A stretch of 64,000 nt of DNA. Origin: Chloroflexota bacterium. GTDB taxonomy: Bacteria; Chloroflexota; Dehalococcoidia; Lucifugimonadales; GCA-002723415. The DNA lies in contig PBKN01000001.1 of assembly GCA_002721445.1 (NCBI GenBank), positions 156,603 to 220,602 of the forward strand, in the 5' to 3' direction. The notes under the pieces were generated by a model. That model did no database searches and was not told the DNA's origin. It worked only from the letters and a program-made list of their open reading frames with translations. The position numbers were made by a program, and so were the translations under genes. Of the stretch, positions 1 to 64,000 are shown one piece after another (within the stretch, counting starts at the first letter, position 1; each line of letters opens with the position of its first letter).

Positions 1-31
1 TTAAATTTATTTAGTTTAACGAAGGTTATAA

Positions 32-1825
32 ATGGGAAAATCCAACGAAAATATTCGTAATTTAGCAATTATTGCTCATGTAGATCATGGTAAAACAACA
101 TTAGTAGATTCTTTACTTAAACAAGGGAGATTATCTAGAGATAGTGAAAAATTAGGTAATTTAATTATGGATAGTAATCCTTTAGAGCGTGAGAGAGGGA
201 TTACTATTTTAGCAAAAAATACTGCTGTTACTTATAAAGATATTAAGATTAATATTATAGATACACCTGGTCATGCTGATTTTAGTGGAGAGGTTGAAAG
301 AATTATGCATATGGCTAATGGTTGTTTATTAGTTATAGATGCTGTAGATGGACCTATGCCTCAAACACGATTTGTATTAGATCAGGCTTTAAATAAAGAT
401 GTTGTACCAATGGTGTTGATAAATAAAATTGACAGACCAGAAGCTAGAGTTGATGAAGTTATAGAAATGGTACAAGATTTATTTTTAGATACAGCTAAAT
501 CAGCAGATCAATTAGATTTTCCAATATTATATTCTTCAGCTCGTGATGGCTATGCAATAAAGGATTTAGATTCTCCTAAGTCAGATATGGGCCCATTATT
601 AGATGCAATTATAGAACATATTCCACCTCCTAAAGGTGATACTGATGCTTCTTTACAAATGCTTGTAGCTGCATTGGATTATGATGTATATTCAGGCCAA
701 GTAGCTATAGGTAGAATTTTTAATGGCGGCATAAATCCAAAAAAACAAGTTTGTTTAATTAAGGGGATTGATGGCAAACACAATTCATATATTGTTGAAA
801 AAGTGCATGTTTTTGATGGTGTTAAACGTTTAGAGGTTAATAATGCTCAAGCTGGAGACATAATAGCAGTTTCAGGATTAGAAAATGTATCTATAGGAGA
901 TACTATATGTGACTTGGAAAACCCTTTACCATTACCCTCTATTCATATCGATGAACCTACTGTTAAGATGACAATTTTAGTAAATAATTCTCCATTTATG
1001 GGTAAAGAAGGTGTTCATTGTACTTCAAGATTGATATTAGATAGATTAAATCAAGAATTAAAAACTAACTTAAGTTTAAAAGTAGAATCAACTTCAACTC
1101 CTGAAGCATTTATTATATCTGGTAGAGGTGAACTTCATTTATCTGTTTTGTTAGAAACTATGCGTAGAGAGTTATATGAATTTCAAGTTTCAAAGCCTGA
1201 ACCTGTTTTTAAAAAAATTAATAATATTATTCATGAACCTTATGAGCATTTAATTATGGATACTTCACAGGAATTTTTAGGTGCATTGACTGAAGAATTA
1301 GTATCTAGATTAGGAAAATTTTCAAATATGACTAGTAGCCCTGATGGTAACATAAGGTTGGAATATGATATTCCTACTCGTGGATTGATAGGTTTTAGAT
1401 CGATTTTTATTAGAATAACTAGAGGTAATGGTATTTTAAATAGTGTATTTGATAAATTTAAGCCTAAATTAGGGGAAATAAAATTAAGGACTGCAGGTAG
1501 ATTGGTTGCTTCTCAAAGTGGCAAGGCAGTAAGTTATGGCTTGTTAAATTCTCAAGAAAGAGGTTCAACTTTTGTAGAACCAGGTACCGATATTTATCAA
1601 GGTATGATTGTTGGTATGCATTCTAGAAATCAAGATATTCTTGTAAATGTTTGTAAAGAGAAAAAATTAACTAATATGAGATCTTCAACTGCTGATATTG
1701 TTAAACGTCTTAGTCCTCCTATTATTATGACTTTAGAAGAATCATTGGATTTTATATCTATAGATGAATTATTAGAGGTTACCCCAAAAAATATTAGGTT
1801 AAGAAAACGAGAATTAATTCAATAG
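32..1825 (+). CDS. typA: Ribosome-associated translational GTPase TypA/BipA
   Basis: A translational GTPase of the EF-G superfamily that acts on the ribosome and is linked to 50S assembly and stress adaptation. The G domain is complete: the P-loop AHVDHGKTT is at residues 15-23, the switch region RERGITI at 53-59, DTPGH at 77-81 and NKID at 131-134. The remainder carries EF-G-like domains and the TypA-specific C-terminus, including TRGLIGFRS. The 597-residue length is normal for the family. An AAGG lies about eight bases before the ATG. It differs from the second EF-G-like GTPase of this window, LepA, by its C-terminal domain. The upstream neighbour is outside the window. Confidence 0.97.
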   Translation: MGKSNENIRNLAIIAHVDHGKTTLVDSLLKQGRLSRDSEKLGNLIMDSNPLERERGITILAKNTAVTYKDIKINIIDTPGHADFSGEVERIMHMANGCLLVIDAVDGPMPQTRFVLDQALNKDVVPMVLINKIDRPEARVDEVIEMVQDLFLDTAKSADQLDFPILYSSARDGYAIKDLDSPKSDMGPLLDAIIEHIPPPKGDTDASLQMLVAALDYDVYSGQVAIGRIFNGGINPKKQVCLIKGIDGKHNSYIVEKVHVFDGVKRLEVNNAQAGDIIAVSGLENVSIGDTICDLENPLPLPSIHIDEPTVKMTILVNNSPFMGKEGVHCTSRLILDRLNQELKTNLSLKVESTSTPEAFIISGRGELHLSVLLETMRRELYEFQVSKPEPVFKKINNIIHEPYEHLIMDTSQEFLGALTEELVSRLGKFSNMTSSPDGNIRLEYDIPTRGLIGFRSIFIRITRGNGILNSVFDKFKPKLGEIKLRTAGRLVASQSGKAVSYGLLNSQERGSTFVEPGTDIYQGMIVGMHSRNQDILVNVCKEKKLTNMRSSTADIVKRLSPPIIMTLEESLDFISIDELLEVTPKNIRLRKRELIQ

Positions 1826-1889
1826 ATTAATGTAGATATAATACTTGAAATTTTTACTTGTGTTATTATTTATAAATAATAAAATTAAA

Positions 1890-2219
1890 ATGAATTTTAT
1901 AAATATGATAAAAAAATATTTTAACATTACTTTAGAGGTTTTATTTTTAGCTTTTGGTCCTGCATTTATTCTGACTGCTTTAGGTTTGATAACTGGCGGA
2001 ATTTTAGCTTGGGGAATTGGATATACCTCTATATTTTTATTTTGTGGATTTATGATAGGTTTATTACCTGGATGTATATTTGGTCATATAGCTGCTACAC
2101 AAACTTCTAGTGATAAGAGGCTTTCATATTCCTATGCTGCTGGAGGAATAGTTGGGATACCAATAATATTGATTGGAATAGTTGGTTTAATATATAAACT
2201 AATCACTATTTTAATTTAA
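1890..2219 (+). CDS. Small hypothetical membrane protein
   Basis: I do not recognise this family. About 109 residues with three hydrophobic segments: one near the N-terminus rich in Leu/Ala/Gly, a second around TSIFLFCGFMIGLLPG, and a C-terminal one (IPIILIGIVGLIYKLI). An in-frame TTG at 1845 would add 15 residues. Neither start has a clear ribosome-binding site. The ATG was chosen because it leaves a short basic leader (NMIKKYF) before the first membrane segment. Its 3' end overlaps the convergent gene by 14 bases. It follows typA on the same strand and may share its transcript. Confidence 0.5.
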   Translation: MNFINMIKKYFNITLEVLFLAFGPAFILTALGLITGGILAWGIGYTSIFLFCGFMIGLLPGCIFGHIAATQTSSDKRLSYSYAAGGIVGIPIILIGIVGLIYKLITILI

Positions 2220-2580
2220 TTAATTCAAATTCAACTTTTCCGGATTTTACTAGTTCACGTATATTTCTTTGGTCTGAATTTAATGTACTATTTGCAGTTT
2301 TAAATTCAATAAATATTATTTTTTCTTTTTCAAATTGAATTCCATCAATTGGTTTTCCTAAAAATTTAAAATTTTTTCTATCCCATGGAAAAGAATCCAT
2401 AAAAGGTATAAATTGTTCTGTAATTTGTCCATATAAAGTACTTTGGCTGCGTTTACGTTTATCTAAATCTGATATTTGCTTTCTCTTATTTACATTATTT
2501 TTAATTAATAAAATTATAATTGCCCAACTAATAATTAAAATTATAAATAATGTTAAAAAAATTATTGACATTGGATTCAT
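2206..2580 (-). CDS. Membrane-anchored Holliday junction resolvase-related (Endonuc_Holl-type) protein
   Basis: A short protein with one N-terminal membrane helix (IIFLTLFIILIISWAIIILL), a basic Lys/Arg stretch, then a small nuclease-like domain. The part containing GQITEQFIPF, FPWD, FKFLGKPIDGIQF, IIFIEFKT and a later QR resembles the Holliday junction resolvase-related family (PF10107), whose core is related to PD-(D/E)xK nucleases. The IEFKT segment is where the E-x-K pair falls. The start is taken at the internal ATG, which has a GAGGT five bases upstream. An ATG at 2598 has no such signal. Nuclease activity is inferred from the family and is unproven. Confidence 0.7.
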   Translation of the reverse strand: MNPMSIIFLTLFIILIISWAIIILLIKNNVNKRKQISDLDKRKRSQSTLYGQITEQFIPFMDSFPWDRKNFKFLGKPIDGIQFEKEKIIFIEFKTANSTLNSDQRNIRELVKSGKVEFELIKLK

Positions 2581-2637
2581 AATTACCTCAATATTCATAT
2601 GGTACTATTTAATTTTAAGAAATAAATCAGGTGATAT

Positions 2638-3963
2638 TTGAGTAAACCTAACCTTAGATCTAGTGGTAGATTGTTTTATGGATGGATAATCCTTTTTATT
2701 TCAATAATAATATTATTTTTTTCTATGGGTATGCGCAATAGTGTAAGTGTGTTTTTTATACCTATGGTTGATGAATTTGATTGGAATAGAGCAACAATAT
2801 CTATAGTATTTGCTGCAGGTTGGCTAATAAATGGCCTCACTCAACCCGTAATTGGAGGAGTCTACGATAAATTTGGTGGTAGATATGTGATATCTTTTGG
2901 TTTATTAATTATGGGTTTATCTACTGCGTTAATTAGTATTACTAATAACTTTTGGTATTTTTTATTAATGTATGGGTTGATAATGTGTACTTCTGCTGGA
3001 GCATCTTCAGTTGTTACAGTCCAGCCTCTTTTAGCAAGATGGTGGTATAAAAGAAGAGGGGCTATTTTAAGTATAAGTAGTTTAGGGATATCATTGGGTT
3101 CAATGTTTTTGACTCCATTTTCAACTTATATTATTCATATTTCTAACTGGAGGTTAACATGGGTAGTCCTGGGAGGGTGTTTACTGCTGGTATCTTTTAT
3201 TTCTGTACTGTTTATACGAAATAATCCTTCAGATATTGGAATATTACCTTACGGTATGGAAGATATTTCTAATGACAAAAATGAGGATTTGAATATTAAT
3301 AAAGGGCCATTAGAAGTAAGTTCATGGAAAGATGCATTTAAACACTTACCTGCATGGCAATTAATGTTATCTTATATGGTATGTGGTCTAACCACTTCAT
3401 TCATGTCTGTACATTTTATACCTTTAGCTAATGATAGAGGTTTTACAGCTAATGAGGCATCTATAGCATTTAGTATGTTATACGGTTTTACAATATTAGG
3501 AGTTGTAATTTCAAGCCTTGTGGTAGATAAATTTGGTCAGAAGAATTTTTTAACATTTGTATATATTATTAGAGCTTTTGCTTATTTAATCTTATTATTT
3601 GGACATGCATATTTAGGTTTGTGGACTTTTGTAATTTTAGCAGGGCTTTCATGGGTTGTAACTGCTCCTTTAACTATTACCTTATTGGCAGATATTTATG
3701 GTTTGAAAACTGCAGGTACATTGGCAGGTTTGGCTACTTTGGCTCATCAAATCGGAGGTTCATTAAACATAATCTTAGCTGGGTTCTTATTTGATAGATA
3801 TCAATCGTATTCTTTAATATTTATCGTATCCATCGTTTTATTACTTATAGCAGCAGTAGCTACTATAAAAATTCAGGAAAATAAATTATCTATTAGGAGA
3901 ATTATGAATTTGCGTGAAAATGTTGAAGGATTCAAAAAAATACATAGTAAAATGTCAATGTGA
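2638..3963 (+). CDS. MFS transporter, monocarboxylate/oxalate-type
   Basis: A 441-residue inner-membrane carrier of the major facilitator superfamily with about twelve hydrophobic helices and a longer hydrophilic loop in the middle (around residues 205-230). The loop after the second helix carries the MFS motif-A-like GGVYDKFGGR. The opening FYGWIILF followed by VFFIPMVDEFDWNRA is typical of MFS carriers related to monocarboxylate and oxalate/formate carriers. The substrate cannot be read from sequence. The start is TTG, six bases beyond an AGGTGAT ribosome-binding site and directly preceded by an in-frame TGA. A relative of the same type lies at 55862-57127. Confidence 0.85.
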   Translation: MSKPNLRSSGRLFYGWIILFISIIILFFSMGMRNSVSVFFIPMVDEFDWNRATISIVFAAGWLINGLTQPVIGGVYDKFGGRYVISFGLLIMGLSTALISITNNFWYFLLMYGLIMCTSAGASSVVTVQPLLARWWYKRRGAILSISSLGISLGSMFLTPFSTYIIHISNWRLTWVVLGGCLLLVSFISVLFIRNNPSDIGILPYGMEDISNDKNEDLNINKGPLEVSSWKDAFKHLPAWQLMLSYMVCGLTTSFMSVHFIPLANDRGFTANEASIAFSMLYGFTILGVVISSLVVDKFGQKNFLTFVYIIRAFAYLILLFGHAYLGLWTFVILAGLSWVVTAPLTITLLADIYGLKTAGTLAGLATLAHQIGGSLNIILAGFLFDRYQSYSLIFIVSIVLLLIAAVATIKIQENKLSIRRIMNLRENVEGFKKIHSKMSM

Positions 3964-4022
3964 TTTGAATTTTGACTGGAAAAATATTAAGTTATATATA
4001 AATAATATTTATGGAGAATAAT

Positions 4023-4922
4023 ATGCGGGATTATATTACATATTTTAATGGTGAATGGTTACCATGGAGTCAGGTCCATGTAGACATAGATGATTTAGGT
4101 TTCCAATTAGGTGATGTTGTATTTGAATATGCTAGAACATTTAATGGGAAACCTTTTACTTGGGAAGAGCATATTGATAGATTGTATAGATCATTACAAT
4201 ATGTTCGTAATGATATAGATGTTTCTCAAGATGAAATGCTTAAAATACACTATGAAATTATTGAACGTAATGAAATGTATAGAAATGAAGTTGGAGATTT
4301 TAATATTATCCCTTTTGTTACTAGAGGACTATCTTTTGAAGGTAAAGGAAATGTATTTGTAAGAATAAAACCTATTAATTTTGGTGAATTTATACCTTGG
4401 TATGAAACAGGTGTACATGGAGTAATTGCTAAATCAAGAAGTTATTCAAGTATCTCCTTGGATCCTAAAGTTAAACATCATAGTAGAATGAATATGGTAT
4501 TGGGCACTTTAGAAGCCAGAGATGTTGATGTTAACGCATCTCCTATATTTATGGATGTTGATGGAAATATATCTGAAGGAAATGCTTTTAATATTATGTT
4601 GGTTAAAGATGGAGTAATTAAAACTCCAACTGACAGGTCAATTTTACAAGGAGTATCTAGATCTGTTGTAATAGGATTAGCAAAAAATATTGGTATTCCA
4701 ATTTCTGAAGAGAATATTCAACCATATGATCTGTATACAGCAGATGAAGTGTTTTTTGTAAGAAGCACACCTTGTATTGTTCCGTGTAGTAAAGTAGATA
4801 ATAGAAATATTGGTGAAAGCGATGAATTTCCTGGGCCAGTTACTAAGCAACTCTTAGCTGCTTATAGTGAATTAGTTGGGCTAGATATTATCGATCAAAG
4901 TAAACACTATGGAAATAAATAA
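4023..4922 (+). CDS. Class-IV PLP aminotransferase (branched-chain/D-amino acid type)
   Basis: A fold-type IV PLP transaminase acting in the cytoplasm on branched-chain or other hydrophobic amino acids. Evidence is the N-terminal YFNGEWLPW, the D-x-GFQLGDVVFE block, the Schiff-base lysine in DPKVKHHSR (about residue 151) and the ISEGNAFNIML block that holds the conserved Glu. About 299 residues is normal for the family. An ATG twelve bases upstream is in frame, but GGAG sits correctly before the ATG at 4023, so that start is preferred. The class also includes D-amino acid and 4-amino-4-deoxychorismate enzymes, so substrate specificity is open. Its 3' end faces the BNR gene with seven bases between them. 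Confidence 0.85.
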   Translation: MRDYITYFNGEWLPWSQVHVDIDDLGFQLGDVVFEYARTFNGKPFTWEEHIDRLYRSLQYVRNDIDVSQDEMLKIHYEIIERNEMYRNEVGDFNIIPFVTRGLSFEGKGNVFVRIKPINFGEFIPWYETGVHGVIAKSRSYSSISLDPKVKHHSRMNMVLGTLEARDVDVNASPIFMDVDGNISEGNAFNIMLVKDGVIKTPTDRSILQGVSRSVVIGLAKNIGIPISEENIQPYDLYTADEVFFVRSTPCIVPCSKVDNRNIGESDEFPGPVTKQLLAAYSELVGLDIIDQSKHYGNK

Positions 4923-4929
4923 AAATTAG

Positions 4930-7900
4930 TTAATTCTTGTGTTTTATTTTAGGTATTTCTAATTCGTTTACAATACTATTAAGTGCTTCTAGATCATTTT
5001 GCAAAATATATTCAATATTTTTTATCTGTTGATCAATTTTACTAGAAATTTCTTCATATACTTTTTGAGCTTGTAATGTTGGTGCTCCATCAGCGAGTCC
5101 TATGCTATCACTTAATTGACCTAGCCTATTGACTAAACCTCTATCTTTAAAGGAGCCTCTTTTAGAGTTGCTTTCTTGATCTATATCAGCATTTCTTAGG
5201 AGAATTGTTTCTATAGTGGAAATCTTTTCATTTATATCCAGTATTGGTTGTTCTAATATATCTTTTTGCTGATTATTACAATTATTTAACCAATTTTCAG
5301 ATTGAGATTTAACGTTTAACAATTTGTTTAATCCATCACTTGAATCATTAATTTTATCCCAAATTTGTTTCATAATATCAAATTGCATTTTAATATCTGC
5401 TTCTGTTGCAGTAGATCTAGGGTCTTTATGTATTGTAAATATCTCAGTGAGTTCTTGCTTGCCGGTGTTTATTTTTACTTTGTAGTCTCCAGGTGGGGCA
5501 AATAAATCCACTAATCTACGACCATCTATACTTTTACTTCCTATACCAGAAGGGTCTGGGTATCTCATATCCCAAATAAAGCGATTTAGCCCTTGAACCA
5601 AATGAACATTTGAATTTTGATTATTGTTAGAATAAGTATTAATTTCTTTGCCTTCATTATCTAATATAGTTATTTCTAATAGTTCAGACATATTATTATA
5701 AAAATTGATTACAACTCCATTTGGAGGGTTATTACCTGAATCAAGATAGGTTCTTTTTATTTCACCCTTAGAGTTTTTTTCTGATATAAATGTTGAAAAA
5801 ACTCCTAGTGTTAATAAATATGTTTTCATTCCTGTCGATTTATGATTCATATTAGCCATTTTATGGTAAAAAGATGGAGGATATATGTATCTAGTGGTTG
5901 TACGGGGTTTAAAAAGAGTAATTGCTTGATTAATATTTTGTTTGTCTATTTGGTGTAAAGGAGATAAATCATCTAGTATCCAAATAGCTCTTCCATGAGT
6001 AGCAACTACTAGGTCTAAATCTTTGACTATCATATCGTGTATAGGTACTTTAGGTAAGTTAAGTTGAAGTGATTCCCAAGTTTCTCCATCATCAAGTGAT
6101 AAATATACGCCTCCTTCAGTACCTGCATATAACAAACCTTTTCTACTAGGGTCATGCCTTATAACTCTTGTAAAATCTATATCACGTATTCCATTTATTA
6201 TAAGAGTCCAAGACCTACCGTAGTCATTAGTTTTAAATAGGTAAGGTTTGTAGTCCCCATGCTGATAACTAGTTACAGCAATATATACAGTAGCAGGGTC
6301 ATGGCTTGAAGGTTCTATAGAGCTTACTAGAGACCATTCTGGTATATTAGGAGGAGTCACGTTTTCCCAAGTTTGGCCACCGTTTTGAGTAATATGAATT
6401 AGGCCATCATCTGATCCTGCCCATATTAATCCAATATTTAATGGAGATTCAGCTATTCTACTTACAGTACATCTTTCGAAAGGAGCGATATTTGTATCTG
6501 GGTTAATATTTTCTTTTTCATCTAGATCATTTCTAGTTAGGTCTGGGCTTATAGGTTGCCAGCTATTCCCTTCATCAGTTGATCTAAATACTACATTAGC
6601 AGCAGAATAAATAACTTCTGAGTTGTGAGGAGATAAAGCTAGAGGGCAATCCCATTGGAATCTATATTTTTTATTTTTAACAGTTAATCCTATAAGGTCT
6701 GGCCAAACTGTTACACTTTTTTGTTCACCAGTTTTATGGTCGTATCTAAGAATAATTAAACCTGCTCCTGGAGAGCTTCCAATAGCACCTCCGTATACTA
6801 TATTACTATCTTCAGGATTGACTATTATATGTCCGCTTTCAGAACTGCCAACATTGTAGCAATCCTGCCAAAGTATAGCTCCAGAGTTAGATCTACTAGG
6901 TATACTTATCGCAGTATTATCTTGTTGTGTAGCATAAATTCTATATGGAGTTTGGTTATCAGCCGTAAGGTGATAGAATTCGGCAGTTGGTTGGTTATTA
7001 ATAGTTGACCAAGAAGCTCCTTGATTAAAAGATACAGATGCTCCTCCATCATGTCCGTTGATCATGCGATTAGGATTTCTAGGGTCTATCCATAAATCAT
7101 GTTGATCATAATGAGTTGTCTCAAGTAATTCGAATGATTTACCTGTATCAATTGATTTCCAAAACATATTAGATAGTATGTATACAGTATTAGGGTCTTT
7201 TGTATCAGCAAATACATGGTTGTAGTAATGAGGTCTTGTAGTTAATATTGCGTTATTATTTACAAGTTTCCATGAATTTCCATAATCTTTAGATAAAAAT
7301 AGTCCACTGGTTTGGCTATTATTATCATTATTTATTTCAGCTATAGCTTCTGAATCACATGTATCAAATAGAGCCCAAACCATACCTGGTTGAATGCCAG
7401 CTGATACACCTATTTTCCCTTTAATGGTATTACCAAGCCCAGGGTTTTTAGTTAAATCTATCCATGTTTCACCACCATCGTCTGATCTGTAGAGACTAGT
7501 ATCTTCTCCTCCATTATATGTATTCCAGAAATTACGTTGAGTTTGCCACATACTAGCATAGATTATTCTTGGGTTATTTGGATCTATAGATAGGTCATTA
7601 CATCCTACGTCATCTTTTCTAAATAGTACTTGTTTCCATGTTTTACCACCATCTATAGATTTATAAACACCTTTGTCTTTACGTGGACCTTCTAGATGTC
7701 CTAGAACTCCAGCATATACTATATCTGGATTAGTAGGATGTATTCTTATTCTAGAAATATGTTCTGATGTTTCTAGACCTATGTTTGCCCATGTTTTACC
7801 TGCATCAGTTGATTTATAAACCCCATCAGCTTGAGAAGTCCAATGTAATCTTGGTACAGCAGTACATGCTTCTCCCATGCCTACATATAGAATATTTGGG

Positions 7901-8127
7901 TCTGAATCAGATATGGCTATAGCACCTACAGCTGATGTTTTAAAGAATCCGTCTGAAATATTTTGCCAGTAAGTACCGCCATCATCAGTTTTCCAAACTC
8001 CACCAGCACAACCTAAATAAAAGGTCATTTGTTCAGTTGGGTGCCCAGTTACCGCTACTGCTCTACCCCCTCTAAATGGACCTATACTTCTCCATTCCAT
8101 GCCATTAATATTCATAGCTGTACTCAT
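4930..8127 (-). CDS. Large BNR/Asp-box beta-propeller protein (sortilin/Ycf48-like)
   Basis: A 1065-residue protein built on tandem beta-propellers. I count about eleven Asp-box motifs of the form S-x-D-x-G-x-T-W, for example KTDDGGTYW, KSTDAGKTW, KSIDGGKTW, RSDDGGETW, RSTDEGNSW, KTNDYGRSW and LSLDDGETW, spread over about the first 680 residues. Then comes ATHGRAIWILDD, and a C-terminal region of about 330 residues containing a likely beta-sandwich segment (LVDLFAPPGDYKV) and helical stretches. There is no signal peptide or lipobox, which is odd for a propeller of this type. Such proteins are often annotated as glycosyl hydrolase or VPS10-like; neither activity is supported by a catalytic motif seen here. 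It is eight bases downstream of the CocE-type gene, so co-transcribed. Confidence 0.85.
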   Translation of the reverse strand: MSTAMNINGMEWRSIGPFRGGRAVAVTGHPTEQMTFYLGCAGGVWKTDDGGTYWQNISDGFFKTSAVGAIAISDSDPNILYVGMGEACTAVPRLHWTSQADGVYKSTDAGKTWANIGLETSEHISRIRIHPTNPDIVYAGVLGHLEGPRKDKGVYKSIDGGKTWKQVLFRKDDVGCNDLSIDPNNPRIIYASMWQTQRNFWNTYNGGEDTSLYRSDDGGETWIDLTKNPGLGNTIKGKIGVSAGIQPGMVWALFDTCDSEAIAEINNDNNSQTSGLFLSKDYGNSWKLVNNNAILTTRPHYYNHVFADTKDPNTVYILSNMFWKSIDTGKSFELLETTHYDQHDLWIDPRNPNRMINGHDGGASVSFNQGASWSTINNQPTAEFYHLTADNQTPYRIYATQQDNTAISIPSRSNSGAILWQDCYNVGSSESGHIIVNPEDSNIVYGGAIGSSPGAGLIILRYDHKTGEQKSVTVWPDLIGLTVKNKKYRFQWDCPLALSPHNSEVIYSAANVVFRSTDEGNSWQPISPDLTRNDLDEKENINPDTNIAPFERCTVSRIAESPLNIGLIWAGSDDGLIHITQNGGQTWENVTPPNIPEWSLVSSIEPSSHDPATVYIAVTSYQHGDYKPYLFKTNDYGRSWTLIINGIRDIDFTRVIRHDPSRKGLLYAGTEGGVYLSLDDGETWESLQLNLPKVPIHDMIVKDLDLVVATHGRAIWILDDLSPLHQIDKQNINQAITLFKPRTTTRYIYPPSFYHKMANMNHKSTGMKTYLLTLGVFSTFISEKNSKGEIKRTYLDSGNNPPNGVVINFYNNMSELLEITILDNEGKEINTYSNNNQNSNVHLVQGLNRFIWDMRYPDPSGIGSKSIDGRRLVDLFAPPGDYKVKINTGKQELTEIFTIHKDPRSTATEADIKMQFDIMKQIWDKINDSSDGLNKLLNVKSQSENWLNNCNNQQKDILEQPILDINEKISTIETILLRNADIDQESNSKRGSFKDRGLVNRLGQLSDSIGLADGAPTLQAQKVYEEISSKIDQQIKNIEYILQNDLEALNSIVNELEIPKIKHKN

Positions 8128-8135
8128 AAATTAAT

Positions 8136-9806
8136 TTATATTATTGGTAATATTAAATGTGAAGGGTATTCATCATTATGATGAATTACTTGTGTTGCAG
8201 TTTTTAAATCTGTATCTGTTCCAAATTGTTTACCTGTGTTAGGGTTTCTATCAAATTTAGGGAAATTTGATGATGAAACTTCTAATCTTATTTTATGCCC
8301 TTTTTTGAATACATTAGATGTAACACCTATATCAATTTCATATTTGTATACTTTATCAGGTATTACTTCTTCAGGATTAGACATATTGTTTCTATGTGAA
8401 GCTCTTAAAATTCCATCACATAAGTTCATTGCATATCCATTTTCAAAGACATCTACTAGTTTAGCTGTCCAGTCTGTATTAGTTACATTTGTTGAAGCGT
8501 AAAGGATTAATTTAATTGGTCCTGTTACCTCTAAGTCGTCTTGTAATATGTTACTTGTGTAACATAATACGTCATTTCTAGATTCCACTACTCTTTGATC
8601 ATATGGTCCCCAAGGTACTATATGAGGTGAACAGCAAGTTGCTCCTCCCACAGTTTGGACTGGGAATCTTGGATCATAATTAAAAATATCAGGTTTTTCC
8701 TTGGTATGTTTTTCTTTAGATAATGTTCCATTACCCATAATAGAATTTGCATCGCCATTTGAATGTAAATTCCAGTTTTGGTACTTAGTTCGTTTTAATG
8801 GCCATTCATTCTCGCTTCTCCATTTATTAATACCCATCACAAATATATCTATTGGTGCTTCATCTATAATTCCATTATTAATACCTTTTAGCCAATAATC
8901 AAACCATCTTAATTCTATACTGTCTAAATCAATCATTGAGTCAGGTCCAAAATCAATATCACCTGTTTTTGTTGAAGTACTTAATGCATGTGGCCAAGGA
9001 CCAATAATAAGTTTACTTTTTTTGGAGGATTCATTTTTACCATTATGTTTTAATCCATTGTAATTTGTAAAAGTTTCTTTCGAATATAAATCAAACCAAC
9101 CACCCATATTAAAAGCTGGAACTTCGATTTCGCTCCATTGTTTTTCAACGTTAATTTGTTCCCAATATTCATCATAATTCGGGTGTTCTACCCAATCTTT
9201 CCAAAAGGTTAGATTTCTTCCAGCTTTTTCATCCATTTTTATTAATGGTAAGTTGTAAAATACTTCAGTCCAATTATGAAAATCTATATTTTGGCCTGTT
9301 CTACTGTTACTACGCATACCCCATGATAATGCTACATTTAGTTGTAGAGCCCCGCCAGGATAAATTAATCCATTATAAAAATCACAACAAATAACCCTGG
9401 GAGCCATTGTTGTAAGGTATTTTGATTTGTAAGGTGCACTTGCCCATTGTACAGATCCTAAGTAAGATGAACCTGACATACCAATTTTTCCATTACTCCA
9501 TGGTTGTTTGCCAATCCATTCTTGTGTTATAAATCCATCTTCTCCATCATCTATAAAAGGATAGAAAACACCTTCTGAATCCCATCTACCTCTACAATCT
9601 TGCATTACGCAAGCATATCCATTTTTTGCAAGACTTTTAGCTTTAGATATCATTTCATCTGTATTATTACTATACGGCGTGCGCATTAATACAGTTGGTA
9701 ATTTTTCGTTTGTTTTTGGCAGATATATATCGGTCGAAAGATTAACTCCATCTTTCATGGGTACTTTAACATCTAACAACATTTGGACTTCGAAAATATT
9801 TTCCAA
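8136..9806 (-). CDS. CocE/NonD family hydrolase (X-Pro dipeptidyl-peptidase S15-like)
   Basis: An alpha/beta-hydrolase of the cocaine esterase/glutaryl-7-ACA acylase/S15 peptidase group that cleaves esters or amides. The nucleophile elbow is SGSSYLG, with the likely catalytic Ser at residue 114. It is preceded by the typical VMQDCRGRWDSEG block and followed by MAPRVICC. The C-terminal jelly-roll domain has GPIKLILYASTNVTNTDW, KLVDVFENG and HKIRLEVSSSNFPKFDRN, which define the family. There is no signal peptide, so a cytoplasmic enzyme is likely. The 556-residue length is normal. It precedes the BNR gene in an apparent operon. A paralogue occurs at 47956-49794. The physiological substrate is unknown. 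Confidence 0.9.
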   Translation of the reverse strand: MENIFEVQMLLDVKVPMKDGVNLSTDIYLPKTNEKLPTVLMRTPYSNNTDEMISKAKSLAKNGYACVMQDCRGRWDSEGVFYPFIDDGEDGFITQEWIGKQPWSNGKIGMSGSSYLGSVQWASAPYKSKYLTTMAPRVICCDFYNGLIYPGGALQLNVALSWGMRSNSRTGQNIDFHNWTEVFYNLPLIKMDEKAGRNLTFWKDWVEHPNYDEYWEQINVEKQWSEIEVPAFNMGGWFDLYSKETFTNYNGLKHNGKNESSKKSKLIIGPWPHALSTSTKTGDIDFGPDSMIDLDSIELRWFDYWLKGINNGIIDEAPIDIFVMGINKWRSENEWPLKRTKYQNWNLHSNGDANSIMGNGTLSKEKHTKEKPDIFNYDPRFPVQTVGGATCCSPHIVPWGPYDQRVVESRNDVLCYTSNILQDDLEVTGPIKLILYASTNVTNTDWTAKLVDVFENGYAMNLCDGILRASHRNNMSNPEEVIPDKVYKYEIDIGVTSNVFKKGHKIRLEVSSSNFPKFDRNPNTGKQFGTDTDLKTATQVIHHNDEYPSHLILPII

Positions 9807-9871
9807 TATTAACTCCCATTTATTATTAAATTAAAACGTAAAAACTTTGAATTAAATATTTGTTATGTATA

Positions 9872-10909
9872 TTATTCATTTAAATTGAATTTATTTAAAT
9901 AAGCATCCGCATAATGTACTTTACTGCCAACAAGTTGATGTTTCCTCATCCACCTTATCAAGGCTTGATATATATTAGCATCTTGGTCTCCATATAAAGG
10001 TGTTCTTGAACCTCTAACTGGTCGAAAGGGTTTCCATAAATCTACTAAATTTTTTGCATTCTCATTTTCAAAGTTAGTATCAAATTCTATATTTGGATTC
10101 TGGTTTATAATAGCTTGCACGCCAGATGCTGGATCATTAATAGAATCTTCATATCCTCTTCTTAATGCTCTAACAAATCTCTTAGTAAAATTTTCTTTTT
10201 TATCTGTAGTATCTGTAGTTGTAATTAAAACTAGTTCATAATATTCTGGCACAGCCCAGCCAGTGAATTTTATTATTGTAGGTTCTTTTCCTTCAATATC
10301 TAATTTAGATTTTAATCTAGGCCAATTTTCACTAACTGTTACATCTACTTCTCCATTAATTAACGCAGTATCACCTTCTTTACCAACGTTGATCAAATTA
10401 ACATCACTCAATTGAGCGCCTTCAGTAATTAGCATTGTTTCAAGAAGTTTTTCGCTGTAAATAGTTCCTGGATATCCCACTTTTTTTCCAACTAAATCTT
10501 CTGGTGATTTAATTTCATCTGAACTGCTTAAAGATACTAAAGCATGTAATGAATTTTGAGTTATAGCTGTTATTCCTTTAATTAGCTTACCATCATCTAT
10601 TGCTTTTAATAAATCTAATTGTCCAATAATTGCAAAATCATTAGTTCCATTTATAACTGAATTTATTATTGCAGCTTGATCAGTAGGGGAGGTGTTTATT
10701 GTTAATGTTATATTTTCTTGTGTGAAATAACCTTTATCTTGTGCTAAGAAAATTCCTGAATGATTAGCATTGGGACTTGAATTTAATAATATACTTGCAG
10801 TTGCGGGTCCATCTACATCTTCTGATGATCCACCACATGAAGTTATAAGAGTTATAGTCATAATCAATGTAATAAATATAATGTATTTCTTAATGTTATT
10901 TAAATTCAC
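9872..10909 (-). CDS. ABC transporter substrate-binding lipoprotein, NMT1/SsuA type
   Basis: A periplasmic-type solute-binding protein anchored by lipid. Residues 1-25 form a lipoprotein signal ending in LITSC (Cys25). The mature part has the NMT1/THI5-like fold of sulfonate, nitrate and thiamine-precursor binding proteins: NHSGIFLAQDKGYFTQENI, then LDLLKAIDDGKLIKGI, EDLVGKKVGYPG and GEVDVTVSENW. The gene has no permease or ATPase next to it. It could lead the minus-strand run that continues with the CocE-type hydrolase (66-base gap) or be expressed alone. The substrate is not deducible. The divergent 231-base region to the plus-strand hydrolase probably holds promoters for both. Confidence 0.85.
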   Translation of the reverse strand: MNLNNIKKYIIFITLIMTITLITSCGGSSEDVDGPATASILLNSSPNANHSGIFLAQDKGYFTQENITLTINTSPTDQAAIINSVINGTNDFAIIGQLDLLKAIDDGKLIKGITAITQNSLHALVSLSSSDEIKSPEDLVGKKVGYPGTIYSEKLLETMLITEGAQLSDVNLINVGKEGDTALINGEVDVTVSENWPRLKSKLDIEGKEPTIIKFTGWAVPEYYELVLITTTDTTDKKENFTKRFVRALRRGYEDSINDPASGVQAIINQNPNIEFDTNFENENAKNLVDLWKPFRPVRGSRTPLYGDQDANIYQALIRWMRKHQLVGSKVHYADAYLNKFNLNE

Positions 10910-11140
10910 TAAAATGCTCCCTTTAATAATTAATTATTAGTATCAATATATTATCTTATATTATAAATATAATCTAACTTATATATTAATCTTTAACATA
11001 AATGGATTCTATGGTATTTATCATTTCACAACAAGTCTTTTAATAATAAAAACAATATAATTTTAATATATATATAGATTTTAGATGTAATTATATGTAA
11101 TATTATTAAATATTAACATATTCGAGTATATATTTTAATT

Positions 11141-12202
11141 ATGTATAATGTAAATCTTGCCGGAAAAATTCAAACTGTTAATGGATTAATTGAACCAGAA
11201 AATCTTGGTATAACATTAACTCATGAGCATTTATTTTGTGATCAATCAGGATTTTCTTCAGTTCCTACTGAAGCGAATAAGAAGAGTATTTTTTTTGATA
11301 AAGTTTCACAAGAAAATTTAGGTTATATAAGACATCATTATTTTGCTAATGCAGATAATGGTCAATTATGGGAAATTGAATCAGCATTACAAGAAGCAAA
11401 TTTATATAAACAATTTGGAGGCCATGGGATTGTTGACGTAACTAGTATTGGTGTAGGCAGAGATGCTGTGGGATTATTTAGAATTGCTAATACTACTGGG
11501 CTTAATATAATAATGGGTGCTTCTTATTATCAAAATTTATCTCATCCACAAGACATGGATGATAAATCTGAAGAAGAGATTACTGAAGAAATTATTAAAG
11601 ATATAACTATAGGTGTTAATAATACTGGTATTAAGTCTGGAATAATTGGTGAAGTAGGTTTAGGTTGGCCAATTTATAAAAATGAACTTAAAGTTTTAAA
11701 AGCTTCTGGTAAAGCTCAAAAACTTACTGGGGCACCATTACTAATTCATCCAGGTAGAGATGAAAATGCTCCATATGAAATAATTGAAATACTAAATGAT
11801 GTGGGTGCAGATCTTTCAAGTACTGTTATGGGACATGTAGAAAGAACAGTTTTTCAAAAAGATACCTTATTAAAGATAGCTGAGAGTGGTTGTTATATAA
11901 ATTGGGATTTAATTGGTGAAGAAGACTCTTATTATGGTCATTATAAAGTAAAAGGTAGACCAACTGATGCAGGTAGAATGGACCAAATTGAATTCTTAAT
12001 TGAAGAAGGATATAAAGATCAGATTTTATTAGCACATGATTTGTGTAATAAGGGAAGATTGACTAAATACGGCGGGCATGGTCTTCATTATATTCTTTCG
12101 CATATAATTCCTAGAATGAGATCAAGAGGTTATTCTGAAGAATCAATAAACTCTTTATTAATTGAAAATCCTAAAAAAATGTTAACTTTTAAAGCTGTTT
12201 AA
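11141..12202 (+). CDS. Phosphotriesterase-family metal hydrolase (amidohydrolase superfamily)
   Basis: A TIM-barrel binuclear-metal hydrolase. The family's metal ligands can be followed: the H-x-H pair in LTHEH (His28, His30), the Glu of IIGEVGLGW that takes the bridging position in the Php/lactonase branch (true phosphotriesterases have a carboxylated Lys), His in LLIHPG, His in VMGHVERT and Asp in LLAHDLC. Length (353) is normal. Many members are lactonases or esterases rather than organophosphate hydrolases, and the Glu ligand favours this. A luciferase-like monooxygenase follows after 24 bases with a strong AAAGGAG, so the two probably act in one pathway, for instance oxidative lactone formation and hydrolysis (inference). 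Confidence 0.88.
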   Translation: MYNVNLAGKIQTVNGLIEPENLGITLTHEHLFCDQSGFSSVPTEANKKSIFFDKVSQENLGYIRHHYFANADNGQLWEIESALQEANLYKQFGGHGIVDVTSIGVGRDAVGLFRIANTTGLNIIMGASYYQNLSHPQDMDDKSEEEITEEIIKDITIGVNNTGIKSGIIGEVGLGWPIYKNELKVLKASGKAQKLTGAPLLIHPGRDENAPYEIIEILNDVGADLSSTVMGHVERTVFQKDTLLKIAESGCYINWDLIGEEDSYYGHYKVKGRPTDAGRMDQIEFLIEEGYKDQILLAHDLCNKGRLTKYGGHGLHYILSHIIPRMRSRGYSEESINSLLIENPKKMLTFKAV

Positions 12203-12226
12203 GATTATTTATAAAGGAGAAACTTA

Positions 12227-13324
12227 ATGCAACTTGGTTTGTTTCAAATGCCATTTCATATGCCATATAGACCTTTAATTGAATCCTGGCAAAGAGATTT
12301 AGATTTAATTATCCTTGCAGATAAATTGGGATATCATGAAGCATGGATTGGAGAACATACTACTTTACCTTGGGAAAATGTTCCTTGTCCAGAATTATTA
12401 ATATCTCAAGCACTTGTTCTAACAAAAAATATTAAACTTGGGACAGGTGTCTCTCAATTACCAATTCATCATCCAGTTGATTTAGCTCATAGAATTGCAA
12501 TGCTAGATCATATGGCTCAAGGTAGGTTTTATTGGGGTATTGGAGTAAGGTCAATGCCTTCTGATTTAGAAATATTTGGTGTTGATACTTCTGACATGAA
12601 TAAAGTTAGAGATCGTGGTCAAGAATGTTTGGAAGCAATACTAGGTATTTGGGGATCTGATGAAGATACACCTTTTGAATTTAAAGGTAAATATTATGAT
12701 ATTAAGAGCCCTGAAAATTATAGGAGTCAAGGTGCTAAAATTTGGTTAAAACCATTCCAAACTCCTCATCCTCCCATCGGTGTAGCAAGTAATTCACCTG
12801 GTTCAGAAACTCTAAGTATAGCTGGTAAAAAAGGTTGGATGCCGATGAGTGGATCAACTATGCTGCCTAAAGATATTCAGCCTCAATGGAATGTTATTGA
12901 GAATGGAGCAGAATCTGCAAATAGAAACGCTAATAGGTCTGATTGGAGAATAGCTAGACATGTTTATGTAAGCGATACTTCTGAAAATGCTAGAAGGGAA
13001 GTTTTAGAAGTTTTTGGTAAAGGTTATAATTATTTAAATCAATTTAAAGAAGAAGCAAAAAAATCTGATTTAGCTCCAGCAGTTGATAGAGAAAGTAAAG
13101 ATAGTAATGGTAGTTCTTTGGAAAAAATGATTGATGATGTTTGGATAGTTGGTGACCCTAATGAATGTGCAAATAAAATTCGTGATTTATATAATTTAGT
13201 TGGTGGTTTTGGTCATTTATTAACTGTTACTTATGACCCAGATGATCATAACCTACAGAAGAATTCTTTAGAGCTGTTAGCTAAAGAAGTATTGCCAAAA
13301 CTATCTGATTTGAAATTAAATTAA
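12227..13324 (+). CDS. LLM-class flavin-dependent oxidoreductase
   Basis: A bacterial-luciferase-like monooxygenase (PF00296) using reduced FMN or F420. Features are the N-terminal strand LGLFQMPFH, AWIGEHTTLPWEN, the barrel strand LGTGVSQLPIHHPVDLA, GRFYWGIGVRS, and the late segment DDVWIVGDPNECANKI followed by GGFGHLL, all characteristic of this class. The length of 365 is typical. An AAAGGAG precedes the ATG. It follows the phosphotriesterase-family gene by 24 bases. Its stop overlaps the 3' end of the convergent secernin gene by nine bases. A clear paralogue is at 16939-18021. Substrates are unknown; alkanesulfonates, alkanes, amines and ketones are all used within the family. Confidence 0.92.
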   Translation: MQLGLFQMPFHMPYRPLIESWQRDLDLIILADKLGYHEAWIGEHTTLPWENVPCPELLISQALVLTKNIKLGTGVSQLPIHHPVDLAHRIAMLDHMAQGRFYWGIGVRSMPSDLEIFGVDTSDMNKVRDRGQECLEAILGIWGSDEDTPFEFKGKYYDIKSPENYRSQGAKIWLKPFQTPHPPIGVASNSPGSETLSIAGKKGWMPMSGSTMLPKDIQPQWNVIENGAESANRNANRSDWRIARHVYVSDTSENARREVLEVFGKGYNYLNQFKEEAKKSDLAPAVDRESKDSNGSSLEKMIDDVWIVGDPNECANKIRDLYNLVGGFGHLLTVTYDPDDHNLQKNSLELLAKEVLPKLSDLKLN

Positions 13325-14629
13325 TTTATTGATTTCTTCAGTTAGATTGTATACTTTCTTAAATGAATTATTCATATATTCAGATAATAAATTATTAGCT
13401 TTAATTTTTTGACCTGAATTAATTAATGTTTGAGCTTCTTTAGCTATTATATATGAGTCTTTAATAAAAGTTTTTTGTATAGGTAGAAAACTAGAGCGAA
13501 CAAATTCAGTTTTACTTGATTTTGTATTATTATCTTCGTTAATTTTTTTATTTATTGAATGGAACTTCCACCAAAGAGTTTCTTTTGAAAATTCTTTAGA
13601 TTTTAGTGATAATTTTTCAGGTAAATTGCCCTCACAAAAAATCGGGATGAATATTCCTATACATGGAGTATATAAACTACACCAATATATTGCTGTTCTA
13701 TTTTTATCTTGTGATAAATCTGCAATTAAACTTGCTGCTGTATTACTAATAGAATTTTCACCGTAATGCATGCATATAGATCTGTTATTTGAATAATTTA
13801 ATTGTATATTTTCAGATGGGTTTTCACCGTTAGAGTGATCTTTTAACAAAGATAAGAAAATATTTAAGTCTAATTTTCCTTTAAATAAATTTAAGTAAGT
13901 ACATGATCTTATGCGTCTGAATTCTCCTCTACCTTCTTTAACACCTTTTATTTCATCATTAGAAAATGTTTTAAAAAAATCTAAACGCTCTTGAGATTCT
14001 ATATACCATTTATTTTCTATTGAAGTTTGTTTTGCAGTAGAAGAAATATTAGTCCAATCAGTATTAATTGAATAAATATTACTAATTCCAATTGTTGAAT
14101 CTATTTTTTTTGTTACCCATTCTTTATTTGCTGCTTCTACTATATAAGCTTCATTAGGGTCAGCCACTATAAACGAATTATCATAATTGGAACTTTTATG
14201 ATTTTTAGTAAATTTTCCTTGACCATATTTACTTATTAAATTAGTAATTATATTTACTGCAGATGAAGCTGAATTTCCTCTTTCTAATCCTAAACGAACT
14301 AAATCCATACCTAAAAGACCAGGAGAAATATTGTCCGGAAATTTTGAATGTACAGCTTCGTTTCCTATAACAACTTGATGTTCATTAAACCCATGTTCAT
14401 ACCCCCACAACCAGTAGGGTTGAGAACCGAAATGCCTATAGGTAGTTTCTGATTGGGGTATTTCTATAAATTGGCATTTAACAATTGAATTGGTTTCATG
14501 ATTTAATCTAGGAACTTCAATCAAAGTTTGGCATTCATCTTTAGGTCTATCACTGTTTTTTGCAAAAATAGTAGATTTTGTAATTGTAGAGTTACCTAAA
14601 GCAACAAATGTATCACATCCAGTAGCCAT
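13316..14629 (-). CDS. Secernin-like C69-family N-terminal nucleophile hydrolase
   Basis: Related to secernins and C69 dipeptidases, which belong to the Ntn-hydrolase fold and use an N-terminal Cys exposed by removal of a short leader. The start MATGCDTFVALG followed by IFAKNSDRPKDECQ closely matches the secernin signature, with Cys5 as the expected nucleophile. Further conserved blocks include GYEHGFNEHQVVIGNEAV, LLGMDLVRLGLERG and DPNEAYIVEAA. Length 437 is normal. It starts 14 bases after the PLP-enzyme gene stop and is preceded by TGGAG, so it ends a four-gene minus-strand operon. Catalysis has been doubtful for animal secernins, so peptidase activity here is inference. Confidence 0.85.
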   Translation of the reverse strand: MATGCDTFVALGNSTITKSTIFAKNSDRPKDECQTLIEVPRLNHETNSIVKCQFIEIPQSETTYRHFGSQPYWLWGYEHGFNEHQVVIGNEAVHSKFPDNISPGLLGMDLVRLGLERGNSASSAVNIITNLISKYGQGKFTKNHKSSNYDNSFIVADPNEAYIVEAANKEWVTKKIDSTIGISNIYSINTDWTNISSTAKQTSIENKWYIESQERLDFFKTFSNDEIKGVKEGRGEFRRIRSCTYLNLFKGKLDLNIFLSLLKDHSNGENPSENIQLNYSNNRSICMHYGENSISNTAASLIADLSQDKNRTAIYWCSLYTPCIGIFIPIFCEGNLPEKLSLKSKEFSKETLWWKFHSINKKINEDNNTKSSKTEFVRSSFLPIQKTFIKDSYIIAKEAQTLINSGQKIKANNLLSEYMNNSFKKVYNLTEEINKLI

Positions 14630-14643
14630 GAATTTCTCCAGAC

Positions 14644-15972
14644 TTAACTATTTCTTGCTAGAACAGTACTTAAAGCATTTAAATAGGCATCAATATTTTC
14701 TAAAGTCATTGTTGCAGAAACTGCTCCCAATAAATTTGAAGATGGCCAAATCCCTTCATTAAGTAGTCCAAGGAAGACTTGTTGAGTTCGTAATTTGTCA
14801 TTTTTAGCAGCATCATTGCTACTTAAAATTATATTATCATTAAAATGTACGCAAAATAATGAGCCTATACCTGTTACTTGAACTGGCACTTCAAATTCTG
14901 CACATACAGACTTAATTCCATCTCTAAGTTTATTTGCTATGTTATCTAGGTGATCATAAACTGGCTTCGTTAATTGATTAAATGTTGCAATTCCTGAAAC
15001 CATGCTAAGAGGATTACCATTAAATGACCCAGAATGTTGTACATGTCGATTTAATTCCTCTTTTGAATATAAATCCATTATTTCTTTTTTACCTCCAAAT
15101 GCACCTATTGGAGTACCTCCACCCAAAGATTTTCCGAATGCAGATAGATCTGGGTAAATATCAAAGTATCCCTGTCCTGCGCCATATCCAGCTCTTAAAC
15201 TGCATACTTCATCAAAAATTAAAATAATATTTTCTTTTTCTGTTATTTCTCTTATAGATTGTAAATATGTTTTTTCTGCTTGTATAAAACCAGCTCCACC
15301 CATCATAGGTTCCACTATTACTGCAGCTATATCGCTTTTATTTTTTTCAATTATTTCACTAGCTATATCTGGATTATTAAAAGGTATAATTATTACATCA
15401 TTTTGATTTGATTCTGACATACTAGGTATACTGGGATTATTTGTGGGGTAGGTGTTTTTGCTATTACTAATGCTGCCAGGTGTGTTATATGCTACAGCAT
15501 CATATATGCCATGATATGCTCCATCTACTTTAACGACCTTTGATTTCCCAGTAAATGCTCTAGCAGCATGAATACAATTCATAGTTGCTTCAGTACCAGA
15601 ATTTGTGAATCTTACCGATTCAATTGATTTTATTCGTTCACAAAGAATCTGAGCTAATTCTATATGTGATTCATGTGGAGCGTTAAATGAGACTCCTTTA
15701 TTTATTTGTTCGTTAACTCTTTTAAAAATATTTGCATTAGCATGTCCAAAAGGTAAGGAGGAATTATTGCCAAAAAAATCTATTCGTTTTATACCATCAA
15801 TATCAAAAATATATTGATTTTCACCTTTGTCCCAAAATAAAGGATAAGGTTCTGTAGATGTACCCCTAGTAACTCCATCTGGAAGATATTTTAAAGCTTT
15901 TTGATAAGTAGCTTTTGATCTTGGAGATCTTTGAATAAATATTTCTTCTTCTATAGATGTTATATTTGACAC
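14644..15972 (-). CDS. Class-III PLP enzyme, glutamate-1-semialdehyde aminomutase-like
   Basis: A fold-type I, class-III PLP-dependent aminotransferase/aminomutase. Key segments are FTNSGTEATMNCIHAARAFTG (phosphate-binding region), DGAYHGIYD, LIFDEVCSLRAGYG (the Asp that pairs with the pyridine nitrogen) and AFGKSLGGGTPIGAFGG with the Schiff-base Lys. The length of 442 fits. It resembles HemL, but no other tetrapyrrole genes are present, and two more class-III enzymes sit nearby (18234-19532 and 21463-22797). A role in amino-acid or amine catabolism is therefore more likely than heme synthesis. It lies between the phosphoesterase and secernin genes of one operon. Confidence 0.88.
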   Translation of the reverse strand: MSNITSIEEEIFIQRSPRSKATYQKALKYLPDGVTRGTSTEPYPLFWDKGENQYIFDIDGIKRIDFFGNNSSLPFGHANANIFKRVNEQINKGVSFNAPHESHIELAQILCERIKSIESVRFTNSGTEATMNCIHAARAFTGKSKVVKVDGAYHGIYDAVAYNTPGSISNSKNTYPTNNPSIPSMSESNQNDVIIIPFNNPDIASEIIEKNKSDIAAVIVEPMMGGAGFIQAEKTYLQSIREITEKENIILIFDEVCSLRAGYGAGQGYFDIYPDLSAFGKSLGGGTPIGAFGGKKEIMDLYSKEELNRHVQHSGSFNGNPLSMVSGIATFNQLTKPVYDHLDNIANKLRDGIKSVCAEFEVPVQVTGIGSLFCVHFNDNIILSSNDAAKNDKLRTQQVFLGLLNEGIWPSSNLLGAVSATMTLENIDAYLNALSTVLARNS

Positions 15973-16053
15973 AAATTTACTCCTTTCTTAAATACAAATA
16001 AAATTGACCAATGTTTTCAAGAGTTTAAAGGTTTAAGAAATATGTTGTCAATA

Positions 16054-16902
16054 TTAAAAGTCTAATTTATAAGTTGTTGAGTCTAAAGCATAGTACTTAT
16101 GAATTAATTTTGAATCACTTGCTTTAAGAATTCTAATTCCAGATGGGTCTTTCCCTAGGGGGTAACCCACTGGGCCAGATGTTATTATTTCAATATTTTT
16201 ATATTTTGTATATGAGTTTCTATGCCAGTGACCTGCAAAAACAAAATTGACACCATATAGATCGAATAAACTTAATAAAATATTTCTATGAGGTTTATGA
16301 ATTGAAATAAAATTATTTTCTTCATAAGGACTATTTATAAATAAAGGATGGTGAAGAAATACAACTTTATTTTTTATACTATTCGATTCTTTCAAAGTAG
16401 TTTTTAAAAAATTTAATTGCTTTTCCCATTCATCTGGTAATTTATATGGGTTAAAAGTAACATTACTGTTTATTACTATAAATCGATAGTTATTATAATC
16501 AAAGTAATATTGGTCATTTCCAAAAGATTTCCTGTAATTTTCAAGTGAATCTTTTGTAATTTCTTGATTGTCAATATCATGATTACCTGGGGCAAAATAA
16601 ATTTTTATATCTTTAGATAGTCGATCACATATTTTAATAAAATTCTGATATTGATTATCCTGTTCTGTTGAGTTAATCATATCTCCACAAATAATTACGA
16701 ATTTTGGTTTAATAAAATTCGCAATATCAATTGCTTTATTAAAATTTTCAATTTCAAAATTAAGACCGGACAAATCATGGGTATCTAATATATTCATACC
16801 CTTAACATTACGAATATATTCAATCTCTTTATTAGTAAGTTTACTGAAATGTTCATACATTCCAAATTGTGGGTCTGCCATTTGAATGAACAAAAATGAC
16901 AT
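16054..16902 (-). CDS. Calcineurin-like metallophosphoesterase, CPPED1/CSTP1-like
   Basis: A binuclear metallophosphoesterase of 282 residues. The ligand motifs are in order: MADPQFG (D-x-Q in place of D-x-H), IICGDMIN, APGNHDID, LHHPLF and FAGHWHRNS. The opening FIQMADPQFGM resembles the CPPED1/CSTP1 branch of protein phosphatase-like enzymes rather than CpdA-type cyclic-nucleotide phosphodiesterases, but substrate cannot be assigned. There is no signal peptide. It sits between the LLM monooxygenase (36-base gap) and the PLP-enzyme gene (81-base gap) on the minus strand. The ATG at 16902 has only a weak GGCGG signal, and an internal ATG at residue 8 is an alternative. Confidence 0.88.
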   Translation of the reverse strand: MSFLFIQMADPQFGMYEHFSKLTNKEIEYIRNVKGMNILDTHDLSGLNFEIENFNKAIDIANFIKPKFVIICGDMINSTEQDNQYQNFIKICDRLSKDIKIYFAPGNHDIDNQEITKDSLENYRKSFGNDQYYFDYNNYRFIVINSNVTFNPYKLPDEWEKQLNFLKTTLKESNSIKNKVVFLHHPLFINSPYEENNFISIHKPHRNILLSLFDLYGVNFVFAGHWHRNSYTKYKNIEIITSGPVGYPLGKDPSGIRILKASDSKLIHKYYALDSTTYKLDF

Positions 16903-16938
16903 TTATACCGCCGTATCTGTTTTTTATTAAATAATATT

Positions 16939-18021
16939 TTAACTATTAATAGCTGGTAAAACTTCTTTTGATAATAATTCCATAGAATTATATGCTTTAT
17001 TAATATTTTTACCCCAGTCATGTGTTTGGGTTAGGAGTGTACCAAATCCACCTGTAAGATCTTGTAAATCTTTAATTTTTTGAGTTACTTCATCAGGACT
17101 GCCTACAATCCAAAAGTTCTCAAGCATATATTCTGGAGTTAATTCTGAATCTGGTATGCTTTGATCTACCTTGAAAGCTTTTTTACCTCTAGGTCCATTT
17201 CCAATTAAATATAACCAGTAATTTAAAAAACCTTCTGCAAATGGTCCATTTAAAATATCATCTTTAGCTTGCTCAGTTGTATTAGCAACATAAATTTCTC
17301 TAGAAATTCTCCATGTGTCTCTATTTGCAACTTTTCCTACTTCTTTAGCACCTTGCTCAACCATCTCCCACTGCATTGGCAAAAATGAAGAATGAACAAA
17401 TGCAGAACTCAAAGGCATCCAACCTTTTTTTCCTGCAACTTGTAATGTTTCTGATTTAGGACTTGTACCAGCAACTGCTATTGGAGGATGCGGGTCTTGA
17501 TATGGTTTCATATGATGCCACATTTGCCTGTCATTCATCTTGGAATACATTTCAGAATTAAAGTATTTCCCTTTAAAGTCAAAAGGACCATCTTCAGTCC
17601 AAAGTTTTAAAATTAATTCTATTGATTCATTCATTCTATCTCTAGGAGAACCTGAGTCTACATCTATACCAAATACTTTAGTTTCTTCAGCTGAAGCTCC
17701 TGAGCCAATTCCAAAATAAAATCTACCTTTAGCTAGATGGTCAAACATTGCCATTCTGAGAGCAATTTCAACAGGGTTATGGTAGTGAAGTAAAGTAACT
17801 CCAGTAGCTAAAGTCATTTGTTCTGTTAATGCTAAAGCTTTTGCCATAAAAAGATCAGGGGCTGGCATATTTTCCCATGGCAGAGTAAAGTGTTGGCCAA
17901 TCCAAGATTCTACAAAACCTAATTCATCTCCTCGTTTTATTATATTTAAATCTTCTTCATAAGTTTCATAGTGTGGTCTTTTAGGATCGTGTAATGGCAT
18001 AGCAAACAAACCAAGTTTCAT
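16939..18021 (-). CDS. LLM-class flavin-dependent oxidoreductase (paralogue 2)
   Basis: A luciferase-like monooxygenase closely related to the protein at 12227-13324. Both share LGLF-x-MP, ESWIGQHFTLPWEN (AWIGEHTTLPWEN in the other), a GVT/S-x-L-x-x-HNP/HHP block, GRFYFGIG and the late FWIVGSPDEVTQKI followed by GGFGTLL. The length is 360. Differences cluster in the middle, around the insertion MYSKMNDRQMWHHMKPYQD and the segment LNYWLYLIGNGPRGKK, where substrate loops of the family lie. It heads the minus-strand operon with the phosphoesterase, PLP enzyme and secernin. The 212-base divergent region upstream carries an 11-base inverted repeat that may control it. Confidence 0.92.
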   Translation of the reverse strand: MKLGLFAMPLHDPKRPHYETYEEDLNIIKRGDELGFVESWIGQHFTLPWENMPAPDLFMAKALALTEQMTLATGVTLLHYHNPVEIALRMAMFDHLAKGRFYFGIGSGASAEETKVFGIDVDSGSPRDRMNESIELILKLWTEDGPFDFKGKYFNSEMYSKMNDRQMWHHMKPYQDPHPPIAVAGTSPKSETLQVAGKKGWMPLSSAFVHSSFLPMQWEMVEQGAKEVGKVANRDTWRISREIYVANTTEQAKDDILNGPFAEGFLNYWLYLIGNGPRGKKAFKVDQSIPDSELTPEYMLENFWIVGSPDEVTQKIKDLQDLTGGFGTLLTQTHDWGKNINKAYNSMELLSKEVLPAINS

Positions 18022-18065
18022 TTTTAAAATATCCTTTCTATAAACAATAATAAAATTTTATATCT

Positions 18066-18110
18066 ATCTATAATAGTAATCATTTAGTAAGATATTTATC
18101 TATTATAGAT
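18066..18110. promoter_or_regulatory. Inverted repeat in divergent intergenic region, candidate operator
   Basis: The arm ATCTATAATAG at 18066-18076 is matched exactly, in inverted orientation, by CTATTATAGAT at 18100-18110 with 23 bases between. It lies between the divergently transcribed monooxygenase operon (minus) and the PLP-enzyme gene (plus). Centre-to-centre spacing is 34 bases, about three helical turns, as expected for two operator half-sites or sites bridged by a dimer. In such AT-rich DNA an 11-base inverted match can occur by chance, so this is tentative. Confidence 0.3.
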
Positions 18111-18233
18111 CTTTGATATAGGAATTTTCAATATATGAAAATAAATATTTATTAGAATATTAATATATGTTATGTTATTGTTTATCAAAATAGATAATAA
18201 TTAAATCTATTTATATAAATAAGGGAGAATAAT

Positions 18234-19532
18234 ATGTTGAATGAAGTAATAAAAGGTAAAACTTCTGAAGAATTATTACATGACCTTGAAGAATTTCTTC
18301 CTGGAGGGATTGTTTATAGGAGTACTCAAGATAAAGCTGTTAGGACTATTTTTTCACATGGTCGTGGTAGTAGATTATGGGATGTAGATGGGAATGAATA
18401 TATTGATTATATTTTAGGTTCTGCTCCAATGATATTAGGACATGCCCACCCAGATGTTACTAAAGCTTTACATGAGCGTATTGAAAATGGTACTCAATTT
18501 ATGCAACCTACAGATATAATGTTGAAACACGCAAAAAAAGTTGTAAGTGCAATTTCAGGTGCTCAAAAAATTAAATATACAGGAACTGGCAGTGAAGCAG
18601 TATTCATTGCCTTAAGATTAGCTAGAGGATATACGGGTAAATCTAAAATATTAAAATTTGAAGGAGCTTTTCACGGGACATGTGATTACGTTTCATTTAG
18701 TACTATTCCTACTCAAAACCTTGATTTCCCTAAACCTGAACCTGACACACAAGGAATCCCTAAAGGTGTAGAAGATACTGTATTAGTCGCTCCTTATAAT
18801 GATGCTGATTATGCTACACAAGTTATTAAAGATAATAAAGATGATTTAGCTGCTGTAATTTTATGCCCTCAAACATTACATATTCCTGCAGAACAACAAT
18901 TTATTGATGCTGTTAGAAGTGCCACAAAAGAACATGGAGTCTTATTCATACTTGATGAAGTTGTAACTGGCTTTCGTGTAGCGTGGGGTGGTGCACAATC
19001 ATATTATGGAGTAAAGCCTGATTTAACTATTTTGGGTAAAGCACTTGGTGGAGGAATAGGTATTGGGTGTTTAGTAGGACCTGATGAGATTATGCAATAT
19101 CTAGATCCATCCAAAAAATCAACAGGTGAATATGTGCAGGGAAGTGGGACATTTACAGGAAACCCATTAGCAACTACTGCTGGATTGGCAGCTTTAAATG
19201 TATTAGAAAAACCTGGTACTTATGAGTCACTTTATTTAATGGCTGATAGATTAAGTTCAAATCTAGAAAAAATATGTGAATCATTAGAGGTTCCAACTGT
19301 AATTTCTAAGCAAGGACCTACAGTAGATTTGAAATTTAGCGATAATCCAATTAAGGATTATAGATCAAGCTTGAAAAAAGATAATGATTTACATGATGAT
19401 ATGGCAGTTGAATTAATGAAACGGGGGATTTTTTCTCATGGAACAAGTTTTTATATTTCAACAGTTCATACCAAAGAAGAAATTGATGAAACATCTAACA
19501 TATTTGAGCAAAGTTTGCGTCAAATTAGATGA
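18234..19532 (+). CDS. Class-III PLP enzyme, glutamate-1-semialdehyde aminomutase-like
   Basis: A fold-type I, class-III PLP-dependent transaminase or aminomutase of 432 residues. It contains GGIVYRSTQDKA at the N-terminus, KYTGTGSEAVFIALRLARGYTG, EGAFHGTCDY, LFILDEVVTGFRVAWGG with the PLP-pairing Asp, and ILGKALGGGIGIGCLVG with the Schiff-base Lys. A GGGAG lies seven bases before the ATG. A tRNA-Leu gene begins 14 bases after its stop, followed by an aldolase, an aldo/keto reductase and another class-III enzyme, suggesting one long transcript. It is similar to but clearly distinct from the enzymes at 14644 and 21463. The substrate is unknown. Confidence 0.88.
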   Translation: MLNEVIKGKTSEELLHDLEEFLPGGIVYRSTQDKAVRTIFSHGRGSRLWDVDGNEYIDYILGSAPMILGHAHPDVTKALHERIENGTQFMQPTDIMLKHAKKVVSAISGAQKIKYTGTGSEAVFIALRLARGYTGKSKILKFEGAFHGTCDYVSFSTIPTQNLDFPKPEPDTQGIPKGVEDTVLVAPYNDADYATQVIKDNKDDLAAVILCPQTLHIPAEQQFIDAVRSATKEHGVLFILDEVVTGFRVAWGGAQSYYGVKPDLTILGKALGGGIGIGCLVGPDEIMQYLDPSKKSTGEYVQGSGTFTGNPLATTAGLAALNVLEKPGTYESLYLMADRLSSNLEKICESLEVPTVISKQGPTVDLKFSDNPIKDYRSSLKKDNDLHDDMAVELMKRGIFSHGTSFYISTVHTKEEIDETSNIFEQSLRQIR

Positions 19533-19546
19533 TTAATTTGAATTAA

Positions 19547-19627
19547 GGGGAAGTGTCGGAATTGGTAGACGAGCATGACTTAGGATCATGTGCTTTATGC
19601 GTGGGAGTTCGAGTCTCCCCTTCCCCA
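19547..19627 (+). tRNA. tRNA-Leu (anticodon UAG)
   Basis: The acceptor arm GGGGAAG at 19547-19553 pairs with CTTCCCC at 19620-19626, followed by A73. The anticodon stem CATGA/TCATG encloses the loop CTTAGGA, with the anticodon TAG at 19581-19583, reading CUN leucine codons. The T-loop region GGGAGTTCGAGTCTCCC is complete, and a variable arm is present, as expected for a class II tRNA. CCA is not encoded. It is embedded between two catabolic genes on the same strand with only 14 bases on the upstream side, so it is probably processed from their transcript. Confidence 0.95.
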
Positions 19628-19672
19628 TATTAAATAAAATATTAAATGAATAAATTAAGAAAGGAAAAAAAT

Positions 19673-20443
19673 ATGTATCCAAGTAATATAAGAAAAAGAA
19701 TACTTAATAATGAACTTTTGTTAGGTACAGCTATGTTTTCGATTGAACCACATATTACATCGATAGTATGTCAAACAAAACCTGACTGGCTTTGGATTGA
19801 TACTGAACATGCTCCTTGGGGAATAGAATCTGTTGGTATGTCTTGTATAATGGCTCGTCAAAATGGAATTGCAGGGGTTATAAGAATACCTTGGAATACC
19901 CCAGCTTATATTAAGAAAGCTTATGATGTAGGTGCTGTAGGAGTAATGATACCTCAAGTTGACACACCAGAAGAAGTAGCGGATGCTGTTAGGTTTGGTA
20001 AATATCCTCCAGTTGGAGAAAGAGGTATTGCTCCCTGGTTTGCTGGTCATTTAGGTGCTACTCAAGACGATGTGATCCAACATGCAAATGATGAAACTAT
20101 GCTTATTTTACAAATGGAAAGTTTGGAAGCATGGGAAAATATAGATGAGATATTAAAAAACCCAAATTTTGAAGTTATATTAGTAGGGCCTTCAGATTTA
20201 TCTGCATCCTTAGGTGTACCAGGTCAAACTCATCACCCTAAAGTTGAAAATATTATGGTTGATTTAGCAGCTAAAATGAAAGGTACTAATAAAGCATTAG
20301 CAACTACATTTGGTGAAGTTGAACATTGTAAAAGGTGGATAAGTGAAGGATATAGAATGATGAATGTAGGCAGTGTTTTAGGGTTTGGTATTTCTCAAAC
20401 AACAAAGATTTTTCAAGAATTAAGAGAAGAATTTGGACCTTAA
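19673..20443 (+). CDS. HpcH/HpaI-type class II pyruvate aldolase
   Basis: A metal-dependent aldolase of the HpcH/HpaI family that makes or splits 4-hydroxy-2-oxo acids to pyruvate or glyoxylate and an aldehyde. Signature segments are WLWIDTEHAPWG, the catalytic Arg in VIRIPWN, GVMIPQVDTPEEV, YPPVGERGI, the metal-ligand Glu in ILQMESLEAW and the ligand Asp in VGPSDLSASLG. The ATG at 19673 is chosen because AAGGAA lies correctly upstream; an in-frame ATG at 19646 has no ribosome-binding site and would add nine residues. The product is about 256 residues. It sits between tRNA-Leu and an aldo/keto reductase, which could reduce the aldehyde product (inference). Confidence 0.92.
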   Translation: MYPSNIRKRILNNELLLGTAMFSIEPHITSIVCQTKPDWLWIDTEHAPWGIESVGMSCIMARQNGIAGVIRIPWNTPAYIKKAYDVGAVGVMIPQVDTPEEVADAVRFGKYPPVGERGIAPWFAGHLGATQDDVIQHANDETMLILQMESLEAWENIDEILKNPNFEVILVGPSDLSASLGVPGQTHHPKVENIMVDLAAKMKGTNKALATTFGEVEHCKRWISEGYRMMNVGSVLGFGISQTTKIFQELREEFGP

Positions 20444-20467
20444 TAAATTAAAATTTGGAGAATTAAT

Positions 20468-21433
20468 ATGAGGAAAAAACAATTAGGAATGAATGGACCA
20501 GAAGTATCAGTAGTTTGTTTTGGTACTTTTCCTATCGGCGGAGGTTTCGGTTCAGTCCCTAAAAACCAAGCAATAAAAACTGTACATGCAGCTTTAGATG
20601 CAGGTATAGATTTTATTGATACTGCTGAAGGGTATAATGATGCAGAAGAAATTTTAGGGGAAGCTTTATCAAATAGAAGAGATGAAGTATTTTTAGCTAC
20701 AAAAATTTCTAGAAAAAATCACTCTGCCAAAAACATTGACGAAGCAATTGAAAATAGTTTAAAAAAATTAAAAACTGATTATATTGATTTGTATCAAATA
20801 CATGGTCCTCAGCCAAATTATCCTATTGAAGATACTTTAGAGCGCTTTATTCATCATAGAGATTTAGGAAATATTAGGTATTTTGGTATTTCTAATTTTA
20901 CTCCTACTCAAACAATTGAAGCGGCTAAGTATACACGAATACATAGTTCACAGCCGAGATATAATATTTTGTTTAGAGATGTGGAAGATGAATTACTTCC
21001 TGTTACTTTAGATAATGGAATTGGTGCTATTGCTCATTCAGTAATGGCTAAAGGTCTATTAGCTGGTAAATATTTACCAGGACATAAATTTTCTTCAGAT
21101 GATCAAAGGGATTCTTGGGAATATTATAATGGTTCTGAATTTGAAAATATATTTGAAGTAACTTTCAAGTTAAAAGAATGGTCTGAATCTAAAGGTCATG
21201 AACTTTCTGAACTGGCAATTGCTTGGCCAACAGCTCATGAGGTTGTAACTTCTAGTATCGTTGGATTTAAGAAACCCGAGCAGGCAATATTAAATGCTAG
21301 AGCTGGAGATTGGGAATTAACAAAAAGTGATCTTGCAGAGATTGAAGATATACTTAATGGTTTCAGATTACATTTTTCTCATGGTAGTTTGAATCCAGAT
21401 TATGTAGGTTTTCGTGATAAGGGCGATAGGTAA
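20468..21433 (+). CDS. Aldo/keto reductase
   Basis: An NAD(P)H-dependent oxidoreductase of the AKR superfamily, 321 residues, (beta/alpha)8 barrel. The catalytic tetrad can be seen: Asp in FIDTAEGYND, the following Tyr, Lys in LATKISRKN and His in LYQIHGP. The cofactor region near the C-terminus includes SSIVGFKKPEQAILNA. TTGGAG precedes the ATG. The gene lies 24 bases after the HpcH/HpaI aldolase stop and 29 bases before a class-III PLP enzyme start, in a probable operon. A more distant paralogue lies at 27399-28385. The substrate is unknown, but aldehydes from the neighbouring aldolases are natural candidates. Confidence 0.92.
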   Translation: MRKKQLGMNGPEVSVVCFGTFPIGGGFGSVPKNQAIKTVHAALDAGIDFIDTAEGYNDAEEILGEALSNRRDEVFLATKISRKNHSAKNIDEAIENSLKKLKTDYIDLYQIHGPQPNYPIEDTLERFIHHRDLGNIRYFGISNFTPTQTIEAAKYTRIHSSQPRYNILFRDVEDELLPVTLDNGIGAIAHSVMAKGLLAGKYLPGHKFSSDDQRDSWEYYNGSEFENIFEVTFKLKEWSESKGHELSELAIAWPTAHEVVTSSIVGFKKPEQAILNARAGDWELTKSDLAEIEDILNGFRLHFSHGSLNPDYVGFRDKGDR

Positions 21434-21462
21434 AAATTTAATAATTAAATTTGGAGGCATAT

Positions 21463-22797
21463 ATGGCTGATAAATCAAGAATAACAAATTCTATAAAATA
21501 TTATGATCAAGCGACAGACTTGATTCCAGGTAAAACACAATTGATAAGTCGTAGAGCTAGCCAATTTGCTGCAGGAGTAAGTCCTGTTTATGCTGAATCA
21601 GCAAAAGGTTCAAAATTTATTGATGTTGACGGAAATGAATATATTGACTGGGTTAATGCAGTAAGTGCAGTCATACTTGGTCATTCAGATAATGTAGTTG
21701 ATACGGCTGTTAAGCAACAAATTGATAAAGGTAGCATATATACATTAAATAGTAAAATGGAAGTTGAATTGGCTGAATTATTAGTTGATACGATACCAAG
21801 TGCTGAAATGGTTAGATATTCTAAGGGAGGTGGAGAGGCATGCTCTGTAGCTATTAGAATTGCAAGAGGAGTTACTGGTAAAGATAAAATATTATTTTCT
21901 GGTTACCATGGATGGCACGACTGGTATCAATCTGCAAATTATTTAGTAGACCCTGAGTCAGGTGAATTTCCTTTTGCTGGTATAGAGCCTATTGGAGTTC
22001 CTAAGGTGTTAGCTGGTACTGCATTACCTTTTATATATGGAGATTTAAAAAATTTAGAGCAATTATTTAATGAGAATAAAGGCGAAGTTGCTGCCATTAT
22101 GATGGAGCCTTTAAGATCAGATATACCAGAAAAAGGATATTTAGAAGGAGTACAGAAATTAGCAAAAGAAAATAATGCGATTCTAATATTTGATGAAGTT
22201 TCTTGTGGTTGGCGAACACGTATAGGGGGTATACAGGAATTTTTAAATGTAACTCCTGACATGTCAGTTTTTGCTAAAGCTATGTCTAATGGTTATCCAA
22301 TGGGAGTTACTGTTGGTTCAAGAGATGTAATGGAGCCTGCATCTGAAATGTTTATATCTAGTTCTTATTGGAGTGATAATGTTGGTTTAGCCGCATCTAT
22401 AACTACTATTAATGAGTTGAAGTCTAGAAATTCTGAAGATCAATTTGAAGATTTAGGAGCACGTATGCGTAAAACAATTGATGAAGTAATTTCATCCGTT
22501 GGTATTCCAGCAAAATCTTCTGGGTTTCATTATAGAGCCTCTTTATCTATAGATTTGCCAGATGAGACTTTAAGACCAAAGATAAATACTTTATTTATAC
22601 AAGAAATGGCTAAGAATGGGATTTATTCTAATATGGGATTTATGCCTACTTTATCTCACACTGAAGAAGATATTAAGAAAACAGCAGAAGCAATGGAAGC
22701 TTCATTAAAAGTAATACAGAAAGCTTTAGAAGGCGATTTAGATAATCTTTTAGTTTCTGATATAAAAAAAGAACCGTTTAGAAGGTTAGTTCGTTAA
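21463..22797 (+). CDS. Class-III PLP-dependent aminotransferase/aminomutase
   Basis: A class-III PLP enzyme of about 444 residues. It has YSKGGGEACSVAIRIARGVTG, FSGYHGWHDWY (the His/Trp block common in glutamate-1-semialdehyde aminomutase-like enzymes), ILIFDEVSCGWRTRIGG with the PLP-pairing Asp, and VFAKAMSNGYPMGVTVG with the Schiff-base Lys. The start is the ATG at 21463, seven bases after GGAGG; an in-frame TTG at 21451 overlaps that site and is rejected. The C-terminus carries an additional tail (EGDLDNLLVSDIKKEPFRR) not seen in the other two class-III enzymes. Its 3' end faces the acetyltransferase gene with eight bases between. Confidence 0.88.
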   Translation: MADKSRITNSIKYYDQATDLIPGKTQLISRRASQFAAGVSPVYAESAKGSKFIDVDGNEYIDWVNAVSAVILGHSDNVVDTAVKQQIDKGSIYTLNSKMEVELAELLVDTIPSAEMVRYSKGGGEACSVAIRIARGVTGKDKILFSGYHGWHDWYQSANYLVDPESGEFPFAGIEPIGVPKVLAGTALPFIYGDLKNLEQLFNENKGEVAAIMMEPLRSDIPEKGYLEGVQKLAKENNAILIFDEVSCGWRTRIGGIQEFLNVTPDMSVFAKAMSNGYPMGVTVGSRDVMEPASEMFISSSYWSDNVGLAASITTINELKSRNSEDQFEDLGARMRKTIDEVISSVGIPAKSSGFHYRASLSIDLPDETLRPKINTLFIQEMAKNGIYSNMGFMPTLSHTEEDIKKTAEAMEASLKVIQKALEGDLDNLLVSDIKKEPFRRLVR

Positions 22798-22805
22798 TTT
22801 TAATG

Positions 22806-23759
22806 TTATTTATATAAATAGTATATTTTATTATTTTTCTTAATATTTGGATCTTTTCTGAAATTTAGTTTTTCAAAAATTGATTGCTTTATAAAATCGT
22901 TAATATTTGATTGAGCCGTAATTTTTTCTGCTCCTTGGTTGATACACCATTTAATAGATTTATTAATTAATAAATCTATGTTTTTATTAAAGTTAGGATG
23001 TGCAAATCCATCAATATTATATGTTTTATAATCAATTAACTTACTTGTTGAAATACCAACGATTTTCCCTGATTTTGTTTTTGCTACAAACCACGAACCA
23101 TTATGTTCTTTTTTTAGTATATTAAATTTATTATATAGACCCATACAAGAACTTTGGTTATGATATTTTGTTGAGTAAATATTTATATTTGAATCGAGTA
23201 ATTCTGATCTATGTGGATAAATAGTTAAAGGTATAATGGGTATTCTGGCAGAAGGATTGGCTTCATCAATTGAAATTATATATTCATCTTTAAAGTAATT
23301 AATTGAAAATTCTTTGTATGGAATATTACTATTAATATTTACTAAGACATTTGAATTATGAATTTTTTGCCATCCAAGTTTAATATATAATTTTTCTGCA
23401 ATAGGATTACTTGTTCCTAGAAATAATGCTTGACCTTTATTTGTGAAAAATTTATCTAAAGCTTTATCGCATAAATCTTTTGCAAATCCATTTCCTCTGA
23501 ATCTTTTATGAGTAGCGACTTCAGCTAACCCGCCTAGTATATTTATGTTATTGCTTGTTACTGTTGCACAAGTAGATATTATAGAATTTTCTTCTGAGTA
23601 ATAAAATACTTTAATAGTATTATATGCATTTTCACTACCTAAAAATACATCTTTTGGCAGGTCAGGTATTAAATCAATTCCAAAAATCTCATTCCAGAAA
23701 GTTGATAATTTATCAACTTCCATATTATCAATTGGGGGAGATATTTCATGTTTATCCAT
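22806..23759 (-). CDS. GNAT-family N-acetyltransferase, probably two-domain
   Basis: An acetyl-CoA-dependent acetyltransferase. The first half (about residues 10-150) has the GNAT acetyl-CoA loop RFRGNGFAKDLC preceded by LAEVATH, and ends with AEKLYIKLGWQKI. The second half (about 210-317) has a weaker GNAT-like succession: WFVAKTKSGKIVGIST, INKSIKWCINQGAEKITAQS and KQSIFEKLNFRKD, but no good acetyl-CoA loop, so it may be a degenerate second domain. The gene lies 19 bases downstream of the RraA-like gene and shares its strand. The substrate is unknown. Confidence 0.75.
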   Translation of the reverse strand: MDKHEISPPIDNMEVDKLSTFWNEIFGIDLIPDLPKDVFLGSENAYNTIKVFYYSEENSIISTCATVTSNNINILGGLAEVATHKRFRGNGFAKDLCDKALDKFFTNKGQALFLGTSNPIAEKLYIKLGWQKIHNSNVLVNINSNIPYKEFSINYFKDEYIISIDEANPSARIPIIPLTIYPHRSELLDSNINIYSTKYHNQSSCMGLYNKFNILKKEHNGSWFVAKTKSGKIVGISTSKLIDYKTYNIDGFAHPNFNKNIDLLINKSIKWCINQGAEKITAQSNINDFIKQSIFEKLNFRKDPNIKKNNKIYYLYK

Positions 23760-23778
23760 TATATTTCTTACATTTGAT

Positions 23779-24450
23779 TTAAGATTCTAATATTTTTTTT
23801 ATTCCTTCTAATTCGCGTATTTGAATTTCTTTTGCTATATTGGCTATTTTATTAGGATCAAGTCCTAATGGTATTTTAGTGCATCCATCTAAATCTGCAA
23901 TCAATAATTCTCCAGGATGTATTCTTAGACTCCCAACTACTATTGATTTATTAACACTAATCAAATTAAAAACTCCGTGTCCGGGTACACTGCCTGTTGC
24001 CCATAAAGGCATACCTACTTTAGTTATACCTGCTATGTCTCTTGCTGATCCTTCAACAATTACACCACTAACTCCTAAAGTTGAATACTTTGCAGCCATT
24101 CCATCTCCAAAACAAGCTCCTCTTCCAGGATTAGAATCTACATCCTTAATGATTGCTATTGTAGGATTAGGTGAATTTTCTAAAGCTGTGTAGTGTTCTT
24201 CCCATGGTAAACTAGGAGAATCAGGGTCATTACTAGTTAATTCCGCGGTTACTGCATATCCTACTGATTTACCTAGAGAAGGTATTATAGACCGAATTTC
24301 CGGGCCCATATAATTTAGAGGAACTCCTCCTTTACCTTCTAATTCTAAGCCTCCTTGGCTTCCTCCCATACTTTCTACAACAGCGTTAAAAACAGTTGCA
24401 GAATCTAATGAATAAAGTAACTTGATTGAATCTTCAGTAGCTAGTATCAT
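23779..24450 (-). CDS. RraA-like protein (HMG/CHA aldolase family)
   Basis: A 223-residue member of the RraA/4-hydroxy-4-methyl-2-oxoglutarate aldolase family, once mis-named as menaquinone methyltransferases. Evidence is LDSATVFNAV at the start, GRGACFGDGMAAKYSTLG, and GVIVEGSARDIAGI, which carries the Arg-Asp pair that binds substrate and metal in the aldolases. The C-terminal VHPGE-like segment (IHPGELLIADLDGC) is also typical. Members are either class II pyruvate aldolases or RNase E regulators. In this catabolic setting, between other aldolases, the aldolase role is favoured. AAGGAG precedes the start, and 47 bases separate it from the divergent amidohydrolase. Confidence 0.85.
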   Translation of the reverse strand: MILATEDSIKLLYSLDSATVFNAVVESMGGSQGGLELEGKGGVPLNYMGPEIRSIIPSLGKSVGYAVTAELTSNDPDSPSLPWEEHYTALENSPNPTIAIIKDVDSNPGRGACFGDGMAAKYSTLGVSGVIVEGSARDIAGITKVGMPLWATGSVPGHGVFNLISVNKSIVVGSLRIHPGELLIADLDGCTKIPLGLDPNKIANIAKEIQIRELEGIKKILES

Positions 24451-24497
24451 GAAATCTCCTTATTTTGTATATAAAATTATTAAGTTAAAGGTTTAAA

Positions 24498-25508
24498 ATG
24501 TTAAAAAACATACATCCTAATTTAGATTACCGTGCAAGTGACAGAGAATTTTGGAATGAAGAACTTGATAAGTTTGTTCCTGATAAAATATTTGACTGCC
24601 ATATTCACATGTTTAATAAAGAAGCACTTTATCACAAATATCGCTCCGAATGCCAGATAGCTGATGCTGATTTTAAGCTTATTAAAAATTATCATGAACT
24701 AGTTTTTCCAAATCGAAAAGTTAATTCATTATATTTAGGTTTTCCAAAATTAGGTACAGATACAGCTAAACATAATGAATTTATGTATCAACAAACTTTA
24801 AAAGATTCTTATTCAGTTATGAATCGATTGACTACTCCTGATTGTACAATTGAAGATATAAAAAGAGATATTAATAGAGGTTTTGTTGGGTTAAAAATTT
24901 ACAGAATTTATTCAGTTACTGGAGATGCTGCTAATTGCAGGATTCATGAGTTTTTAACTCATGAACAAATGGAATTAGCTAATGAGTTAGGTCTGTGGGT
25001 TACATTGCATATGTCTCGTTCTGATGGATGTGGGGATGAAGAAAACTTGAAAGATTTAGAAGAATATACCACCAAAAGGTACCCGAATATTAAGTGGATA
25101 TTAGCACATTGTGCTAGAAGTTTTACATATGAACCTATTAGAAAAGCAATAGATAAACTTAAAGAAATGCCAAATATTTTTTATGACTTATCTGCTGTTA
25201 CTGATGTACGTCCATTTATTACATTATTTCAAAAAGAAAATTTAAATAGAATTTTCTATGGATCTGATGGCGTAGATTCAAGTTCTTATCATGGTACTTA
25301 CGGAGCTTTTGGAAGATCTTGGCAATCAATTGATCTTGATAAGATTGATTTATCTTTTAAGCACACAAATAATAGGCCAATATTATGTCTATATGAGCAA
25401 CTTCTATCGATAAAGCACGCTGCAGAAATTGCACAATTAGACAAATCTGATATTGACAAAATATTTTGGAGTAATGCCTCTAGGGAATTTAATATTTCCT
25501 TTGATTAG
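24498..25508 (+). CDS. Amidohydrolase_2-family TIM-barrel hydrolase/decarboxylase
   Basis: A 336-residue metal-dependent hydrolase of the amidohydrolase superfamily. Metal-ligand motifs are FDCHIHMFN (H-x-H), the His in VTLHMSRSD, the His in WILAHCARSF and the Asp in FYGSDGVDSS. This pattern is shared by the PF04909 group, which contains both hydrolases and gamma-resorcylate/ACMS-type decarboxylases. An AAAGG lies just upstream of the ATG. It is transcribed divergently from the RraA-like gene, and its 3' end abuts the convergent aldolase gene with two bases between. It stands alone on its strand here. Confidence 0.8.
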   Translation: MLKNIHPNLDYRASDREFWNEELDKFVPDKIFDCHIHMFNKEALYHKYRSECQIADADFKLIKNYHELVFPNRKVNSLYLGFPKLGTDTAKHNEFMYQQTLKDSYSVMNRLTTPDCTIEDIKRDINRGFVGLKIYRIYSVTGDAANCRIHEFLTHEQMELANELGLWVTLHMSRSDGCGDEENLKDLEEYTTKRYPNIKWILAHCARSFTYEPIRKAIDKLKEMPNIFYDLSAVTDVRPFITLFQKENLNRIFYGSDGVDSSSYHGTYGAFGRSWQSIDLDKIDLSFKHTNNRPILCLYEQLLSIKHAAEIAQLDKSDIDKIFWSNASREFNISFD

Positions 25509-25510
25509 GT

Positions 25511-26305
25511 TTAACTATTAAGTAATTTACTTAATTTTTCTCCCTGATTTTTACAAAATTCATGAACAACTACTATATCAGTACCTATAGAAAAATCTTT
25601 GACACCGAGTTCTAAATAAGGTTCAGCTTCTTCCCATTTAGAAATTTCTACTCTCGGTCGGATATTCATTTTTATCGCTGTATTTATAGTATATAGTTCA
25701 GCTTCTTTTACTTCTTCATCATTATTAGTTCCATACTTTCCAATGTTTAATGCATAGTCTCCTGCACCAAACTGAACCATATCAATACCCTTTAAAGATA
25801 ATATAGATTTTAAATCTTCAACGGCACCTTTTTTTTCTATCATTAGAGCTACTACACCTTCTTCAGCATTTTTTACATAATCAGCTGTTGTTAGGCCTGG
25901 GTAAATATATCCCATGTCTCTGCTCATTGATACTCCCTGTTTGCCTTTAGATTCAGGAGTGTCTGGTCTCATTGCTGCAATACATTCTTTTGCATCTTCT
26001 AATGACCTTACATCTGCATAAAGAATATTTTGAATACCTGAATTCACAGCCTTTTTTGCTAAATATGTTCTTGGTTGTTGATCCAGCTTAATCATAGAAG
26101 ACATGTTGTCGAATAGATCTATTGCTCTACCGAAATTTTCTAATGAGAAAAGGTCATGAGGAGCATAAGTACCTGTAAATTCTACATAATCTATTGTTCC
26201 TGCATATCCTATTACTTCTGCCATTCCTGGCCATAAAGTATGTACATGTGTTCCAATTGAAGGCTTGTTGTTATCCAATAGTTCTCTTAATACGTTTCTT
26301 CTCAT
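25511..26305 (-). CDS. HpcH/HpaI-type aldolase (paralogue 2)
   Basis: A 264-residue aldolase-family TIM barrel related to 2,4-dihydroxyhept-2-ene-1,7-dioate aldolase. It shows IGTHVHTLWPGMAEVIGY at the start, DYVEFTG, the segment ILYADVRSLEDAKECI, ALMIEKKGAVEDL with the probable metal-ligand Glu, and FGAGDYALNIG with the ligand Asp. It departs from the canonical family member at 19673 in several motifs (no DTEHAPWG, no R-x-PW), so its substrate and perhaps chemistry differ. AAGGAATAATT precedes the ATG. The 111-base gap upstream separates it from the divergent DapA-like gene. Confidence 0.8.
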   Translation of the reverse strand: MRRNVLRELLDNNKPSIGTHVHTLWPGMAEVIGYAGTIDYVEFTGTYAPHDLFSLENFGRAIDLFDNMSSMIKLDQQPRTYLAKKAVNSGIQNILYADVRSLEDAKECIAAMRPDTPESKGKQGVSMSRDMGYIYPGLTTADYVKNAEEGVVALMIEKKGAVEDLKSILSLKGIDMVQFGAGDYALNIGKYGTNNDEEVKEAELYTINTAIKMNIRPRVEISKWEEAEPYLELGVKDFSIGTDIVVVHEFCKNQGEKLSKLLNS

Positions 26306-26416
26306 AATTATTCCTTTTTTTATTAAATATTGATAAAATTTATATTACAAAATAAATAATTAATGTATATTATAATTAAATTGTTTAAATTTCTAGATGA
26401 TAAGGAGAATAAAATA

Positions 26417-27355
26417 ATGGCTATGCCCGAAAATACTATTAGAGACTGGCTTTGTGGACCAATGGTTGCTGTAGCAACTCCATTTAAAGAAGATTTTTCA
26501 CTTGATCTCGATGCTTACAGAGATAATTTGGAATTTATGATTAAAGGAGGAGTGGTTACAGGAAATGGTTCATTATTAGTTGCTGGTGCTGGAGGAGAAC
26601 ATCCTGCTTTAAATGTTGAAGAAAGAAAAGAACTTTGGTCTGTAGCTTTAGAAGTTGCTAACGGAAGAGTTCCTGTTTTAAGTAGTATTCAGCACACTGA
26701 TTACCGAGAAATAATTAAAATGGCTAAATATGCTTCTGATATAGGTCTTGATGGAGTTCAACTTGGGCCAACTTATTATTATGAACCTTCTGAGAGTGAT
26801 GCTTTACGATTATTTGAAATTGTTGATGCAGAGTCAGATGTAATGATAATGCTTTATCATACATGGTGGGAAGGTTTAACTATGAGTGTTGACCTTGTTA
26901 AGCAAATTGGCGAAATTGATAGCGTTAAAGCTGTTAAATGGTCAGCTCCCGATGCTAAATTATTTCAAGATGGTTTAAAAGCTTTTGCTGGTGATTTAGT
27001 TACTATAGATAATAGCGGGTCTCATGTTTGGAGTAATATTTTAGGAGCTAATGGATTTATTACTCATTTAAGTAGTTTTTGGCCTGATTATCCTGATAGA
27101 ATTTGGAAAGCTTTACAAGCGAAAGATTATGCATCTGTACCTAGTATACTTGCTCAATTCAAATGGGGTTGGCAGGAATGGGTTGGCTCTGTGGTCAAAC
27201 ATACTGGTGGAGAAGGACCTTTTATTAAAGCAGCTATGGAAGAAGTTGGTTTGAAAGCTGGCCCTCCACGTCCGCCTTCTGTACGTCCAACTAAAGCTCA
27301 TATGGATGTGTTGAAAAAGTTAATGAAAGATGCGGGTGTTCCGAAGGTTAATTAG
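26417..27355 (+). CDS. DapA/N-acetylneuraminate lyase-family aldolase
   Basis: A class I (Schiff-base) aldolase of the dihydrodipicolinate synthase family, about 312 residues. The catalytic Lys is in VKAVKWSAPD, and the assisting Tyr is in MIMLYHTWW. The family's pyruvate-binding motif is altered: GAGGEH stands where DapA has G-T-T-G-E. That, the long C-terminal extension and the catabolic context argue against lysine biosynthesis. The start is the ATG at 26417 after AAGGAG. An in-frame ATG at 26363 would add an 18-residue AT-rich leader without a ribosome-binding site. An aldo/keto reductase follows after 43 bases. Confidence 0.87.
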   Translation: MAMPENTIRDWLCGPMVAVATPFKEDFSLDLDAYRDNLEFMIKGGVVTGNGSLLVAGAGGEHPALNVEERKELWSVALEVANGRVPVLSSIQHTDYREIIKMAKYASDIGLDGVQLGPTYYYEPSESDALRLFEIVDAESDVMIMLYHTWWEGLTMSVDLVKQIGEIDSVKAVKWSAPDAKLFQDGLKAFAGDLVTIDNSGSHVWSNILGANGFITHLSSFWPDYPDRIWKALQAKDYASVPSILAQFKWGWQEWVGSVVKHTGGEGPFIKAAMEEVGLKAGPPRPPSVRPTKAHMDVLKKLMKDAGVPKVN

Positions 27356-27398
27356 TTAACCTTTATTTTTGTGAGTATTATTTTTCTGAGGAGTTAAT

Positions 27399-28385
27399 AT
27401 GGATAGAAAAAAAGTCGGGAAGTCTGATGTTGAAATTAGTGCTATAGGTTTAGGGACAACTACTTTTGGAAGAGAGATAGGCGAAGAAACAGCGTTTCAG
27501 ATAATGGACTATGCATTAGAAAATGGTATAACTTTTTTCGATACGGCTGAAGCATATGGTGGTGGTCAAGCATTTGAAAATAGGAAAAATGCATATGGTA
27601 CAACTGATATAAGAGAAAAAAGCATGGAAATGAGTTCTTCTGAATTAATTATAGGAAGGTGGATGAAATCAAGAGGGACTAGGAAAGATGTGGAAATTTG
27701 TACAAAAATCAGTGGAGGAAGAGGGAAAGCTGAAGAAATTCGTTCATCGATAGATGCAAGTCTAAAACGTTTAGGTACTGACTATATTGATATATATAAA
27801 ATACATGCACCTGATGTAAATACTCCAATTTCTGAAACCTTATCTGAGTTAACAAATCAGGTTAACTTAGGAAAAACTAGAACTATTGGAGGGTCAAATT
27901 ATAACGAATTTCAAATATCTGAGATGATAGATTCTGCTAAAAGTAATAGATATAAAAGATTTGAAATAATGCAGCCTAATTATAGTTTAGCAGTACCAGA
28001 TGCAGAGATTGATGTTTTTCCTATTTGTACAAAAGAGGAGATAGCTATTACTCCTTATAGCCCTCTAGGTGCAGGTTTTTTAACTGGAAAATATATACGT
28101 GGAGACAGAGAATCTATTCCAAAAGGAACTAGAATGGATGTTGCTCCTGGTCACATTGATATATATTTTAATGATAGAAGTTTTAATATAGTTGATAAAT
28201 TAAAACTTAAGTCTGAAGAATTGGGTGTCCCAATAACACAACTTGCAATGGCATGGGTAATGTCAAATAAATATGTAACTGCTGCTTTAGCTGGTGCTAA
28301 ATCTCCTGATCATTTAAAAAATGCAATTTCAGCATACAACTTGAAACTTGGAGATTTAAGAGACGAAATGTCTTCTTGGGGATGA
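27399..28385 (+). CDS. Aldo/keto reductase (paralogue 2)
   Basis: An NAD(P)H-dependent AKR, 328 residues, of the YajO/potassium-channel-beta-like group. The tetrad is Asp in FFDTAEAYGGG, the following Tyr, Lys in ICTKISGG and His in IYKIHAPD. An unusual insertion (ENRKNAYGTTDIREKSMEM) lies between the catalytic Tyr and the SSSELIIGRWMK helix, a loop that shapes the substrate pocket in the family. Later blocks ITPYSPLGAGFLTGKY and AALAGAKSPDHLKNAI are typical. It has a TGAGGAG ribosome-binding site and follows the DapA-like gene in the same transcription unit. Confidence 0.92.
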   Translation: MDRKKVGKSDVEISAIGLGTTTFGREIGEETAFQIMDYALENGITFFDTAEAYGGGQAFENRKNAYGTTDIREKSMEMSSSELIIGRWMKSRGTRKDVEICTKISGGRGKAEEIRSSIDASLKRLGTDYIDIYKIHAPDVNTPISETLSELTNQVNLGKTRTIGGSNYNEFQISEMIDSAKSNRYKRFEIMQPNYSLAVPDAEIDVFPICTKEEIAITPYSPLGAGFLTGKYIRGDRESIPKGTRMDVAPGHIDIYFNDRSFNIVDKLKLKSEELGVPITQLAMAWVMSNKYVTAALAGAKSPDHLKNAISAYNLKLGDLRDEMSSWG

Positions 28386-28434
28386 TATTTATAGATAAAA
28401 ATATAGATATAACCGTATTGTAAAAGGATTTAAT

Positions 28435-29052
28435 ATTTATAATAGATTGCTTTATTCATTTTCTTTTGGGTTGATAGCTGCAGTTATTGGCTGGTTAATA
28501 ATGGTATGTAATAAATTATCTGAAACGCCAGTTTTTAGAGACCCAGAGAGATTTAATTTAAATGATGAGTTGATTTTTTCTAGTGGAGCTATTACTGCTG
28601 GTTTTGTTATGGCAGTAATATTTTTTTATTTTATTTATGACTTAAACCAAATTCCAAATGAAAAAAATAAAATAACTTTTTCAGATTTATTAAAATGGAT
28701 ATTTTTTGGATTTACATTTTCTTTTTTTACATATCCAGTAATAGGTGGGGCAATTTTTATACCACTATCGGGTCTTGTTTATGCTTTTTTTGAAAATTTA
28801 ATAACTTTTACAGAAATGGTTAATGGTTCTATTGATGTAATATTCAGAGCTCCAATGAATATAATGACATCAGGAGTACCTATATTAATTTCCAGTTTAT
28901 TCGTAGGGACACTTTTTGGCCCTATATCGTATTTGGTTATTAATTTAAAAACTCAGTATTTATCAGTTTTTAATAAATCAATAATAATTGTATTGTTATT
29001 GATTTCATTGCCTTATTGGGTCCCTTTAAAAATATTAGGTAATTTTGCTTGA
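28435..29052 (+). CDS. Hypothetical membrane protein, probable ATT start
   Basis: I do not recognise the family. About 205 residues with five or six hydrophobic segments: LLYSFSFGLIAAVIGWLIM, GAITAGFVMAVIFFYFI, WIFFGFTFSFFTYPVIGG, the Phe-rich segment after it, SGVPILISSLFVGTLFG and SIIIVLLLISLPYWVPL. The only conventional start is a TTG at 28447, but that is 18 bases from the nearest ribosome-binding site (AAAAGGA at 28422-28428). An in-frame ATT at 28435 sits six bases after it and gives the N-terminus MYNRLLYS. The start is therefore given as ATT, tentatively. It follows the aldo/keto reductase by 49 bases and is convergent with the next gene. Confidence 0.55.
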   Translation: MYNRLLYSFSFGLIAAVIGWLIMVCNKLSETPVFRDPERFNLNDELIFSSGAITAGFVMAVIFFYFIYDLNQIPNEKNKITFSDLLKWIFFGFTFSFFTYPVIGGAIFIPLSGLVYAFFENLITFTEMVNGSIDVIFRAPMNIMTSGVPILISSLFVGTLFGPISYLVINLKTQYLSVFNKSIIIVLLLISLPYWVPLKILGNFA

Positions 29053-29062
29053 TAAATTCTAA

Positions 29063-30619
29063 TTAGTCATTTAACTTTATTTCATTATATATTGATTTTT
29101 CAGGGTAAATTCTATATTGGTTTCTTTTATTTAATGATTTATGTAATGCTTCCCATACAACAAGACCTGTATTGTCTACTTCAACAATTATAAATGGCCC
29201 GCAGCATCCGTGCGTTGTCATACCACTTCCAAACATTATTAAAGTATTACCAGATTCAAGTCGTTTTGCACTCGAGCAGCAGGGTGCAAAAATTCCTAAT
29301 TCAACAGGCTGTGGCCCATCTGGAAATTCCCAAACTGTACTTGCTACCATATTATCTATATCTAACCTTAACTCTAGTGCTCTTGAGTATTGGCCTCCTT
29401 CATTACTAGGTCTATAATTTCCATTATCAAATAATAAAATATTTCCATTATCTAATTGAGTAGCTGTATGTTGATGATAGAATTTATCTCTATTGTTTAT
29501 GAATTCAAAATCACTACTTTCTCCTCCTAATCTCCATTCTATATTTTCAAAGTCAGGTGAAATAGAAATTATTTGGTTTAAGTGTGCTAAGGATACAATA
29601 ATATTACCTCTATTACCTATGTCGATTGAGTTTCCATGAGACCAGTCTTCAACTTTTCTGTCTCTATCACATCCACCCCATATAGGATTTCCTGGTAATG
29701 TTTTATTTGATGAATAGGTTCTTTCTAAAGGAGATATATGATCAAATATATTCCATACTATTTTATTTGTATTAGTATTTTGATTCCACACTCCAATTGT
29801 ATCGCCTTCTTGTTTAGCTATTTTATTTGGGAGTTTAATTTCTTTAATTTCTCTTGAAAGATAAATTATTTGATCGTTTTCCAAAGCTAAAACTTCATGA
29901 TGAATTGGTCCATATGGTTTGCATATATCATCTAGTCTATTAACTTCTTTGCCGTCTGGTGTAATTTCAACTATTCCTGTAGATGTAGTTCCTCCTCCGT
30001 ATCCAGCTATATATACTATATTTCCATTTTCTTTTTTAGACATAACATATGGTTGTTCTTCATTATCAGCTTCAAAATACCATACTATGTTTCCTTTTGA
30101 ATCATATGCAGCTAAACCTAAAAAACCCTCTTGTCTGAATTCCATATATGTTAGATTAAAAGAGGAATCTCCTCCAATTATTTCAAGACTTGCATCTTTT
30201 AATGAACCTGGAAGTTCTCCAGTTATAAAACTTCCAGTTTTACTTGGTTTACTATTAACTCCATTTAATATAGAAAAAACTTCATAATTATATTGAGTAT
30301 TAGCTATTAATCTATATATATTAATTTCATAGTTATTATCATCTGTTTTTATAGTGTGTGACCTATATTTACCTGTATTTGTACTCCAGTATTCAACATA
30401 AACTTCACCTGGATATTCTATTACTCCAGTTATTTGAGCAATAAGAGAATTATTAGGATGGATTTTTGCATTAGAAGATAATATTTTTGGGATGTCTGTT
30501 GAGTTTATATTAGATATTTTATTATTATTTTCTAAATTAGAATTATTACAGCTAAAACCTATTAGAATAACAAAGAGCAATAATATTGTTAAAAAGTATA
30601 AATTATTAAATCTTTTCAT
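29063..30619 (-). CDS. Arylsulfotransferase (ASST)-like lipoprotein
   Basis: A 518-residue exported protein. Residues 1-24 form a lipoprotein signal (LLFVILIGFSC, Cys24). After a low-complexity Asn-rich linker comes a fibronectin-like segment (GEVYVEYWSTNTGKY, about residues 70-130), then a beta-propeller of the ASST type. The diagnostic block is FYHQHTATQL with the candidate catalytic His, followed by GNILLFDNGNYRP and SRALELRLD. Two Cys pairs (APCCSS, HGCCGP) in the last blades are unusual. Sulfotransfer from aryl sulfate esters is the known role of characterised family members; here it is unproven. A paralogue lies at 37474-39024. Confidence 0.85.
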   Translation of the reverse strand: MKRFNNLYFLTILLLFVILIGFSCNNSNLENNNKISNINSTDIPKILSSNAKIHPNNSLIAQITGVIEYPGEVYVEYWSTNTGKYRSHTIKTDDNNYEINIYRLIANTQYNYEVFSILNGVNSKPSKTGSFITGELPGSLKDASLEIIGGDSSFNLTYMEFRQEGFLGLAAYDSKGNIVWYFEADNEEQPYVMSKKENGNIVYIAGYGGGTTSTGIVEITPDGKEVNRLDDICKPYGPIHHEVLALENDQIIYLSREIKEIKLPNKIAKQEGDTIGVWNQNTNTNKIVWNIFDHISPLERTYSSNKTLPGNPIWGGCDRDRKVEDWSHGNSIDIGNRGNIIVSLAHLNQIISISPDFENIEWRLGGESSDFEFINNRDKFYHQHTATQLDNGNILLFDNGNYRPSNEGGQYSRALELRLDIDNMVASTVWEFPDGPQPVELGIFAPCCSSAKRLESGNTLIMFGSGMTTHGCCGPFIIVEVDNTGLVVWEALHKSLNKRNQYRIYPEKSIYNEIKLND

Positions 30620-30716
30620 AATTATTCTTTAAATTATCAACCTTTCATATTTTTGATTTATATAGGTATTTTTACTCTGTTTCTATTTCTTATATATCAA
30701 ATATTATATATGAAAT

Positions 30717-30745
30717 TTGACAAGTAAACATTATTTAGTTAATCT
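30717..30745 (+). promoter_or_regulatory. Candidate promoter for the peptide-binding protein gene
   Basis: A perfect -35 hexamer TTGACA at 30717-30722 is followed, after 17 bases, by TAATCT (30740-30745), a poor match to the -10 consensus. It lies 70 bases ahead of the start of the binding-protein gene, in the 195-base divergent region with the arylsulfotransferase-like gene. The -35 is striking in this AT-rich region; the -10 makes the call uncertain. Confidence 0.35.
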
Positions 30746-30814
30746 ATAACCTTTAAAAAAGTAAAAATATGTCAAATTGTATTTATACAAAAACCTATAA
30801 AAGGGAGGTTTTAT

Positions 30815-33004
30815 ATGCGAAAGTATATTTCAAAAATATCACTATTTGCTGTATCTCTAACTGTTTTGTTAGTTATAGCTTGTGGTGGTGATGATGAGGA
30901 AGCTGCTCCGGCGGCTGCTGCTGCACCTGCTGCTAAACCAGCTGCTGCTGCACCTGCTGCTAAACCAGCTGCTCCTGCACCTGCTGCTAAACCAGCTGCT
31001 AAGGAAGAAGACCATGATCATGGGGATACACCTGAATCAGCATTAGCAAATGGTTCATTCTTATACACAGGTCCTATGCCAACTGCCTTCAGTGAAGCAC
31101 CAATGCTTGCTGCTCAAGTTGACGCAGGTAAAATTCCACCAGTAGAAAAAAGATTGCCTAAAGCATCTGATGTTATGGTGGTTCCTGTTGTAGACAGAAT
31201 TGGTGAGTACGGTGGAACTTGGAGAAGAGCTTTCACTGGTCCTAACGATGGTCAAAATGCTGACAGAATCATGATGGATGCTGTTTTGTATTATGACTTA
31301 GATGGTGCAACAGTTATTCCTAACGTAGCTAAATCATATTCACTTAGCGCTGACGGTTTAAGTTACACTCTAAAATTAAGAGAAGGTATGAAATGGTCCG
31401 ACGGAACTGAATTTACTTCAGAGAACTTCGTTTGGCATCATAAGAATATCATCTTGAACACTGAAATTAACCCTACTAGAAAGGGTCAAATTGGTTGGTC
31501 AGGATTTTCTCCTGCTTCAATTACTGCACCTGATAAATACACAGTTGTAATTACATTACCAGAAAGAGGAGATGGCTTCTTAGATAAGTTAGCTAGCTAC
31601 TTTACTGGTGGTTGGACTTTACATGCAAGAATAGCTGATGGACTTTATGGGCCAACTCACTATGAGAAGACTATTCACAGAGACTTTGTAGCTGACCAAG
31701 CTGCTTATGATAAAGCAGTTACAGATGCAGGGTTTGATAACTGGGTAGCTTATTATAAGAGAAAAGCTAGTCCACTTCATACACAAGAATCTCCAGTAGT
31801 TTCACCTTGGATGATGACTAAGCCTATTACTGAAGAGCTTTATGAGTGGGTAAGAAACCCGTATTACTGGGCAGTTGACCCTGTTGGAAACCAATTACCT
31901 TACATTGATAAAATTTCAATGACTTTAACGTCTGACCAAGAAGTATTGAACTTAAAAGCTGCTTCTGGTGAAATTGACTTCCAGCACCGACATATCCTTA
32001 TGGATAAAGTACCAGTATTCAAAGAAAACTCTGAAAAGAGTAATATTGAGACTGCATTCTGGGCTGAGCACGGAGCTCAAGGTTCATTACTATTCAACGT
32101 TTCATACGGTGAAGGTGATGTAGCTTATGAAGTAGATCCTGAAATAAAGAAATGGTTACAGAGTAGCGACTTCAGAATTGCTTTATCTTATGGTATTGAT
32201 AGAGATAAAGTTAATGAAGTTATGTTCTTAGGAACTGGTACTCCTAAACAACCTTCATTTATGAAAGGACATCCTTTCTACCCAGGTGATGACTATGCAA
32301 ACAAGCATACAAAATATGATGTTGCAGAAGCTAATAAGAGATTAGATGCTCTTGGATTAGATAAAAAAGATTCTGATGGAATGAGATTGCGATCTGATGG
32401 TAACGGAACACTTTCCTTAGAATTAATGTATATTGCAAACTACTTCGTAGATTATGAAACTCTTGCTGAATTAATTGCTGAAGACTTAACTAAAATTGGT
32501 ATTAAGACTTTCATGAAAGCAGTTGATGTAAGTGTAATAGCTGAAAGAAGAGATAAGAATGATATCGTATTATATGCTACAGGTAGTAGAGGTGCTCGAG
32601 ATCCATTAGCATTACAGGAATGGTTCAGCATAGGTGCTGCATATAGAAATTGGTACACAGGTGGTACTGATGGATATAGTGGTACAGGTGTTGCAGCTGA
32701 TCCTTCAGTTCACCCTCAAGGTGATGCAATCAAGAGACTTGGTGCATTAGCTGATGAAGCTAAGACACTAGCTTATGGTGACAGGAAAGCTAACTACATT
32801 GAAACTCAACAGATTGTTATTGATAACATGTTTATCGTAGGTCTTGTTGGTGACACACCTGCATTTAACGGTGTTGTAGTTAAGAAGAAAAACTTCTTAA
32901 ATGTTCCTGCAAATGCACCTAACCAATCTGCACTTCAGAATCCTGGTATTGGTAGAACTGTACAGTTCTTCTTCGAAGGTGGAAAGAATGACGCAGGTAA
33001 CTAG
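30815..33004 (+). CDS. Peptide/nickel-type ABC transporter substrate-binding lipoprotein (family 5)
   Basis: A 729-residue extracytoplasmic solute-binding protein (SBP_bac_5). Its lipoprotein signal ends in LLVIACGG (Cys23). An Ala/Pro/Lys tether containing three 9-residue repeats of the form APAAKPAA-x (about residues 37-63) is followed by a short DHDHGD segment. The binding domain has LKLREGMKWSDGTEFTSENFVW, the diagnostic SBP_bac_5 stretch, and SSDFRIALSYGIDRDKV. It is longer than typical DppA/OppA. A strong GGGAGG precedes the ATG. Codons ending in C (TTC, AAC, GAC, TAC) are much commoner than in neighbouring genes, a sign of high expression. An intrinsic terminator follows directly, then the permeases. 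Confidence 0.93.
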   Translation: MRKYISKISLFAVSLTVLLVIACGGDDEEAAPAAAAAPAAKPAAAAPAAKPAAPAPAAKPAAKEEDHDHGDTPESALANGSFLYTGPMPTAFSEAPMLAAQVDAGKIPPVEKRLPKASDVMVVPVVDRIGEYGGTWRRAFTGPNDGQNADRIMMDAVLYYDLDGATVIPNVAKSYSLSADGLSYTLKLREGMKWSDGTEFTSENFVWHHKNIILNTEINPTRKGQIGWSGFSPASITAPDKYTVVITLPERGDGFLDKLASYFTGGWTLHARIADGLYGPTHYEKTIHRDFVADQAAYDKAVTDAGFDNWVAYYKRKASPLHTQESPVVSPWMMTKPITEELYEWVRNPYYWAVDPVGNQLPYIDKISMTLTSDQEVLNLKAASGEIDFQHRHILMDKVPVFKENSEKSNIETAFWAEHGAQGSLLFNVSYGEGDVAYEVDPEIKKWLQSSDFRIALSYGIDRDKVNEVMFLGTGTPKQPSFMKGHPFYPGDDYANKHTKYDVAEANKRLDALGLDKKDSDGMRLRSDGNGTLSLELMYIANYFVDYETLAELIAEDLTKIGIKTFMKAVDVSVIAERRDKNDIVLYATGSRGARDPLALQEWFSIGAAYRNWYTGGTDGYSGTGVAADPSVHPQGDAIKRLGALADEAKTLAYGDRKANYIETQQIVIDNMFIVGLVGDTPAFNGVVVKKKNFLNVPANAPNQSALQNPGIGRTVQFFFEGGKNDAGN
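30923..31003 (+). repeat. Tandem 27-bp repeat (three copies) encoding an Ala/Pro/Lys tether
   Basis: Copies begin at 30923, 30950 and 30977, each opening GCACCTGCTGCTAAACCAGC, and encode APAAKPAAA, APAAKPAAP and APAAKPAAK. The near-identity at DNA level points to recent slippage-type expansion. The repeat sits between the lipid anchor and the binding domain of the transporter lipoprotein. Confidence 0.9.
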
Positions 33005-33049
33005 TAAATAAACTTAGATTATATATCTAAAGTAGTTTAGATTACTAAA

Positions 33050-33085
33050 AAAAGGCATGGGGAATTTCCCCATGCCTTTTTTGTT
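33050..33085 (+). terminator. Intrinsic terminator after the binding-protein gene
   Basis: A near-perfect GC-containing hairpin: GGCATGGGGAA at 33054-33064 is complementary to TTCCCCATGCC at 33066-33076. It is flanked by a run of A on the left and six T on the right (33077-33082). The A-tract would also let it work on the opposite strand. It begins about 50 bases after the binding-protein stop codon and precedes the permease genes of the same system, so it probably lowers their expression relative to the binding protein. Confidence 0.9.
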
Positions 33086-33180
33086 TTATAAATAGAAAAT
33101 TTGGATTTAATAGATGAAAAAATTATTGCTATTTATATCAAAATAATATATGGTATTCTAATATAATATTAAGGATATTT

Positions 33181-34284
33181 ATGTACACTTTTTTAATGAA
33201 AAGATTTTTGTTGGGGATATTTACTTGTTTCGCAATATCTGTTATTTCTTTTCTTATTATTCAGCTTCCACCTGGTGACTTTGTAGATAGGTATGTAGAA
33301 ACTTTGTTAGGAGCTCAAGCTGCTGGTACTGAATTAGCTCAAACTATTGAAGATGATTTGAGAGTACAGTATGGTCTTGATAAACCTGCATACATTCAAT
33401 ATTTTAAATGGATGAACAAAGTTATAAGGGGAAATTTTGGATTTTCTTTGGAATACCAGAAGCCTGTTTGGGATGTTGTTCAAGATAGGCTAGTTAATAC
33501 AATTATATTAGCTGGTGGTACTATATTATTCACTTGGGTAATTGCATTGCCGATTGGTATATATTCTGCTGTAAGGCATAATTCTTTAGAAGATTATGGA
33601 GTTACATTCTTAGGATTTTTAGGTTTAGCGATACCTGATTTTCTATTAGCTTTAGCATTGATGTGGATAAGTTTCTTTTGGTTCGATGCAAGTGTTGGAG
33701 GTTTATTTTCAAGTGAATTTGCTGAAGCTGCATGGTGGTATGGAGGCCTTTGGAATATATCTCCTGGTGGTACTATATTAGGTCCAGCGGCTACTTCAGG
33801 ATGCTATGTTAGTGATATAGATCAATATGTAGATTGTGGATGGAATTATGCTAGAGCTTGGGATATGATTAAACACTTATGGATTCCAGCTGTTGTTTTA
33901 GGTACTGCAGGTACTGCGAGTTTAGTTCGTATTATGCGTAATAACTTATTAGACGAACTTTCTAAGCCTTATGTTATTACTGCTAGAGCTAAAGGTATAT
34001 CTGAATGGAAATTAATTTTGAAATATCCTGTTAGAGTTGCGCTTAATCCACTAATTAGTACAATTGGGTACATTTTGCCATTCCTTATTTCTGGAAGTGT
34101 AATTGTGTCCGTTGTATTAGCTCTACCTACTGTAGGTCCACTTCTTTTAGCAGCTTTGTTATCTGAAGATTTATTCATGGCTGCTACAATAATTTTCTTG
34201 TTAGGACTAATGACAGTTATTGGGACACTAATTTCAGATATTTTACTTGGTATTATGGATCCAAGAATAAGAATAGAGAGTTAA
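33181..34284 (+). CDS. ABC transporter permease, DppB/OppB type
   Basis: An inner-membrane permease of the peptide/nickel importer family, 367 residues. It starts with the typical single helix (FLLGIFTCFAISVISFLIIQLPPGDF), then an extracytoplasmic region, and the BPD_transp_1 core with the coupling-helix EAA loop around VITARAKGISEWKLILKYPVRVALNPL. An unusual insertion of about 50 residues between membrane segments (SEFAEAAWWYGG to NYARAWD) contains two Cys that could form a disulfide outside the membrane. AAGGATATTT precedes the ATG. It pairs with the next gene to form the channel. Confidence 0.92.
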   Translation: MYTFLMKRFLLGIFTCFAISVISFLIIQLPPGDFVDRYVETLLGAQAAGTELAQTIEDDLRVQYGLDKPAYIQYFKWMNKVIRGNFGFSLEYQKPVWDVVQDRLVNTIILAGGTILFTWVIALPIGIYSAVRHNSLEDYGVTFLGFLGLAIPDFLLALALMWISFFWFDASVGGLFSSEFAEAAWWYGGLWNISPGGTILGPAATSGCYVSDIDQYVDCGWNYARAWDMIKHLWIPAVVLGTAGTASLVRIMRNNLLDELSKPYVITARAKGISEWKLILKYPVRVALNPLISTIGYILPFLISGSVIVSVVLALPTVGPLLLAALLSEDLFMAATIIFLLGLMTVIGTLISDILLGIMDPRIRIES

Positions 34285-34287
34285 TTT

Positions 34288-35406
34288 TTGAGTACTGAAG
34301 AACAACAAATTATAATCGAAGAAGATGTAGTTTCAGTTGCATCGCAATGGCAGCTTATGTGGTGGCGCTTTAGAAAACATAAAGCTGCTTTAATAGCAAC
34401 TACTATAGTAATTTTATTTTATTTAGTCGCTATATTTGCGCCTTTTCTAGCTAGTAGTAATCCTTCTGAATCAAATGTGCCTGTGGCTTATTTACCTCCA
34501 CAAACTATTAAGTTTTTTGATGATGGTATAAGACCTAAAATTCACAAAGTTATAGGTTCAAGAAACCCAGAAACTTATAAAAAAGAATATACTACAGATC
34601 CTGAAATTAAATTACCTGTTAAATTTTTTGTAGATGGATATGAATGGAAATTATTTGGTTTTATAAAAACTACTAAGCATTTATATGCAGTTGAAGATGA
34701 AGAAGGTAATATAATTTCTCCTTATTTATTAGGAAGTGATAAGCAGGGTAGAGATCTTTTAGCTAGAATTTTGATTGGAACAAGGCTTTCTCTAAGTATT
34801 GGACTGATTGGAGTAACCTTTAGTCTAATATTAGGAATTGTATTAGGTGGAGCCTCAGGTTATTACGGAGGTTGGATTGATACCGTAGTTCAAAGAATAA
34901 TTGAAATCACAAGGTCAATACCTACTATTCCATTATGGATTGCTTTGGGAGCTTCAGTTCCAAGAGATTGGAGCGTAGTAAAAATATATTTTGCAATTAC
35001 AATAATTATTTCTTTATTTGTATGGACTGAATTAGGAAGGGTTGTTAGAGGAAGATTCCTTGCTTTAAGAGAGGAAGATTTTGTTACTGCAGCAAAATTA
35101 GCTGGAGCATCTGACAGAAGAGTTATATTAAGGCATATGGTGCCATATTTTGCTAGCCATTTAATCGCATCAACATCATTAGCTATTCCATTTATGATTA
35201 TAAGTGAAACAGCATTAAGCTTTTTAGGCTTAGGTTTAAGACCTCCTGCGGTTAGTTGGGGTGTTTTATTGCAAGCAGCTCAAAATGTTCAAACAGTTGC
35301 GCTTTATTGGTGGTTAACATTACCAGCTGTACCTGTAACTATTGCTGTTTTGGCATTCAATTTTATGGGTGACGGATTACGTGATGCTGCGGATCCATAT
35401 GGATAA
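34288..35406 (+). CDS. ABC transporter permease, DppC/OppC type
   Basis: The second membrane subunit of the importer, 372 residues. The N-terminal cytoplasmic segment QWQLMWWRFRKHKAALIATTIV and the first helix are typical. An extracytoplasmic insertion of about 75 residues (from SSNPSESNVPVAYLPP to VEDEEGNIISP) precedes LLGSDKQGRDLLARIL, the conserved start of the DppC core. The EAA loop is TAAKLAGASDRRVILRHMVP. The start codon is TTG, three bases after the preceding stop, with GAGAG upstream. The insertion is longer than in ordinary DppC and may contact the large binding protein (inference). Confidence 0.92.
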   Translation: MSTEEQQIIIEEDVVSVASQWQLMWWRFRKHKAALIATTIVILFYLVAIFAPFLASSNPSESNVPVAYLPPQTIKFFDDGIRPKIHKVIGSRNPETYKKEYTTDPEIKLPVKFFVDGYEWKLFGFIKTTKHLYAVEDEEGNIISPYLLGSDKQGRDLLARILIGTRLSLSIGLIGVTFSLILGIVLGGASGYYGGWIDTVVQRIIEITRSIPTIPLWIALGASVPRDWSVVKIYFAITIIISLFVWTELGRVVRGRFLALREEDFVTAAKLAGASDRRVILRHMVPYFASHLIASTSLAIPFMIISETALSFLGLGLRPPAVSWGVLLQAAQNVQTVALYWWLTLPAVPVTIAVLAFNFMGDGLRDAADPYG

Positions 35407-35420
35407 AATAGGAAAATATT

Positions 35421-36437
35421 ATGAATGATAAAGAAAAATTACTTTCAGTAGAAGATTTAAAAATACATTTTCCAACAGACGAAGGAATTGTTAAGGCTGT
35501 TGATGGTGTTAGTTTTGATTTAGAAGCTGGTAAAACTTTAGGAATAGTTGGAGAGAGTGGCTGTGGTAAAAGTACGGTTGGTAAAGGTATATTAAATATT
35601 CTAGAAAAACCAGGTAGAATTGTTGGTGGAAGTATATATTGGAATAGCGATGGAAACAAAGTTGACCTTGCTGCTATCAATCCTAATAGTCCTACTATGA
35701 GATCTGTTAGAGGAAGTGAAATAGCACTAGTATTTCAAGAACCTATGACATCATTTAGCCCAGTTCACTCTGTAGGAAATCAGATTATCGAGATGATAAT
35801 GCTTCACAAAGATATGAATAAAAAAGAAGCTAAAGAGTGGGCAATGGAGCTTTTTGATATGGTTGGCATACCAAACGCATCTACTAGAGTCAATAACTAT
35901 GCCCATGAATTTAGTGGAGGCCTGCGTCAAAGAGCTATGATTGCTATGGCTATTTCATGTGAGCCTAAATTATTAATTGCTGATGAGCCAACAACTGCTC
36001 TTGATGTAACAACTCAGGCTCAAATTTTAGATCTTCTTCAAGAATTACAACAAAAACATCAGATGGCTATGATTTTAATAACTCATAATCTTGGAGTTGT
36101 TGCTGAAGTATGTGATGATGTTTCGGTTATGTATTTAGGAAGAGGTGCAGAAAAAGGTCCTGTTGATTCAATATTTCATGATTCAAAGCACCCGTATACT
36201 AAAGGATTACTAGAATCGATTCCTAGTATTAATTCAGCTCAAGGTGAACGTCTTAAATCTATCGTTGGAACTATTCCAGCTCCATTTAACAGACCGAATG
36301 GTTGTACGTTTCATCCACGCTGCCCTAGTTCTATAAAAGGAGTATGTGACACTTATACTCCTAAGTATTTACCATTAAATAATGAAGAAAAAGTAAGTTG
36401 TTTTTTACATCATGATCCAGAAAAAGAGGTGGTATAG
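35421..36437 (+). CDS. ABC transporter ATP-binding protein, DppD/OppD type
   Basis: The first ATPase of the importer, 338 residues, cytoplasmic. Walker [10 protein letters not shown] is at about residues 45-53, the Q-loop is in [10 protein letters not shown], the signature is [14 protein letters not shown], Walker B is [12 protein letters not shown], and the switch His is in ITHNLG. The C-terminal oligopeptide-transporter domain has the Cys pattern CTFHPRCP ... GVCDTY ... VSCFLHHD, which coordinates an iron-sulfur cluster in characterised DppD proteins. It overlaps the next gene by one base at TAGTG, implying coupled translation and equal amounts of both ATPases. Confidence 0.95.
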
Positions 36438-37465
36438 TGACTCAAATTGATGATAAAAATAATATTTTAGAAGTAAAAAATTTAACAAAATATTTTCCTA
36501 TTAAGTCTGGGTTTTTTAAAAGACTTGTTGGTAATGTTCAAGCAGTAGATGACGTTAATTTTAATTTGATAGAAGGAGAAACATTAGGTTTAGTTGGTGA
36601 AAGTGGTTGTGGTAAAACAACAGCTTCTAGATGTGTCTTAAGAGCAGTTGATCCTACTAGTGGTGAGATTAATTTCAGAACTTCAGATGGTAATACTGTC
36701 GATATGGCTTCTTTAAATAGCCGTGAATTAAGGCCTATTCGTAAAGAAATACAAATGATTTTTCAAGATCCCTTTTCTTCATTAAATGCAAGAATGACTC
36801 TTCTTGATATTGTTGGAGAACCCTTATTAGTAAATGGTGTTTCTAACCGTGATGAAAGATTAGAAAGGGTATCTGAATTATTGACTTTAGTTGGTTTAAG
36901 ACCTGAATACATGCAAAGATATCCTCATGCATTTAGCGGAGGTGAAAGACAGAGAATAGGTATAGCTAGAGCTCTAGCATTAAATCCTAGAGTAGTTGTA
37001 GCAGATGAACCTGTTTCAGCTTTAGATGTCTCAGTACAAGCACAAGTAATTAATTTATTAATGGACTTACAGGAACAATTAAAACTTACTTATCTTTTTG
37101 TTGCACATGATTTAAGTGTAGTGAAACAAATAAGTGATAGAGTTGCTGTAATGTATGTTGGTAAAATGGTTGAAATAGCTTCTACAAAAAAGATATTTGA
37201 AAAACCATTACATCCTTATACAGAGGCTTTATTAAATGCTGTTCCAGTACCTGATCCTAGGAAGCGTAAATCAGAAAAGAAACATTTATCTGGAGAAGTT
37301 GCAAATCCTGCGAGTCCTCCTTCTGGTTGCTATTTTCACCCTAGGTGTCCATATGCTCAGGATATATGTAAGACTACTAAACCAACATTGGAAGAAGTAC
37401 AGCCTGGTCGTTTTGTAAGTTGTCATAGAGCTAAGGAATTAGACCTTACTGGAATTGCTAAGTAA
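36437..37465 (+). CDS. ABC transporter ATP-binding protein, DppF/OppF type
   Basis: The second ATPase of the importer, 342 residues. It has Walker [10 protein letters not shown] (about residues 55-63), the Q-loop in [13 protein letters not shown], the signature [15 protein letters not shown], Walker [12 protein letters not shown] and the switch His in VAHDLS. The C-terminal domain again carries a Cys pattern: CYFHPRCP ... DICKTT ... VSCHRAKEL. The start codon is GTG, overlapping the DppD stop by one base. These two ATPases are the only peptide-transporter ATPases in the window and may also serve the second, ATPase-less system at 50993-54688 (inference). Confidence 0.95.
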
Positions 37466-37473
37466 TAATATAT

Positions 37474-39024
37474 CTATTTTACTTTCGTTTCTCCATTAAT
37501 TGATTGTAAACCATATACTCTAAAGCTACCTTGATCAGTATTTGTATTCATTATAACTTTATATACTTCTTCACCATTATTATCAACTTCTATAATTGTT
37601 CTAGGATTGCCTACAAAATTCATTAATGTATTTCCATTTTCTAGTCTGTATGCGCTGCTTCTATTTGGAGAAAATATTTGAGGTTCTGGTATATATTCCC
37701 AGACTTTATTTGCAATCCTATCATATGTATTCATAGTGAGTTCTAAAGCTCTAGAATAGGTGCCACCTTCTTCTTCAGGTCTGTTTCGTCCATTGTCAAA
37801 CAATAATATATTACCATTAGGTAATTGTTGAGCAGTGTGTTGGTGGTAGAATTTATTTGTCTCATCTTCAAATCTAAAATCAGAATTTTCTCCTCCAAGA
37901 CGCCAGAATATTTGTTTAAAATCTTCTGATATAGAAATAATTTGGTTTAAATCTGGTATTGATATTATATAATTTCCATTATCAGCTTTTTGAATTGAGT
38001 TAGCACTTGTCCATGGAACATGTTTAATCAATTCTGGGACGCTTAATTTTCTATTATAAAACCCTGACGGAGGCCACTGATCTAAAATTTCAGTCCAGTG
38101 GTGTCTGTTTTCTATTCCTATAGAATCAAAAGAATTCCATACTTCAGTAGTTAGTCCACTGGTTTGGTCCCATATTCTTAATGAAAACCCGGCAACAGGG
38201 ACATCTGAATCACCTGAAATATTACTATCATCTATTTTCCTATATTCATAAGCTGAGTATAATATTCTATTGTTGTCTAATAATAAATGCTCTCTATGTG
38301 AAACACCGTCTACTGGTCCACTAGGTAGATTGTCAACAATTTTGCCTGATGGTGTTATTTCTCTTATACAACAATAGTCAAATGGACTACCTAAATTAAA
38401 TGTTAAATTATAATTTTCTTTTTGTGAAATAGCTAAAATCATTAAGGGTTTATGGTTTTCGATAGTTTTATTTAAATAATACCAAACTATTTCTGAATCT
38501 TTATCCATTATGAACATATAACTTTCAGTTAAGTTTAATGGGGGTCCTATATGGATTTCTGAAAGTAATAATTCTGGTGTGAAATTTCCTTTAGCTACAG
38601 TTTCAATTGATTTTAAAGCTTCAGGTAAGTCACCTGTAGTAAATTCACCTTTGCCAATAATTTTTTCAATTTCTGCATTATTTATAGCTTTAATTTTATA
38701 TTTGTAAGTAGAATTTGGTTTTAACCGAAATATTTGTATACTATGAGATTCTTTTTCTTCACCAGATTTAACACTTTTGAATGTACCTGCACGATCGTTT
38801 TCATACTCAATAAATAATTTAGCTGGATGATTTAATACAATATTTATATTTGATATTAACGAATTATTTGGGTCAATTAAAGATTCATTTTTTATAACTT
38901 TAATTTTGTCTAAATCTATACCTTTATTATCTGTTTCTGTATTATTACATGCGGAAACAAATATTAATAATATAGCTAAGAATAAAATAGGTATTTGATA
39001 TTGAACTTGTATTTTTATATTCAT
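37474..39024 (-). CDS. Arylsulfotransferase (ASST)-like lipoprotein (paralogue 2)
   Basis: A 516-residue exported protein with a lipobox (LLIFVSACNN, Cys26), a fibronectin-like segment (AKLFIEYENDRAGTF) and an ASST-type beta-propeller. It shares with the gene at 29063 the organisation and the block FYHQHTAQQLPNGNILLFDNGRNRP followed by SRALELTMN, including the candidate catalytic His, and ends similarly with a Val/Ile-rich blade. The Cys pairs of the paralogue's last blades are missing, while a different pair (DYCCIREITPSG) is present in the propeller. It is convergent with the DppF gene (eight bases apart) and divergent from lepA. Confidence 0.85.
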   Translation of the reverse strand: MNIKIQVQYQIPILFLAILLIFVSACNNTETDNKGIDLDKIKVIKNESLIDPNNSLISNINIVLNHPAKLFIEYENDRAGTFKSVKSGEEKESHSIQIFRLKPNSTYKYKIKAINNAEIEKIIGKGEFTTGDLPEALKSIETVAKGNFTPELLLSEIHIGPPLNLTESYMFIMDKDSEIVWYYLNKTIENHKPLMILAISQKENYNLTFNLGSPFDYCCIREITPSGKIVDNLPSGPVDGVSHREHLLLDNNRILYSAYEYRKIDDSNISGDSDVPVAGFSLRIWDQTSGLTTEVWNSFDSIGIENRHHWTEILDQWPPSGFYNRKLSVPELIKHVPWTSANSIQKADNGNYIISIPDLNQIISISEDFKQIFWRLGGENSDFRFEDETNKFYHQHTAQQLPNGNILLFDNGRNRPEEEGGTYSRALELTMNTYDRIANKVWEYIPEPQIFSPNRSSAYRLENGNTLMNFVGNPRTIIEVDNNGEEVYKVIMNTNTDQGSFRVYGLQSINGETKVK

Positions 39025-39132
39025 AATTACTCATTTTAAATATTCAATTAAATATAAATTATACAATATAATTGAAATATTATGAATATAATTTAGCTTG
39101 AGGCATATTTATTCATGTGCTAATATTTCTTT

Positions 39133-40956
39133 ATGCCCCAAACTCATATAAGAAATTTTTGTATCATAGCTCATATTGACCATGGTAAATCTACTTTGGC
39201 AGATAGACTTTTACAAAATACTGGAACAATTGAATCGAATAACATGGTTGAGCAGCTATTAGATTCAATGGATTTAGAAAGAGAACGAGGCATTACTATT
39301 AAGGCTCAGGCTGTAAGAATGAAATATACTAGTAATGCCAAAAATAATTATCAGTTAAATTTAATTGATACCCCTGGCCATGTTGATTTTAGTTATGAAG
39401 TCTCTAGAAGCCTTGCTGCTTGTGAAGGTGCTTTGTTAGTTGTAGATTCTACTCAAGGTATACAAGCTCAAACTATGGCAAATGTTTTGTTAGCGTTAGA
39501 TAATGGTTTAGAAATTATTCCTATTGTTAATAAAATAGATTTAGACGTAGCAGATCCTGAAAGAATCTCTGAAGAAATACAAAAGACATTTGGTTTTTTA
39601 GAATCAGAAATAATATTTGCTTCTGCGAAAGATGGTAGAGGTATTGATAATATATTAGAAGCTATAGTTAAAAGAATCCCTTGCCCTGAAGAATCAGAAG
39701 ATCTCCCTTTACAGGCATTAATTTTTGATGCTAAATATGATCCTTATAAAGGTGTAATTGCTTATGTTAGAGTATACCAAGGTTCTTTAGATATATCTTC
39801 AAGAATTCAAATTATGTCCACTAAAATAGAGGGTGATTGTTTAGAAATAGGGTATTTTAATCCAAACCCAACAAAATTAAATAAATTAGAAACTGGTGAG
39901 GTTGGTTATATAGCAACCGGTTTAAAGAATATTACTAATGCTCCAGTTGGTGATACTATAACATTAGCTGGTAACCCTGCTAATAAACCACTTCCTGGTT
40001 ATATGCCATTAAAACCTATGGTATTTGCTGGATTTTATCCTGCAGATGGGGAAGATTATCTCTCGCTTAGAGATGCAATTGAAAAACTTAAATTAAATGA
40101 TGCGGCTTTATCTTATCAACTTGAAACTTCAATGGCTTTAGGTAATGGATTTAGGTGTGGATTTTTGGGTCTCTTACATATGGATATAGTTCAAGAGAGA
40201 CTTGAGAGAGAGTATGGTATAAATTTAATAGCTACTTCCCCTAGTGTAGCTTATGAAATAGAACTTAAAGATGCTTCATCATATTACATAGATAATCCAG
40301 CACAATTGCCAGAATTAACTGAAATTCAATCTATTAACGAACCGTGGTTAAATTTAAGAGTATTAACCCCTATGTCATATATAGGAGGTGTTATGGAATT
40401 AATAAAATCAAGAAGAGGTGTCTATAAAAATATGGATTACCTTAATTCTGCTTCAGGAGATTCAAATTCTACAGCAAGAGCTTTAATTGATTGTGAAATA
40501 CCATTGTCAGAAGTTTTGATAGATTTTTATGACCAACTTAAAGCAATTTCTCAAGGGTATGCATCAATGGATTATTCATTATTAGATTATAGGCAAGGTC
40601 ATTTGATTAAATTAGATATCCTTGTTGGAGGAGATATCGTTGACGCTTTATCTATAATTGTTCATAAAGATAAATCCTATCAATTTGGGAGATCTCTAGT
40701 AAGTACATTAAAAGATTTAATTCCCAGACAGCTTTTTGAAGTACCCGTTCAAGCAACTATAGGAAATAAAATAATTGCTAGAGAAACTATAAAAGCATTG
40801 AGAAAAAATGTATTAGCTAAATGTTATGGTGGAGATATTACTAGAAAAAGAAAATTGTTACAACAACAAGCTGAAGGTAAGAAAAGAATGAAAAAAGTAG
40901 GTAGAGTAGATATTCCTCAAGAAGCATTTTTATCTATACTAAAATTGAATAGGTAA
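39133..40956 (+). CDS. lepA: Elongation factor 4 (LepA)
   Basis: A ribosome-dependent GTPase, 607 residues, that remodels stalled or mis-translocated ribosomes. The G domain is complete: AHIDHGKSTLADRLL, RERGITIKAQ, DTPGHVDF, NKIDLD. The LepA-specific C-terminal domain is unmistakable: AKCYGGDITRKRKLLQQQAEGKKRMKKVG and the ending VDIPQEAFLSILK. The N-terminal PQTHIRNFCIIAHIDHG fits an ATG at 39133. The 108-base upstream gap is divergent with the arylsulfotransferase-like gene and contains TTCAAT-18-TATAAT at 39043-39072, a possible promoter. The SRP RNA gene follows. Confidence 0.98.
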   Translation: MPQTHIRNFCIIAHIDHGKSTLADRLLQNTGTIESNNMVEQLLDSMDLERERGITIKAQAVRMKYTSNAKNNYQLNLIDTPGHVDFSYEVSRSLAACEGALLVVDSTQGIQAQTMANVLLALDNGLEIIPIVNKIDLDVADPERISEEIQKTFGFLESEIIFASAKDGRGIDNILEAIVKRIPCPEESEDLPLQALIFDAKYDPYKGVIAYVRVYQGSLDISSRIQIMSTKIEGDCLEIGYFNPNPTKLNKLETGEVGYIATGLKNITNAPVGDTITLAGNPANKPLPGYMPLKPMVFAGFYPADGEDYLSLRDAIEKLKLNDAALSYQLETSMALGNGFRCGFLGLLHMDIVQERLEREYGINLIATSPSVAYEIELKDASSYYIDNPAQLPELTEIQSINEPWLNLRVLTPMSYIGGVMELIKSRRGVYKNMDYLNSASGDSNSTARALIDCEIPLSEVLIDFYDQLKAISQGYASMDYSLLDYRQGHLIKLDILVGGDIVDALSIIVHKDKSYQFGRSLVSTLKDLIPRQLFEVPVQATIGNKIIARETIKALRKNVLAKCYGGDITRKRKLLQQQAEGKKRMKKVGRVDIPQEAFLSILKLNR

Positions 40957-40970
40957 TAATATTTATACCG

Positions 40971-41000
40971 TTGACATTATTTATATAACTCGTCTACTAT
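40971..41000 (+). promoter_or_regulatory. Promoter of the SRP RNA gene
   Basis: TTGACA at 40971-40976 and TACTAT at 40995-41000 are separated by 18 bases. Transcription would begin about seven bases further on, exactly where the base-paired 5' end of the SRP RNA starts. The position relative to an independently recognised RNA makes this the best-supported promoter in the window. Confidence 0.65.
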
Positions 41001-41004
41001 ATTT

Positions 41005-41277
41005 AAGGCCGTGCTAGGTGGGGAGGTAGCGGTGCCTTTTACTCGAAATCCGCTCTAGCGAGACTGAATTCCTCATGGAGGTTTATATTCTATTATCTCT
41101 AAATATTAATATTGGTATTGATAGTTGGGTTCTATGCATCAAAACCTTGTCAACTCCGTCAGGTCTGGAAAGAAGCAGCGGTAATCATTGGAATTTGAGT
41201 GACATAGAGTGGCCTTTCTTGAGCTAATTTTAAAGTTTATGTAATAAATATATATCGAATTGTAGGTGCACGGCCTA
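41005..41277 (+). ncRNA. ffs: Signal recognition particle RNA, large bacterial form
   Basis: The RNA scaffold of SRP, which binds Ffh and targets membrane and secreted proteins. The 5' Alu domain has the conserved run GTGCTAGG...GGGAGGTAGCGG at 41011-41032, and the S domain has GTCAGGTCTGGAAAGAAGCAGC around 41158-41179, the universal SRP RNA tetraloop/symmetric-loop region. The ends pair as GGCCGTGC (41007-41014) with GCACGGCC (41268-41275). About 270 nt places it with the long Bacillus-type scRNA rather than the short 4.5S RNA. Exact ends are estimated. It fills the gap between lepA and rsmA. Confidence 0.93.
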
Positions 41278-41299
41278 TATATAGAGAAATCATATCAAT

Positions 41300-42103
41300 A
41301 TGTCTACTTTTTATTCCAAAAAAAAATTTGGTCAAAATTTCTTAAAAGATTATAAAGTTTTAATGAATATTATTAATTCTGCTGAACTTAAATCAAGTGA
41401 CTACGTTGTTGAAATTGGTCCAGGGAAAGGATTTTTGACGAAAGCTATAGTGGAAAAAGTAAAAAAAGTTGTTGCAATAGAGGTTGATTCTTCATTGAAT
41501 GAAATATTAACTTCAAAGTTTCAAAGTTATAATAATTTAGAAATTATTTATGGTGATGCAAGAAATATACAGATAGAAATTTTTGAGAAATATAAGGTTT
41601 TAGCTAATTTACCTTATTATGCTGCTTTACCAATAATTAGAAGGTTTTTACTTGCTAAAAATAAACCATCTTTGATGGTTGTAATGTTACAAAAAGAAGT
41701 AGCACAATCTATGGTATCTAAACCTGGATCTAGTAGTTTATTATCTATATCAACTCAAATTTATTGTAACCCTAAAATAATTTCTTATGTTTCAGCAAAT
41801 TCATTTAAGCCTAAGCCTAAAGTAACTTCAGCATTAGTTAAGTTAATACCTTATCAAATTCCTATAATAAATATTGAGAATGAGGAGGATTTTTTTGAAT
41901 TTTTAAAAAAATCATTTTCTACACCTAGAAAACAACTTAAAAATTCTATTGAAAATGGATTAAAAATATCTTCAAATTCAGCTTTAGAAATATTAGCTAA
42001 GTCCAATATTTTACATACAAGGAGGGCACAGACATTAGATATAAATGAATGGTATTTATTATATAAGCAATGGTGCGTATTTCGTGAGCAAGGTGATTTA
42101 TAG
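41300..42103 (+). CDS. rsmA: 16S rRNA dimethyladenosine transferase
   Basis: SAM-dependent methylase that dimethylates two adjacent adenines near the 3' end of 16S rRNA (KsgA). It has FGQNFLKD at the N-terminus, the SAM site VVEIGPGKGFLTK, and the catalytic NLPYYAALP motif. The C-terminal domain has FKPKPKVTSALVKL and the FSTPRKQLKNS block. A length of 267 residues is normal. Its stop codon is immediately followed by the ispE ATG, so the two are translationally coupled. It opens a tight run of six genes reaching to the OGG1-type glycosylase. Confidence 0.97.
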   Translation: MSTFYSKKKFGQNFLKDYKVLMNIINSAELKSSDYVVEIGPGKGFLTKAIVEKVKKVVAIEVDSSLNEILTSKFQSYNNLEIIYGDARNIQIEIFEKYKVLANLPYYAALPIIRRFLLAKNKPSLMVVMLQKEVAQSMVSKPGSSSLLSISTQIYCNPKIISYVSANSFKPKPKVTSALVKLIPYQIPIINIENEEDFFEFLKKSFSTPRKQLKNSIENGLKISSNSALEILAKSNILHTRRAQTLDINEWYLLYKQWCVFREQGDL

Positions 42104-42979
42104 ATGTTAAAAATAAATTCGTATGCAAAATTAAATTTATCGTTAGAAGTAATACGAAAATATAATGATGGATATCATGAGATTAAATCAATTATGCAAA
42201 CTATAGACCTCCATGATTGTTTGGAATTTTATCCTTCAGATTCTATTAATATTAATGTTGTTGGACAAAATATTCCTATTGAAAATAATCTTATATATAA
42301 AACTATAATTAATTTAAAAAATTTATATTTAGTAAATCAAGGTATAGGTGTAAAAGTAATAAAAAACATACCATTAGCTGCTGGTTTTGGTGGAGGAAGT
42401 AGTAATGCTGCTGCTACTATATTAGCATTAAATAAATTATGGAAATTAAATTTAACTATAGATGAAATGATTGCAATAGCGATAAAGCTAGGCTCAGATG
42501 TTCCTTACTTTTTATTTCAAGGTACAGCTTTAGTTGAAGGAAGAGGTGAAAAAATCACTCCATTATTAGATGTTAATCTTGATGATATATTAATAATTAC
42601 TACTTATGATCATATTATCAGCAACAAAACTGAAAAAATGTTTAAATATTTAACTAAGAATGATTACTCTAATGGAGATATAACAAATAATTTAATTAAA
42701 AAAATAAATAATAAATCTCTTATATCTAATCGTGATATTTATAATATTTTTAATGATTTATCTTTTAAATCTTACAAATTCATGAACCATTTGTTGCTAG
42801 TTTTAAACAAATTTGGAATATCAAATTTCAACATTTGTGGATCTGGTCCGTCTATTTTTATAATTATTGATGATAAGGGAATAATAAGTAAATTGAAAAA
42901 AAATAAATATTTAAATAATTATAAAATATTTTTAGTTAAATCAAATAAAGGAATATCAAAAGTTAAATATGATAACTAA
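42104..42979 (+). CDS. ispE: 4-diphosphocytidyl-2-C-methyl-D-erythritol kinase
   Basis: GHMP-family kinase of the non-mevalonate isoprenoid pathway, phosphorylating CDP-ME. The substrate-binding opening SYAKLNLSLEV, DGYHEIKSIMQ, the ATP-binding glycine-rich PLAAGFGGGSSNAA, LGSDVPYFL and the late NICGSGPSIFII are all present. A length of 291 is normal. It begins directly after the rsmA stop and overlaps the next reading frame by 11 bases. Codon use becomes extremely AT-rich towards its 3' end, as in the following genes. Confidence 0.95.
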   Translation: MLKINSYAKLNLSLEVIRKYNDGYHEIKSIMQTIDLHDCLEFYPSDSININVVGQNIPIENNLIYKTIINLKNLYLVNQGIGVKVIKNIPLAAGFGGGSSNAAATILALNKLWKLNLTIDEMIAIAIKLGSDVPYFLFQGTALVEGRGEKITPLLDVNLDDILIITTYDHIISNKTEKMFKYLTKNDYSNGDITNNLIKKINNKSLISNRDIYNIFNDLSFKSYKFMNHLLLVLNKFGISNFNICGSGPSIFIIIDDKGIISKLKKNKYLNNYKIFLVKSNKGISKVKYDN

Positions 42980-43382
42980 TCTGTTTTTAGGCTCAACTTT
43001 GGGTGTATTGGTTTCTTCTTTTTTTGTATGCATATTTTCTATAAATTTAGTGAAATTAGATCAGGAAATTCTAATTAAATTCTCTCAGAGAAAAATATTT
43101 TCTTCTGCAATATTTGTAATAATTTTTATCTTGTGTATAAATTTAATATTTATGATATTTGGTCTTTTATTATCAATTATATATATGGTGTTTTTTGATA
43201 ATGTAGATAGATATTTAATTTTAAGTTCAAATTTATATTTTACTTGTTTTATTATTATTTTAAATTTATTATATTTATTTCCCAGTATATATATTTTTAA
43301 AAACTTTAGGTTTTCTTTTATTATATTTTCATTACCATTTATTATTATATTTGGTTGGATTATGCCATTTTTCATATCTTGA
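42969..43382 (+). CDS. Small hypothetical membrane protein
   Basis: Not recognised. 137 residues, very rich in Ile, Phe and Leu, with four or five likely membrane helices (LGVLVSSFFVCIFSINLV, the Ile/Phe-rich stretch around residues 38-66, YFTCFIIILNLLYLFP and the C-terminal FIIFGWIMPFFI). It overlaps the 3' end of ispE by 11 bases and is followed after 48 bases by a PHP-domain gene, so it is likely translated as part of this operon. Composition this extreme makes homology hard to judge. An alternative is that it is a fortuitous open frame, but the gap it fills on the plus strand would otherwise be about 450 bases. Confidence 0.5.
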   Translation: MITNLFLGSTLGVLVSSFFVCIFSINLVKLDQEILIKFSQRKIFSSAIFVIIFILCINLIFMIFGLLLSIIYMVFFDNVDRYLILSSNLYFTCFIIILNLLYLFPSIYIFKNFRFSFIIFSLPFIIIFGWIMPFFIS

Positions 43383-43430
43383 TAGGATAAAGTATAGAAT
43401 TAAATAAAAATATAAAATAAAATATTTTAA

Positions 43431-44111
43431 ATGATATTTGATTTACATATACATTCTGTTAAAGGTAGTAGTGATAGTAGTTTAACTACTGATATCCTTT
43501 TAGAAAAAGCTATAGATATTGGATTATCTGGAGTTTGTTTAACTGAACATAGTTCAATTACAAATATTTCAGATGTTATAAATAAGTTTGAGAAGTCAGG
43601 AATCACACTTTTACGTGGTTTAGAAGTTTCAACTGATATGGGGCATATATTAGTTTTTGGATTATATTCATATGTTTCAGGTATGCATAAAATAGAGACT
43701 TTAAGAAAAATAGTTGATTCAGCTGGCGGTGTTATGATTTCTGCTCATCCGTTTAGGAATTTATTTAGTTTACCAAATAATTCCAAAAACTTATTATATC
43801 CAGATAAAAATAAATATCCTATAGATGCTCTTGCCGCATCTAATCATCAGATATTTAATTTTGTTGATGAGATTGAAATTTTAAATGGTTCAAATACTAA
43901 TGAAGAAAATAATTTTGCACATGAAGTAGCTAGAATTAAGGGTTTTATTGGTACAGGCGGAAGTGATGCACACTCTTTTCACGGGATTGGAAAATCTGTA
44001 ACATTTTTTAAAAAAAATATTTATAATGAAAATGACCTTATAAAATCAATTAAAGATAAATCTTTTATAGCTGGGACATTTAATAAAGGTAGATTTAATG
44101 TCTTTAAATAA
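43431..44111 (+). CDS. PHP-domain metal-dependent phosphoesterase
   Basis: A 226-residue PHP hydrolase. Metal-ligand motifs are FDLHIHSVKG (H-x-H), LTEHSSI, the Glu in RGLEVS, the His in ISAHPFRN, and GTGGSDAHSFHG near the C-terminus. Stand-alone PHP proteins of this size include 5'-3' exonuclease/nucleoside bisphosphate phosphatases (TrpH/YciV-like) and histidinol phosphatases. The absence of histidine genes and the DNA-repair neighbours favour a nucleotide or nuclease role (inference). It overlaps the downstream exonuclease-helicase start by 14 bases, indicating translational coupling. Confidence 0.85.
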   Translation: MIFDLHIHSVKGSSDSSLTTDILLEKAIDIGLSGVCLTEHSSITNISDVINKFEKSGITLLRGLEVSTDMGHILVFGLYSYVSGMHKIETLRKIVDSAGGVMISAHPFRNLFSLPNNSKNLLYPDKNKYPIDALAASNHQIFNFVDEIEILNGSNTNEENNFAHEVARIKGFIGTGGSDAHSFHGIGKSVTFFKKNIYNENDLIKSIKDKSFIAGTFNKGRFNVFK

Positions 44112-46941
44112 TCAGAATAAAGATATTTTAAGTAATATATTAGATGAAAAATGGATTTCTTTGGATTTAGAAACTACAGGTTTAGATGCAAAGGAAGATA
44201 AGATAATTGAAATAGGTGTAGTTAGGTTTGATGGAGAAAAAACATTAGAAACTTTTGAATCTTTTATAAATCCATCTTGTAAATTAAGTGATTTCACAAA
44301 GACATATACTGGAATAAATCAATTAGATGTTGATAATGCCCCCACATTTAATTCAATAAATAATGATTTGAAAAAATTTATTGGTGATTCACCTATACTT
44401 GGTCATAATATTCAATTTGATATTAATTTTTTGAAATCTCATGGATTAAATTTAAAAAATAACAAGTCGGATACATGGGATTTAGCATATATACTTTTCC
44501 CACAATTTTTTGATTATTCATTAATTGGGTTATCTAAAAAATTTAAAGTTGGACATGAAAAGCCTCATAGGGCTTTAGATGACGCTATTGCTACTAAAGG
44601 CGTTTTTGAAAATTTAATATTAGAACTTCTTAAAATTGACTACAATTCTTTTATTAAAATTAAAAGTTTAGCAAATAAAACTAAATGGATAATTTCATAT
44701 CTTATGAATAATAATAATTTACTTGAAATAATGAAGTCTAAATATTTGAATGATAATACTAATGATCTTTATTTTAAAAACATTTTAGATTTATTTAAAG
44801 AAATGTCTAATAAAAGCTCATTAAAACCTAATGATAAACTTGTTGATTTAAATATTAATAATCTAAACGAGTTATTAGTATCTGAAAATTTATTATCTGG
44901 CGCGGTAAAAAATTTCAAGAAAAGACCTCAGCAAATTTCAATGTCTTTAAAAATAGCTGAATCAATTAATAATAATAGGAATTTAATTGTTGAGGCTGGT
45001 ACAGGTGTAGGGAAGTCATTAGCTTATTTATTTCCAAGTATTTTATATTCTATTCAAAATAAAAAAAGAATTGTTATATCAACTAATACTATTAATTTAC
45101 AAGAACAATTAATTCAAAAAGATTTACCGAATTTAAAGAGATTAATTTCAAAAATACCTGGATTTGATAATTCTGAGTTCGATTTTAATTTATTAAAAGG
45201 TAGAAGTAATTATATATGTTTGAAAAAATGGCAAACTTTACAAAATAATGAAAATATTAACGTTGGTGATGCACGGATAATATCTAAAACTAACCAGTGG
45301 ATTCATAAAACAGTTACTGGTGATAAAAATGAATTAAACTTAGGACATCCTGGTGTTGCATTTTATTGGGATCATATATCGGCACAAGGTGCTATTGATT
45401 GCCCAGATATATCATCACCTTGTTTTTTAAGGCTTGCGAGAGAGAAAGCAAATTTTGCAAATGTATTAGTAGTTAATCATTCACTTTTAATTTCTGATAT
45501 TGTGTCGGGAGGCTCTTTGATTCCTGATTATGATATCTTGGTTATTGATGAAGCACATCATTTAGAAGATGAGGTATCTAGTCAATTTGGATTTAATTTT
45601 AATACAAATATTTTTAATGATTTATTATCAGATATTAATAAACAAAATAATATTTGGGATAAAATAAGACAATATTTTATTAATAGTAATTTTTCAGATA
45701 CTAGAATAAATTCATTTAATAATAATGTATCTAATATAACAAAAACTATTGATCAAATTTTTTCTGAACATACTGAACTTTATAATTTTATACTTTCTAA
45801 TTTAATTAATTTGTCATCGGATGAAAATAAATTTAATGATATTAGGATTACATCAACTACTAGAAAACAACCAATATGGTCAGATTTTGAAATACAGTGG
45901 CAAAATTCAGACAACATATTATTAAATTTAATAAATCAATTAGAGGAAATGAATGTTGTTTTAGAAGATTTAGATGATAATGAAATTAATAATTATTCAT
46001 CTCTGAAAAATAGTTTTGGAAATTTAATTTCACAATTAGTTGATATTAGAAATAATTATGCTGAATTGATATTAAATCCAAAAGATGATTATGTATATTG
46101 GATAAGTTTTAATTTAAATAAAAAAGATATCTTTTTTAATAGTGCTCCATTAAATGTTTCAGATATTTTAGAAGAAAATATTTATTTAAAAAAAGATAGT
46201 GTTATTTTAACAAGTGCTACTCTGTCTACAAACGGTAAATTTGAACATATTAGAAATAGAATTGGACCAAGTGATGCTGATGAATTATTACTTGATTCTC
46301 CATTTGATTATTTTAATTCATCATTACTTTGTGTGCCTGGCGATTTACCAGAATTATTTCATCCAAATTATATGCAATTTTTATCTGACTCTATTATTAA
46401 ATCCACTATAGCTGTTGGTGGAAGTACTTTAGCTTTGTTTACTTCTCATGAATTATTAAGAAGATCCTCAAAATTAGTTAGACCAGTATTAGAATCTAAT
46501 GGTATAAGCTGTCTAGTGCAAGGTGTTGACGGTACGCCAGCACAACTTATAAAAAAATTTATAAATAATCCTAAATCAATATTAATGGGTACAAATAGTT
46601 TTTGGGAAGGTATAGACTTGCCTGGCGATTTACTAAAGTTACTCATATTGAGTAAACTTCCATTTACTCCTCCTAATGAACCAATTTTTCAAGCCAGATC
46701 AGAATTATATGAAAATGCTTTTTTTGAATATGCAGTACCTCAAGCAGTGTTGAGATTAAGACAAGGTTTTGGTAGATTAATTAGGACAATTGATGACAGA
46801 GGTGTTGTAATAATTTTAGATAAAAGAATTATATCCAAAAAATATGGTGAAAATTTTATTAATTCATTACCAGATTTGAAAATTGATAGATCTAACTTAA
46901 ATCAAATACCAGATGTTATTAAGAAATGGTTTAAAAAATAA
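44098..46941 (+). CDS. dinG: DnaQ-type exonuclease fused to DinG-family helicase
   Basis: A 947-residue fusion. The N-terminal DEDDh 3'-5' exonuclease (about residues 1-180) has SLDLETTGLD, LGHNIQFDINFL and HRALDDAIAT. The helicase part has Walker A EAGTGVGKSLAY, DEAH in LVIDEAHHLEDE, LTSATLSTNG, MGTNSFWEGIDLPG and the arginine-finger motif LRLRQGFGRLIRT. This is the architecture of Gram-positive-type DinG. Only three Cys lie in the iron-sulfur-domain position (residues 374, 435, 442) where four are needed in Fe-S DinG proteins. The role is processing of unusual DNA structures in replication and repair. It overlaps the PHP gene and is followed two bases later by the glycosylase. Confidence 0.93.
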   Translation: MSLNNQNKDILSNILDEKWISLDLETTGLDAKEDKIIEIGVVRFDGEKTLETFESFINPSCKLSDFTKTYTGINQLDVDNAPTFNSINNDLKKFIGDSPILGHNIQFDINFLKSHGLNLKNNKSDTWDLAYILFPQFFDYSLIGLSKKFKVGHEKPHRALDDAIATKGVFENLILELLKIDYNSFIKIKSLANKTKWIISYLMNNNNLLEIMKSKYLNDNTNDLYFKNILDLFKEMSNKSSLKPNDKLVDLNINNLNELLVSENLLSGAVKNFKKRPQQISMSLKIAESINNNRNLIVEAGTGVGKSLAYLFPSILYSIQNKKRIVISTNTINLQEQLIQKDLPNLKRLISKIPGFDNSEFDFNLLKGRSNYICLKKWQTLQNNENINVGDARIISKTNQWIHKTVTGDKNELNLGHPGVAFYWDHISAQGAIDCPDISSPCFLRLAREKANFANVLVVNHSLLISDIVSGGSLIPDYDILVIDEAHHLEDEVSSQFGFNFNTNIFNDLLSDINKQNNIWDKIRQYFINSNFSDTRINSFNNNVSNITKTIDQIFSEHTELYNFILSNLINLSSDENKFNDIRITSTTRKQPIWSDFEIQWQNSDNILLNLINQLEEMNVVLEDLDDNEINNYSSLKNSFGNLISQLVDIRNNYAELILNPKDDYVYWISFNLNKKDIFFNSAPLNVSDILEENIYLKKDSVILTSATLSTNGKFEHIRNRIGPSDADELLLDSPFDYFNSSLLCVPGDLPELFHPNYMQFLSDSIIKSTIAVGGSTLALFTSHELLRRSSKLVRPVLESNGISCLVQGVDGTPAQLIKKFINNPKSILMGTNSFWEGIDLPGDLLKLLILSKLPFTPPNEPIFQARSELYENAFFEYAVPQAVLRLRQGFGRLIRTIDDRGVVIILDKRIISKKYGENFINSLPDLKIDRSNLNQIPDVIKKWFKK

Positions 46942-46943
46942 AC

Positions 46944-47795
46944 TTGCTAATAAATTACATTCCTCCTTTCAGCTTAAAATATACTTTAGAGAGTGGACAA
47001 TCATTTAGATGGAATAAACAATATTTCAACGGTTCTTTATATTATGAAGGTGTAATTCATGACAAGATTGTACACTTATCTCAAGATCAGGAATCTATAC
47101 TATTAGAATCTTCAGGAGACCATGTATCAATTAAAAAACTTATTATTGATTATTTAAGATTAGATGAAAACTTAGATGAGGTTTATAAATATATTTCAAA
47201 AGATATATATATTAAATTAGCTATCAATAAATATAGAGGTATGAAAATATTAAGACAAGATCCATGGGAATGCCTCATATCATTTATATGTTCAAGTAAT
47301 TCAAATATAAAAAGAATATCAAAAAATATCGAAGATATTAGTATTGAATTTGGAAACAAGATAACTTTTAATGGGAAAGATAGATATTCTTTTCCTTCTG
47401 CTATAACTTTATCTAATACTACAGAGCAAAAGTTAAGAAATTTAGGTTTAGGCTTTAGAGCCCCTTATGTTCTTGAAACTGCTAAAGTTATAGCTTCAAA
47501 CCAAATTAATCTTAATAATTTACGCGATTTAAATTATCAAGACGCTTTAGACAATTTGATTAAACTACCTGGCGTTGGCGATAAAGTCGCTAATTGTATT
47601 TTATTGTTTTCTTTAGATCAAAATGAAGCTTTCCCCGTGGATGTATGGATACAAAGAGTTCTTAAAGAAAAGTACTTTAATATTAAAGATAAAACAAATA
47701 TTATTAAGGTACGCTTAAAAGCTCAGAAATACTTTAGTAATTATGCTGGTTATGCGAACCAATATTTATTTCATAATAGAAGACTTTTTAAATGA
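46944..47795 (+). CDS. OGG1-type 8-oxoguanine DNA glycosylase/AP lyase
   Basis: A base-excision repair enzyme removing 8-oxoguanine opposite C, 283 residues. It matches the eukaryotic-type OGG1 layout: N-terminal YTLESGQSFRW, then FICSSNSNIKRI, LGFRAPYV, and the helix-hairpin-helix KLPGVGDKVANCI with the Schiff-base Lys at about residue 214. AFPVDVWIQRV follows, with the catalytic Asp at about 233. The start is TTG two bases after the DinG stop, without an obvious ribosome-binding site, so reinitiation after DinG is likely. It differs from bacterial MutM, which has a different fold and N-terminal Pro. Confidence 0.92.
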   Translation: MLINYIPPFSLKYTLESGQSFRWNKQYFNGSLYYEGVIHDKIVHLSQDQESILLESSGDHVSIKKLIIDYLRLDENLDEVYKYISKDIYIKLAINKYRGMKILRQDPWECLISFICSSNSNIKRISKNIEDISIEFGNKITFNGKDRYSFPSAITLSNTTEQKLRNLGLGFRAPYVLETAKVIASNQINLNNLRDLNYQDALDNLIKLPGVGDKVANCILLFSLDQNEAFPVDVWIQRVLKEKYFNIKDKTNIIKVRLKAQKYFSNYAGYANQYLFHNRRLFK

Positions 47796-47798
47796 AAA

Positions 47799-47827
47799 TT
47801 GAATTTAAAATTAAAGTATATTATTCT
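47799..47827 (+). promoter_or_regulatory. Candidate promoter for tRNA-Pro
   Basis: TTGAAT at 47799-47804 and TATTCT at 47822-47827 are 17 bases apart, each matching four of six consensus positions. The mature tRNA begins eight bases after the -10, which would leave almost no 5' leader. Support is mainly positional. Confidence 0.35.
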
Positions 47828-47834
47828 ATTTGTC

Positions 47835-47908
47835 CGGGGAGTGGCGCAGCTTGGTAGCGCACCTGCATGGGGTGCAGGGGGTCGCTGGTTCAAATCCAGT
47901 CTCCCCGA
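47835..47908 (+). tRNA. tRNA-Pro (anticodon GGG)
   Basis: The acceptor strands CGGGGAG (47835-47841) and CTCCCCG (47901-47907) pair fully, and A73 follows. The anticodon stem CCTGC/GCAGG encloses the loop ATGGGGT, with anticodon GGG at 47869-47871. The D arm (GCGC...GCGC) and T arm (CTGG-TTCAAAT-CCAG) are complete. CCA is not encoded. It lies between the OGG1-type gene and a CocE-type hydrolase. Confidence 0.95.
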
Positions 47909-47955
47909 TAGTTTGTATAATATATAAAAATTTACTAATTTAGGAAGGAAATAAT

Positions 47956-49794
47956 ATGGTAGAAAAAATATATAATGGATCTTATCAGGAATATTCCTCT
48001 ATGTATGATAGTAATGTAATTATGACTATGAGAGATGGAATTAAATTGTCATCAGATATATTTTTCCCATCTCTTAACGGAAAAAAAGCACCTGGACCTT
48101 TTCCTGTTGTTTTGGAAAGAACTCCTTATGATAAGACTGCATCTAGAGCGCATTCTAAGGGTAATTATTTTGCAAGAAGAGGATATATATGTGTTATACA
48201 AGATGTAAGAGGTAGATTTAAATCAGAAGGGGAATGGTATGCGTTTGCAGATGAAGCTGAAGATGGCCATGATACTGTAGAATGGCTAGCTAAACAAGAT
48301 TGGTGTAATGGGAAAATAGGTACAATGGGTGGATCTTATGCAGGGAGTGATCAAGCAGCTCTTGCAACTTTAAATCCTCCACATCTTTCTACTATGATCA
48401 TTGATGTGGGTGCTTCAAATTATTTTCATAGTTCTATGCGTCATAATGGAACTGTTGAACAAAGATTTTTAATATATATTTTTCGTATGGCTGCGTCTAG
48501 CAAAGAAGCTTTGAATGATCCAGGTTTAAGAAATGAACTTATAAGAATTTATAACGAAGATATGGAGAGTATAATAAATAAATTTCCACTTAGGGAAGGT
48601 ACTACTATATTAAATAGATTACCTAGTTATGAAAAATGGGCGATCGATATCCAAACACATGGAGAGTATAGTGAATATTGGCATAAAAGAGGTTACTCCC
48701 CAGATAAATACTATCAAGAACATGCTGATGTTCCTACATTATATTTAGGAGGTTGGTATGATTCTTATGCAAGAAATACATGTGAATCTTATATTAAATT
48801 AAGTAAAATTAAAGAAACTGATCAATTTTTGTTAATGGGACCTTGGACTCATGGACAATATGAAGTAACTTTTTCTGGAGATTTAGATTTTGGTAATGAC
48901 TCTCAAATCAATTTTAATGACTTAAAACTTTCATGGTTTGATAAATATATGAAAGATATGTATACATCTTTCTCTGATGGACAACCAGTAAGATATTTTA
49001 CTATGGGTGGAGGAGATGGCAATATTAAAAGAGATAACCCTTTTACTGATGAATTAATTCATCAAGGTGGGATTTGGAAATCATCTAATGATTGGCCTAT
49101 ACCTAATACTACATTTACTAATTATTACTTAAATTCTAATGGTAAATTATTGCTTGATAAGCCAAATAAAATTGATTTAGAATTTTCTTCTTTTACTTTT
49201 GATCCAAAAGACCCTGTACCTACTATAGGAGGAGGAATATCTGCAGCTTCTGGGTATATAGAACCTGGAGGGTATAACCAAGTTGCTGGCTCAAGATTTG
49301 TAGGATCTAGAGATAATTTACCATTAAAATCTAGACATGATGTTTTATCATTTGAAACAGAAGTATTAAATAAAGAGGTAGAAATTACTGGTCCAATCAA
49401 AATAAAATTATTTATATCATCGTCAGCTATAGATACAGATTTTACAGCTAAATTATTAGATATTCATCCAGTTTCTGATAATTATTCTAGTGGTCTTGAG
49501 CTAAATATAACTGATTCAATTATAAGATGTCGTTATAGAAATGGATTTGTAAACCCTGAATTTATGATTCCAAATGAAATTTATTCTGTTGAATTTGAAT
49601 TATATCCTACATCTATATTAATTAAAAAGAATCATAAAATAGGTTTACACATAAGTAGTAGTAATTGGCCTCGTTTTGACGTTAATCATAATACTGGGGG
49701 TTCTCTTGGCTTAGATAGAGATTATATTGTAGCTAATCAAAAAGTTTACCATTCTATACAAAATCCATCATATATTGTTTTACCTTTACAGTAA
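47956..49794 (+). CDS. CocE/NonD family hydrolase (paralogue 2)
   Basis: An alpha/beta-hydrolase of the CocE/S15 group, 612 residues. It has VVLERTPYDK, VIQDVRGRFKSEGEWYAF, the nucleophile elbow GGSYAGSD with Ser at about residue 127, LLMGPWTHGQYE, and the C-terminal jelly-roll blocks GPIKIKLFISSSAIDTDFTAKLLDI and HKIGLHISSSNWPRFDVN. It is about 55 residues longer than its paralogue at 8136 and only moderately similar. There is no signal peptide. An AGGAAGGAA site precedes the ATG. prfB follows 24 bases after the stop, so it may share a transcript with a housekeeping gene. Confidence 0.9.
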   Translation: MVEKIYNGSYQEYSSMYDSNVIMTMRDGIKLSSDIFFPSLNGKKAPGPFPVVLERTPYDKTASRAHSKGNYFARRGYICVIQDVRGRFKSEGEWYAFADEAEDGHDTVEWLAKQDWCNGKIGTMGGSYAGSDQAALATLNPPHLSTMIIDVGASNYFHSSMRHNGTVEQRFLIYIFRMAASSKEALNDPGLRNELIRIYNEDMESIINKFPLREGTTILNRLPSYEKWAIDIQTHGEYSEYWHKRGYSPDKYYQEHADVPTLYLGGWYDSYARNTCESYIKLSKIKETDQFLLMGPWTHGQYEVTFSGDLDFGNDSQINFNDLKLSWFDKYMKDMYTSFSDGQPVRYFTMGGGDGNIKRDNPFTDELIHQGGIWKSSNDWPIPNTTFTNYYLNSNGKLLLDKPNKIDLEFSSFTFDPKDPVPTIGGGISAASGYIEPGGYNQVAGSRFVGSRDNLPLKSRHDVLSFETEVLNKEVEITGPIKIKLFISSSAIDTDFTAKLLDIHPVSDNYSSGLELNITDSIIRCRYRNGFVNPEFMIPNEIYSVEFELYPTSILIKKNHKIGLHISSSNWPRFDVNHNTGGSLGLDRDYIVANQKVYHSIQNPSYIVLPLQ

Positions 49795-49818
49795 TAAAAT
49801 AGAAAACGAGTATATATA

Positions 49819-50917
49819 ATGAAAAATATATTAGAAAATATTAACGAATTAGATAAAAAAATTTCAGAAATATTGGTGCGTCTTTGACTTTGATTCAAAG
49901 AAAAAGCAAGTAGATATATTAGAAAAAGAAATTGCTGATCCTGCCTTTTGGAATTCTCCAAAATTAGCTAGAGAAAAGATGAAAATTTTCTCTGCCTTAA
50001 AAGAACAAATAAATTATTGGTCTAATATTTTTTCTGAAATCAACAATTTAAAAGAATTGTATTTTTTGGCTAAAGATGAAAATGATACAGTTACTTTATC
50101 AGATATTGAGTCTGATATTTTAAGATTAGACTCAAAAATAGAAGATTCTAAACATGAGCTTTTATTTTCAGGTAAATATGACAAAAATAATGTCATTTTG
50201 GCTATACATGCTGGAGCAGGCGGAGTAGATTCTCAAGATTGGACAGAAATGCTTATGAGAATGTATTTAAGATGGTCTGAAAGGTCTAATTTCAATCAAG
50301 AAGTTTTAGATATTTCTTCTGGAGATGAGTCAGGTATTAAGAGTGTAGTTATTCAAATATCAGGAATTTATGCTTATGGATATTTGCAATCGGAAAAAGG
50401 TGTTCATAGATTAGTGCGTTTATCTCCATTTGATTCTGACCACGCTAGACATACATCATTTGCATTGGTAGAAGTACTTCCAGAATCTGAAAAAGATTTT
50501 AATGTAGAAATTAACCAAAATGAATTAAAAATTGATGTGTTTAAGGCAGGTGGCGCTGGAGGACAAAGTGTACAAAAAAATTCTACTGCTGTACGTATTA
50601 CACATTTACCAACAGGTATAAAAGTTACTTGTCAAAATGAACGATCACTAGTACAAAATAAAGAAATTGCAATGAAGATTTTATATGCTAGGCTTGAAGA
50701 TAGGGCAATGCAAATACAGGAAAAAGAAAAGAAATCTTTAAAAGGCGAACATATTTCTGCTGAATGGGGTAATCAAATAAGAAGTTATGTTCTACATCCT
50801 TATAAAATGGTCAAAGACCATAGAACTAATTTAGAAGTTTCTGACCCCGACAATGTATTAGACGGGGATATTTTGCAATTTATGAAGTCATATTTAAATT
50901 ACAAACTTGGAGATTGA
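49819..50917 (+). CDS. prfB: Peptide chain release factor 2, with programmed +1 frameshift
   Basis: RF2 recognises UGA and UAA and triggers peptide release. The gene is in two frames: 22 codons from the ATG at 49819 end at an in-frame TGA (49885-49887), and the +1 frame resumes at 49886 (GAC) and runs to 50917, about 365 residues in all. The slip site CTT TGA C is the classic RF2 one, and TTGGTG lies at the position of the stimulatory Shine-Dalgarno-like element. Downstream are the RF2 recognition tripeptide SPF in LVRLSPFDSDH and the catalytic GGQ in GGAGGQSVQKN. When RF2 is scarce the ribosome pauses at UGA and shifts, giving autoregulation. This is not a pseudogene. Confidence 0.96.
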
Positions 50918-50992
50918 TATTATTACTAGGTGGTTTTACTAATTTTATTTATTTATTTTAATATATAATATATATCATATGGGGGAAATAAT

Positions 50993-52777
50993 ATGATTAA
51001 ATGTTTTGTAAAATTTTTAAAATTATTTTTAATAACAACGATACTTTTATTAACTTTTTCTTGTAATAGTTTAGTAGGTGAAGGTACTTCTAATGAGTCT
51101 GATATTGATTTAGATAAAGATTCAACTCAAGTTACTGAGAATATAACTAAATCAAATAATGAAGAATCTATAAAAAACCTTAATTCAAACAAAGATTCTT
51201 CAACAGATAATGATTCACACATAAAATCTAATTCTAAAGATAAAGAATCAACTGATACAAATTCCAAAACCGGAGGTGTTTTAAGACGATTATGGTCTGA
51301 TCCTCCAACTTTAGATCCTCATTTAAGTTCAGATACAACATCTTCTGGAATTGTAGTTGAAATTCATTCAGGTTTAATAACTTTAAATCCTCAACTTGAA
51401 ATCATTCCTGATATAGCTGAATCTTGGGAAATATCTGATGATTTATTAACTTATACATTCATAATTAGAGATGATGCAGTATTTCATGACGGAAAAAAAA
51501 TCACTGCTAATGATTTTAAATGGTCGTTTGAAAGAGCAGCTAATCCTAAAACAGCTTCCCCTGTAGCTGATACATATTTGAGTGACATTATTGGAGTTAA
51601 TGATGTTATAGATGGTATTAGAAATGATATTTCAGGAGTAAAAATTATAGATAACCTTACTTTAGAAATAACAATAGATGAACCTAAGCCATACTTTTTA
51701 GCTAAGTTAACATATCCTACAGCTTATGTTTTAGATAAAGAAAATGTATTAAATGGAGGAAGTAATTGGGCTGATAAACCTAATGGTGCTGGACCATTTA
51801 AATTAAAAGAATATAAAGTTGGAGAAAGACTCATTTTAGAGAGGAATCAAAATTATCATTTAGGTTCACCAAAATTAAATAGAATTGTTATGAACCTTGC
51901 TGGTGGTCAATCAATGGCTATGTATGAAAATGATGAAATTGATATTACTGGTGTAGGGATGTTAGATCTAGAGAGAGTTTTAGATTTAAATAACCCTTTA
52001 AGTACTGAAATTGTAGTAGCACCACCTTCTTTTTCAATCACCTATATCGGATTTAATACAAATGTTAACCCTTTTGACGACATATATTTTCGTAAAGCTT
52101 TAACTCATTCTATTAACAAACCTTTAATAGCTTCAGAAGTTTTGTCTGACTTAGTGATACCTGCTTATGGAATACTTCCTCCTGGATTTCCTGGTTATCA
52201 GAAAGATTTAAAAGGATTAGAATATAATCTTGAAATAGCAAGAGAATATTTAGCAAAATCTAAATATTCTGACCCAAGTACTAGAGATAGAATAGTTATA
52301 ACTGTTCCTGGAAGTGGCGGCAATATAGGAATTGATCTTGAAGTAATATTGAATATGTGGTCTGAAGAATTAGGTATTGAAGTTGAAATACAGCAAGTTG
52401 AATGGGCAACTTATTTAGAAGATTTACAAAAACAAAAATTTCAAGCATTTGGCGGTTTAGGCTGGGAAGCAGATTATCCTGACCCACAAGATTTTCTTGA
52501 TATATTATTTCATACTGAAAGTGAATTAAATCATGGTGGTTATTCTAATGATGTTATTGATAGCTTAATTGTAGAAGCAAGAACTGAAGTAGATTCCAAC
52601 AAACGTATAGAAATTTATCATGATATTGAACAGCGTTTAGTTAACGATTCTCCATGGATACCTCTTTGGTTTGCAGGAGAAAGATATGTATTAATTAAAC
52701 CCTATATTAAGAATTATTTTCTTACGCCTATGGTAATACCAAAACTTAGATATGTATATATAGATAAAACAGAATAA
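50993..52777 (+). CDS. Peptide/nickel-type ABC transporter substrate-binding lipoprotein (family 5)
   Basis: A 594-residue SBP_bac_5 lipoprotein. The signal ends in LLLTFSCNS (Cys24). It is followed by a long Ser/Asn/Asp/Lys-rich tether (about residues 25-92) and then the binding domain: LRRLWSDPPTLDPHLSSD, YTFIIRDDAVFHDGKKITANDFKWSFERA (family signature) and FDDIYFRKALTHSINKPL. GGGGGAAATAAT precedes the ATG. The tether is polar, unlike the Ala/Pro tether of the protein at 30815, and the codon use is ordinary for this genome. Two permeases follow, but no ATPase gene. Confidence 0.93.
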   Translation: MIKCFVKFLKLFLITTILLLTFSCNSLVGEGTSNESDIDLDKDSTQVTENITKSNNEESIKNLNSNKDSSTDNDSHIKSNSKDKESTDTNSKTGGVLRRLWSDPPTLDPHLSSDTTSSGIVVEIHSGLITLNPQLEIIPDIAESWEISDDLLTYTFIIRDDAVFHDGKKITANDFKWSFERAANPKTASPVADTYLSDIIGVNDVIDGIRNDISGVKIIDNLTLEITIDEPKPYFLAKLTYPTAYVLDKENVLNGGSNWADKPNGAGPFKLKEYKVGERLILERNQNYHLGSPKLNRIVMNLAGGQSMAMYENDEIDITGVGMLDLERVLDLNNPLSTEIVVAPPSFSITYIGFNTNVNPFDDIYFRKALTHSINKPLIASEVLSDLVIPAYGILPPGFPGYQKDLKGLEYNLEIAREYLAKSKYSDPSTRDRIVITVPGSGGNIGIDLEVILNMWSEELGIEVEIQQVEWATYLEDLQKQKFQAFGGLGWEADYPDPQDFLDILFHTESELNHGGYSNDVIDSLIVEARTEVDSNKRIEIYHDIEQRLVNDSPWIPLWFAGERYVLIKPYIKNYFLTPMVIPKLRYVYIDKTE

Positions 52778-52821
52778 ATAGATTATATTTAAAATATATA
52801 TATATTAATTGAGTGATATTA

Positions 52822-53751
52822 ATGCTGGTTTATATTATTCGACGTATAATTTGGTTGCCTTTTTTATTATTTATTATTTCGTTTATTACGTTTACCTTAG
52901 GAACATATGGACCTGGTGATCCTGTAGTTGTTATGTTAGGTAATAAATATACTGAAGAAAAAGCTCAAAACTTAAGAGAATCTCTTGGCTTAGATAGACC
53001 TGTTTTAGTGCAATATTTTGATTACATGGATGGGGCATTAAAAGGAGATTTTGGAGAAAGTTTGAGACATAGAGGTAGGTCTGTTAGCTCTCTATTAGGT
53101 TCAAAAATATGGGTTTCTTTTCAAATAAATATATCAGCAATGATTGTTAGCTTGATTATTGGTATATCAATTGGGTTTTTTATAGCTTATAAGCAAGGTT
53201 CATGGATTGATCCAACTATAGTTACTATATTTATTGTTACTATGTCTATTCCAGTTATGGTGACAATTCCATACCTTTTAAGGTTATCATGTTTAACATT
53301 AAATTTAATTCCATGTTCTGGATGGGGTGGGTTTTGGGATTTAAGAATGTTATTGCCAGCTTTTGCTTTAGGTATACCTGGTTCATGTGTGTTTATGAGA
53401 TTAATGAGATCATCTACATTAGATGTTTTAGGTCAAGACTTTATCCGTACTGCTCATGCTAAAGGTTTGTCAGATCATACAATAAATATTAGGCATATAT
53501 TAAAAAATGCATTGATTCCTATTATTACCCTTATTTCTTTTTCTTTGGCTGGAATATTGACTACTAGTTTTATTGTTGAAAGAATACTGGGATTTCCAGG
53601 AGTTGGGAATTTTCTTATAGAATCAATATTTAATAGAGATTACCCTGTAATCTTAGCATTTACTTTAATCGGTTCTACAGTTTTTGTGTTTGCTAATCTT
53701 TTAGCTGATATATTATATGCTTTTGTAGACCCAAGAATTAGATATAGTTGA
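52822..53751 (+). CDS. ABC transporter permease, DppB/OppB type (second system)
   Basis: An inner-membrane permease of about 309 residues with the DppB N-terminus (YIIRRIIWLPFLLFIISFITFTLGTYGPGDPV), LRESLGLDRPVLVQYFDY, and the EAA coupling loop FIRTAHAKGLSDHTINIRHILKNALIP. The extracytoplasmic insertion seen in the permease at 33181 is absent. The ATG at 52822 was chosen with GAG about eight bases upstream; a GTG at 52813 would add three residues. It lies 44 bases after the binding-protein stop and is followed by its partner permease after seven bases. Confidence 0.92.
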   Translation: MLVYIIRRIIWLPFLLFIISFITFTLGTYGPGDPVVVMLGNKYTEEKAQNLRESLGLDRPVLVQYFDYMDGALKGDFGESLRHRGRSVSSLLGSKIWVSFQINISAMIVSLIIGISIGFFIAYKQGSWIDPTIVTIFIVTMSIPVMVTIPYLLRLSCLTLNLIPCSGWGGFWDLRMLLPAFALGIPGSCVFMRLMRSSTLDVLGQDFIRTAHAKGLSDHTINIRHILKNALIPIITLISFSLAGILTTSFIVERILGFPGVGNFLIESIFNRDYPVILAFTLIGSTVFVFANLLADILYAFVDPRIRYS

Positions 53752-53758
53752 TAATTGT

Positions 53759-54688
53759 ATGAGTATAAATCAAGGACATTTAGAAAAATCTATATCAAGG
53801 TTATTTCGTAAGAAATTAGCTATATTTTCTATTTCATTATTGATAATAATATATTTAACTTCTTTATTTATTGAATGGATTTCTCCATATGGTTATGCTA
53901 CTCAAGATCTTTCAATGGTTAGATCTTCACCAAGTTTTGATCATTGGTTGGGTACTGATAATGCTGGTAGGGATATATTAACAAGAGTCTTTTGGGGCGT
54001 TCAAAATTCTTTAATAATCACATTGATATCGATTATAAGTGGAAGTTTATTTATAGGTGTTACTCTTGGATTAATTTCTGGGTATTTTGGGAAATGGATT
54101 GATGGATTAATTCAAAGAATAGGTGAGGTATTTGCATCTTTTCCTGATATTTTTTTAATAATATTATTAGTTGCTACTATAAGACCTAGAGTTGTTAGTT
54201 GGATCATATCAATTGAAGACAAAACTTTTCTAGAAGGTTTAATTAGAAGTGGAATCGCAGATTATTTAATTATCTCTTTTGCATTAGTAGCTTTTAGCTG
54301 GTATGGAATGTCAAGGTTTGTTAGAGGCCAAGTATTAACGTTACAAAGATCTGAATTTATTGAATCTGCAAAAGCTATTGGTTGTTCAAACAGCAGAATA
54401 TTAATTTTTCATGTATTGCCGAATGTTATGAGTACTATTATTGTTACAACTACAATGAGTATGGGTGTATTTGTTGGAACTGAAATTATTTTAGGATTTT
54501 TGGGTCTAGGAGTTCAACCGCCAAGGCCTAGTTTAGGAGTAATGCTTAGTGAAACTGGAAATTTATCAGTTATCAGAAGCTATCCTTGGATGTTAATTGG
54601 CCCAGGTTTAGTTTCATCTTTATTGCTATTATCATGGAATATACTTGGTGATTCTTTAAATGATGTTTTTAATCCTAGAACCAAGTAA
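53759..54688 (+). CDS. ABC transporter permease, DppC/OppC type (second system)
   Basis: The partner membrane subunit, 309 residues. It shows the N-terminal SRLFRKKLAIFSISLLIIIYL, HWLGTDNAGRDILTRVFWG (the conserved start of the DppC core), and the EAA loop FIESAKAIGCSNSRILIFHVLPNVM. The length is normal, without the long insertion of the permease at 34288. No ATP-binding gene follows; the next 220 bases are non-coding and lead to the collagen-like lipoprotein. The system must borrow ATPases, perhaps those encoded at 35421-37465 (inference). Confidence 0.92.
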   Translation: MSINQGHLEKSISRLFRKKLAIFSISLLIIIYLTSLFIEWISPYGYATQDLSMVRSSPSFDHWLGTDNAGRDILTRVFWGVQNSLIITLISIISGSLFIGVTLGLISGYFGKWIDGLIQRIGEVFASFPDIFLIILLVATIRPRVVSWIISIEDKTFLEGLIRSGIADYLIISFALVAFSWYGMSRFVRGQVLTLQRSEFIESAKAIGCSNSRILIFHVLPNVMSTIIVTTTMSMGVFVGTEIILGFLGLGVQPPRPSLGVMLSETGNLSVIRSYPWMLIGPGLVSSLLLLSWNILGDSLNDVFNPRTK

Positions 54689-54787
54689 GTTTAGTGATAT
54701 AAATAGACTTATTACGAAAATATACTAAATTTAAGTAAGTGTATTTTATATTTATATATGTTATTATATTATATGTCAAAAATGACC

Positions 54788-54816
54788 TTGACATACTTGC
54801 ATATGATAAATAAGAT
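54788..54816 (+). promoter_or_regulatory. Candidate promoter of the collagen-like lipoprotein gene
   Basis: TTGACA (54788-54793) and TAAGAT (54811-54816) are 17 bases apart. The predicted leader of roughly 85 nt contains an A+T hairpin ATATTC/GAATAT (54841-54856) and then a run of ten T (54867-54876), which might act as a weak attenuator. The TTGACA is perfect, while the -10 matches four of six bases. Confidence 0.4.
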
Positions 54817-54908
54817 TAACTAGCGATATAATTATAAAAAATATTCTTTGGAATATCTTTTAGAATTTTTTTTTTAAAAATAAGATTTTCGAAGATAGGG
54901 GGAAAATA

Positions 54909-55769
54909 ATGCGTTTCTATAGTAAAGCATTGAGTTTAACTATTTCATCCATATTGGTACTTGCTGTAATAGCTTGTGCTGGACCTGCTGGAGCTGCTGG
55001 AGCTGCTGGTCTTCCAGGAGAACCTGGTAATCCAGGTAATCCAGGACCTGCTGGACCTGCTGGAGCTGCTGGGCCACAAGGAGAACCTGGTCTTCCAGGT
55101 AATCCAGGAGAGCCAGGTAACCCAGGTAATGCTGGACCAACTGGACCACAAGGACCTGCTGGGGCAGATGGTCAATCTGGATCAGCTAGCTTATACACAA
55201 CTCATTCTACAATGACTGTTGATGATACTTTTACAGTTTGGGGATCTGGATTCAATCCAGGAGAACCAGTGATCATTCAGATTAAAATTGATCAAACTAT
55301 ACAACCTATTTTAGGTACTTTAACTGCGAATGCATCTGGAGGAATTTCTGGAACATATGATGGATTAAAGCAGGAAGATGGTGTTGACGCAAAAGCTCAA
55401 GGTGGCATAAGAAGTCTTGTTGCTGTAGGAGCTGATGGTAGTCATGCTAGTACACCTGTTAATGTAGTTAAATCAAGAGTTCATGCTCCTAATGTTGATA
55501 GTAGTTTGACTTCTGTTACAGTTGCTAAAGGAAATACTGTTACTGTTAAAGGTGCAGGATTTAAAGCAAATGAACCTGTAACAATTTCAACTAGAGCTAC
55601 ACTAACAACTGGTGGAGATAGTATTTGGAAAGGTCAAGATGCTAATGCCTATGGTGCATTTTCAGCTGATATTTCACCTGATTTAGAAGTTGGTGTTTAT
55701 ACATTGCAAGCAAATGGATCACATGGATCTAGTGCTACAGCAATATTGACTATCACTGCAACAAAATAA
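54909..55769 (+). CDS. Collagen-like lipoprotein with two C-terminal beta-sandwich repeats
   Basis: A 286-residue exported protein. The signal ends at the lipobox VIAC (Cys23). Residues 25-93 are 23 uninterrupted Gly-X-Y triplets ([18 protein letters not shown] and so on), enough for a short collagen triple helix. Two related modules follow: [19 protein letters not shown] (about 97-190) and [19 protein letters not shown] (about 197-286). Their G-x-GF-x-x-x-EPV pattern resembles IPT/TIG-type Ig folds. GGGGGAAAATA precedes the ATG, and a terminator follows. It is probably a trimeric cell-surface stalk with adhesive or binding heads (inference). The Gly/Pro composition makes the region GC-richer than its surroundings. 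Confidence 0.85.
54981..55187 (+). repeat. Gly-X-Y coding repeat (23 triplets)
   Basis: A 207-base stretch of degenerate 9-base units beginning with GGA, GGT or GGG and encoding collagen triplets. Longer blocks recur, for example the codons for GEPGNPGN and GNPGEPGN, which suggests growth by duplication. No interruption or frameshift is present. Confidence 0.9.
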
Positions 55770-55795
55770 AGCTTATATAATTAAGAATAATTTAA

Positions 55796-55835
55796 TAGAA
55801 GTGGTCATCTCTGTATGACTGCTTCTATTTTTTTT
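55796..55835 (+). terminator. Intrinsic terminator after the collagen-like gene
   Basis: The arms TAGAAGTGGTCAT (55796-55808) and ATGACTGCTTCTA (55815-55827) form a 13-pair stem containing two G-T pairs around a six-base loop, followed by eight T. It starts 27 bases after the lipoprotein stop codon, closes that unit and separates it from the MFS gene. Confidence 0.88.
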
Positions 55836-55861
55836 ATGAATAAATTAGTTGATTATCTTTC

Positions 55862-57127
55862 ATGAACAAAAAAATATATTACGGATGGTGGATAAGTATT
55901 ACAGCTCTGGTAGTAAATGCTATACTTTCTGCTCCTTCTTTTGGTGCTGCAGGTTTATGGATTGATGCGTTTGAAAATGAATTTGGATGGACTAGAACAC
56001 AACTTGCTATTGCATTTTCATTAGGTCAACTTGAAGGAACTATTACTTCGCCTTTTGTTGGCTATTTAATTGATAAAATTGGTGGTAAAAAAACTGCATT
56101 AATTGGTACATTTATAGCAATATTAGGTTTTTTATTATTAAGCCAAACTATTCCTATAACTAATTCAAGAGATAATATATTTGATCCTTTAATATTTTAT
56201 ATTTCATATTTAACAATTATGCTAGGTGGTAGTATGTCTGGGTGGGTTCCTATGACATCAATAGTTAATAATTGGTTTACTCATAAGCGTACTCTTGCTA
56301 TGTCTATAGCATCATCTGGTTTTTCAATTGGTACTTTTCTATTAGTTCCTTTACTAGCATTATTAATCAATCCTGATGTGCTTGGTTGGAATAAAACGGC
56401 ATTGATTATAGCAATATTTATGCCATTAGTTTCTTTTTTAATATGGAAAATTATATATGACAAACCTGCTGATAAATTATTATTACCTTATGGTGAAATT
56501 AAAAATGAACCTACTAACAAATATATAGAAACTTCAAAAGATTTTACCATTACAGAAGCTATAAAAGAAAAAGTTTTTTGGATAATGGCGTTTGCCCATG
56601 GTGGTTCAGCAATGTTAACTTCAACTATGATGGTACATTTAATTTTAGCTTTTAAGAGTCAAGGATTAAGTTTAGAAATTGCATCTTTAATGTGGGGGAT
56701 TACTATGGGTATTGGTGGTTTATCTCAATTATTTGGTGGAGTTATTGGTGATAAGTTTACTAAAAGGTACTCTCTAGCTTTATTTGGATGTATTCAATCT
56801 ATCGGAGTAATAATTGCATATAAAGTTGATTCTATATTATTAGCAATTGTATTTGCTTTAATATATGGTATTGGTTTTGGTGCAAGGGCACCAATAACGA
56901 CTGCTATGAGAGGTGAATATTTTGGAAGAAAATCATTTGGTAAAATAATGGGTATTTCATTAATTCCTATGATGTTTATGACAATGATTGCTCCTGTAAT
57001 AGCAGGTTATATCTATGACATAGATCAGAATTATAGACTTGCATTTATATATATTGGAATTTTAGGTTTTATAGTAAATGCTATGTTTGTATTAGCAAAG
57101 CCACCAATACATCCCTCTGAAAAGTAA
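55862..57127 (+). CDS. MFS transporter, monocarboxylate/oxalate-type (paralogue 2)
   Basis: A 421-residue carrier with about twelve membrane helices and a central cytoplasmic loop (around residues 205-230). It shares with the protein at 2638 the opening YYGWWISI, EFGWTRTQLAIAFS, the motif-A-like GYLIDKIGGKK and SMVSGW-like helix 4 region (GGSMSGWVPMTSIVNNWF), placing both in one subfamily. The late GGVIGDKFTKR is the second motif A. The substrate is unknown. The start ATG has no clear ribosome-binding site but is preceded in frame by a stop only 12 bases upstream. It is convergent with the CorC gene. Confidence 0.85.
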   Translation: MNKKIYYGWWISITALVVNAILSAPSFGAAGLWIDAFENEFGWTRTQLAIAFSLGQLEGTITSPFVGYLIDKIGGKKTALIGTFIAILGFLLLSQTIPITNSRDNIFDPLIFYISYLTIMLGGSMSGWVPMTSIVNNWFTHKRTLAMSIASSGFSIGTFLLVPLLALLINPDVLGWNKTALIIAIFMPLVSFLIWKIIYDKPADKLLLPYGEIKNEPTNKYIETSKDFTITEAIKEKVFWIMAFAHGGSAMLTSTMMVHLILAFKSQGLSLEIASLMWGITMGIGGLSQLFGGVIGDKFTKRYSLALFGCIQSIGVIIAYKVDSILLAIVFALIYGIGFGARAPITTAMRGEYFGRKSFGKIMGISLIPMMFMTMIAPVIAGYIYDIDQNYRLAFIYIGILGFIVNAMFVLAKPPIHPSEK

Positions 57128-57148
57128 TTTTATAATTAAAATTGGTAT

Positions 57149-58405
57149 TTAATTGCTTCTATTTTCGAGAGAAATTTTTAACTTTTTTAATCTTCTACCA
57201 ATTGTAGAAATAACTTCTATATTTATTCCTTTATAATTGATTTTCGAACCTGAACTTGGTATCTTTCCCATTTGACTATAAACTAATCCTCCAACTGTAT
57301 CAAAACCTTCTCCTTCAAATGATGTACTTAAAAGAGCATTAAGTTGTTCAATACTTGTTCGAGCATCAATAATAAATTCACCTGAAGAATCAAATAATAT
57401 TTCAGGCTCAATAGTGTCAAATTCATCTTGAATTTCACCAACAATTTCTTCAAGTAAATCTTCTATAGTTACTAAACCTGATACTCCACCATATTCATCA
57501 ACTACTATAGCAAGTTGGACTCTTTGGTTTTGGAACTCAGTTAAAAGTTCTTCTAAAGTTTTAGATTCAGGTATAAAATATGCTGTTCTTAATAAGCTAT
57601 CTACTGCATTTTCTGCTTTATTTGGATTTTCAGATATAATTTTTAATATATCTCTTGCATATGCTATTCCAATAATATGGTCTAAATCTTCTTTATAAAT
57701 TGGAATTCTACTATGACTATCATTAACCATTTGTGTAGCAATATCTTTAATAGATATTCCTGATGGAGAGGATACAATGTCTACTCTTGGAATCATAATT
57801 TCACGAGCTACAGTAGTATCTAATCTTACAACTGCATGTATCATTTGAACTTCTCTTTCGTCTAAAGGTTCATTTGATGCCTCGACTGGTAAATCTATTT
57901 CAGTAGATATAAATTCAGGATTAGAATTATTATCATTGAAATATTTGTTATTATTTAATTTATGTTTAAGAATTATGATTGGGTTAATAAGATATGCTAT
58001 TTTAGATAAAATATATAAAGATTTTCTAGGATCATGGTCTTCTTTTGAATTTATTTTGAAATTAATAATTAATTTTATAGTATTGATTATTATGAATATT
58101 ATTATTGTATATATAGGAATTAAATATAATAGATTATTCGAATTTATAGAATAAATGGAAATTATTGTTCCAATTAATAGTACGATTATTACATTTAATA
58201 ATATTTTAAAAGGTGTGACTGGTGATAAATATAAAGAAGTAATTTCTTTAAGTGAGTTTAGTTTTTCATTTTCTTCAGATATTAATTTTTGTATTTGATC
58301 TTTCTTAATTAACTTAATTTTTGTTTCTAAAATGGATATAATAATAAAAATTATACTTAATGAAATTGCTATTGATAATAGAATAAGTGTTGTTAAATTA
58401 ATAAT
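57149..58405 (-). CDS. CNNM/CorC (HlyC/CorC) family membrane protein, probable ATT start
   Basis: A membrane protein with an N-terminal DUF21-like region of about four hydrophobic segments (the Ile/Leu-rich stretch at residues 4-28, PFKILLNVIIVLLIGTI, LIPIYTIIIIFIIINTI, AYLINPIIILKH). The CBS pair follows (HSRIPIYKEDLDHIIGIAYARDIL and LAIVVDEYGGVSGLVTIEDLLEEIVGEI), then the CorC_HlyC domain (EGEGFDTVGGLVYSQMGKIP). Family members act in Mg/Co transport. The frame is open from the stop at 58415-58417 to 57149, but the first conventional start is an ATG at 57844 that would delete every membrane helix. ATT codons at 58405 and 58402, next to AGGA at 58413-58416, give about 418 residues, the family's normal length. 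The gene starts at the glmU stop. Confidence 0.82.
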   Translation of the reverse strand: MINLTTLILLSIAISLSIIFIIISILETKIKLIKKDQIQKLISEENEKLNSLKEITSLYLSPVTPFKILLNVIIVLLIGTIISIYSINSNNLLYLIPIYTIIIFIIINTIKLIINFKINSKEDHDPRKSLYILSKIAYLINPIIILKHKLNNNKYFNDNNSNPEFISTEIDLPVEASNEPLDEREVQMIHAVVRLDTTVAREIMIPRVDIVSSPSGISIKDIATQMVNDSHSRIPIYKEDLDHIIGIAYARDILKIISENPNKAENAVDSLLRTAYFIPESKTLEELLTEFQNQRVQLAIVVDEYGGVSGLVTIEDLLEEIVGEIQDEFDTIEPEILFDSSGEFIIDARTSIEQLNALLSTSFEGEGFDTVGGLVYSQMGKIPSSGSKINYKGINIEVISTIGRRLKKLKISLENRSN

Positions 58406-59766
58406 TATTTTTTCCTATCACTGTTAAGATTTTTTATTTTAGCAGGTATTCCTATTGCTATATGATTAGCAGGTACATTTTTTGTAATTACTGAACCTGC
58501 AGCTGTTTGAGAGTTTTCACCTATTTTAATTGGTGCTATTAGCATTGTTGATGAGCCAATAAAACATTTATCACCTATTATAGTATTATTTTTATTTTTT
58601 CCGTCATAATTACATGTGACTGTACCTGCTCCAATGTTAACATTACGTCCCACAGTTGCGTCTCCAATATAACTAAAATGTGCAGACTTACTTCCAGTTC
58701 CAATTTTACTATTTTTTATTTCACAATTGTTACCAATGTGAACGTTATCCATTATTTTTGAATTATTTCTCACTAATGAAAAAGGGCCAATTTTACATTT
58801 GTTTCCAATAGTAGATTCATTAATTATTGAATTTTGTATAATCGAATTATTACCTATTTTTGAATTTAATATTGTTGTATTTGGTCCAATTTGTGAATAG
58901 TTGCCAATATTTGAATTACCTAATATATGAGTATTAGGTAAAATTGAACAATTAATATTTATAACAGAATCTAAATCTAAATAAACTGAATTTGGATCTA
59001 TGACACTTGTACCTCTTAGCATAATGTTTTCTAATAGATTTTTTCTAACTATTTCGTTTGCTTTGGATAAATCTGACATATTATTAATTCCAATGCCTTC
59101 ATTATAATTATCAAGTTCTATAGAAGTAATAGATTTTGATTGACTATTAGCTATATCGATAATGTCTGTTAGTAAATATTCTTCATTATTCAATTTAATT
59201 TTTGAAATATTGTTATAAAGCCATTTTGAATTAAAAAAATAAACACCAACATTGATTTCTTTAATATTGGTTAATATAAGATCATTAATATTTTTTTCTT
59301 CTACAATATTTGTTATATGGTGTTTAGATGATCTTATTATTCTACCTAATCCTTTTGGATTTTCTTTATATGACGTGACTAAGCTGATTTCAGATTTAGA
59401 ATTTATATGTTTATCGAATAATTTATCTATTGTGGCTGAAGTTATAAGAGGGACATCAGCATATAAAACTAAAGTATTTATTGAGTTATTTATTTCTGAT
59501 TTAGCTTTTATTAAAGCACCTGAAGTTCCATCAGCTGTGTTTTGTTCAATAAATTTTATATTTTTATTATTTATTGAATTAACAATCTCTTTAGAATTAG
59601 GTGGAATTATTACATAAATTTCATTGACTTTAGTTTTATCCAAAGTATCTATTAATATACGCAACATCTCTTTACCACAAATTTTATGAAGTGGTTTGGG
59701 TATAGTAGAATTCATTCTAGTACCCATGCCAGCCGCTAAAATGATTGCTATATTGCTATGTAACAT
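58405..59766 (-). CDS. glmU: Bifunctional UDP-GlcNAc pyrophosphorylase/GlcN-1-P acetyltransferase
   Basis: Makes UDP-N-acetylglucosamine for cell-envelope synthesis. The N-terminal uridylyltransferase has ILAAGMGTRMNS, PKPLHKICGKEM, VLYADVPLI and NEGIGINNMSDL. The C-terminal left-handed beta-helix acetyltransferase has many hexapeptide repeats (IGNNSIIQNS, IGNKCKIGPF), SAHFSYIGDATVG, GAGTVTCNYDGK and AAGSVITKNVP. A length of 453 is typical. The 3' end carries the AGGA used by the downstream CorC gene, so the two are coupled. The start ATG lacks an evident ribosome-binding site. Confidence 0.96.
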   Translation of the reverse strand: MLHSNIAIILAAGMGTRMNSTIPKPLHKICGKEMLRILIDTLDKTKVNEIYVIIPPNSKEIVNSINNKNIKFIEQNTADGTSGALIKAKSEINNSINTLVLYADVPLITSATIDKLFDKHINSKSEISLVTSYKENPKGLGRIIRSSKHHITNIVEEKNINDLILTNIKEINVGVYFFNSKWLYNNISKIKLNNEEYLLTDIIDIANSQSKSITSIELDNYNEGIGINNMSDLSKANEIVRKNLLENIMLRGTSVIDPNSVYLDLDSVININCSILPNTHILGNSNIGNYSQIGPNTTILNSKIGNNSIIQNSIINESTIGNKCKIGPFSLVRNNSKIMDNVHIGNNCEIKNSKIGTGSKSAHFSYIGDATVGRNVNIGAGTVTCNYDGKNKNNTIIGDKCFIGSSTMLIAPIKIGENSQTAAGSVITKNVPANHIAIGIPAKIKNLNSDRKK

Positions 59767-59948
59767 TTGCTGAAAATGTAGTAAAATTTAACATCTATTT
59801 TGAAAGGATATTAGCAGATAAATGATTTAAATGTCAATTGAAGATGTAATATAATTTCTTATTATTTTATATTTTATAATATATATTAGTTTATTTATTT
59901 AGTTTTAAGTTGATTATTTAATATATTTAAATAGAAAGGAAATAAATT

Positions 59949-61001
59949 TTGTCAGAATTTATAGTTGTTACCCAAAAACCGGCAGGTGTTACTTTTGATA
60001 TGGCAGGTGGTGATTTTGATTTAGAAATGGAATCTCTTGGATCTATAAATGCGAAAATAATAGAAGTTGATGCAAAAAATGAAGATGAATTTATTAAATC
60101 TGCAAAAAATGCTGATGCAATTATTGCTAGAGGCAGAGTTATCACTAAAAAAATTATTGATTCTTTAAATAATTGTAAAGTCATTGCATTAGGAAGTGTA
60201 GGGGCTGATACTGTAGATGTAAAAGCTGCAACAGAAAGATCTATACCAGTAACTCATGTCCCTGATGTTTTTATTGAAGAAGTAGGTGATCATACTATGA
60301 TGTTATTACTATCTACTTTTAGAAGACTTACTATTATGCATAATTACTCAATAAATGGACGTTGGAGTGAAGGTCGTCCATTATTATCAAACTATCCACG
60401 TTTAATGGGACAAACATTAGGCTTTGTTTCTTTTGGCCATGTAGCTAGAGCAACAGCAGTTCGTGCTAAAGCGTTTGGTTTGAGAATGTTAGCATATGAT
60501 CCATATATTGAAGAAATTAATATGACTAGATATGATGTAGAGCCAGTTGGATTATTTGAATTATTAGAAAAATCTGACATTGTATCTATGCATGCTCCAT
60601 CTACACCTGAAACTCACCATATGTTTACATATAAGCATTTTGAATCTATGAAAAGAACCTCTTTATTCATTAACAATGGTAGAGGGCCTACAGTTGAGGA
60701 AGCAGCGCTTATTCATGCTTTAGAGCAAAAATGGATAGCAGGTGCAGGACTAGATGTACTTGAGTTTGAACCACCTTCTAAAGATAATCCATTATTAAAA
60801 ATGGATAATGTAATAATTACACCTCATGTTGCTTCTGCATCTTCTAGAATGGCTCCTGAAACAAGAAGAAGAGTAGGCCAAGAAATTTCTTTAGTTTTAT
60901 CTGGTAGATGGCCTAGAACTTGTGTTAACCCTTCTGTATTAGAAAAAACTCAACTTAAACGTTGGCAACCATATTCTATGCAAAGAGGACCTAATTCATA
61001 A
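59949..61001 (+). CDS. D-isomer 2-hydroxyacid dehydrogenase, CtBP-like
   Basis: An NAD-dependent dehydrogenase, 350 residues, of the phosphoglycerate dehydrogenase/CtBP group. The catalytic triad is visible: Arg in NNGRGPTVEE, Glu in LEFEPPSKDNPLL and His in ITPHVASAS. The nucleotide-binding loop reads GFVSFGHVARA, where the family has G-x-G-x-x-G, so two of the three glycines are Ser and Ala; cofactor binding may be altered. The start is TTG six bases beyond an AAGGA site. A CaiB/BaiF CoA-transferase follows after 31 bases, suggesting a pathway for a hydroxy or keto acid activated to a CoA ester (inference). Confidence 0.87.
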   Translation: MSEFIVVTQKPAGVTFDMAGGDFDLEMESLGSINAKIIEVDAKNEDEFIKSAKNADAIIARGRVITKKIIDSLNNCKVIALGSVGADTVDVKAATERSIPVTHVPDVFIEEVGDHTMMLLLSTFRRLTIMHNYSINGRWSEGRPLLSNYPRLMGQTLGFVSFGHVARATAVRAKAFGLRMLAYDPYIEEINMTRYDVEPVGLFELLEKSDIVSMHAPSTPETHHMFTYKHFESMKRTSLFINNGRGPTVEEAALIHALEQKWIAGAGLDVLEFEPPSKDNPLLKMDNVIITPHVASASSRMAPETRRRVGQEISLVLSGRWPRTCVNPSVLEKTQLKRWQPYSMQRGPNS

Positions 61002-61032
61002 GTTATTTATGAATATTTATTTGGAGTGATTT

Positions 61033-62229
61033 ATGTCTACGCCATTAGAAGGAATTAAAATACTAGATATGACTCATTTTCAATCTGGGCCATCTGCTAC
61101 TCAATTGCTAGCATGGCTAGGTGCTGAAGTTATAAAAATTGAAGAACCTTTAATCGGTGATAAAGCACGTATTGAAATGTCAACTGATAGTGATGAGGAT
61201 AGCTTTTATTTTAGAATATTTAATTCAAACAAAAAAAGTATATGTTTAGATATTAAATCATCATTAGGATTAAATATTTTTAAAAAACTCATTAAAATAT
61301 CTGATGTTATAGTTGAAAACTTTGCTCCTGGATATATGGATAAATTAGGGCTTGATTACAAAAATTTAAAAAAAATTAATCCAAAAATTATATACGCATC
61401 TATTAAAGGCTATGGATCTAAAGGGATAAATTCTAAATATAAAAGTTTTGAAGGTGTAGCTCAAGCAGCGAGTGGTATTATGAGTACTAACGGAGAACCA
61501 AATAATGAGCCTCAAATTGTTTCAGCTGGAGTATCTGATTCTGGTTCAGGATTGCATTGTGTTATTGGAATTTTAACTGCCATAATTAATAGATCAAAGA
61601 CTCAAAAGGGTGATTTTATTGATATATCTATGCAAGATGCGTCTTTAAATTTAAATCGTATGAAAATGATTAATACTTTAAGTTCAGGTACTCCAGAACC
61701 TAGGATTGGAAATATTTTAAGAGGACAACCTTCATTATTTGCTTGTTATCCTGGTGGATACTATGACTATATATATATATGTATTGGCGGTGAGTCTTGG
61801 GAAAGTATTTTAGCAATTATTGATAGAAGTGATTTGATTTTGGATGAAAAATTTAGTTCAGAATCGAGTAGAAAAAAACACTTTAATGAAATAAAAAAAA
61901 TTATCGAAAAGTGGACCATGAAATATTCTAAATTTCAGATTATGGATATCTTTAATAATGCTGGTATTCCTTGTAGTGCTGTGTATTCAACACATGAAAT
62001 TACAAATGATGTACATTTAATATCTAGAGAAATGATAGTGGATATAAATTCGAGTAATACTAAAACAAATTATAAGCAAATTGGTTCACCAATTAATATG
62101 GATTCATTTAATATTAAGATAAAAAAACATCCATTATTAGGTGAGCATTCAGAAGAGCTTCTTAAAGAACTTTTAGGATTTGATGAGAAGTATATCTCTA
62201 AACTGAGAAATTTAAATATAATAAATTAA
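61033..62229 (+). CDS. CaiB/BaiF family CoA-transferase
   Basis: A class III CoA-transferase, 398 residues, moving CoA between carboxylic acids such as formyl-CoA/oxalate or succinyl-CoA/hydroxy acids. Family blocks are ILDMTHFQSGPSATQLLAWLGAEVIKIEEP, ICLDIKSSLGLNIFKKLI, DVIVENFAPGYMDKLGLDY, IYASIKGYG and DISMQDASLNL with the likely catalytic Asp. TTGGAGTG precedes the ATG. It follows the CtBP-like dehydrogenase in an apparent operon. Acyl donors and acceptors cannot be told from sequence. Confidence 0.93.
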   Translation: MSTPLEGIKILDMTHFQSGPSATQLLAWLGAEVIKIEEPLIGDKARIEMSTDSDEDSFYFRIFNSNKKSICLDIKSSLGLNIFKKLIKISDVIVENFAPGYMDKLGLDYKNLKKINPKIIYASIKGYGSKGINSKYKSFEGVAQAASGIMSTNGEPNNEPQIVSAGVSDSGSGLHCVIGILTAIINRSKTQKGDFIDISMQDASLNLNRMKMINTLSSGTPEPRIGNILRGQPSLFACYPGGYYDYIYICIGGESWESILAIIDRSDLILDEKFSSESSRKKHFNEIKKIIEKWTMKYSKFQIMDIFNNAGIPCSAVYSTHEITNDVHLISREMIVDINSSNTKTNYKQIGSPINMDSFNIKIKKHPLLGEHSEELLKELLGFDEKYISKLRNLNIIN

Positions 62230-62261
62230 TTGATTTATATATAAAAAAATAAATATTTCTC

Positions 62262-62290
62262 TTGTTCATGTTTTCACTAAATGCTACAAT
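62262..62290 (+). promoter_or_regulatory. Candidate promoter of the inositol-phosphate synthase gene
   Basis: TTGTTC (62262-62267) and TACAAT (62285-62290) have 17 bases between them, in the 127-base gap upstream of the synthase. The -10 matches five of six consensus bases and the -35 three. Confidence 0.4.
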
Positions 62291-62356
62291 TCAATAATAA
62301 CTTTAACTTATTTATGTAATATATAAAAAAATTTTATAGTAAGGAGCTTATATAGC

Positions 62357-63445
62357 TTGTCTGATATTAATGTAGCTATCATTGGTGTAGGTAATTGTGC
62401 ATCTTCTTTAATTCAAGGAGTTTCCAAATATAGTAATTCAACAAATGATGAAGAAATACCAGGAATTATGCACCCTGTATTAGGTGAATATGGTATTGGG
62501 GATATAAAGTTTGTTGCAGCTTTTGATGTCGATCAAAATAAAGTTGGATTAGATTTATCTCAAGCAATTTTTGCTGAACCAAATAATACGATTAAATTTA
62601 GTGATGTTCCTAATCAAGGTGTAAATGTAAGCCGTGGAATGACTCATGATGGAATAGGTAGGTATACTGGTGAAATAATAACAAAATCAGAAGGATCTAC
62701 TGATGATATTGTGGGTATTTTAAAAGATAAAAAAGTAGATGTGGTAATAAATTATTTGCCAGTTGGTTCTGAAGAGGCAACTAAATGGTATGTTGAACAA
62801 GTATTGGCTGCTGGTTGTGGATTTATCAACTGTGTTCCTGTTTTTATTGCAAGTGGAGCAGGTGGTTATTGGCAAGAAAGATTTAAAGAGGCCGGCTCAC
62901 CTATAATTGGAGATGATATAAAGTCACAAGTTGGAGCAACTATAACACATAGAACTTTAACAAGATTGTTTATGGATAGAGGGATAAGATTAGATAGAAC
63001 TTATCAATTAAATTTTGGTGGTAACACTGATTTTATGAATATGTTAGAACGTGATAGATTAGCTTCAAAAAAAATATCTAAAACTAATTCAGTTTCATCT
63101 CAAATTGACTATGATATGGATAATGAAAATATTCATATCGGCCCGAGTGATTATGTGCCATGGTTAACTGATCGAAAATGGTGTCATATTAAAATGGAAG
63201 GTACAGGTTTTGGAGATGTTCCATTGAACATTGATTTAAAATTAGAGGTTTGGGATAGTCCTAATTCTGCAGGTGTTGTAATTGATGCAATTAGATGTGC
63301 TAAAATTGCTAAAGACAGAGGATTATCTGGTCCAATTGCTGCGCCATCTGCATATTTTATGAAATCTCCATTAAAGCAATATACTGATGATGTTGCTAGA
63401 GAAATGGTAGAAAACTTTATAAGCGGTGACTTAGATAACATTTAA
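62357..63445 (+). CDS. ino1: Myo-inositol-3-phosphate synthase
   Basis: Converts glucose-6-phosphate to 1L-myo-inositol-1-phosphate using NAD, 362 residues, the short form found in Actinobacteria, Archaea and some Chloroflexota. Key blocks are [17 protein letters not shown] (NAD loop), [46 protein letters not shown], and [16 protein letters not shown] followed by [19 protein letters not shown]. The start is TTG ten bases after AAGGAG, giving the N-terminus [11 protein letters not shown] PimA-like glycosyltransferase starts 18 bases later, so the inositol probably feeds a phosphatidylinositol glycolipid (inference). Confidence 0.95.
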
Positions 63446-63463
63446 ACTTCTATAGGTGATATT

Positions 63464-64000
63464 ATTAAAATTGGACTAGTTTCACCATATGATCATTCTA
63501 CAATCGGTGGTGTTAGGGATCATATAAATAATTTAGCAAAACAATTCCGAATTAGTGGACATGATGTAAAAATCATTGCTCCTTATTCAAAATCACTAAG
63601 TTCTATTCCTGATGGTGTTATACCAATGGGTAAAGCTTTACCTATACCTAGTGGAGGGTCAATTGCAAGAGTTTCTTTTTCTATATGGCTGAGACCTAAA
63701 ATAAAAAATTTAATAGAAAAAGAAAAATTTGATATTTTACACCTTCATGAACCTATGGCTGGTGCCTTAACTATGAATATGTTAGCAATTTCTTCTGAAC
63801 AATCTCAAAAAAAAATTGGAACTTTTCATACTTTTGGTGGTACAAGATTATATAGAATTGGTGCTAAACGTATTGCACAAAGATATTTTAAAAATTTAGA
63901 TGGTAGAATTGCCGTATCTATCCCTGCATATCAATTTATAAATAAATATTTACCTGGTGATTATGAAATTATTCCTAATGGAATAGATGTTGATTTATTC
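63464..64000 (+). CDS. GT4-family glycosyltransferase (PimA-like), partial, probable ATT start
   Basis: A glycosyltransferase cut by the window end after 179 codons. The reading frame gives MKIGLVSPYDHSTIGGVRDHI (first residue by ATT), the exact style of PimA/GT4 N-termini with the nucleotide-binding Gly pair. Then come GHDVKIIAPYS, FDILHLHEP, GTFHTFGG, AVSIPAYQFI and IIPNGIDVD. No ATG, GTG or TTG exists in frame between the upstream stop (63443-63445) and an ATG deep inside the domain. AGGTGAT at 63454-63460 is an exact 7-base Shine-Dalgarno segment, and ATT at 63464 is at optimal distance. The family attaches mannose or another sugar to phosphatidylinositol-type acceptors; donor and acceptor here are inferred from the neighbouring ino1. 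Confidence 0.8.
   Translation, partial: MKIGLVSPYDHSTIGGVRDHINNLAKQFRISGHDVKIIAPYSKSLSSIPDGVIPMGKALPIPSGGSIARVSFSIWLRPKIKNLIEKEKFDILHLHEPMAGALTMNMLAISSEQSQKKIGTFHTFGGTRLYRIGAKRIAQRYFKNLDGRIAVSIPAYQFINKYLPGDYEIIPNGIDVDLF

Follow-up and report, generated by a model that had tools for sequence, protein, structure and literature searches.

A collagen-stalked lipoprotein conserved in SAR202-type Chloroflexota and its possible role as an S-layer pillar

What is a lipoprotein with a collagen stalk and two Ig-like heads doing on a bacterium of the SAR202 type? The question is raised by a gene at positions 54909-55769 (+ strand) of the window, that is, the whole stretch of 64,000 nucleotides that was analysed. 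The open reading frame begins with ATG, encodes 286 amino acids and is a real gene. Little is known of the SAR202 bacteria, which abound in the dark ocean, and those bacterial collagens that have been characterised are mostly adhesins or spore fibres. We propose that the protein is a core surface lipoprotein of SAR202-type Chloroflexota and that it may act, by analogy with SlaB of Sulfolobus, as a trimeric pillar or tether of about 20 nm for the S-layer, a reading to which we assign a probability of roughly 0.4.

Several lines of evidence make it highly probable that the protein has a surface architecture consisting of a lipid anchor, a collagen stalk and Ig-like heads, as the first-pass annotation had concluded for what it took to be a surface protein of a marine bacterium. 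First, residues 1-22, which end in ..LAVIA, read as the type II signal peptide of a bacterial lipoprotein with the lipobox VIA-C23, and Cys23 (codon 54975-54977; signal peptide and Cys together 54909-54977, + strand) is the probable lipid acceptor, judging from the lipobox, its conservation in the family and the presence of the genes for both Lgt and LspA, which process lipoproteins, in the host genome. Second, 23 unbroken Gly-X-Y triplets (residues 25-93; 54981-55187, + strand) run from Gly25, one residue past Cys23, to a closing ...GADGQSGSA, just as had been described. This run is far above chance (p ~4e-23 per start at the Gly content of the remainder of the protein) and matches Pfam Collagen (PF01391) with E = 1.1e-14 and 54.3 bits (cut-off 27.2), the only Pfam match in the protein. 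Third, the head of 193 residues holds two copies of a G-x-GF-x-x-x-EPV module, and this motif pair, which had also been singled out, coincides with two beta-sandwiches in an AlphaFold2 model computed from 23 sequences (mean pLDDT 85.7, pTM 0.56), the strands of which lie in head residues 3-95 (module 1, 55188-55466, + strand) and 112-192 (module 2, 55485-55766, + strand).

Foldseek matches the modules to many Ig-type folds, with a bacterial adhesin extender (6xi3) as the best match and JAM, PECAM and the S-layer protein 7ptp among the other early ones. We claim the Ig fold for each predicted domain singly, as the TM-scores of the whole pair are low, presumably through variation at the hinge. 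The modules share the Ig-like beta-sandwich and the G-x-GF turn with the bacterial Ig-like domains Big_6, TIG and GxPGS, and the family gives weak profile matches to all three (PF17936, PF01833 and NCBIfam NF058592, respectively). The window protein itself reaches no curated cut-off in the Ig-like families, and the TIG label that it had been given falls away, PF01833 scoring 11.6 bits against a cut-off of 20.9; no existing family names the module pair. A similarity to titin (phmmer E 5e-7) was rejected, since it is inflated by repeats, with best single stretches at E 0.04, and reflects the Ig fold only. Some relatives bear an additional head: L030:1141-2943 (601 aa) encodes an RCC1-repeat propeller (PF13540, 3e-52) behind the two Ig modules of the same lipoprotein, and L033:1132-2286 encodes a similar RCC1 version that stops after the first repeat.

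The gene was said to have its own promoter and terminator, and the second half of this statement stands. A 15-bp stem followed by a T-run at 55794-55836 (+ strand; -18.5 kcal/mol, z = -5.1) forms an intrinsic terminator and marks the gene as a unit of its own, whereas promoter consensus sites are at chance level, with 7 found and 7.4 expected from shuffled sequence. The first-pass annotation did not include the ribosome-binding site, a G-rich AGGGGG that lies at 54897-54902 (+ strand), 6 nt upstream of the ATG. It is invariant across 17 aligned leaders, the other positions of which vary, and a conserved leader structure was discarded as a candidate because these leaders have no conserved sequence upstream of AGGGGG. 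The sequence AGGGGGTCARATG, at 54897-54911 of the window, is also found in the leaders of most orthologues. The site is specific to the family: GGGGG lies ahead of 24 of 26 family genes as against 12 of 185 neighbouring genes, and of 20 exact matches to the 13-mer AGGGGGTCARATG in 98 genomes, 12 lie at the start of this gene, with a single occurrence of the reversed control. At L019, L020, L024 and L026 the two-module gene has no G-rich start site, and at L022 and L035 the site belongs to a short gene and the two-module gene is without it. We infer that AGGGGGTCARATG pairs with the usual anti-Shine-Dalgarno through one G-U wobble; it could be a wobble-containing Shine-Dalgarno or the binding site of a translational regulator. 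The start site may be a sign that translation is high or under special control, and the strength and family specificity of the ribosome-binding site suggest high output. Leader variants proposed for comparing translation output are AGGGGGTCAAATG and AGGAGGTCAAATG.

How widely is this protein kept? The host genome (1.71 Mb, 99% completeness; GC of the window 30.5%) belongs to SAR202-type Chloroflexota, which bears out the marine assignment made earlier, and its size and GC agree with those of streamlined SAR202 (PMC11994032). Head homologues come from genomes of the same order, 55 of 98 of which are matched by a single-protein query and 76 of 98 by a profile of 18 heads. Of the 50 good genomes in the order, defined by a completeness of 90% or more and a contamination of 5% or less, the same profile matches 40, and about one-fifth have no homologue detectable with it. 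The window head alone gave no match in named genomes; an alignment of 18 heads is too diverse for a pattern search, and a tighter alignment found named relatives, which carry the labels SAR202 cluster, Dehalococcoidia or Chloroflexi MAG. In 201 genomes from across the phylum, other proteins, mostly longer ones, also contain the Ig module, and a collagen-bearing member was found in only one of 19 loci fetched from outside the order (L089, 211 aa, from another Dehalococcoidia lineage). Thus, the combination of lipobox, collagen and Ig modules is characteristic of SAR202-type bacteria. Some members of the order keep nothing but short versions with one module, or versions that are secreted and lack collagen, and L109 and L112, both of this order, have lost the lipid anchor together with the collagen. 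The link to phage that had been drawn from the stalk-plus-head design did not hold up: a phage or viral origin was rejected given zero sequence matches in viral contigs and phage records, and the neighbours of the gene are chromosomal housekeeping genes.

The host's own contig C13 encodes two further collagen lipoproteins in tandem (L037:4182-5861 and 5866-7290, - strand; 559 and 474 aa), which have long Gly-X-Y stretches and heads of ~45-residue repeats (SLDTTGNVGLYTSVTIGADGLGLISYYD..LKVAHCSN) that are perhaps beta-propellers. Counting the window gene, the host has no fewer than three collagen stalks, and their heads are of two kinds. Arrays in which two or three collagen lipoproteins lie in tandem, their Ig modules differing in number, are found at L019, L020, L022, L024, L026, L035, L096, L106 and L110.

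Conservation of the stalk had been named beforehand as a point on which the reading would stand or fall. In a set of 76 related proteins of the group, 69 contain collagen, taken as at least 8 uninterrupted triplets, and 7 are without it; the reading has thus largely withstood this check. The longer members (at least 240 aa, mostly two-module; n = 49) have a median of 20 triplets with an interquartile range of 18-22, and the short members (n = 20), which are often in tandem with a longer gene, have a median of 18. This narrow spread of stalk length fits a spacer. Furthermore, the stalk goes together with the lipid anchor. The lipobox Cys stands directly before the collagen in 67 of the 69 collagen-bearing members and is lacking in 6 of the 7 members without collagen (present in 1), an association with a Fisher p of 9e-7 when kin sequences are counted as independent, and the distance from Cys to the first Gly is 1 in 49 of the 67 members that have both. 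One of the two exceptions, L107, is a lipobox protein with interrupted collagen. The other, L064:7449-8243 from Chloroflexi bacterium SB0664_bin_6, has 42 triplets and is anchored not by a lipid Cys but by a transmembrane helix.

Two sets of close orthologues, with Gly columns set by one reference, show amino acid changes in 2 of 42 Gly columns and in 34 of 84 X/Y columns (p = 1.6e-5), and 35 of the remaining Gly columns show synonymous change only. The DNA has thus diverged while the glycines were kept, which in these alignments indicates that the Gly columns are under purifying selection. Such strictness at Gly next to variable X/Y positions would be pointless if the lipoprotein were a monomer and its Gly-X-Y segment a simple spacer, flexible or polyproline-II, that never forms a triple helix. 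That reading draws on the shortness of 23 unhydroxylated triplets, on the lack of a recognisable trimerisation domain and on the host genome, in which the one prolyl-4-hydroxylase-type family searched, PF13640, is missing; on this single-family result we also rejected prolyl hydroxylation of the stalk. Non-hydroxylated bacterial collagens other than this one nevertheless form helices (PMC8968730), and the Pro content of the stalk in the family, 28% in X and 41% in Y, is collagen-like, and we consider a monomeric spacer improbable. The stalk differs from other bacterial collagens at the Y position, where it has 4% Thr as compared with 31.6%; human collagens have 33.5-42.2% Pro/hydroxyPro (PMC8968730), and with 41% Pro the Y position of the stalk is therefore nearer to animal collagen. 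If triple-helical, its 69 residues would span ~19.7 nm at 0.286 nm per residue.

The surroundings of the gene are conserved as well. The order is prfB, a solute-binding protein, dppB, dppC, a 5'-3' exonuclease-like gene and the collagen gene, followed by convergent corC and glmU; the transporter genes and corC were checked with Pfam, and the names prfB, exonuclease and glmU are what we take these genes to be from reading their sequences. Among the 20 loci whose flank is long enough, 19 have glmU on that side, often accompanied by the dpp operon, the exonuclease and corC. Given its place just downstream of the genes for the solute-binding protein, DppB and DppC in the window and in many relatives, the protein could be a display or scaffold lipoprotein for nutrient capture that holds binding domains or partner enzymes near the adjacent dipeptide ABC transporter. 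The ABC operon is, however, missing beside the gene at L053, L055-L057 and L059 while glmU remains, for which reason the dpp transporter was rejected as a fixed partner, and above cut-off the Ig heads have no match among carbohydrate- or peptide-binding families; a role in nutrient capture seems very unlikely to us. The divergence of the head is close to that of its housekeeping neighbours (head and GlmU, 45.9% / 50.9%; head and CorC, 53.6% / 52.3%), and the transporter diverges more slowly than the head. The closeness to GlmU and CorC argues that the protein is not a hypervariable adhesin, and the locus has the look of a core region passed on vertically rather than of a cassette. The CorC/HlyC-like gene itself (57149-58408, - strand) has 419 open codons with the first ATG, GTG or TTG near codon 190, and its probable start is a non-standard codon, either ATT or ATA, that overlaps the glmU stop.

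Where would such a protein sit? Searches of the host genome found neither Omp85 nor a penicillin-binding transpeptidase, whereas among 14 control genomes the same searches were positive in 7 and 10, respectively, and cultured SAR202 are monoderm, with no peptidoglycan genes and an S-layer-like coat (PMC10444878). Therefore, the lipoprotein should be on the outer face of a wall-less cell with a single membrane. Additionally, SAR202 have been reported to carry slaA/slaB-like S-layer genes (PMC11994032), and in Sulfolobus the membrane stalk SlaB is a trimer whose Ig-like domains are directed toward the SlaA canopy (PMC10903991). It is the combination of wall-less cells and a protein coat, as reported for cultured SAR202, that leads us to suggest an S-layer pillar. 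The protein would be exported and would receive its lipid at Cys23 in the only membrane of the cell, and three chains would then wind into a collagen triple helix, the trimer being assumed and the AlphaFold model being that of a single chain. Each trimer would have three lipid anchors and a stiff rod of ~20 nm that bears six Ig-like domains outward. Less certain than this is the role of the rod as a pillar or tether by which the distance from membrane to S-layer would be set, with the Ig heads in putative contact with the coat. The full picture of a SAR202 envelope resting on collagen pillars, in which the stalk length of lipid-anchored trimers is the ruler and the Ig heads dock the coat, is more tentative still and somewhat doubtful. 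The likeness to SlaB consists of a membrane-anchored stalk, outward Ig-like domains and a wall-less, S-layered cell, and it is one of working only, with no homology claimed. In SlaB a coiled coil is used, and a transmembrane region is predicted (PMC10903991), whereas the SAR202 protein has an N-terminal lipid and collagen, and the coiled-coil stalk and transmembrane helix of the SlaB type are both lacking from the window protein.

The main rival to the pillar role is that of an adhesin in the manner of streptococcal Scl1 or Legionella Lcl, in which the collagen rod would push the Ig heads through or past the coat and so let them bind particles, polysaccharide or other cells. The fixed locus across the order and a divergence like that of housekeeping neighbours speak against it, as does a stalk length that is neither expanded nor widely variable. 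On the other hand, stalk-plus-head collagen-like proteins are adhesins of pathogens (PMC3022705; PMC11162425), and the tandem Ig modules resemble extender domains, 6xi3 being a repeat of a large adhesion protein. The extra RCC1 heads on some relatives point the same way, and in the L030 group the RCC1-like propeller looks like the display of a binding head, which counts against a pillar, as do the share of good genomes without a homologue and the short or collagen-free versions. Overall we regard an adhesin as unlikely. The first-pass annotation had suggested particle attachment or scavenging; order-wide presence, fixed synteny and housekeeping-like evolution fit an envelope part better than an accessory of this kind, and we tentatively favor the S-layer pillar.

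Collagen-like proteins of bacteria, including the predicted collagen-bearing lipoproteins Bucl3 and Bucl8 (PMC4565658), are already known. Scl1 and Scl2 of streptococci, BclA of Bacillus spores, Lcl of Legionella and the Bucl set of Burkholderia have in common with the SAR202 protein perfect Gly-X-Y repeats, a globular end and a location at the surface. Unlike in these proteins, the SAR202 collagen begins one residue past the lipid Cys and carries twin Ig-like heads, and the family is order-wide and syntenic. Full-text literature searches returned no paper that links collagen-like proteins with SAR202. What is new, and undescribed in searchable papers, is thus a collagen lipoprotein with its own conserved leader that is kept across an order of wall-less marine bacteria.

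We know of no mechanism by which the wall-less cells of SAR202 anchor their coat. The order-wide collagen protein is a concrete, testable candidate for this function, and, if the proposal is true, collagen would serve as a standard part of the envelope in free-living bacteria.
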